Shown here piece by piece: positions 1-25,795 of a stretch of DNA of 25,795 bases (positions are counted from its first letter, which is position 1; the number at the start of each line of letters is the position of its first letter). Made by a program: the position numbers and the translations under genes. The notes below the pieces were generated by a model, which saw only the letters and a list, made by a program, of their open reading frames with translations, searched no databases and was not told where the DNA came from. Location of the stretch: positions 1 to 25,795 of the IMG/VR virus record IMGVR_UViG_3300028553_000147; one strand, 5' to 3'. The DNA is from a virus.

Positions 1-162
1 TGCGTTGGCTGTTGTTGCAAATGATACTGCTCCGCTTACGTTAGCACCTGCTACTGCGTTGGCTGTTGTTGCAAATGATACTGCTCCGCTTACGTTAGCA
101 CCTGCTACTGCGTTGGCTGTTGCTGCGAACGGTACTTCACCGGTTACATTAGCACCGGTGAT
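1..162 (-). repeat. 54-bp tandem repeat in fibre gene
   Basis: Positions 1-54 and 55-108 are identical, and 109-162 is a diverged third copy. The 54-bp unit equals 18 codons, so copy number can change without breaking the frame. It encodes the VAGANVSGAV... fibre unit. More copies may lie beyond the left edge. Confidence 0.9.
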
Positions 163-1074
163 TGATGAAAGAGAAGAACCATTACCACTTACGTTGGTGA
201 ACACACCTTGTGTTGCGCCGATGTTACCTACGTTAGCATTACCTGTACCAGTATTCAATGTACCTGCAACATTGACACCTGTTCCCGTAACAACTACAAC
301 ACTAGCATTGCCTGCTACTGAGATTGCCACGTTTCCTGAAGCAACAGGAATGTTGACATTTGATGTACCGTTTGCAAGCGTAGGACCAGGAACAGCGACA
401 ACACCAGTTAAGTTTGAGCCGTCACCTTTTAGAAACTGTGCTTGAATGATACCTGAGTTAGCGTAAACATTAGAAGCAGTAACGTTGGACGAGAATACTC
501 CGGCACCCGCACCAATATTACCTACGTTAGCGTTACCTGTTACAGTTAATGCTCCGGTAAGAACTCCGTTGTTTGCGCCAATATTACCTACGTTAGCATT
601 CCCGGTAACACTTAATACTCCGGCAGTTGTAAGATTTCCACCTGTAATATTTCCGACTGCGGTAATAGTATTAGATGATGCAATGTTTAGATTAGCAGTA
701 ATATAGTTAGCAACTACGCCATTTGCTAGTGAAAGGTTAGTTATATTAGCAACATTAGCCGGCAAGTCGATGAATAGGGTTTGTGAAGAATTAGTTAGGG
801 TAGCGTACTGTCCGCCGTTGGCACTCACCCCAATACTTAACGTATTAGTGAAAACTTGAACGTTTGAAATATTTGCATTGACTACTACGTTACCGTATGG
901 AGAACTGACAGTAATACCCAAACCGGGTGTTCGGTTGACTGAGACAACTCGCTGTGCAGAAATTCCAGAGAATAGTTCTGTAAAGTTTTCCTGAACTTTT
1001 TGGAATGCAGAGCGAATTGCATCTGCATTTGGATCGTTAGGAAACGTACCGAAATCAATATTTTGTTGTGCCAG
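1..1074 (-). CDS. Tail fibre protein, N-terminal part (partial, CTG start)
   Basis: The minus-strand frame is open from about 1074 to the left edge and gives a protein of at least 358 residues that begins (M)AQQNIDFGTFPNDPNADAI. This is followed by a Gly/Asn/Val/Ala-rich repetitive shaft with recurring VTGNANVGNIGA units and, at the edge, 18-residue units of the VAGANVSGAVSFATTANA type. Such shafts are typical of phage tail fibres and adhesins, which bind the host surface. No ATG, GTG or TTG lies between the upstream in-frame stop and the conserved-looking start. A good Shine-Dalgarno (GGAG) sits eight to nine bases before a CTG at 1072-1074, so CTG is taken as the start. A late promoter lies at 1111-1118. 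The C terminus is outside the window. The fibre role rests on composition and repeats rather than a catalytic or binding motif. Confidence 0.75.
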   Translation of the reverse strand, partial: MAQQNIDFGTFPNDPNADAIRSAFQKVQENFTELFSGISAQRVVSVNRTPGLGITVSSPYGNVVVNANISNVQVFTNTLSIGVSANGGQYATLTNSSQTLFIDLPANVANITNLSLANGVVANYITANLNIASSNTITAVGNITGGNLTTAGVLSVTGNANVGNIGANNGVLTGALTVTGNANVGNIGAGAGVFSSNVTASNVYANSGIIQAQFLKGDGSNLTGVVAVPGPTLANGTSNVNIPVASGNVAISVAGNASVVVVTGTGVNVAGTLNTGTGNANVGNIGATQGVFTNVSGNGSSLSSITGANVTGEVPFAATANAVAGANVSGAVSFATTANAVAGANVSGAVSFATTANA

Positions 1075-1110
1075 GGGAATTTCTCCTATAGGTTTACTAT
1101 TCTACCACAG

Positions 1111-1118
1111 TATTTATC
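1111..1118 (-). promoter_or_regulatory. T4-type late promoter for the fibre gene
   Basis: The minus strand reads GATAAATACTG, close to the T4 late consensus TATAAATACTATT used by the gp55 sigma factor. It lies 36 bases upstream of the fibre start and leaves room for the GGAG ribosome site. Confidence 0.7.
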
Positions 1119-1150
1119 TTTTCAGTACAGTTCTCTGTGTGGCTATGCAG

Positions 1151-1187
1151 GGAAAACAAAAGCGGGTAGTAGTTTCCTACAGCCCGC
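1151..1187 (-). terminator. Intrinsic terminator after the 1110-aa gene
   Basis: On the minus strand a GC-rich hairpin has outer arms GCGGG and CCCGC, a two-base mismatch, inner arms GTAG and CTAC, and a GAAA tetraloop. It is followed by TTTTGTTTT. It lies 37 bases past the stop of the 1110-aa gene and upstream of the fibre promoter, separating the two transcription units. Confidence 0.75.
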
Positions 1188-1223
1188 CTCGTTTAGTTTT
1201 AGTCGTCTTTGTCACTTGGGCGG

Positions 1224-4200
1224 TCACCCAATGTCATCATCTCCATTGAGACCTGCTAGCCTTTTCATTTCTGAGACCGACTGCCAGAACGCCGCCGGCT
1301 TTTCGCGATAAAACCATCGGTTAAAAGACTTATGGGAAGAGCAATAGCGTACGATGCTAAAAGCACTGAAGCCGGTGTCGGCAGCAATTTTTAAGGCGAG
1401 GTCATTAGCTTCGCCTATAAGCGTTTGATACCTGGCGCCGTCCTCTTCGTCTTCCATCTGGCTTACTTTTGCTGTTAGCGCGTCATAGAGAGGATGGTTG
1501 TCGATTTCGGGATATTCACCGCCGTCGTCTGCGTTTCTACCTCCACGAAGTGATTTAATATGCGATTCAATATTCTCATTAATGCTAGTAGTGTCGTGTG
1601 AAGTTAGTCTGTTAAGCTGTGAAGCAACAACAGGAACAGTAGTCTGACCAGTTGACTTAGGCTTGTTCAACCCACCTGAAATGACCTTAGTCATGAATTC
1701 AATGTCTTGTTCAAACGAAGCATCAGTTCCCTTACCAGGACCCTTACCTATTTGATTTGCCCACTCATCAACTTTTTCTTTCTTGTCTTTCTTGTCATCG
1801 TATTCAATGTCTTTGGTAACTTTCTTACCAGCCTTTTCAGCCTTTTCATCCTTATCAGCAGTTGATTCTTCTGACAACATTGCTAATTTCTTATAAAGAT
1901 CCATAAATGATTCTTTGACATTATCGTCTTCTTCTGCATCGTCCCAACGCTTATCATCTGCGTCTGGATCAGGATACGCCGGCTCATCTTCAGGTTCTTC
2001 GTCCTTGACTCTACGCAGGGCCGGCGGGAAGACATCAGCCATGTTCTTTTCATATTCTTTCTTACGCATGAATGCAGGAACCTTGCCGTCTTCGGCGGCA
2101 TCTATGTCCATCCAAGGTTCTAATTCTTCTTGGACAGATTGATCTTGCATTCCATCTTCGATATCTTGGCCTGCATCTGCCGTTGCTAATGCTTGATTAG
2201 CGGCTGCATTACCCTGAGTGTCATTAGTTGCATTAGCTGCACCGCTGTCCGGGGCATTAGCTTCAGCGACCCCGAATTCCAGTTGGTCCGGGCTTTGAAC
2301 TTCGTCTAATGCTTCGTCGTGTCCGCCGCACTTTGATTCCATCATGCCGCATTCATCGCAACGTGCCTCTGACACATTTTCTTCTTCGTCATCACACCCG
2401 CAATCTTCTTCTTCTTCGTAGTCAGCATTAGGACCTTCGATGCCCGATAGCTTCTTCATAAGACCTAGCATACCGTCATGATCATCAACGACTTCAATGC
2501 CACCCGGAGAGTTGATTTCTGAACGTCCGCCTACTTCAGGTGAACCATAATCAGAACCTTCGTCTCCGCCGAAGATTCCCATACCTGCTTGCTTTACTAG
2601 AGAAAGCAACTTGTCTGCTTCAGCATCAGTCGCATTTACGTTTACTGAATCCGGTGAATTTGATTCACCCTTAGAGATTGAAACAGAAAATCCTTCTTTG
2701 ATGAGAGAATTAAGCTGTCTGTCCCATGCTTCAAATGCGAAGTCACCTTCTCCTAATTTAGAATCATAGCTAGAACGATCAGTGAATGATTTTCCACCGA
2801 CTGAGAACTTGCCGCCCTTTGGAGTTCTTGCGAGAGCGCCAGTGAACGCATTGCCTTCTTCCATGTCATCTTCAGGTAACACACCTTTTGGTTTACCTAG
2901 TGGATAATTAGGATAACCTGGCTCTCCCTTTTTCATTGCTATGTAGTCATTTGGGGACCTAGCAATCTCGCCTGGTTTACGACGACCTAGTACGTCTTGC
3001 GGTCTTGAGTTATCAGGTTTATAAGAGAACATTTCATCCATGTCGATCATCTCATCGAGCGGAGTGTCTAGAGAGTTTTGGGCCATGCCGCGTGTTGTAG
3101 CTGGCATACGAGCTTCTCTCTTTAAGAAACTTACGACCGGTGCTTGACGGATATCCATGCCGTGAAGTTCATCAAGACCTTCTTTGTATCCTTCATGATA
3201 CGCTCTGGCCTCTTCCATGTCAGCGTGCTTACCTGCATAAGCGTGGCCCTTGAGACCGTGCGACTTGCCCTCTAAGCGGGCGGCCTGAATTCCATGATTC
3301 ATAGATTCATCTACTTTTTTCTTTTTAGTTTTCTTTGACTCAGATGTTGTCGTATAGAAATCATCATCTTCATCGTCGCCGCCGTCTATAAGACGTTGGG
3401 CCGAGTCCACCATAGTAAACATGCTTTTACCTAGATAGCTATGGTCTTCACTAACAGCCATTATAATGTGAGGATACCAGTATGAACTTGCTCTGCCTTC
3501 TTCTGTTGTGCCACTAACTAAACTCATTGCATTTCTAGCAAGTTCTTTAATTTCTTCAGCCATGTCTAGAAGCTCATATCCAATATCACTGGTATCACCT
3601 GCAGCTTCGTTAACTGCCTTTTTCTTTTTATCGACTGCTGCCTTCTTCATTGGTTCTTTCCTATTACCGTCTTTGTCGAGGTCTAAGAAGTCTGGCTTCT
3701 TACCTTCAAGAGTTGTTGCACTGCGACCAGCACCCAAACCTGCTCCACGCGTGTCAATCCCGCTTGTTGGTGCAATGTCACCTTCTTTAACTTTTTTCTT
3801 ATTCTTATTGTCAAGCATTCCGCGCTTGTTAGCAGTTGCCCAAGCAATGTTTTCTGCTTCGTCTTTGCTCTTGCCTAATTTCTTTTCAGACTTTTCAATG
3901 TGCTTGACCATGCGATCAACTTTTGCGCCTTCGTCAAGATTCTCATCCGAAGGCTGGGCTACGTACGGGTATTTCTTTCGAATCATGATATTATATGCAG
4001 CATCCTTAGCTTGTCTAGCTCTATTTTGCTTGTGTGCATCACCTGGCTTAGACTTAAAAGCTGCCCGATCTAGCATATAATCAAGTTCTTTGGCATTGTA
4101 CTTGTTGAATTTTTCTTCAGCTTCATCGCCGGTGTTTGCTTCGTCAAATTCTTCTTCTTGCATTGTTTGATTAGGCTGATTGCTAGCCTGCATAGGCTGA

Positions 4201-4556
4201 AGTGACTTCTGTTGTGATTGTTGCTGATTTGATTGTTGCTGCCCTGGTTGTGTTTGTCCAGGAGCTTGAACGATTTGAACGTCATTTGGACCAAGTTTCG
4301 ACAACATTCCCTGAATAGTAGAATCTTTACTTGTTAAAACCCCTGCGCCAACTTGCTTATTAGTTGGATCCATAACTGGAAGTGGTTTGGCTCCAGCAGG
4401 AATAGCTTCATGCAACTCTTTGAACACATCTTTCAGTGATCTCTTTGTTGTAGTTGCTACGGGTGCAGGCGAAGACTCATTAAGTACCTGCCTAGTCTTA
4501 GGAGCAGGCAATGCTTCTAGCTGGCTCATTTTGTTTAATAAGTCTTTCATGCTCAT
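1224..4556 (-). CDS. Large charged protein of unknown function, candidate prohead-core or capsid-associated
   Basis: This 1110-residue protein matches no enzyme family I recognise. Visible parts in order are an N terminus MSMKDLLNKMSQLE, a Gln-rich stretch near residues 100-132, a Lys-rich segment with KSKDEAENIAWATANK (about 230-243), and an EF-hand-like loop DLDKDGN near 292-298 followed by KEPMKKAA. Further on come several very acidic tracts, a Cys/His cluster (CGCDDEEE, CDECGMMESKCGG) in the middle, and a C terminus with SEMKRLAGLNGDDD. The KPDFLDLDKDGN and EMKRLAG motifs are ones I associate with structural or core proteins of marine T4-like phages, from memory. Several (L/I)xE triplets, for example LNE at 25-27 and LDE at 207-209, could be gp21-type protease sites. 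It follows the 208-aa gene by four bases, and its Shine-Dalgarno AGGA overlaps that gene's stop codon, so the two are probably co-translated. Confidence 0.7.
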   Translation of the reverse strand: MSMKDLLNKMSQLEALPAPKTRQVLNESSPAPVATTTKRSLKDVFKELHEAIPAGAKPLPVMDPTNKQVGAGVLTSKDSTIQGMLSKLGPNDVQIVQAPGQTQPGQQQSNQQQSQQKSLQPMQASNQPNQTMQEEEFDEANTGDEAEEKFNKYNAKELDYMLDRAAFKSKPGDAHKQNRARQAKDAAYNIMIRKKYPYVAQPSDENLDEGAKVDRMVKHIEKSEKKLGKSKDEAENIAWATANKRGMLDNKNKKKVKEGDIAPTSGIDTRGAGLGAGRSATTLEGKKPDFLDLDKDGNRKEPMKKAAVDKKKKAVNEAAGDTSDIGYELLDMAEEIKELARNAMSLVSGTTEEGRASSYWYPHIIMAVSEDHSYLGKSMFTMVDSAQRLIDGGDDEDDDFYTTTSESKKTKKKKVDESMNHGIQAARLEGKSHGLKGHAYAGKHADMEEARAYHEGYKEGLDELHGMDIRQAPVVSFLKREARMPATTRGMAQNSLDTPLDEMIDMDEMFSYKPDNSRPQDVLGRRKPGEIARSPNDYIAMKKGEPGYPNYPLGKPKGVLPEDDMEEGNAFTGALARTPKGGKFSVGGKSFTDRSSYDSKLGEGDFAFEAWDRQLNSLIKEGFSVSISKGESNSPDSVNVNATDAEADKLLSLVKQAGMGIFGGDEGSDYGSPEVGGRSEINSPGGIEVVDDHDGMLGLMKKLSGIEGPNADYEEEEDCGCDDEEENVSEARCDECGMMESKCGGHDEALDEVQSPDQLEFGVAEANAPDSGAANATNDTQGNAAANQALATADAGQDIEDGMQDQSVQEELEPWMDIDAAEDGKVPAFMRKKEYEKNMADVFPPALRRVKDEEPEDEPAYPDPDADDKRWDDAEEDDNVKESFMDLYKKLAMLSEESTADKDEKAEKAGKKVTKDIEYDDKKDKKEKVDEWANQIGKGPGKGTDASFEQDIEFMTKVISGGLNKPKSTGQTTVPVVASQLNRLTSHDTTSINENIESHIKSLRGGRNADDGGEYPEIDNHPLYDALTAKVSQMEDEEDGARYQTLIGEANDLALKIAADTGFSAFSIVRYCSSHKSFNRWFYREKPAAFWQSVSEMKRLAGLNGDDDIG

Positions 4557-4560
4557 TGTC

Positions 4561-5187
4561 TTATCCTTTATGTGCGCCGGTTTGCGGCTTTGCCGGTCTT
4601 GAAATCTTGCTCATCGGGCTATCTTTACCCATTGATGCAAACTGAGTTTCTGGTTTGAACGGATCAAATGCATTCGGTGTCTTAGTACCTGAATAAGGAA
4701 TGTCCATCTTGTCGTCTTTAGTTTGCTCTTTGATGCTGTCTAGATATGAATTGCCATATGCTTTGGCTGCTTCTTTAGCACCAGGCTGTTCTTCCATTTC
4801 TTCGTGGGTAAGAACAGGGCTATGCTTCATCTCGTTCTCATACCCATCTAATTCACTGTTAATGCTATCGTCATACGAAGTCTTAACAACACGAACATAG
4901 TCTACGTTGTGTCCAAGCAACTGCGCCATTTGCTGAATCATTGGCTCATTTGCAGGGTAGCGGAACTTGCCCTTGATGATTGTAACCGATTGGTTAGCTA
5001 GATTCGGAAAACCGTATGGGTCCTTCTGAATCGGGGTTGATTTGGGGGTTGAGAGTTCAACTGGATCAAACTTCTTGAGATTGAAAAGGAAGAGTTCTAA
5101 GAAATTCTTAGTAACGTCTCCGGCAATCTTAATCGTGTAATCATATGTATGCACCGACTCAGAAATATAGTGTCTTAGATTTTTCAT
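4561..5187 (-). CDS. Putative capsid-internal or core protein with a targeting-like N terminus
   Basis: This 208-residue protein belongs to no family I can name. It starts MKNLRHYISESVHTYDYTIK. The first ten residues resemble the capsid-targeting peptides of T4 internal proteins (MKTYQEFIAE), which the gp21 protease cuts after (L/I)xE; here ISE is followed by S. The middle (TIKIAGDVTKNFLELFLFNLKKFD) looks like a compact alpha/beta domain, and the C-terminal third is Pro/Lys-rich and probably disordered. A ribosome site AGAGG lies eight bases before the ATG and a late promoter at 5215-5222, so late expression with virion proteins is expected. The downstream neighbour is the 1110-aa charged protein. 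Packaging inside the head is an inference. Confidence 0.65.
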   Translation of the reverse strand: MKNLRHYISESVHTYDYTIKIAGDVTKNFLELFLFNLKKFDPVELSTPKSTPIQKDPYGFPNLANQSVTIIKGKFRYPANEPMIQQMAQLLGHNVDYVRVVKTSYDDSINSELDGYENEMKHSPVLTHEEMEEQPGAKEAAKAYGNSYLDSIKEQTKDDKMDIPYSGTKTPNAFDPFKPETQFASMGKDSPMSKISRPAKPQTGAHKG

Positions 5188-5206
5188 TAAGGTGACCTCT
5201 AATGTA

Positions 5207-5989
5207 TTATTGAGTATTTATCTTTGTTGTTTTATTTTTACAATTGTTTCCGTGTGCCCTAGTATAGTTTCCTTTACCCTTACCATGCGTTCCGCAGTGC
5301 GGACAATGCCACTCTATTTGACTCGGTGCAGATGGTCCTAGAAAATTATGAGTCCCTGCTTCTATCCGCTTTTTGTTGCATTCCGGCCCTAACCATTGAT
5401 GCATACCTTTTAGAACGCGATCACTAGTAAGTGAGGTTCCATCTGTCCTGGTAAGACAGTGGTGCGACCCGTCTTCTATCCGTTTTCGATTTAGATTCGA
5501 TCCTAGAAAATTATGAGTCCCTGCTTCTATTCGTTTTTTGTTTGTTCGGGTCTGTATTTTTCCGGATTGAAGATGGTGTTGACCTGTTGCTACTAATCTA
5601 TTTTGCGTTGCGCGAGATCGGGCACCGTTAAGGAAAGGATGGGTACCGTCTTCTAGTTGTTTATGCACCGGATTATTAGAACCAGAGAAAGGGTGAGAAC
5701 CTTCAGCTAAACGTTTTTTGGCGTTTAGGCTAGCTACTCTAGACAACTCTTCCGGAGATACCTGCATTTTGCTACCTATCTTTAGACACGCAGCCCAATC
5801 TCCTTGTTCTTCGTGAATGTTATAATGGTCTTGGATAGACAAGGCTGTTAGATTATTAGGATGATTATTTTCCCGGTCTCCGTCAATATGATGTATCTCA
5901 TATGATCGACCGTTGCTGTCTTTTGGGATTGAACCGAAATGGTTCTCATAAATCTTTCGGTACTTAGGCGTACCGCAATAAATACACAT
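5207..5989 (-). CDS. HNH homing endonuclease with NUMOD-like repeats
   Basis: The 260-residue protein opens with MCIYCGTPKYRKIYENHFG and carries a clear HNH core near residues 30-60: YEIHHIDGDRENNHPNNL, followed by a conserved His (IQDHYNIH). After it come at least six repeats of the type KKRIEAGTHNFLG, the DNA-contact repeats found in free-standing phage homing endonucleases. The C terminus has a second zinc-knuckle-like CPHCG...H...C motif. The gene is wedged between gp16 and the 208-aa late gene, as expected for an intron-less mobile endonuclease. The start ATG has only a weak ribosome site. A late-promoter octamer overlaps the end of gp16 at 6052-6059. Confidence 0.85.
   Translation of the reverse strand: MCIYCGTPKYRKIYENHFGSIPKDSNGRSYEIHHIDGDRENNHPNNLTALSIQDHYNIHEEQGDWAACLKIGSKMQVSPEELSRVASLNAKKRLAEGSHPFSGSNNPVHKQLEDGTHPFLNGARSRATQNRLVATGQHHLQSGKIQTRTNKKRIEAGTHNFLGSNLNRKRIEDGSHHCLTRTDGTSLTSDRVLKGMHQWLGPECNKKRIEAGTHNFLGPSAPSQIEWHCPHCGTHGKGKGNYTRAHGNNCKNKTTKINTQ
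5215..5222 (-). promoter_or_regulatory. T4-type late promoter for the 208-aa gene
   Basis: The minus strand reads GATAAATACTC. It lies inside the last codons of the HNH gene and 27 bases before the ATG of the 208-aa gene. Confidence 0.7.
5336..5542 (-). repeat. Pair of 42-bp direct repeats inside HNH gene
   Basis: Positions 5336-5377 and 5501-5542 differ at only two of 42 bases. Both encode the KKRIEAGTHNFLG unit of the endonuclease. The near-identity, when the neighbouring units have diverged, points to recent duplication or gene conversion. Confidence 0.85.
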
Positions 5990-6050
5990 AGCTGTAACTC
6001 CGCTTGGTTATAGAGTAGTTGGAGAGGTGAGAGTCTCGTGAACTACATCT

Positions 6051-6542
6051 TTATTTATCTTCTTTGTTACCTTTATTCATCAGAATCTTTAGTAGCTCAT
6101 TACGATCTAGTAACTGGCCTTCGCCAATCGGTGTTGCCTCTATCTCCTCGCTTTTAGAAGCAAGTTTCATATCAATTTGTGCTTTTTTTAGCTGCATATC
6201 AATTTGCTTTAATTTGGCGTTTATCTTGGCGGTGCGGGCAGTGATCGCATGACCGAGCATTGTTCCGGCCGCTGAAAATATTTCGCTTGAAAACCTAGCT
6301 TCAACCTGCATACCCAAATCTTGTAAATCTTTGAAGCTGTCTGTAGCTAGTTGTGCTAACTCGTCTAGCTCCTCATCCGCCTTTTCTAGACCACGGACCT
6401 GGGGTAACGCATTCTCGATTTTCTCAAGATTGCTTAAAGCTGTTTCTGTAACTTCTTGAGTTTGTTCGGGAAGAGGTTCAGTCAGGTAGTTGCCCTCATC
6501 AGACGGAGCAAGTTCAAATAGGTCTTCAAGTCTTTTGTTCAT
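6051..6542 (-). CDS. 16: Small terminase subunit gp16 (DNA packaging)
   Basis: The 163-residue protein matches the T4 gp16 type in size and layout. It has an acidic N-terminal tail, a central helical segment (ADEELDELAQLATDSFKDLQDLGMQVEARF, then FSAAGTMLGHAITARTAKINAKLKQID) predicted to be coiled coil, and a C terminus ending EGQLLDRNELLKILMNKG. gp16 forms a ring that regulates the gp17 motor and recognises DNA for packaging. It directly follows gp4. Upstream an ACTAAATA octamer ends five bases before the ATG and there is no Shine-Dalgarno, suggesting a leaderless late message. The large subunit gp17 is not in this window. Identity is by recalled family pattern, not alignment. Confidence 0.75.
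   Translation of the reverse strand: MNKRLEDLFELAPSDEGNYLTEPLPEQTQEVTETALSNLEKIENALPQVRGLEKADEELDELAQLATDSFKDLQDLGMQVEARFSSEIFSAAGTMLGHAITARTAKINAKLKQIDMQLKKAQIDMKLASKSEEIEATPIGEGQLLDRNELLKILMNKGNKEDK
6052..6059 (-). promoter_or_regulatory. Late-promoter octamer overlapping the gp16 stop
   Basis: The minus strand reads GATAAATAA, and the TAA stop of gp16 lies within it. The nearest downstream gene is the HNH endonuclease starting at 5989, giving a leader of about 60 bases. Confidence 0.55.
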
Positions 6543-6547
6543 GCAAC

Positions 6548-6555
6548 TATTTAGT
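6548..6555 (-). promoter_or_regulatory. Variant late promoter directly before gp16
   Basis: The minus strand reads ACTAAATA-GTTGC-ATG. The spacing of five bases would place the T4-type start site on the A of the ATG. The first A of the octamer is also the last base of the gp4 stop codon. Confidence 0.5.
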
Positions 6556-6989
6556 TACTTGCGCCCATTCCTGAACAAATCATCTTCTGTGATTACACGA
6601 AAAGTAAGTCCTTGCGCTTTGCAGTAAGCATTAGCAGCAGCCCATTTAGCGTGGTTAATCGCTACTACTGCACGATCTCTTGCACTTGCTACTTTACTCT
6701 CGATTATGCTTTGTTTTTTGGGCTTAATCTCTACGATCTCAGCTACTTTGCGTCCGCGATTATTTTCGTATAATACAAAGAAATCCGGGATATAGTTAGT
6801 TGGCTTGCCGGTGAATGGATGACGATATTTGATAACAAGTGATTCGCTCGCCCACTGTAAAATGCTGGTGTTGTTGTCACAGAACTGCATGAAAGCTAGC
6901 TCCCAACCTGAACGATATTTGGGCTTGTGGTTACCTACATACTTCTGAGGATTTTTTGGAACGTATATACCTTGCGCCCACTTAGCCAT
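6555..6989 (-). CDS. 4: Head completion protein gp4
   Basis: The 144-residue protein reads MAKWAQGIYVPKNPQKYVG, then YRSGWELAFMQFCDNN, ILQWASESLVIKYRHPFTGK and NYIPDFFVLYENNRGRKVAEIVEIKPKKQ. This matches the T4 gp4 pattern (YRSLWELQCMKFFD..., WSSETIIIPYRSPVDGR, YFPDFYVKY), which also has the nuclease-like fold signature of E...PDF...E.KP. gp4 completes DNA-filled heads before tail joining. The length is close to T4 gp4 (about 150). Its ATG overlaps closely with the stop of the upstream 118-aa gene (one base between), and there is no clear Shine-Dalgarno, so translational coupling is likely. Confidence 0.88.
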   Translation of the reverse strand: MAKWAQGIYVPKNPQKYVGNHKPKYRSGWELAFMQFCDNNTSILQWASESLVIKYRHPFTGKPTNYIPDFFVLYENNRGRKVAEIVEIKPKKQSIIESKVASARDRAVVAINHAKWAAANAYCKAQGLTFRVITEDDLFRNGRK

Positions 6990-6990
6990 T

Positions 6991-7347
6991 TTATAGGACT
7001 ACGTTGCGTTGTACTGCTTGGTTTGGATTCGGAATCTGACTTACACCATACAGAGATGCCTTTGATTTGAAAGTGTTTAGATAATAAGACATAGTTGCAT
7101 TCATCTCAAGTTGGTTGTTGGTACCCTTCAATGCCCCGAGCATGTCGACCACATTGTATCCGCCGTCTTGTGCAATTCTAAATAGTATTGCTGTAAAATT
7201 ACCTGCGATGTTTGGATTATCACAAACACCAAAGAAGTAAGAATAAACTATATCGTATTCTGAAGCATTTACAACAAGATTGATGTTGTAAAAACTATCG
7301 AACACTAATACTGTTTGGTTAGTTGAATTTTTAGTTGCTGTTGCCAT
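6991..7347 (-). CDS. Conserved late structural-type protein, 118 aa
   Basis: Function is not known. The protein (MATATKNSTNQTVLVFDSFY...) has a mixed alpha/beta pattern with VVNASEYDIVYSYFFGV near residues 26-42, FTAILFRIAQDGGYNVVDML near 52-71 and NATMSYYLNTFKSKASLYGV near 83-102. I recall similar small proteins beside tail-tube and gp4 genes in marine T4-like phages, annotated only as virion proteins. The late octamer GATAAATA ends exactly five bases before its ATG and there is no ribosome site, so a leaderless late transcript is predicted. It lies between the gp19/gp54-like gene and gp4 and probably takes part in head or tail assembly. Confidence 0.7.
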   Translation of the reverse strand: MATATKNSTNQTVLVFDSFYNINLVVNASEYDIVYSYFFGVCDNPNIAGNFTAILFRIAQDGGYNVVDMLGALKGTNNQLEMNATMSYYLNTFKSKASLYGVSQIPNPNQAVQRNVVL

Positions 7348-7352
7348 AACAC

Positions 7353-7360
7353 TATTTATC
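7353..7360 (-). promoter_or_regulatory. Late promoter five bases before the 118-aa gene
   Basis: The minus strand reads GATAAATA-GTGTT-ATG. The TAA stop of the upstream 443-aa gene is inside the octamer. No Shine-Dalgarno lies between promoter and ATG. Confidence 0.65.
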
Positions 7361-8687
7361 CCCCTGCATTTTGGGGATTAAAAGGTGTATCAGCAGCCAA
7401 TCCTCTAGCAAAAGGACCTGTCAAACTTTTTCCTATAAATTGCTGCCCGACCGGAGCATTGACTTGATTCTCTAATCCGATAGTGGTTGGAGCCGGCGCG
7501 CCTTCCGGGGTAGTCTTCTGATAAGTGACACCGTCTGAAGTAACCGACCCCTGAGAAGTAACCGTCTTGGGACCAAGCGCCGCGCCGATTGTCGCTGCGG
7601 AGGCTGTACCAACGAAGCTTGGAGATGCTGCTGCTATCGGAACGTTGAACTGGGTATTTCTGTTTATCGGAGCGGTTTGAACAGCACTACGCAACAATGC
7701 TTTCAATGCAGTGTTTGCTATACCGCTGTTTCTTCCTGCTGAAGTTAAATCGTTTATCGTGTTCACGACTGCGCTTGCATTTGCAATCGCACCTACAACA
7801 TTTCCGCTTGTTAGACTGCGGATAGCACCACCTGCTGCTTGTATTAATCCACCTTGACCCAATATAACTCCATTTGACCCACCGATTGCGATCGGACTTA
7901 GTTGTCTATCGTAGGTAGCGTTGTCCCCAAAGCCAGTAACAATATCACCTGGACTTCTACCATCTAAACTACCGTAGTTGTAAACCACAGTCTCGTAGTC
8001 AATGGACATTCTGTTAGTCATGACACCGCCGCCCTCAGCATAATTATAAGTGTCATGTCCGAAACTAGTAATAACCGGATTGACTAGGGTGTACGCAGTG
8101 AAATTGTGTTGATTGAACCCAAACACAGTGATGTTCTTGAAGAACGGTATCTTTTTTCCCGTCGAGTCTGTTTGTCCGCCGTTGAAGCCCCAGTCAAGAT
8201 TTCCCTGAAGATCACCGTTATAAATATTTCTGCTGTTGTAATCACTGGTGTTACTCCCTACAGGTGTATTTGCGTTACCAGGCAATACGTTGCCCGGTTT
8301 AACTGTGTCATTGTAGTAATATCGGTAGTATGATTCCCAAAGCTGAGTTGCCTGATTAGCGTTATCATCGTGAAAGGAGATTTCAATTGGTTCATATTTG
8401 ATTTTAGTTTGAATAATTCTCTTTCTATTATACTGGTTCATCTGAGAAGTAGTAAACGAAAACTGCGGAAGTTTTATTTCTTTAACAAGTAAACCAAAAT
8501 TAGCATCGGTCGGATATCCTTTAGGATTTATGCTAAAATAAGTATGAAAGAGAAACTTTAGCTTAGGGGCGTTTTGGTACGAATTAGTACGAAACGTTTT
8601 TGATGCATGGGTGTAATCTCTAAGAATGGCGTTGCCGAATAAATCTCCGGCAACGTCATTTAGCAAGTCTTGATTAAAGCCCGACAT
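7356..8687 (-). CDS. Tail-tube-fold structural protein (gp19/gp54-like, possible tube initiator)
   Basis: The 443-residue protein has a tube-like domain: KLKFLFHTYFSINPKGY (about 43-59), VKEIKLPQFSFTTSQMNQYNRKRIIQTKIKYEPIEISFHDD and WESYYRYYYND, then a second half with NITVFGFNQHNFTAYTLVNPVITSFGHDTYNY and NRMSIDYETVVYNYG. This pattern of beta-strands is that of the phage tail-tube family. The Gly/Ala/Ser-rich C-terminal tail (GGLIQAAGGAIRSLTSGNVVG...) resembles T4 gp54, the baseplate tube-initiation protein. It follows the true tube gene by 24 bases and is likely transcribed with it. Assignment to gp54 rather than a second tube protein is a guess. The start has a short AGG ribosome site. Confidence 0.7.
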   Translation of the reverse strand: MSGFNQDLLNDVAGDLFGNAILRDYTHASKTFRTNSYQNAPKLKFLFHTYFSINPKGYPTDANFGLLVKEIKLPQFSFTTSQMNQYNRKRIIQTKIKYEPIEISFHDDNANQATQLWESYYRYYYNDTVKPGNVLPGNANTPVGSNTSDYNSRNIYNGDLQGNLDWGFNGGQTDSTGKKIPFFKNITVFGFNQHNFTAYTLVNPVITSFGHDTYNYAEGGGVMTNRMSIDYETVVYNYGSLDGRSPGDIVTGFGDNATYDRQLSPIAIGGSNGVILGQGGLIQAAGGAIRSLTSGNVVGAIANASAVVNTINDLTSAGRNSGIANTALKALLRSAVQTAPINRNTQFNVPIAAASPSFVGTASAATIGAALGPKTVTSQGSVTSDGVTYQKTTPEGAPAPTTIGLENQVNAPVGQQFIGKSLTGPFARGLAADTPFNPQNAGG

Positions 8688-8711
8688 TGGAACCTGTTAA
8701 TCTAAAATCAA

Positions 8712-9359
8712 TTACGATGTAGTGCCGCCGAAACCGGATGCGGAACCAGTTGAACCACTTGCGATACGATTGATTGGTGAACCAACACCTGATCCAAGCG
8801 GTGCTTGAATTGCGTTGTCGTAGCGCAGAGTTAATGCGATAGTTACTACCTCGCTAGTACCGTAGTTTAGAGTATTGTAGTTTGCAGTTCCCAAGTAGCA
8901 ACCATATAGTTCCCAAGTTTCAAGTACTATCGGAGCAGCAGTACCGTTGCCGCCGTCTAGAATCTGAATATTAGTTTGGAACTTATAGTCTTGACCAGTT
9001 GCAGCAGATGCCTGCTCAACGAAGTCAAGCTGCTTCTGAAGCTGCTGTCCGACTGCTTTCGAAACGCTGCCTGATGCATCGTCACGAATGTTTACTGAGA
9101 GTGTCTGCCACTTATGCTTACCGGCTAGATACAGCGTCGAGTTGTACACTGGGACTGTGATCTCGTCGAACTGCACTTGAGGTCTTGAGCAGTCGATTAC
9201 TTGCTTAGTTAATGATAGACCTGCGGTTGACCCAACACCAAAGTTCAAGAAGTTGACTCTGAATCTGAACTGTAGCTTTGGCATCAACAGGCCCTGATTG
9301 CCACCTGCGTTGTCAGACGCGACAGTCATGTTGAACAATGATTGTGAGGCTGTTGCCAT
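8712..9359 (-). CDS. 19: Tail tube protein gp19
   Basis: The 215-residue protein contains LMPKLQFRFRVNFLNFGVG, then LTKQVIDCSRPQVQFDEITVPVYNSTLYLAGKHKW, TLSVNIRDDASGSV and a C-terminal VVTIALTLRYDNAIQ. These are hallmark segments of the T4 gp19 tail tube family, which polymerises inside the sheath to form the DNA channel. T4 gp19 is 163 residues; the extra length is mostly a Gly/Ser-rich tail (GSGVGSPINRIASGSTGSAS). It has a strong ribosome site (GGAG eight bases before the ATG) and the late promoter GATAAATACTT at 9381-9388. A 15-bp hairpin separates it from the sheath gene upstream. Confidence 0.9.
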   Translation of the reverse strand: MATASQSLFNMTVASDNAGGNQGLLMPKLQFRFRVNFLNFGVGSTAGLSLTKQVIDCSRPQVQFDEITVPVYNSTLYLAGKHKWQTLSVNIRDDASGSVSKAVGQQLQKQLDFVEQASAATGQDYKFQTNIQILDGGNGTAAPIVLETWELYGCYLGTANYNTLNYGTSEVVTIALTLRYDNAIQAPLGSGVGSPINRIASGSTGSASGFGGTTS

Positions 9360-9380
9360 TTTAATTTCTCCTGTTATAAG

Positions 9381-9388
9381 TATTTATC
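9381..9388 (-). promoter_or_regulatory. T4-type late promoter for gp19
   Basis: The minus strand reads GATAAATACTTAT, with the extended ATAAATACT match to the T4 late consensus. It lies 21 bases before the gp19 ATG and just after the gp18/gp19 intergenic hairpin. Confidence 0.75.
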
Positions 9389-9390
9389 TT

Positions 9391-9424
9391 TTAGAGTGAG
9401 TGTCTCGGAAGACACTCACTCTAA
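9391..9424 (-). terminator. 15-bp perfect hairpin between gp18 and gp19
   Basis: Arms 9391-9405 and 9410-9424 pair perfectly around a four-base loop (TCCG on the minus strand). It begins seven bases past the sheath stop codon. On the minus strand the hairpin is followed by A-rich sequence, not a T run, so it may act as an mRNA 3'-end stabiliser or processing site rather than a classical terminator. Confidence 0.5.
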
Positions 9425-9430
9425 TTATAG

Positions 9431-12400
9431 TTAAGCCTGATTGCCTAGTTCACCGGTGTTCAGAATACGAACTGGGATATAGATGAACTCGACAGCCTTA
9501 ACAGGCTCGATAGCACAGTCTACCCAAAGCTCATTTCGGTCGATTCTAGCCGGGGTATTGTTTGACTCATCGCAGACGACCAAGAAGTCGTAAACGCCGC
9601 GCTTCGCAACAAGATCAACAAAGAGTGACTGGATAACTCCAGTAATCTGTTGACGAGTTAGTGAATCGTTGGGTTCGAATACGAATGGTCTTGCAGCAAG
9701 TGTCAATTGACGACGGATGTAAGCTACAAGTCTTGCTACGTTAACTCGATCAAGCGCAGATTGTGATGCAAAGCTTGTCTTATTACCGTAGTTCAACAAC
9801 CCGTTACCGGTAAAGAACACGAGTGGGTTGATTTCATTAGTGTAGAGTACGTCACGTAGACCGATGTTGGTCTTGAATGCTTGGAACTCACCGGTTACTG
9901 AGTTAATGTAGCCGATGTTCGTCGCATTGTCGATGATACCGCGTCGAGTTCCTGCTGGTGCGAACCAAGGGAAAGCAACAGTGTCGTTACGCAGAATAGT
10001 TCTGATCATCATGTGCGATGGGGGAACTGCAACAAGGTTTCCGCTCAAGTCTGAAGTGATACCTGAAGGGTAGAACAAGCCCATATAACTGTTGCGACTG
10101 ACGAGACCGAGTTCACCGGTCGAGTCAGCATTGGCATCATTGTTTGCCCATGCAGCGATTGCAGTTGCATCAGGTGGAAGTCTCATCGGAGTATCACCGA
10201 TAATGAAGCCAGTGTCACCTCTGTCGTTGTTAAGTACAATCATGTTAGGCTGCAATTCAGCATAGTTTGGTGTAGCAATCAAGTTGAACTCGTTGTCTTC
10301 GTCACGAATTGCAGTGTTAGTATCAATTACTTCTCTCAGTGACTTGACGACCATGTTGCGTTGCGCTTGACGACCCATATAAGGTGAACCGTTTCCTTTC
10401 AGTCCTGATACACTCACCCACGCAGCAGTTACAGTTGGCAAGACCATGTCAGGGAAACGAATGCTATTAAAGTAGTTAGTGCGATACTGCTTGACGTTAT
10501 ATCCTGAGCGACGAGTGTTGAACAACAACATACCTACTGGGTAGGTTGAGTTTTCCGGGGCGTCTAAATCAAGATAGTCGCTAGATAGCAAGCTCTTGAT
10601 GCTTGGGATAGGGTCATTTGCAGGACTTGTAGTGCCGTTAATTGCCCAACGTGCGTCTGCGAACAATACACCAGCCGGTGAAGTTTGATCAGCATTATCA
10701 ATCAATACCCACTGATCTGTGCCGTCCTTGGACTGCCAACGATTGATCAATGGGTAGTTCTCAAGATCAGAAGTGTTGATCCAGATGTCACCGTATGCTA
10801 GAGCAGTACTATCTGATTGTAGAGTTGGTGCGGTCGCAGCAATCAACGGACCATTAGGGTCAGTTGTGTTCGATCCGGATGGTAAGGGGAAGCCACTTGA
10901 ATTGTAGTTTACATTTTTGTAACCCTGCCAACCTGATGAGGTGTTTACCATGATATCTACTTCATCAACAACTGAATAGAACCAGTTAGTGAGGTCTGCT
11001 GGCGCTACAGTAGGAGCACCTTCGTTAGCAGTCATGTTAAATTCTACCCAGTTAGAAAGCTGAGTAGTGTACATTAACGATCCTTGACCGGAGTAATATT
11101 GAATTGAAGTTACAACACCTCCCACACTTACGCTCGTCACAATAACTTCCAGATCGTTGGCTCCGTCCGCGCCGCCTAATTCGTCACCGGGGAATGTGAC
11201 GACCTCACCTACTACATAACCGGTTCCTGCAGCATCGAAGGCAAGACTGTCTACTTGGTAGTTTTGGTAGCTGTTATTTACATTTGGAATCAAGCCAGTT
11301 CCTGATCCTGTAGTAGAACTCTGCACTGGGTTGAAAACAAGATCGTAGAAGAACGGACCTTCTTTAACGCCTTGGGTAACACCGATATCGAAACCTGCTT
11401 CTGACATCAAGCCCGTGCTGAAGCCAGTTGTTTGATTCAGATCGTTAACAACAATCACGCCGCCCTGAGTGTGCTGGATTTGAATCTCACCGGTATCTAG
11501 CACAACTGCGCTAGTGAAGGGTGCACCTGCCGACGACCATGCTGTAACAAAGTCACTTGCATCTGTGTTATCGGCTAGTGTCATTGTGTAGGGTGAGCTT
11601 AGTGAGCTTGAGCCAGGAATCGAGGTTTGAATAGTTACTGTGTATGGTCCTGCCGTGAATGAAGGGCTGGTATTAGTGCCGGTAACGATAGTTGCGCCTG
11701 CTGCAATCCGTTCCCAATAATAGATTGGGGCGACGGGTGCAGTTGATGGCATCGAATTAGCAGGGTTATAATTAAAGTTATACTGTGCATAGACACTTCC
11801 TGCAGGAATTGCCTTCCCGCCGGTCGCGTCAATAGCACCAATTGCTTGCCAGTCGCTGTTTGCAAAGCTAGGAGTTTCCGGAACCCAAACTGAACTCAAG
11901 CCGTTCCACTGTGAAATTACAGGATTGTAGCCATTGCCTGCTGCGCCGATCTTGATCCAAACTGAACCAGATGGTCTTGGATAAGTCTGACCAGATTGCC
12001 ATAGCGGCTGCTGGGAAGAAGTACCATAGAACACTGCGGGCTGATAGTACGTACCTGCGGCGATTCCTAAATCAGCTAGCACTGTGCCTAGACCAGCAGC
12101 AATCGTAATATAGGGAGGAGTAGTTTTAGTAACGGCCTGTCCTGTCTGCGCTGAATAAATCTGCAACTTGCCGTCAACTACGGCTGCTGATAGAGATGGA
12201 ATATCCAAATTGTTGATCGATGCAGCAATGATTGAAACTACATTGTTTGGATTACCCTGAACAGTGATAGTTTGGGCGGGGGCTCCGTTGACTGAAATAG
12301 TGAATGTGTTAGTAGCCGTCAACGTTGGATTTGCATTTGAACCTTGGATGGTTGGATTTGCAACTAACCAATCAGAATCTCCAACTCTTGTCCAAGTGTT

Positions 12401-13030
12401 ATTAGATGCCTTGAAGAAATACATGCCTGAAGTTGAAGCACTTGGGTAATCGTAGGTTGGGATTGCGATAACTGCATATTGCCCGATCGACCCGATGCTC
12501 TGTATAGGGTAACCACCGGATATTTGTGTAGAGTCAGTAATCACGATTGGAGTTTGAAGGCCGAACTGTCCTGTTGAAGCATTAAAGGCATAGATACCCC
12601 AAGTTGAAGTAGCTGAGTCTAACCACCAAGTGCCATCTGCAGGTGAACCAGTTGGACGAACTGTCTCACCAACCAAAGCTGCAAGATCAATGTCTGCTCT
12701 CAAAGTGTAAACCCGATTAGTCACACCGAGTGCAGAATAAGCAGCAAGAAGCCCGTACTCATTGAGTTCATAACCCTGAATAGGAGTACCGGCTGACGTA
12801 GTATAGAAGAATGGATTACCGTATAGAGTGACAAGATCACGCTGACTAGTAACTTGATAGAGCTTACCGGCATTAGCAGGAAGTGTCCCGGCTGCTACAG
12901 CAGTTCCTGTAGGATCGGCTTTGTTGCTTGCTGTAGCAAACACGATGAGTGGGATAGAGTTAGTTGGAGCTGGAAGATACTGACTTTGATCAATGATCGT
13001 AACTTCTACACCTGGTGAATTTAATGGCAT
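9431..13030 (-). CDS. 18: Tail sheath protein gp18, greatly enlarged
   Basis: The start is MPLNSPGVEVTIIDQSQYLP, the usual gp18 opening, with AAAGGAAA as ribosome site; the in-frame start 36 bases upstream lacks this. At 1199 residues it is nearly twice T4 gp18 (659). Residues 1 to about 135 and roughly the last 380 (from YLDLDAPENSTYPVGMLLFN through VSGLKG...MGRQAQRNM, VAFPWFAPAGTRRGI, INPLVFFTGNG and FVFEPND...) are typical sheath sequence, including the C-terminal polymerisation domain ending CAIEPVKAVEFIYIPVRI. Between lies an insertion of more than 600 residues with several Trp-containing units (WWLDSATSTWGIYAFN, YFFKASNNTWTRVGDSDW, DIWINTSDLENYPLINRW), probably beta domains displayed on the outer surface. 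The sheath contracts to drive the tube through the envelope. It precedes gp19 as in T4. Confidence 0.92.
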   Translation of the reverse strand: MPLNSPGVEVTIIDQSQYLPAPTNSIPLIVFATASNKADPTGTAVAAGTLPANAGKLYQVTSQRDLVTLYGNPFFYTTSAGTPIQGYELNEYGLLAAYSALGVTNRVYTLRADIDLAALVGETVRPTGSPADGTWWLDSATSTWGIYAFNASTGQFGLQTPIVITDSTQISGGYPIQSIGSIGQYAVIAIPTYDYPSASTSGMYFFKASNNTWTRVGDSDWLVANPTIQGSNANPTLTATNTFTISVNGAPAQTITVQGNPNNVVSIIAASINNLDIPSLSAAVVDGKLQIYSAQTGQAVTKTTPPYITIAAGLGTVLADLGIAAGTYYQPAVFYGTSSQQPLWQSGQTYPRPSGSVWIKIGAAGNGYNPVISQWNGLSSVWVPETPSFANSDWQAIGAIDATGGKAIPAGSVYAQYNFNYNPANSMPSTAPVAPIYYWERIAAGATIVTGTNTSPSFTAGPYTVTIQTSIPGSSSLSSPYTMTLADNTDASDFVTAWSSAGAPFTSAVVLDTGEIQIQHTQGGVIVVNDLNQTTGFSTGLMSEAGFDIGVTQGVKEGPFFYDLVFNPVQSSTTGSGTGLIPNVNNSYQNYQVDSLAFDAAGTGYVVGEVVTFPGDELGGADGANDLEVIVTSVSVGGVVTSIQYYSGQGSLMYTTQLSNWVEFNMTANEGAPTVAPADLTNWFYSVVDEVDIMVNTSSGWQGYKNVNYNSSGFPLPSGSNTTDPNGPLIAATAPTLQSDSTALAYGDIWINTSDLENYPLINRWQSKDGTDQWVLIDNADQTSPAGVLFADARWAINGTTSPANDPIPSIKSLLSSDYLDLDAPENSTYPVGMLLFNTRRSGYNVKQYRTNYFNSIRFPDMVLPTVTAAWVSVSGLKGNGSPYMGRQAQRNMVVKSLREVIDTNTAIRDEDNEFNLIATPNYAELQPNMIVLNNDRGDTGFIIGDTPMRLPPDATAIAAWANNDANADSTGELGLVSRNSYMGLFYPSGITSDLSGNLVAVPPSHMMIRTILRNDTVAFPWFAPAGTRRGIIDNATNIGYINSVTGEFQAFKTNIGLRDVLYTNEINPLVFFTGNGLLNYGNKTSFASQSALDRVNVARLVAYIRRQLTLAARPFVFEPNDSLTRQQITGVIQSLFVDLVAKRGVYDFLVVCDESNNTPARIDRNELWVDCAIEPVKAVEFIYIPVRILNTGELGNQA

Positions 13031-13071
13031 GTCATTTTTCCTTTGTATGATTTTGAGGTTTACCACCTGCC

Positions 13072-13101
13072 TAGTAATGATTACTAAGTTTCTAATGATT
13101 A
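13072..13101. repeat. Palindrome and paired TAATGATTA repeats in the sheath leader
   Basis: TAGTAATGATTACTA at 13072-13086 is a 15-bp palindrome around one central base. Its core TAATGATTA recurs at 13093-13101, centres 18 bp apart. Both lie just downstream of the GCTAAATA octamer on the minus strand, in the sheath 5' leader, where a repressor or an RNA structure could act. Confidence 0.55.
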
Positions 13102-13107
13102 TTTAGC
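13100..13107 (-). promoter_or_regulatory. Variant late promoter for gp18
   Basis: The minus strand reads GCTAAATAATC, one base off the ATAAATA core, about 70 bases before the sheath ATG. The same CTAAATA variant precedes gp13, gp16 and the 462-aa gene, which supports it as a real alternative form. Confidence 0.45.
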
Positions 13108-13155
13108 GTAGAACTTAAAAAAGCAGGTGTAGGCGTGCCTTTAAAGGTCAAAATG

Positions 13156-13163
13156 CATAAATA
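13156..13163 (+). promoter_or_regulatory. Late promoter five bases before the plus-strand HNH gene
   Basis: The sequence reads CATAAATA-CTCGT-ATG. CATAAATACT matches eight of ten positions of the extended T4 late consensus or better. It is divergent from the sheath promoter 50 bp away. No ribosome site lies between it and the ATG. Confidence 0.6.
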
Positions 13164-13168
13164 CTCGT

Positions 13169-13519
13169 ATGCTGAAAAGACCTATATGCAAAGACTGCAA
13201 TAAGAACTACTCTGCGATAAACTATATCCGCAAAGGCAAGACCTATTACCGTCGCATCTGTGATAGCTGCGGGAAATTAAAAGCCAAGAAAAAACCCAGA
13301 GTTTTGCTCTGGGAGAAGGCAGGCTATAAAAAGAAACCGCACTGTGACTTGTGCGGCTTCAAGAGTCTATATGCTAGTCAAATGACGGTATTCCACATTG
13401 ACGGTGATTTGAATAATGTAGCGTTTAGTAATCTCCGAACGATCTGCCTAAATTGTGTTGAGATCGTGAAGCGCAAAGAAGTTACCTGGCGCCGTGGAGA
13501 TTTAACCGTTGATTATTGA
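13169..13519 (+). CDS. Zinc-ribbon HNH endonuclease, 116 aa
   Basis: The small basic protein carries paired cysteines CKDC (about 8-11), CDSC (31-34) and CDLC (58-61), and then the HNH-like stretch VFHIDGDLNNVAFSNLRTICLNC (about 75-97), where His, Asp, Asn and Cys provide the metal-binding and catalytic frame. Similar short zinc-binding HNH proteins occur in cyanophages and other marine T4-like phages; their role (homing or DNA processing) is unsettled. It is the only plus-strand gene among minus-strand neighbours here, and its last 18 bases overlap the end of gp1 tail to tail. The late promoter adjoins the ATG directly. Confidence 0.8.
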   Translation: MLKRPICKDCNKNYSAINYIRKGKTYYRRICDSCGKLKAKKKPRVLLWEKAGYKKKPHCDLCGFKSLYASQMTVFHIDGDLNNVAFSNLRTICLNCVEIVKRKEVTWRRGDLTVDY

Positions 13520-14134
13520 TTCAATCTGCTGGTGCAAACTATCAATCGTTGCGTTGTTTTCAACATGATGGTCGTAATCTAGACCCACGCTACTGTACTC
13601 ACTGGCATGAACGTTATAATACTTCAGCTTTGACATATACAGTTCACGTTGTCCTGCATTCTGCGTTGTGTTGTATCGATCAGCATAGTAATACCATTCA
13701 GGATTCTCACCCCGATGAATCCTAACCATACTTCCGCCGGCATTCTTGATAGCAGCAATTTCGTTGGGGAAGCGACAATCGGTTATCACGATATTATCCT
13801 TGATGCCGCGCAGCCGATTCTCTACGCTTGCTACCCAAATGTCGTTGTGAAAGTGCTTGCGAGCAACATCAGTTCCCCACTGTTGCAATACCCAACGAGG
13901 AGTAAGATTGGGGATGTCAAGACGATCTGCCCACCAAGTGTCAACTTCTTCTCGCCATTCTCGACTAGACTTAGTTGAGCCTTCAAGAAGTTCACGGTCC
14001 CAGTTAAAGATGACTGCCACCGCATCTTTAAGCGCACCAGCAAAGCTCATACGCTTGAATCCATGAAACGTGCAGAGATAATCAGCGGCAGTATCTTTGC
14101 CCGATCCTATCAGCCCCGTGATGCCCACAATCAT
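13502..14134 (-). CDS. 1: Deoxynucleoside monophosphate kinase gp1
   Basis: The 210-residue protein starts MIVGITGLIGSGKDTAADYL, with the P-loop GLIGSGKDT at about 7-15. It continues with FHGFKRMSFAGALKDAVAVIFNWDRELLEG, LTPRWVLQQWGTDVAR (about 78-93) and NIVITDCRFPNEIAAI, all typical of T4 gp1. The enzyme phosphorylates dGMP, dTMP and modified dCMP to diphosphates for phage DNA synthesis. T4 gp1 is 241 residues. A consensus sigma70-type promoter (TTGACA, 17 bp, TATAGT) lies just upstream at 14161-14189, fitting early expression. The 3' end overlaps the convergent HNH gene by 18 bases. Confidence 0.9.
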   Translation of the reverse strand: MIVGITGLIGSGKDTAADYLCTFHGFKRMSFAGALKDAVAVIFNWDRELLEGSTKSSREWREEVDTWWADRLDIPNLTPRWVLQQWGTDVARKHFHNDIWVASVENRLRGIKDNIVITDCRFPNEIAAIKNAGGSMVRIHRGENPEWYYYADRYNTTQNAGQRELYMSKLKYYNVHASEYSSVGLDYDHHVENNATIDSLHQQIESIING

Positions 14135-14160
14135 TAAGTTATTCCTTTAATTATTATTAT

Positions 14161-14189
14161 ACTATAACATAGGAAGTAGTTACTGTCAA
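14161..14189 (-). promoter_or_regulatory. Sigma70-type promoter for gp1
   Basis: The minus strand has TTGACA (14184-14189), a spacer of exactly 17 bases and TATAGT (14161-14166). The -35 box overlaps the stop codon of the upstream HNH gene. The leader to the gp1 ATG is about 25 bases. Confidence 0.8.
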
Positions 14190-15022
14190 GCACCGATAGC
14201 CCTATAATAATCTTCATATAGCTTTTCTTTTGTTTTGTGACAATTCCCTCCTTTACTTGAATTTTCTTTTCTGGGAATAAGCCTTAGATTGGTCCAATGC
14301 CCTATAATTTCAGGAGGTATGTTGTTGTTTAACCCTTCACTGATGCTAAAAATGTGGTCTAAATGCCACTCATTGCTTCTAGTAATCCGAGTAGGATTAA
14401 TCAATAAGTAGTTTTTAACCCAAGATTGCTTCGTTATCTCTCGCACCTTCATATAATACAAAGTTGATTCTTCTTTGTTAATATGCAAATTTTCATTGCG
14501 CTTTTTGGATAAGTCTGAAAGCTTCTGTTTAATTACGGGAACTTTAGATGGGTTATCGACACCGTATTTTTCCATCCAAGTTTTTCTTGCTGCTGCTAAA
14601 CTAGTTTCATAATCCCTGTTTCGTTCTCTCCAGGGCTTGTGCTTACCGGATCGGAATCCGGTAGAGAACTTCTCATTAGCAAGGCTAGACTTTTCAGGAT
14701 CCTTTTGTCTCCAATGATTTTCGGTAGTTGCTTTACTAATGATTTTACCTATTGCGGTGTTTTTTACTTCAACCGACGAGAATCTTCGGTAATCCTTTTC
14801 GTTCCATTTCAATGGTTGTCCGGTTATAGGACACACCTCAATAGAATACCGCTCATTGATTATGTGCCAAACACGCTGTTTAGGTTTAGCATCTGCAGGC
14901 AAGAAAGACGTAGCATTTAATATATCATCCCAAAGTTTTGGGTGAGTTTTTCGCAGCATTTTAGTTGCTGATTTATTACGACTATTATCTGCCCTTAGTA
15001 TATTTTCAAGTATGCGTTTCAT
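14186..15022 (-). CDS. HNH-type homing endonuclease, 278 aa
   Basis: The C-terminal part holds the HNH signature: WHLDHIFSISEGLNNNIPPEIIGHWTNLRLIPRKENSSKGG (about 225-265), with LDHI as the first His, the middle Asn and the late Asn-Lys. The central region has EKYGVDNPSK and RNRDYETSLAAARKTWMEKYG, a helix rich in basic residues often seen in the DNA-binding arm of free-standing phage endonucleases. The N terminus (MKRILENILRADNSRNKSATKML) is basic. It sits between gp13 and gp1, both essential, the classic location for a homing gene. The late octamer AATAAATA ends five bases before its ATG, and an AAAGGA lies further upstream, inside the promoter. The target site is unknown. Confidence 0.78.
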   Translation of the reverse strand: MKRILENILRADNSRNKSATKMLRKTHPKLWDDILNATSFLPADAKPKQRVWHIINERYSIEVCPITGQPLKWNEKDYRRFSSVEVKNTAIGKIISKATTENHWRQKDPEKSSLANEKFSTGFRSGKHKPWRERNRDYETSLAAARKTWMEKYGVDNPSKVPVIKQKLSDLSKKRNENLHINKEESTLYYMKVREITKQSWVKNYLLINPTRITRSNEWHLDHIFSISEGLNNNIPPEIIGHWTNLRLIPRKENSSKGGNCHKTKEKLYEDYYRAIGA

Positions 15023-15027
15023 ACTTG

Positions 15028-15035
15028 TATTTATT
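15028..15035 (-). promoter_or_regulatory. Late promoter five bases before HNH gene
   Basis: The minus strand reads AATAAATA-CAAGT-ATG. The only Shine-Dalgarno-like AAAGGA overlaps or precedes the octamer and would be lost from a transcript started here. Confidence 0.6.
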
Positions 15036-15060
15036 CCTTTACCCGCAGATCCAGGTTAAA

Positions 15061-15846
15061 TCAACCTTGGATCCATGTTAAGGGGGCGGAGCCATCTACG
15101 TAGTTCTTGAGTTCTAGGAGTAGCTGTTCTTGAAGTGCCTTAGATTCAGCTTTCATTGCAGTACCGTTCAATGTAGTGCCACCACCTGGACCGGCGATGG
15201 TTCCAAACTTTTCACGAGCTTCACCGATGATGCCCTTTAGGATAGCGATGATAAAGTCAGCGATCCATACTCCGGCGTAGGGGTCTTGAAGCAAGATTGC
15301 TTCTGGACGCTGAATGTCGGCCCAGATCAGAATACGCTCACCTGTGCCCTTGAAGTCACGCACAACACGCAACACCTTAGTGACTGGGTCAAACGTATAA
15401 GTGACATAGCCACCGAACATGCGAGCAGCCAGTTCAACGTAACCAGCATAGAAGTCGTACGTCGCCATACCACCTGTGTAGTTGTAGTTCAACAGATATG
15501 TGTTGAGAATAGCACTTGAGAACGGGTCGAATGATGACGATGACGGACCTGTTTCAAGTCCGACTGTGCGTCTAAACAATGCACGAACGTTGATGAAGTC
15601 AGAAGGAAGTGTGTATGTATCTACGTTCTTAATAACAGTCAACAGCGTGTATGACTCTTGCGTGGCGTTCTGCGCTCTCTGACGATAGATTTTGATAGCG
15701 TAGTTGTACGCAGCCTCATAGTGTTGAGGGTCAAGTTCTAGATCAATGATGTCGCCGCCCATACGCAAACGGACGTTCTCAAACAGAGCCTGTTTGAGTT
15801 CTTCTAGGTTAAGATTGGTAGGCGTTGATAGAATGTCTGCGGTCAT
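15061..15846 (-). CDS. 13: Neck protein gp13 (head-tail connector)
   Basis: The 261-residue protein has the gp13 pattern: an N-terminal LEELKQALFENVRLRMGGDIIDLELDPQHYEAAYNYAIKIYRQR (about 15-60), a middle beta region with DTYTLPSDFINVRALFRR and YDFYAGYVELAARMFGGYVTY, and a C-terminal helical part with WIADFIIAILKGIIGEAREKFG and MKAESKALQEQLLLELKNYVDG. T4 gp13 similarly pairs GAPVVNIELTEQQ with a Lys/Gly-rich helix near the end. gp13 and gp14 form the collar that closes the filled head and binds the tail. The ribosome site AAGGAAA is good and an ACTAAATA octamer lies 20 bases before the ATG. Confidence 0.82.
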   Translation of the reverse strand: MTADILSTPTNLNLEELKQALFENVRLRMGGDIIDLELDPQHYEAAYNYAIKIYRQRAQNATQESYTLLTVIKNVDTYTLPSDFINVRALFRRTVGLETGPSSSSFDPFSSAILNTYLLNYNYTGGMATYDFYAGYVELAARMFGGYVTYTFDPVTKVLRVVRDFKGTGERILIWADIQRPEAILLQDPYAGVWIADFIIAILKGIIGEAREKFGTIAGPGGGTTLNGTAMKAESKALQEQLLLELKNYVDGSAPLTWIQG

Positions 15847-15866
15847 GTTCGTTTCCTTGCTACATC

Positions 15867-15874
15867 TATTTAGT
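15867..15874 (-). promoter_or_regulatory. Variant late promoter for gp13
   Basis: The minus strand reads ACTAAATAG, 20 bases before the gp13 ATG and just after the stop of the 63-aa gene. It lets the late gp13 gene escape the early operon upstream. Confidence 0.5.
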
Positions 15875-15892
15875 CAGGAAACGCTATGACTC

Positions 15893-16084
15893 TTAATTAG
15901 GTAAGATCGTTGCGGGTGGAGGTCCACAACGTTTGAACTCGAACTCACCATTTATTGGATTATACTGAGCAACGTCGTGTTCAATAGCATCTGTTTGTAA
16001 ATTTGCAACAGTCATCAAACGACCCAAAGTAAGTCCCAGCGCAAGGCTGCACAGAAACAATGCAATAATAAGTAGCTTGTTCAT
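15893..16084 (-). CDS. Small membrane-anchored protein, 63 aa
   Basis: The protein begins MNKLLIIALFLCSLALGLTL, a single hydrophobic segment (residues 4-20) after a short basic start, which is a signal anchor or uncleaved signal. The polar remainder (about 21-63) would face the periplasm and ends GPPPATILPN. A Cys at 12 is inside the hydrophobic core but not in a lipobox. Its ATG overlaps the TGA stop of mazG as ATGA, so it is translated by coupling within the same early operon. Function is unknown; similar small early membrane proteins in phages are often host-interaction or superinfection factors, which is only a possibility here. Confidence 0.65.
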   Translation of the reverse strand: MNKLLIIALFLCSLALGLTLGRLMTVANLQTDAIEHDVAQYNPINGEFEFKRCGPPPATILPN

Positions 16085-16494
16085 AGATCGCCATCCCTGC
16101 GGTTCTCACTATAGTGAGCATCAAACTTACCGCCGGGATATCGGTCTTGTAGCTTATGCACGTTTTCTGCAAGCACTTCATTAGGATCAAGCCCAAGAGC
16201 GTTGCAAGCATTAACCCAGTACCAAGCAATGTCACCTAGTTCACGCTTCATATGGAAGATGTTGTCTTCGTTAAGCGGTTTACCTTGGAACAATACCTTC
16301 TTCACGATCTCCTGAAACTCGCCGCCTTCACTGCCGAGTCCAGTGCTTGCAGTCATAAGCAATGCAAGATTGACATTGGTGCTAGCGTCAAGCTCTTGAA
16401 GACGCTCGATAAGTGCAGCAAGGTCCTTGCTTGGTCCAGAGCATACAGTCAGAACGAAATCTGCGTATTTGTTTAAATCAATTCGGTTTGTCAT
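16081..16494 (-). CDS. mazG: MazG-type nucleotide pyrophosphohydrolase
   Basis: The 137-residue protein starts MTNRIDLNKYADFVLTVCSG, preceded by AAAGGAAA. It carries the all-alpha MazG signature: GSEGGEFQEIVKKVLFQ (EGGE metal ligands, about 54-59), and ELGDIAWYWVNACNALGLDPNEVLAENVHKL (ExxD ligands about 86-89). It ends RYPGGKFDAHYSENR, as in phage MazG proteins. MazG hydrolyses (d)NTPs to monophosphates and in T4-like marine phages is thought to shape nucleotide or alarmone pools. It lies ten bases after the 416-aa gene, overlaps the 63-aa gene and is probably transcribed from the sigma70-type promoter at 17787-17815. Confidence 0.9.
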   Translation of the reverse strand: MTNRIDLNKYADFVLTVCSGPSKDLAALIERLQELDASTNVNLALLMTASTGLGSEGGEFQEIVKKVLFQGKPLNEDNIFHMKRELGDIAWYWVNACNALGLDPNEVLAENVHKLQDRYPGGKFDAHYSENRRDGDL

Positions 16495-16504
16495 ATATTT
16501 CCTT

Positions 16505-17755
16505 TTAAAATGCCTTGAGAATGATAAGATCAGCATTGAAGCGCCCGTTCGGCACAGCTTCAACAGCTTTGATCTCCTTGAAATACTTACGTGCAGCGGG
16601 CCTGCTGCCGACAAGAGCCTTGATCTGTTCAGCGGGCTTACGCAGCGTCTTAATGCTGCTCTCGCGCGTGTCAAATCCAAGAAGCGTGTTGCCCTTAACG
16701 ATCAGACAGTTGCTATACTGATCTGCAACGTAATGGTGCATCTTGCGCTTACGAGTGTCGTAGACCCAAGCCTCCTGTGCATTGTGCAGCTTCTCAGGGG
16801 ACAGACCCACAAGATCCAGCTTGAGAACCTCATCCTTGAAGGACCTGAGATGCTTCAACCTAGAAACGACCTTAGCAATCGGAACTGCTTTGCGAATCCT
16901 CGGAGCACGATCTGCTTTCTTAATTCCAATGTATGCAGTCAAGTTTTCAATGATTTGGTCTGCAAACTTGATGTTGTTGTTAATCTGAGTGCGAGTGTAC
17001 TTCGCATAGGCCTCGTTCAATTGAGGACACTTGCCTTCTTTAGCTTCCTCATACTCAGCCTTGAGAGCTTCCCAATGCTTGATGTAATTGTTGATATGTT
17101 GAGGGAGAACCTTCTGTTCATTCAAGAATCCCATGATTGCATCTTTAGTTGGGAATTCTTTAGGGCAACCCGCAAGCAGATACTCATCAGCAAGAACTTC
17201 AATTTCACCAAAAGCGTCACGCGCCCGTTCACGCATCCGCTCTTGGATGTTCTGACGGAACACGGGCTTCGCAGCCTTAGCAGCTTCCACTTTCTTTTCT
17301 TCTTCGACAATCTTGGCACCATCCGAGATTGCTGCCGCGACACGGTCCTTGATGAACGTAGTCATAGGATTCAGAACGGGACCCGTGCCCGGAAGTGCTT
17401 CCCAATAGTCTGCTTCTGCTTGATTATGATCAGGGCAACCGGTGTGCAACAGCTTGCAAGTGATCGCATGCCAAACGTTGAGCGAATGAATACCCTTCGG
17501 GGCTTTAGCGTTGCGAATGTCTTGTGCGGAGTAGTTGTTATCCTTCATCCACTTCCAAATCTCAGGGAGCAGATCAGCTTCCTGAAAATTCTCATAGTAG
17601 AAATACTTTGCGTTGGTCTTGAACTTGTTGAACTGCTGGCCAGTCATTTTCTCCCAGCCAGTGAAGTCAGGACCAACCATTTTCTTGCCGCGACGAATCG
17701 GGGCAGCACGAGCGACTTTCTTTTTGGTCTTAACAAGAGAGGGACGACGAGCCAC
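16505..17755 (-). CDS. Basic protein of unknown function, 416 aa
   Basis: I do not recognise an enzyme motif. The first 30 residues are strongly basic (MARRPSLVKTKKKVARAAPIR), suggesting nucleic-acid contact. The middle is helical and Lys/Glu-rich (KIVEEEKKVEAAKAAKP, IQERMRERARDAFGEIE), with KHWEALKAEYEEAKEGKCPQ following. The C-terminal part has a compact repeated beta pattern (AWVYDTRKRKMHHYVAD, LIVKGNTLLGFDTRESSIKTLR) that resembles conserved hypothetical proteins in aquatic T4-like phages, from memory. The start has a strong TAGGAG site. It is the first gene after a consensus sigma70-type promoter and leads the operon with mazG, so it is likely made early. A DNA- or RNA-binding early role is an inference. 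Confidence 0.75.
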   Translation of the reverse strand: MARRPSLVKTKKKVARAAPIRRGKKMVGPDFTGWEKMTGQQFNKFKTNAKYFYYENFQEADLLPEIWKWMKDNNYSAQDIRNAKAPKGIHSLNVWHAITCKLLHTGCPDHNQAEADYWEALPGTGPVLNPMTTFIKDRVAAAISDGAKIVEEEKKVEAAKAAKPVFRQNIQERMRERARDAFGEIEVLADEYLLAGCPKEFPTKDAIMGFLNEQKVLPQHINNYIKHWEALKAEYEEAKEGKCPQLNEAYAKYTRTQINNNIKFADQIIENLTAYIGIKKADRAPRIRKAVPIAKVVSRLKHLRSFKDEVLKLDLVGLSPEKLHNAQEAWVYDTRKRKMHHYVADQYSNCLIVKGNTLLGFDTRESSIKTLRKPAEQIKALVGSRPAARKYFKEIKAVEAVPNGRFNADLIILKAF

Positions 17756-17786
17756 ATGAGTCTCCTAAATTTCAGATTACTTATAT

Positions 17787-17815
17787 AGTATACAAAAAGG
17801 CTTGATAAAAGTCAA
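17787..17815 (-). promoter_or_regulatory. Sigma70-type promoter for the 416-aa gene and mazG operon
   Basis: The minus strand has TTGACT (17810-17815), a 17-base spacer and TATACT (17787-17792). The spacer contains one arm of the hairpin at 17795-17822. Confidence 0.8.
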
Positions 17816-17822
17816 GCCTTTT
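17795..17822 (-). terminator. Hairpin terminator after the 39-aa gene, overlapping a promoter
   Basis: Arms AAAAGGCTTGA (17795-17805) and TCAAGCCTTTT (17812-17822) form an 11-bp stem with a six-base loop. Read on the minus strand the stem ends in a run of five T. It is 22 bases past the stop of the 39-aa gene, so it can end that transcript. Confidence 0.65.
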
Positions 17823-17844
17823 CTTTCCTATAGAAAACAACAAA

Positions 17845-17964
17845 TTACGCTGAGACGAGAACTTTGCGGCAGGAAAGCTTTTGCTCCTGCTTCTTTTTAT
17901 CAGGCATGACCCTAGGCTTGTTGAACTTGAACATGTTCCGATGAACGTTATTACGGGTTTTCAT
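17845..17964 (-). CDS. Small basic protein, 39 aa
   Basis: A short frame reads MKTRNNVHRNMFKFNKPRVM and ends SCRKVLVSA. It is rich in Arg, Lys and Asn. The ATG at 17962-17964 follows a GAGGAACAAGG ribosome site; an in-frame ATG 15 bases upstream (17977-17979) is a possible alternative. I recall short MKTRN...KFNK proteins in T4-like cyanophages with no known function. It has its own sigma70-type and late promoter and is followed by a hairpin terminator, so it forms a complete single-gene transcription unit, which argues that it is real. Confidence 0.7.
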   Translation of the reverse strand: MKTRNNVHRNMFKFNKPRVMPDKKKQEQKLSCRKVLVSA

Positions 17965-17983
17965 TGCCTTGTTCCTCATCTTG

Positions 17984-17991
17984 TATTTATA
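17984..17991 (-). promoter_or_regulatory. Perfect TATAAATA late promoter for the 39-aa gene
   Basis: The minus strand reads TATAAATACAAGATGAGG. It is the only exact TATAAATA copy noted before a gene here. It overlaps the -10 box of the sigma70-type promoter at 17989-18017, so early and late start sites would nearly coincide. Confidence 0.65.
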
Positions 17992-18017
17992 ATAGCACCA
18001 CTCTTTCCCAAAGTCAA
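17989..18017 (-). promoter_or_regulatory. Sigma70-type promoter for the 39-aa gene
   Basis: The minus strand has TTGACT (18012-18017), a 17-base spacer and TATTAT (17989-17994). Confidence 0.75.
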
Positions 18018-18030
18018 CCGAAAAATAATC

Positions 18031-18555
18031 TTAGGTAATGCGATGAGCATGGTATTTGTCAACGTTGACCCCGCGAGAAACCCACTCTAGGTTTTCAGGG
18101 TGAAAGTTAAGGTGGTTGTGGTCTATATGATTTGCTTCCCAATATTGCGAATCAAAATGATTCTTCACTGACTTAGGAGTCAACTCCCATTCAGCCTCAG
18201 TGACTCCATCTGGAATAGGATAATCATGAAATGTTTGTGCAACGATCTGGTGAATATGGACAGTTAGGCTATTCCCCCACGCATCCACAACCACCTTAAC
18301 TTTAGGATATTTGCTTTTTCCAGTCACTCTGTTGTTGAGGATACGGAAATTCAAGCATCGCTTCCCCAACAGTGATGGATAGCTTTTATCAACCCAAATA
18401 TAATTGTATCCTTTTCGGAAGCTAGCGAGTTTTAATGTATTATCGATGTGTAGGAAAAAGTAGTAACCTTCTAGCGGTTTACCCCGATACATCGCTTGAT
18501 AAAATGGTCGATTATAATCATCATAGAACTCTGGCTTGCACTTGTATGTAGACAT
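18031..18555 (-). CDS. HNH homing endonuclease, 174 aa
   Basis: The C-terminal stretch YWEANHIDHNHLNFHPENLEWVSRGVNVDKYH (about 138-169) is the HNH_3-type core: NHID for the first His, N...NL for the middle part and the final Asn-Lys. Upstream lies VKVVVDAWGNSLTVHIHQIVAQTFHDYP, the usual beta-hairpin and HxxVAxTF segment that precedes HNH_3 domains. The N-terminal 70 residues are beta-rich and not recognised. MSTYKCKPEF at 18555 is taken as the start; a GTG 45 bases upstream is possible. A TTGACA-containing promoter-like site lies at 18591-18619. The gene is inserted between the 39-aa gene and the TA-like pair. Confidence 0.82.
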   Translation of the reverse strand: MSTYKCKPEFYDDYNRPFYQAMYRGKPLEGYYFFLHIDNTLKLASFRKGYNYIWVDKSYPSLLGKRCLNFRILNNRVTGKSKYPKVKVVVDAWGNSLTVHIHQIVAQTFHDYPIPDGVTEAEWELTPKSVKNHFDSQYWEANHIDHNHLNFHPENLEWVSRGVNVDKYHAHRIT

Positions 18556-18590
18556 TCTTTTCAATCTTTCATTTCTGTTATTGATTCTGA

Positions 18591-18619
18591 ATGCTAACAC
18601 CGTCCTATACGACTGTCAA
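18591..18619 (-). promoter_or_regulatory. Probable sigma70-type promoter for HNH gene
   Basis: The minus strand has a perfect TTGACA (18614-18619), 17 bases and TAGCAT (18591-18596), a weaker -10 box. An AATAAATA octamer overlapping the stop of the 149-aa gene (18640-18647) could serve as a late promoter. Confidence 0.5.
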
Positions 18620-18638
18620 CTATTTTTAATCGAAAAGG

Positions 18639-19088
18639 CTATTTATTTTGGTTTTTATACCGCGCTTGATCTTTGTAGCTTTTTGGCTTTTTAGGTTCAG
18701 GTTCTTTTGGTGCGGCAGGCATTGGTTCAAATGACTGATTAGCCATTGTCGTTGCTACATTTTGTTGACGCCTATAGTTAGCGGGTTGACCGGTACCCAA
18801 TTCGTCATGCTTGAATAACCCGTAAAGCTTGAGGATAGCAGGATCTTTTCCTGATATGGTATAACACAAGTTCATGTCATGCATCAGATGAGCATGGCGG
18901 AGTTTAGGAACTTTTCCAGTGAAGTGCCCGGCGTTTCTAAAAGCAACGTCTCTGGATCCAAAAGGTTTAGTAGGATCTTGTGCTTTGGTGTCGATGAAAT
19001 CATCAAGTAACTTGCGAAGTTCGGGATGAGACCTTGCCTTTTCAGAAAAAGTATCCCTGAATAATTTACACCATTGACCGTCCAGCAT
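18639..19088 (-). CDS. Putative RelE/YafQ-like toxin-fold protein, 149 aa
   Basis: After a helical N-terminal part (RDTFSEKARSHPELRKLLDDFIDTKAQDP, about 11-39) comes a segment KLRHAHLMHDMNLCYTISG, then ILKLYGLFKHDELGTGQP (about 62-102). This order, a His-rich strand, a hydrophobic 'YxI' strand and a final LYGxFxHDELG strand, is like the RelE/YafQ toxin fold (HxxxDWLLIY...LxLxxTGTHSDL), whose members cleave mRNA on the ribosome. The last 45 residues are Pro/Lys-rich and likely disordered. It follows the 61-aa gene with TAA directly abutting ATG, the arrangement of toxin-antitoxin pairs. Catalytic residues cannot be fixed without a structure model. It may instead be a virion or regulatory protein. 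Confidence 0.6.
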   Translation of the reverse strand: MLDGQWCKLFRDTFSEKARSHPELRKLLDDFIDTKAQDPTKPFGSRDVAFRNAGHFTGKVPKLRHAHLMHDMNLCYTISGKDPAILKLYGLFKHDELGTGQPANYRRQQNVATTMANQSFEPMPAAPKEPEPKKPKSYKDQARYKNQNK

Positions 19089-19274
19089 TTAATCAAACCA
19101 AGAGTTGATGGTTGCCTTGAGTTGATCGGCCGGAACAGGCTTCGACCATTCGTTTTTCTCCTCAGCTTCAACGATCTTTACCAGATCCTCAGTGAGAAAT
19201 CCAGTGTCATTGGTAGCATCGATAGCTTCAGTGAGGGCTTGCTTTTTCGAGATAGTAACTTCGTTGATTTTCAT
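19089..19274 (-). CDS. Small acidic partner protein, 61 aa, antitoxin-like position
   Basis: The protein MKINEVTISKKQALTEAIDA... is acidic, mostly helical and ends LKATINSWFD. The small size, charge, first-gene position and abutment to the toxin-like 149-aa gene fit an antitoxin, although no DNA-binding motif is visible. The start also resembles the short MKxxxxxIS leader of phage core proteins (compare the 208-aa protein), which is a competing reading. A GAGG ribosome site precedes the ATG. It has both a sigma70-type promoter (19309-19337) and a GATAAATA late promoter (19293-19300), so it could be expressed throughout infection. Confidence 0.6.
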   Translation of the reverse strand: MKINEVTISKKQALTEAIDATNDTGFLTEDLVKIVEAEEKNEWSKPVPADQLKATINSWFD

Positions 19275-19292
19275 ATGATGTTCCTCTGAAAT

Positions 19293-19300
19293 TATTTATC
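19293..19300 (-). promoter_or_regulatory. Late promoter for the 61-aa/149-aa pair
   Basis: The minus strand reads GATAAATAATT, 18 bases before the ATG and upstream of the GAGG ribosome site. Confidence 0.6.
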
Positions 19301-19308
19301 TGTAATTC

Positions 19309-19337
19309 AATATAACAAAACGGGCGGTCGATGTCAA
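19309..19337 (-). promoter_or_regulatory. Sigma70-type promoter for the 61-aa/149-aa pair
   Basis: The minus strand has TTGACA (19332-19337), a 17-base spacer and TATATT (19309-19314). It is divergent from the gp14 late promoter only 22 bases away. Confidence 0.8.
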
Positions 19338-19359
19338 GCCCTTTATATCCAAAAACTTC

Positions 19360-19367
19360 GATAAATA
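19360..19367 (+). promoter_or_regulatory. Late promoter five bases before gp14
   Basis: The sequence reads GATAAATA-AAGAT-ATG. No Shine-Dalgarno lies between promoter and ATG. It drives the plus-strand gp14, gp15 and Nudix unit. Confidence 0.7.
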
Positions 19368-19372
19368 AAGAT

Positions 19373-21130
19373 ATGCCACGTTTGTCACTTTATCGTCCTA
19401 ATAAGCAAAACGACTATCGCTTCCTTGACAGAACGATATCAGAACAACTCACTGTGGGCGGTACTGACTTGTACATTCACAAATATGCAGGTATTACTAA
19501 TCAGGGTCCGTCTATTGACCCTACTCAACCACAATACCTTGAACCCAGTCCTACACAGATTCAGGACTTGCTGTTTCTAGAAAACAGAGATAGAAAGTAT
19601 GACACTAACATCTATCGGTTGAGAGGGCATTACAACGTTCAGAATTTAGACTTTGACCTAAGTCAGTTTGGGCTTTTTCTAAACAACGAGATCATCTTTG
19701 TCACTGTTCACTACAATGACATGATTGATATAATTGGCCGAAAGTTGATGGTAGGTGACGTTATTGAACTTCCTCACTTACTTGACTACAATCCACTGGA
19801 TGCCGCGATTCCATCAGCATTGAAACACTACGTGCAAATCACAGATGCTAACTACGCAAGTGAGGGTTTCTCGCAAACTTGGTTCCCTCATCTATGGCGT
19901 ATCAAATGTGAACCTCTCGTCAGCAGTGAAGAATTTGCAGATATTCTTAATGCTCCTACTAATCAGGACAACTATCTCGGTGATTTTGACCCTGCTAAGA
20001 CGTATCCCCCTGGCTATACAGTCACCTATGGTGGTAAAATTTATAAGTCAATCATCGAGGTTCCCCCCGGAATCACTCCACCAGATGCCACTTACTGGCA
20101 GGTAGAGGAGAACAACAGCATTGCAGATATTCTTTCTACATACAACAAGAATATTGAAATCAACAATGCTGCTCTGCGTGAAGCACAGCGGTTAGTTCCT
20201 CTTTCGGGATACGACACTAGTAAGCTGTATATTGTTCCTACATATGGTACATTTCAATCTAACGGTATTCCGTCTGGTAAGTTTAATCAACCTGCCCCGC
20301 CGATAGGCATCAACACACAACCCGGAACTACTCCCGGTCCTCCTGTAGTTGGTACGGTTATGATGGTTAAAAATCCTCGTTACAGAAATACGGCTGCCGG
20401 TATCAAGATCAAGAAGTCAGTTCTCGAAAGCATCTGGGACATGACTGTCGATTCTATTGGCTTCAATGACAAGATTGACAAGTTTGTCCAAGCTCAACTA
20501 TCAGTCATTGAACAAGCACCTCAAAAAACAGACGGTGGTTCGGGTTCAGTAGAAACAGACAAGATTCTAAACGTGCAGTCATTCGGTATCGTGACTGGCC
20601 CGTACGGGACTGCGGATAACACCTATGCAACTGCGGATCAGAATCCAGAAGCTCCCGGCTTCATCGGAGATATCACGATTAACATGGACTATCGTGCTGA
20701 CTGTATCCCAGGATTTCAGTACATTGCTCGTGCAAGTCCACGCTCATTTGGCTACACCACTGGATATATGTCAGGCGACGGTCAACCACCAAACGGCTTC
20801 CCGCTAGGAACAGCAGGGTTAGAAGAAGGAAGACTATCAACAACAGGTGCAGGTATCACTTTCCCGGAAAATCCACAAGTAGGTGAATACTTCTTACGTA
20901 TTGACTATCTACCTCAATTGTTGTATCGCTGGGACGGCTTGATGTGGATCAGGATCAGTGATAAAGTCAGGACTGATACAGGCTTTGGTATCGAGGATCG
21001 CTCGTTGAAATCGCTATTTATTAATGATAGCGATCAAATCTATCTAAATAGTGAAGCGAAACTGGTTCCTGAAGCTCAACCGTTGTCATCGATATTGCAG
21101 CCTACGCCAGACGTTCTACCACCGGAGTAA
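19373..21130 (+). CDS. 14: Neck protein gp14, enlarged
   Basis: The start MPRLSLYRPNKQNDYRFLDR is chosen over an in-frame start 42 bases upstream because a late promoter covers that interval. The first 190 residues fit T4 gp14: GTDLYIHKYAG, then FGLFLNNEIIFVTVHYNDM and GDVIELPHLLDYNP, followed by WFPHLWRIKCEPL. gp14 forms the neck with gp13 and receives the tail. At 585 residues it is over twice T4 gp14 (256). An insert near residues 205-255 (DFDPAKTYPPGYTVTYGGKIYKS...W) looks like a chitin-binding CBM5/12-type module, and the C terminus has GEYFLRIDYLPQLLYRWDG, a motif I recall from marine T4-like phages. It starts the only plus-strand structural unit, followed by gp15. Confidence 0.85.
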   Translation: MPRLSLYRPNKQNDYRFLDRTISEQLTVGGTDLYIHKYAGITNQGPSIDPTQPQYLEPSPTQIQDLLFLENRDRKYDTNIYRLRGHYNVQNLDFDLSQFGLFLNNEIIFVTVHYNDMIDIIGRKLMVGDVIELPHLLDYNPLDAAIPSALKHYVQITDANYASEGFSQTWFPHLWRIKCEPLVSSEEFADILNAPTNQDNYLGDFDPAKTYPPGYTVTYGGKIYKSIIEVPPGITPPDATYWQVEENNSIADILSTYNKNIEINNAALREAQRLVPLSGYDTSKLYIVPTYGTFQSNGIPSGKFNQPAPPIGINTQPGTTPGPPVVGTVMMVKNPRYRNTAAGIKIKKSVLESIWDMTVDSIGFNDKIDKFVQAQLSVIEQAPQKTDGGSGSVETDKILNVQSFGIVTGPYGTADNTYATADQNPEAPGFIGDITINMDYRADCIPGFQYIARASPRSFGYTTGYMSGDGQPPNGFPLGTAGLEEGRLSTTGAGITFPENPQVGEYFLRIDYLPQLLYRWDGLMWIRISDKVRTDTGFGIEDRSLKSLFINDSDQIYLNSEAKLVPEAQPLSSILQPTPDVLPPE

Positions 21131-21139
21131 TATCAAACT

Positions 21140-22516
21140 ATGGCCCAATTTTTCTACGACAATCAGGTCCGTCGTTTTCTGATTCAATTTGCCAAGATAT
21201 TTTCAAACTGGTATGTCACCAGAGGCAAGGATCCTAATGGTAATGACATCCTAGTGCGTATACCAATCATGTACGGAGATTCAAGTAGACAAGCAGCTAC
21301 TATCATTGCTAACAATTCTGCTAGTAATCTTCCGTCGGCACCTTTGATTACATATTACATCACCGGGATTGAGTATAATCAGAAATGGACACAGGATCCT
21401 ACGTTTGTAGATAAACTAAACGTTAGACAACGTTCATACAATCAAGAGACACAAAGCTACGAGACTACCCAAGGACAAGCGTTTACTGTTGAACGCCTCA
21501 TGCCTGTTCCATATACGCTACGAGTTAATGTAGACTTTTGGACTACTAACTACCAGCAGAAGCTAGAAATCTTTGAACAGTTGGCAACTCTATTCAACCC
21601 TGCTCTTGAAATACAAAGCACTGATAACTTTATTGATTGGACTTCGTTGTCCGCAGTATTCCAAGACGGTATAACATTCTCAAGCAGAACTATTCCAGTC
21701 GGAACCAGCAACCCCATTGATGTTATGACTTGGAAGTTCTATATGCCTATCTGGATCAGCACTAGCTCCAAGCTCAAGAAGATGGGAGTCATCGAAAAGA
21801 TCATCGCTTCTATATACAAAGGTTCTGCACTACTGGACGTTCAAGACGATCAGTTGTTGCTTGGTACTAGGCAAAAGATTACCCCGTACGGTTATAAAGT
21901 GTTGTTGTTAGGTAACAAGCTACAATTGCTTCCTGCTAATGAAGCATTTAATCCATCCAACGCCGCATTAGCGTTGCCCGACAGTCCTAATACTAATCTA
22001 TATTGGTCTGCTCTGTTAAACGTATACGGTGCAGTTAAGCCCGGCATCTCTCAGATTTGGCTACAGAATCCATATATGGATTATGACATTGTAGGCACGA
22101 TTGTCCCTGACCCAAACGATGATAGATTCTTGATCTATAACATCGACCAAGACACTCTACCCCAAAACACGCTAGCACCCGTGAACAGTATCATTAATCC
22201 CCAGTTAACAGGTCCCAACGCAGGATTGCCTGGCCCGATGCCGGGAGTAAGATATCTAATCGTAGAAGATATCGGCAGCGAGGGTGCTACTACTGTTTCA
22301 TGGGGCGGGTTGGTTGCCAATGCCAATGACATCATTCAGTTTAACGCTGATACAGGTCAATGGTTCGTATCTTTTGACTCTCAAGCCGCAACTACAGTGC
22401 AGTTTGTCACGAACTTAGTCACAAGCGTACAATATCGATACGTGAATGCTGATGGGATGTGGATGAAAAGTTTTGAGGGATGGTATGATCAAGGCGATTA
22501 TAGCATCGTCATCTAA
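21140..22516 (+). CDS. 15: Tail sheath stabiliser and completion protein gp15, enlarged
   Basis: The opening MAQFFYDNQVRRFLIQFAKIF, then SNWYVTRGKDPNGNDILVRIPIMYGDSSRQ, parallels T4 gp15 (YFYNSSFRRYATLMGDLFSNIQIKR...KFIRVPITYASKE). So do TVERLMPVPYTLRVNVDFWTTNYQQKLEIFEQLATLFNPALEI and TWKFYMPIWISTSSKLKKMGVIEKI. gp15 caps the finished tail and binds the neck. At 458 residues it exceeds T4 gp15 (272) by a C-terminal extension after about residue 230 with beta-rich, Trp-poor sequence. It follows gp14 by nine bases with a weak ribosome site, so it is probably co-expressed. Confidence 0.88.
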   Translation: MAQFFYDNQVRRFLIQFAKIFSNWYVTRGKDPNGNDILVRIPIMYGDSSRQAATIIANNSASNLPSAPLITYYITGIEYNQKWTQDPTFVDKLNVRQRSYNQETQSYETTQGQAFTVERLMPVPYTLRVNVDFWTTNYQQKLEIFEQLATLFNPALEIQSTDNFIDWTSLSAVFQDGITFSSRTIPVGTSNPIDVMTWKFYMPIWISTSSKLKKMGVIEKIIASIYKGSALLDVQDDQLLLGTRQKITPYGYKVLLLGNKLQLLPANEAFNPSNAALALPDSPNTNLYWSALLNVYGAVKPGISQIWLQNPYMDYDIVGTIVPDPNDDRFLIYNIDQDTLPQNTLAPVNSIINPQLTGPNAGLPGPMPGVRYLIVEDIGSEGATTVSWGGLVANANDIIQFNADTGQWFVSFDSQAATTVQFVTNLVTSVQYRYVNADGMWMKSFEGWYDQGDYSIVI

Positions 22517-22925
22517 AATGTCTCATCAAGCAGCCGGCGTCTTCTTCTATAGCAAATCTAGTGCTAGATATCTGTATCTACTTAGGTCGGACATGAGGAA
22601 TCCAACGTGGAGTATTCCCGGAGGAAAACTTGAGGATAACGAAACATTGCTAGATGGAATTCAAAGAGAATGCACCGAAGAAATAGGGTTCTTCGACGCT
22701 GATCTAAAGTTTGTTCCTATTCAAAAATTCGTGAATAATACGTTCGTGTATCATACGTTCTTCTGCGAAGTAGAAGATGAGTTCATTCCTAAATTAAATG
22801 ATGAACATGTGGGCTATGCTTGGGTAGGAGATGGATTATACCCCAAACCGTTGCATCCCGGTTTGTTTAGTACTGTCAATATTGATGTTGTTCAAGAAAA
22901 ACTAGATATACTAACTGGTCAATGA
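22485..22925 (+). CDS. Nudix hydrolase
   Basis: The protein contains a complete Nudix box GKLEDNETLLDGIQRECTEE followed by IGF, matching Gx5Ex7REUxEExGU, with the Glu residues that bind Mg. Before it lies AAGVFFYSKSSARYLYLLRS and PTWSIPGGKL. Nudix enzymes split nucleoside diphosphates linked to other groups, for example damaged NTPs, ADP-ribose or RNA 5' caps; the substrate here is unknown. The ATG at 22485 has a GAGG ribosome site six bases upstream and overlaps gp15 by 32 bases; the ATG at 22518 (MSHQAAG) is an alternative one base after the gp15 stop. It is the last gene of the plus-strand unit and ends five bases from a convergent gene. Confidence 0.9.
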   Translation: MIKAIIASSSKMSHQAAGVFFYSKSSARYLYLLRSDMRNPTWSIPGGKLEDNETLLDGIQRECTEEIGFFDADLKFVPIQKFVNNTFVYHTFFCEVEDEFIPKLNDEHVGYAWVGDGLYPKPLHPGLFSTVNIDVVQEKLDILTGQ

Positions 22926-22930
22926 ACGCA

Positions 22931-23248
22931 TTACATCCCAAGCATCTTTTCTATTACGTCGAATCCCATTGCCCCTGCTAGAACACCCGCACCCATAAGC
23001 ATCCAGCGCCATTTTTCTAGTGCAGAAATCTTCTTATTAACCTCGTCGTGCTGGGCGTTATTTTCATCCTGAAACCCTTTGATTAGATCATGAGTTTCTT
23101 GTAGTTGCACTTTGATCTCATTGCGAAAGTCCTTCAGGTCAGTCTTTAGTTCATCAACTTTTTCGTTGATATTTCCATACTGCACCTGAAGGACCGCAAT
23201 TTCGGTCTCAGCTTGCTTGAGTTGTTGAACGGAAGAAGTCTGAGCCAT
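22931..23248 (-). CDS. Coiled-coil membrane protein, XhlA/holin-like, 105 aa
   Basis: Residues about 5-75 (LKQAETEIAVLQVQYGNINEK...) form a heptad-rich coiled coil, followed by WRWMLMGAGVLAGAMGFDVI (about 81-100), one membrane segment, and a short tail. A coiled coil before a single C-terminal membrane span is the layout of XhlA-type hemolysin-associated proteins, which help holins permeabilise the membrane. A spanin or tail-associated role is also possible. It follows the 462-aa fibre-type gene by 11 bases and has an AAGG ribosome site. No endolysin is visible nearby. Confidence 0.6.
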   Translation of the reverse strand: MAQTSSVQQLKQAETEIAVLQVQYGNINEKVDELKTDLKDFRNEIKVQLQETHDLIKGFQDENNAQHDEVNKKISALEKWRWMLMGAGVLAGAMGFDVIEKMLGM

Positions 23249-23259
23249 AGTCTTCTACC

Positions 23260-24648
23260 TTATGCGTTGTTGATAGTTACGATTGGGTTCGGCTGACCAT
23301 TGTCTACGTTCGCAACAGCGGCTGCGTTGAACGATGAAATGACATCCGGGTTAACGTTAGCCAATACCGCAAGACCTGTACCAGAAGCAGTTCCAGTAGC
23401 AGTGAATGTGATACCAGTCATGTTAGCCATAGCACCAACTGAAGTCCAGTTTGTTGTACCTGCGCTGTAAATTGTGTATACAGTACCGGCTACTAATGAA
23501 CCAGGAGCAACTGTTGCTGGGAACAGTTCACTATCGTAGTTGTTGATGCTTGAAACATACTGCGAACCAGAAGCCGCATTAGTTGCGATGATGGACATTT
23601 TGTTTGGCGTCAATGCGGCATTCGCTACGTTAGTAGTATAGCAAACACCTGTCAAGCCTGATACCGCACCTTTTACAAGATACTTTGTTTTGCCTTTTTG
23701 ACGGACAATGTAACCGGCTTCATCATTTGCATACACATATGCTGCATTGCTTGCGATGATGTTAGCGTTAGCAGTTAGCGCAACACGATTCAAGATAGCA
23801 TTTGGTGTGCCTGTAGCAGCACTCATCTGTACTTCTGGACCGCCTTGATCGGCAGATACAGTAAATGCAGCAGCATTTGCAATGCTCTTAACAAAGTATG
23901 TTGTACCTGCTACAAGAGTACCTAAGTTAGCACTGAATGTGATTGGCATGTCTGCAATAAGAGTTTGAGCATTGCCTGAAGTTCCGATAATATTTCCTGA
24001 TACTACAGTATTTGCTACTGCAACAGTAATATTACCTTTTGTACCACTAGCAAAACCTAGATCAACATAGTCAGTGCTACCGTTGATGTTAGCAACAGCA
24101 ACTTGAAGTGCTGCGCCAGTTGCTAAGTTAGCAAGATCAGTACCTACACCTGCTACCACTGCACTAGTGTTAACTGCTAGTGGTGTATATAATGTACCTA
24201 CACCATTAATACCGATTGCAACTGAGGTTAGTACTTGCTTACCGTAGATTCCTGTGTTGCCTCCGACTACACCGTATGTGTTAGAGTTCGTTGCCGGGAA
24301 ACCTGTACCACCGACCGGGTTATTGAAGTATGCGTCAACTACTGCAACTGATGCAGCTACAGAACCACCTGATGAGTCTGTGAGTGTTGCCATGACTTGA
24401 GGCTGAACACTTGGCTGTGTTGCAGAAACGTCAAATGTGCTGTTGGATAGAATTGAATTGATATAATAAATTGTACCTGCTACAAGTCCACCGACCGTAG
24501 TAGCAACGATGAACGGCATACCAGCGGCTACGCCGACAGTAGGTGAAGTAGTTAAATTGTCTGATACTGTTACGATACTGCCTGTTGCGGCTGTATCAGT
24601 GATTGTCAAGACAGCTTGTGCCTTGGCGATTTTTAGTGGGCGTCCCAT
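23260..24648 (-). CDS. Repetitive virion surface protein (fibre/decoration-type), 462 aa
   Basis: The protein MGRPLKIAKAQAVLTITDTA... is Ala/Val/Thr/Gly-rich and beta-like. Two copies of a module of the form MPFxxxxxxGGLVAGTIYYINSI...TFDVSA (about 43-80 and 230-275) are visible. A third related part LVAGTVYTIYSAGTTNWTSVGA, ending FTATGTASGTGLAV, is a common phage surface-protein module. Role: probably a fibre, fibre accessory or head decoration protein, from composition and context only. It has GGAG before the ATG and a GCTAAATA octamer about 80 bases upstream. Confidence 0.65.
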   Translation of the reverse strand: MGRPLKIAKAQAVLTITDTAATGSIVTVSDNLTTSPTVGVAAGMPFIVATTVGGLVAGTIYYINSILSNSTFDVSATQPSVQPQVMATLTDSSGGSVAASVAVVDAYFNNPVGGTGFPATNSNTYGVVGGNTGIYGKQVLTSVAIGINGVGTLYTPLAVNTSAVVAGVGTDLANLATGAALQVAVANINGSTDYVDLGFASGTKGNITVAVANTVVSGNIIGTSGNAQTLIADMPITFSANLGTLVAGTTYFVKSIANAAAFTVSADQGGPEVQMSAATGTPNAILNRVALTANANIIASNAAYVYANDEAGYIVRQKGKTKYLVKGAVSGLTGVCYTTNVANAALTPNKMSIIATNAASGSQYVSSINNYDSELFPATVAPGSLVAGTVYTIYSAGTTNWTSVGAMANMTGITFTATGTASGTGLAVLANVNPDVISSFNAAAVANVDNGQPNPIVTINNA

Positions 24649-24752
24649 TTGTTTTCTCCTTATGGTTGCGAGTTCTAGTCGCTACGCAGTGGGTGCTGCA
24701 TAAGTTCTCCCTATGAGAACGTATGATGTATTTAGCTTTATTGCGTAAAAAT
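24649..24752 (-). promoter_or_regulatory. Intergenic leader with variant late promoter and hairpin
   Basis: On the minus strand this 104-base gap holds GCTAAATACATC (octamer at 24729-24736). It then has a GTTCTC/GAGAAC hairpin around 24703-24720 and the GGAG ribosome site of the 462-aa gene. The hairpin lies in the 5' leader and could regulate the downstream fibre-type gene or end read-through. Confidence 0.45.
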
Positions 24753-25310
24753 TCATTGAGTTGGTCCACCGTTTGCCGGGGTCGCTGGAACACCAGAAGT
24801 ACCGGTATTAGCATGGGGAGCGCCAAGTTCAGTGACAGTAAACAAGCTATTTGCACCTGCAACAGATAGATATGATACTATATTTCCCTGTCCAACAATC
24901 ACGCTATTGAGAGTAGTGTTGGGTGGAACAAACTGACTATTAGCGTTTGCTACCGTATAAGCAACACCGTATGGGTTGTATCTTGCATTAGCTCCGCTGA
25001 TCGCTACTAAAGCGTTTGCAGCTAGTACTAAGCTAGTGTTGTTAGCAATTGATTGTACGATACCCACTGAGTTACCTCCAGTATTTCCGATCCATGCGCC
25101 CACGCTTAACTCAGTAGTGAATGATGTGCCTGACCCTGTAATCACGTTGCTGTTTGTAGCACAAGTGACTGTACCAGTCAGTGCCACGTTCGGGAAACTA
25201 GTAGTGTACTGAATCCCAACGTTTGATGTAGCTATTCTCACCTTATCCGTAGCAATGTTTGCTGATGCTGCCGGCGAAGCTGAGTTTGCTGTATATGCGT
25301 ATGATGCCAT
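24753..25310 (-). CDS. Virion surface-type protein, 185 aa
   Basis: The protein MASYAYTANSASPAASANIA... is rich in Ala, Ser, Asn and Val, and appears all-beta. It includes GTVTCATNSNVITGSGTSFT (about 46-65), followed by TELSVGAWIG, a pattern common in phage fibre and head-decoration proteins (a strand, then 'GSGTxFxxxLxxGxxI'). No enzyme motif is seen. The C-terminal end is Gly/Pro-rich (GTSGVPATPANGG). The AAAGGAT ribosome site is good; 17 bases separate it from the fibre gene upstream. It probably belongs to a multi-gene fibre cluster with its neighbours. Confidence 0.6.
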   Translation of the reverse strand: MASYAYTANSASPAASANIATDKVRIATSNVGIQYTTSFPNVALTGTVTCATNSNVITGSGTSFTTELSVGAWIGNTGGNSVGIVQSIANNTSLVLAANALVAISGANARYNPYGVAYTVANANSQFVPPNTTLNSVIVGQGNIVSYLSVAGANSLFTVTELGAPHANTGTSGVPATPANGGPTQ

Positions 25311-25327
25311 TTTATTATCCTTTTAAA

Positions 25328-25795
25328 TTAAGCGAACGTTGCGCCAACCGTGTACCACTGAGTGCTACTAGTCGCGTAATATTGTATACTTGCACCCGAA
25401 ACGTGTGAATATGCAGCATTTGTTGAACCGCTATTAACGGCTCCACCTGTTGCCGGGTAAACATTAAGAGTATTAGCACTGGTATTATTAACAATTAATA
25501 CCATACCGGCGACTGCGGTTGGAAGCACCACTCCGTTTGCCCCAGAAGAAACTGTACTGACAACATTAATCTCTTTGGTCAATGCTGTTGCAGTACCCTG
25601 TGTTGATCCTGCTGCTGAAATACCGGTTGTGATCGAACGAATATGATAAGAAGTCGCTACTAGGTTTCCACCAGTTACGTTACCTGTTGCGGCTACTACG
25701 CCACTAGTAGTTAGATTTCCACCAGTTACGTTACCTGTTGCAATAATAAGTCCGGCTGTTCCTAGGTTACCTACGTTAGCATTGCCGGTTACGCT
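25328..25795 (-). CDS. Tail fibre protein, C-terminal part (partial)
   Basis: The minus-strand frame is open from the right edge to a stop at 25328 and gives 155 residues. It starts in shaft repeats (SVTGNANVGNLGTAG, ATGNVTGGNL) like those of the left-edge fibre. It ends in a compact domain with TALTKEINVVSTVSSGANGVVLPTAVAGMVLIVNN, then ANTLNVYPATGGAVNSG and a final QYYATSSTQWYTVGATFA. This end domain is a module seen on many phage fibres and virion proteins. The N-terminal part lies outside the window. Whether it belongs to the left-edge fibre gene cannot be decided here. Confidence 0.72.
   Translation of the reverse strand, partial: SVTGNANVGNLGTAGLIIATGNVTGGNLTTSGVVAATGNVTGGNLVATSYHIRSITTGISAAGSTQGTATALTKEINVVSTVSSGANGVVLPTAVAGMVLIVNNTSANTLNVYPATGGAVNSGSTNAAYSHVSGASIQYYATSSTQWYTVGATFA

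Follow-up and report, generated by a model that had tools for sequence, protein, structure and literature searches.

Our results point to a small, strictly paired two-gene module of large T4-like phages in which a putative antitoxin (gene A) may serve to carry a RelE-like toxin (gene T) into the phage head. The module was found in the window, i.e., the whole stretch of DNA analysed here, which is a 25.8-kb fragment of an uncultivated T4-like myovirus. According to our best explanation, which we consider somewhat probable, A silences and packages T, the prohead protease removes A, and T is injected. We are slightly more hesitant about the wider reading, in which a toxin-antitoxin pair has become a weapon of the virion: its antitoxin would also be a capsid-targeting adaptor that is shredded by the prohead protease, which would arm a RelE-type RNase for injection into the next host. 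This reading falls just short of probable. The observations concern the fold of T, the pairing, the promoter pattern, the distribution of motifs, and the protease in the relatives. An earlier note on this DNA had proposed a toxin-antitoxin-like pair. That reading holds as regards the fold, the conserved two-gene module (sometimes fused) and the early and late promoters, but it missed the head-targeting features of A. In addition, according to the note, the toxin reading would be refuted if the 149-aa protein were detected in the virion; on the present evidence, T may be a toxin and a virion component at once.

Both genes lie on the minus strand. Gene A (positions 19089-19274) encodes an acidic protein of 61 aa (12 D/E vs 7 K), which is a putative antitoxin and may also act as a capsid-targeting adaptor and as a propeptide that the protease can degrade. 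Gene T (18639-19088) encodes a RelE/YafQ-fold protein of 149 aa that contains no L/I-x-E motif. The TAA of A abuts the ATG of T, as had been noted earlier, and in the window the two genes are in the same frame. Upstream of A on the minus strand, we read off a ribosome-binding site (AGAGGAA, 19281-19287), a T4-type late promoter box (GATAAATA, 19293-19300) 18 nt from the ATG, and a sigma70-type promoter (TTGACA-17-TATATT, 19309-19337). The sigma70-type promoter is near-consensus with 11 of 12 matches, has TG before its second hexamer, and ranks best among 22 in 7 kb. Thus, both promoters claimed in the earlier note are present.

The same arrangement was seen in the relatives. A late box ([ACG]TAAATA, at most 60 nt from the first start of the module) was found upstream of 36 of 40 modules vs 139 of 682 background genes (20%), and a sigma70-type promoter (at least 10/12 matches, at most 120 nt from the first start) was found ahead of 19 of 40 modules vs 107 of 682 other genes (16%). 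The window itself has 14 occurrences of ATAAATA vs 4.9 expected. The double promoter is a conserved property of the modules, and the late box is more conserved than the early promoter. The pair is probably expressed early from the sigma70-type promoter and late from the T4-type promoter. Judged by the promoter motif, late expression like that of a T4-type internal protein is predicted here, and late sites by themselves are no demonstration of packaging. Directly 3′ of T, there is an HNH endonuclease gene (18031-18600, minus strand), which has a separate sigma70-type site at 18619-18591 and a separate late box at 18646-18640. At the same spot, L002, a relative, has a different, zinc-finger-like HNH gene, and only the first codons (MLAFRINNRNERL) are common to both. 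This difference looks like homing-gene swapping.

The AlphaFold2 model of T, built with the family alignment (pLDDT 86.6, pTM 0.76), showed the helix and strand order of RelE, with the two N-terminal helices and the four-stranded sheet of the RelE/ParE superfamily (BECR fold). Among solved structures, 4lsy, a toxin of H. pylori, matched best (Z 11.5, 1.6 A over 86 aa, 27% identity). Escherichia coli YafQ (4ml0) gave Z 10.9, and the lower-ranked matches were other RelE, YoeB and ParE toxins. Foldseek and profile matches agree with this fold. For instance, the profile of the T family matched HP0892 (E = 0.004), and the segment LRHAHLMHDMNLCY...LKLYGLFKHDEL was aligned onto its counterpart. In a structure search of viral models, there was one close match (A0A8D4GM25, 35% identity). 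The RelE/YafQ-like order suspected in the earlier note was thus borne out by structure prediction, since the top PDB matches were RelE-superfamily toxins, and both motifs quoted there for the 149-aa protein are present.

YafQ requires H50, H63, D67, H87 and F91 (PMC6529426). Residues 65-71 of T (HAHLMHD, 18876-18896, minus strand) contain the counterparts of YafQ D61, H63 and D67, and H94 (18807-18809, minus strand) is the counterpart of the general acid H87. Among 46 toxins of the family, H65, H67 and D71 are each kept in 44, H94 is kept in all, and Y76 is near-invariant. Hence the catalytic residues H63, D67 and H87 correspond to the conserved H67, D71 and H94. However, the position of YafQ D61 is the near-invariant H65, that of F91 is the invariant G98, and nothing conserved corresponds to H50. 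G98 opens a family signature after the last strand, GTGQ (residues 98-101, 18786-18797, minus strand), in which G98 is kept in 46 of the 46 toxins and T99 and G100 in 45 each. In most comparisons, purifying selection acts on T. Pairs of relatives gave dN/dS values of 0.05-0.11 (T) and 0.12-0.34 (A), and the comparison of the window with L002 gave 0.54 (T) and 0.20 (A).

T stayed under every curated family cut-off. Pfam gave no match for A or T, PHROGs gave nothing usable for either, and NCBIfam gave for T a sub-threshold RelE/StbE match alone (residues 55-96). The window T did not match the YafQ family (TIGR00053, PF15738) at the curated cut-off; among 23 members of the T family, sub-threshold matches to it were found in 8 (best E 5e-4 and 0.015). 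We do not file T as YafQ. On the predicted structure, T is a divergent protein of the RelE/ParE superfamily outside the YafQ cut-offs, and it probably works like YafQ. The Pro/Lys-rich C-terminal tail (18642-18728, minus strand), to which the earlier note had drawn attention, is present in the window T, where the model has low confidence. Nevertheless, it is restricted to the closest relatives (the window, L002, L037 and weakly L035), and was rejected as a trait relevant to the family.

Relatives were gathered from IMG/VR using a degenerate DNA pattern of HDELGTGQP and then alignments of the finds. Many of them lie on contigs of 100-343 kb, and they reduce to the 46 toxins at <90% identity, all of which occur in uncultivated phage contigs. 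No relative turned up among cultured phages at either the nucleotide or the protein level (two chance matches at E 3-6), or among bacterial and archaeal genome contigs. In nearly all two-gene loci, an A-like gene ends close to the start of T (-8 to +3 as a rule). Furthermore, every newly found A gene with enough contig was followed by T or T sequence, and A was found only directly 5′ of T or fused with it. In large T4-like phages, the two genes are strictly linked and form a module, adjacent to each other like the co-transcribed antitoxin and toxin genes of a type II system. As no A without T was found, the idea that A works by itself as a chaperone that packages other cargo was set aside. One locus (L070:2600-3005) has a tandem pair of A-like genes ahead of one T.

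For an antitoxin, A looks unusual. It had no match to DNA-binding antitoxin families, although a protein this short may escape such a match. T4 gp21 cleaves head proteins after L/I-x-E, and the internal proteins of T4 have propeptides of 10-19 residues with L/I-x-E that target them into the head (PMC9026906). A starts with a capsid-targeting-like N-terminus (MKINEV, residues 1-6, 19257-19274), which is followed by prohead-protease-type sites at residues 14-16 (LTE, then A; 19227-19235), 27-29 (LTE, then D; 19188-19196) and 34-36 (IVE, then A; 19167-19175), all on the minus strand. The only invariant residues in the alignment of A are M1 and E16, and E16 ends an L-x-E motif that is usually followed by A, S or T. 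The site at 14-16 is deeper than the commonest CTS form in these phages (7-9) and lies inside the T4 propeptide range of 10-19. Thus, judged from its sequence, A has the targeting sequence and L/I-x-E of a T4-type internal protein. The A proteins of L060 and L070 are without a well-placed site. Alternatively, the LxE residues of A could be conserved for binding T.

L/I-x-E motifs are enriched in A, where 85 were counted vs 28.6 in shuffles (25/25 proteins), a comparison that overstates the independent evidence because shuffles ignore shared ancestry. T shows the reverse, 6 vs 12.5 expected in 22 proteins, and none of the six has A, S or G as the next residue. For the window pair, the counts are four in A (1.0 expected) and zero in T. 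As a yardstick, the gp22 scaffold of the same phages has 113 vs 47 expected and mature gp23 has 2 vs 14.8 expected; their gp23 propeptides have 8.8 per 100 aa. Meanwhile, 179 other small acidic proteins used as control have 53 vs 57 expected, and only one of them has a site at residues 8-20.

In some relatives, A and T form a single chain, or T is part of a longer protein. An LxE followed by A or S lies at the junction directly before the T domain in eight of nine such examples, from about six lineages: LTE|A (L044), LYE|A (L074, L186), LTE|S (L053), LAE|S (L164/L165), LNE|S (L029), LLE|A (L047) and LRE|A (L025). The exception is fusion L024, which is without a junction site. L044 and L074 retain little beyond the targeting-like N-terminus and the junction site. 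A profile of the fused clade matched only unrelated enzymes in the PDB. A single-chain model of A and T joined by read-through was confident within each part (pLDDT 89.4), but its pTM was 0.67 and the A-T contact is putative. Read-through of the A stop as a general route to fusion was rejected because most relatives have A and T in different frames. In addition, in L053 (positions 1-3522) an open frame of 1174 aa or more has the T domain close to its C-terminus, together with an amidoligase domain and a metallopeptidase-like motif (HELTH), and the fused gene of L025 adjoins an ART-PolyVal gene (sub-threshold, E = 4e-6). The window T is a single-domain protein, and the make-up of a polyvalent protein is seen only in relatives such as L053.

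A gp21-type protease is encoded in all five relatives of 251-343 kb, and the gp23 propeptides of the five large relatives bear L/I-x-E. The window fragment has no protease gene of its own, and the protease region lies outside it. In these five relatives, targeting-like starts (for example, MKLHQLFE|A and MRISELITE|S) were found in 44 of 244 genes with a late box vs 69 of 1847 others, and the N-terminus M[KR][ILVF]x[EDK][VILFM] in 30 of 244 vs 42 of 1847. The signal is limited to residues 4-23 (0.217 vs 0.02 over the next 20). Late CTS-like proteins beyond residue 30 have a whole-protein L/I-x-E count of 103 vs 110 expected; thus, L/I-x-E avoidance is no general mark of these proteins. The 44 late-box genes are candidates for head-packaged proteins on the basis of these motifs. 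They include amidoligase and cytidylyltransferase proteins, and we found no published virion data on amidoligase proteins in the literature. Across the five jumbo phages, this class includes L101, L108, L123, L197-L198, L218 and L229. Earlier work had already proposed that phages inject multi-domain effectors of this kind, among them RNases with this class of fold (PMC5512222).

Several other genes of the window were also recorded. The gene at 4561-5187 (minus strand, 208 aa) has a capsid-targeting-like start of the same pattern (MKNLRHYISE|S), and its counterparts in three large relatives start with MKNFLQHLTE, MKAFKAYLTE and MKTLHQYLAE. The gene at 1224-4556 (minus strand) encodes an acidic protein of 1110 aa with 13 L/I-x-E vs 9.9 expected; thus, a scaffold is not clearly indicated. 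There are also a very long tail sheath gene (9431-13066, minus strand, about 1200 aa) with a large insertion 5′ of the conserved C-terminal part, a MazG-type nucleotide pyrophosphohydrolase gene (16081-16680, minus strand), and a Nudix gene (22473-22925, plus strand) that overlaps a gp15-like gene.

It is known that stress proteases of the host remove antitoxins. For the module studied here, the sequence evidence suggests that the viral maturation protease may remove the antitoxin within the capsid, which would tie activation of the toxin to assembly. From the features above, we infer toxicity, A-T binding, packaging, cleavage and injection, i.e., every functional step. The fold and the conserved residues suggest that T would be a ribosome-dependent mRNA endonuclease. 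A bound to T would keep it silent in the producing cell, as the strict linkage and the natural fusions suggest. The N-terminus of A would then bring the A-T complex into the prohead core, a step modelled on the capsid-targeting sequences of T4 internal proteins. There, the gp21-type prohead protease would cut A at several L/I-x-E sites and leave T, which would be uncuttable, so that head maturation would substitute for host Lon/Clp in the release of T. Finally, T would enter with the DNA and hit host translation at once, and later fresh A made from the early promoter would restrain it. If this is true, large T4-like phages could block host translation ahead of any phage gene expression. Furthermore, a late box together with a short N-terminal targeting motif with L/I-x-E is a signature that flags dozens of candidate injected proteins per genome set.

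The main rival is an ordinary phage type II toxin-antitoxin system that acts in the infected cell only, where host proteases would degrade A and T would limit the translation of the host or of competing phages. The RelE/YafQ fold, the strict pairing, an A-T gene order like that of dinJ-yafQ, and the sigma70-type promoter ahead of many modules are what such a system would have. Nevertheless, we consider it unlikely, though by no means negligible. It leaves unexplained the enrichment of L/I-x-E in A and its depletion in T, the cleavable fusion junctions, the late boxes at 90% of the modules, and the presence of T within effector polyproteins, and A has no match to DNA-binding antitoxin families.

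Two further readings turn on what T itself does. T might be a ribosome-associated RNase like RegB that processes or clears particular phage or host mRNAs at the early-late switch, with A as its regulator. RegB is a T4 precedent for a BECR-fold RNase, and the RelE-superfamily RNase fold and the early and late promoters would suit this role; but RegB was described without a dedicated partner (PMC5512222). This reading accounts neither for the strict linkage of A nor for the LxE pattern, and we regard it as improbable. We give slightly less credit still to the idea that T no longer acts as an RNase and, on a retained RelE scaffold, serves inside the head as a structural or DNA-binding protein. 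The targeting evidence would be the same as for our best explanation, YafQ H50 and F91 are not conserved, and the tail of the window protein is basic and disordered. However, H65, H67, D71, H94 and Y76 hardly vary, and most comparisons show purifying selection on T. Our preferred explanation remains that T is silenced and packaged by A and is freed of it by the prohead protease.

Among known systems, YafQ and the HP0892/HP0894-type toxins of H. pylori resemble T in fold (Z 10.9-11.5), in antitoxin-toxin gene order, and in a CHxxxD-like motif and a terminal H. T lies under the curated cut-offs for YafQ and RelE/StbE. It differs from YafQ in the H50 and F91 positions, and from the YafQ/HP0892-type toxins in a K-P-G-D-F insert, the GTGQP signature, an extra C-terminal helix and strand, and its occurrence, so far, in phages only. 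T4 RegB is also a phage-encoded RelE-superfamily RNase, a likeness drawn from the literature and not from alignment; unlike the pair, it has no partner gene and is early only.

Meanwhile, IPI-IPIII and Alt of T4 share with the pair the late promoter, the short targeting-like N-terminus, the L/I-x-E site, and, as in the relatives of the pair, a gp21-type protease in the same phages. However, they carry the targeting sequence on the effector and have no antitoxin, whereas the two-gene versions here carry it on a separate partner, the putative antitoxin, and their packaging is predicted from sequence. Polyvalent proteins, including those with PBECR RNase domains (PMC5512222), are resembled by L053-type relatives, which join T with an amidoligase domain in a single long protein, and by L025 beside its ART-PolyVal gene; the PBECR family was absent among the Pfam matches, and the window version differs in being a small two-gene module. 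Finally, fused antitoxin-toxin BECR genes (PMC11980606) have their likeness in the single chains of L025, L024 and L047, but in most cases here a prohead-protease-type site lies at the junction.
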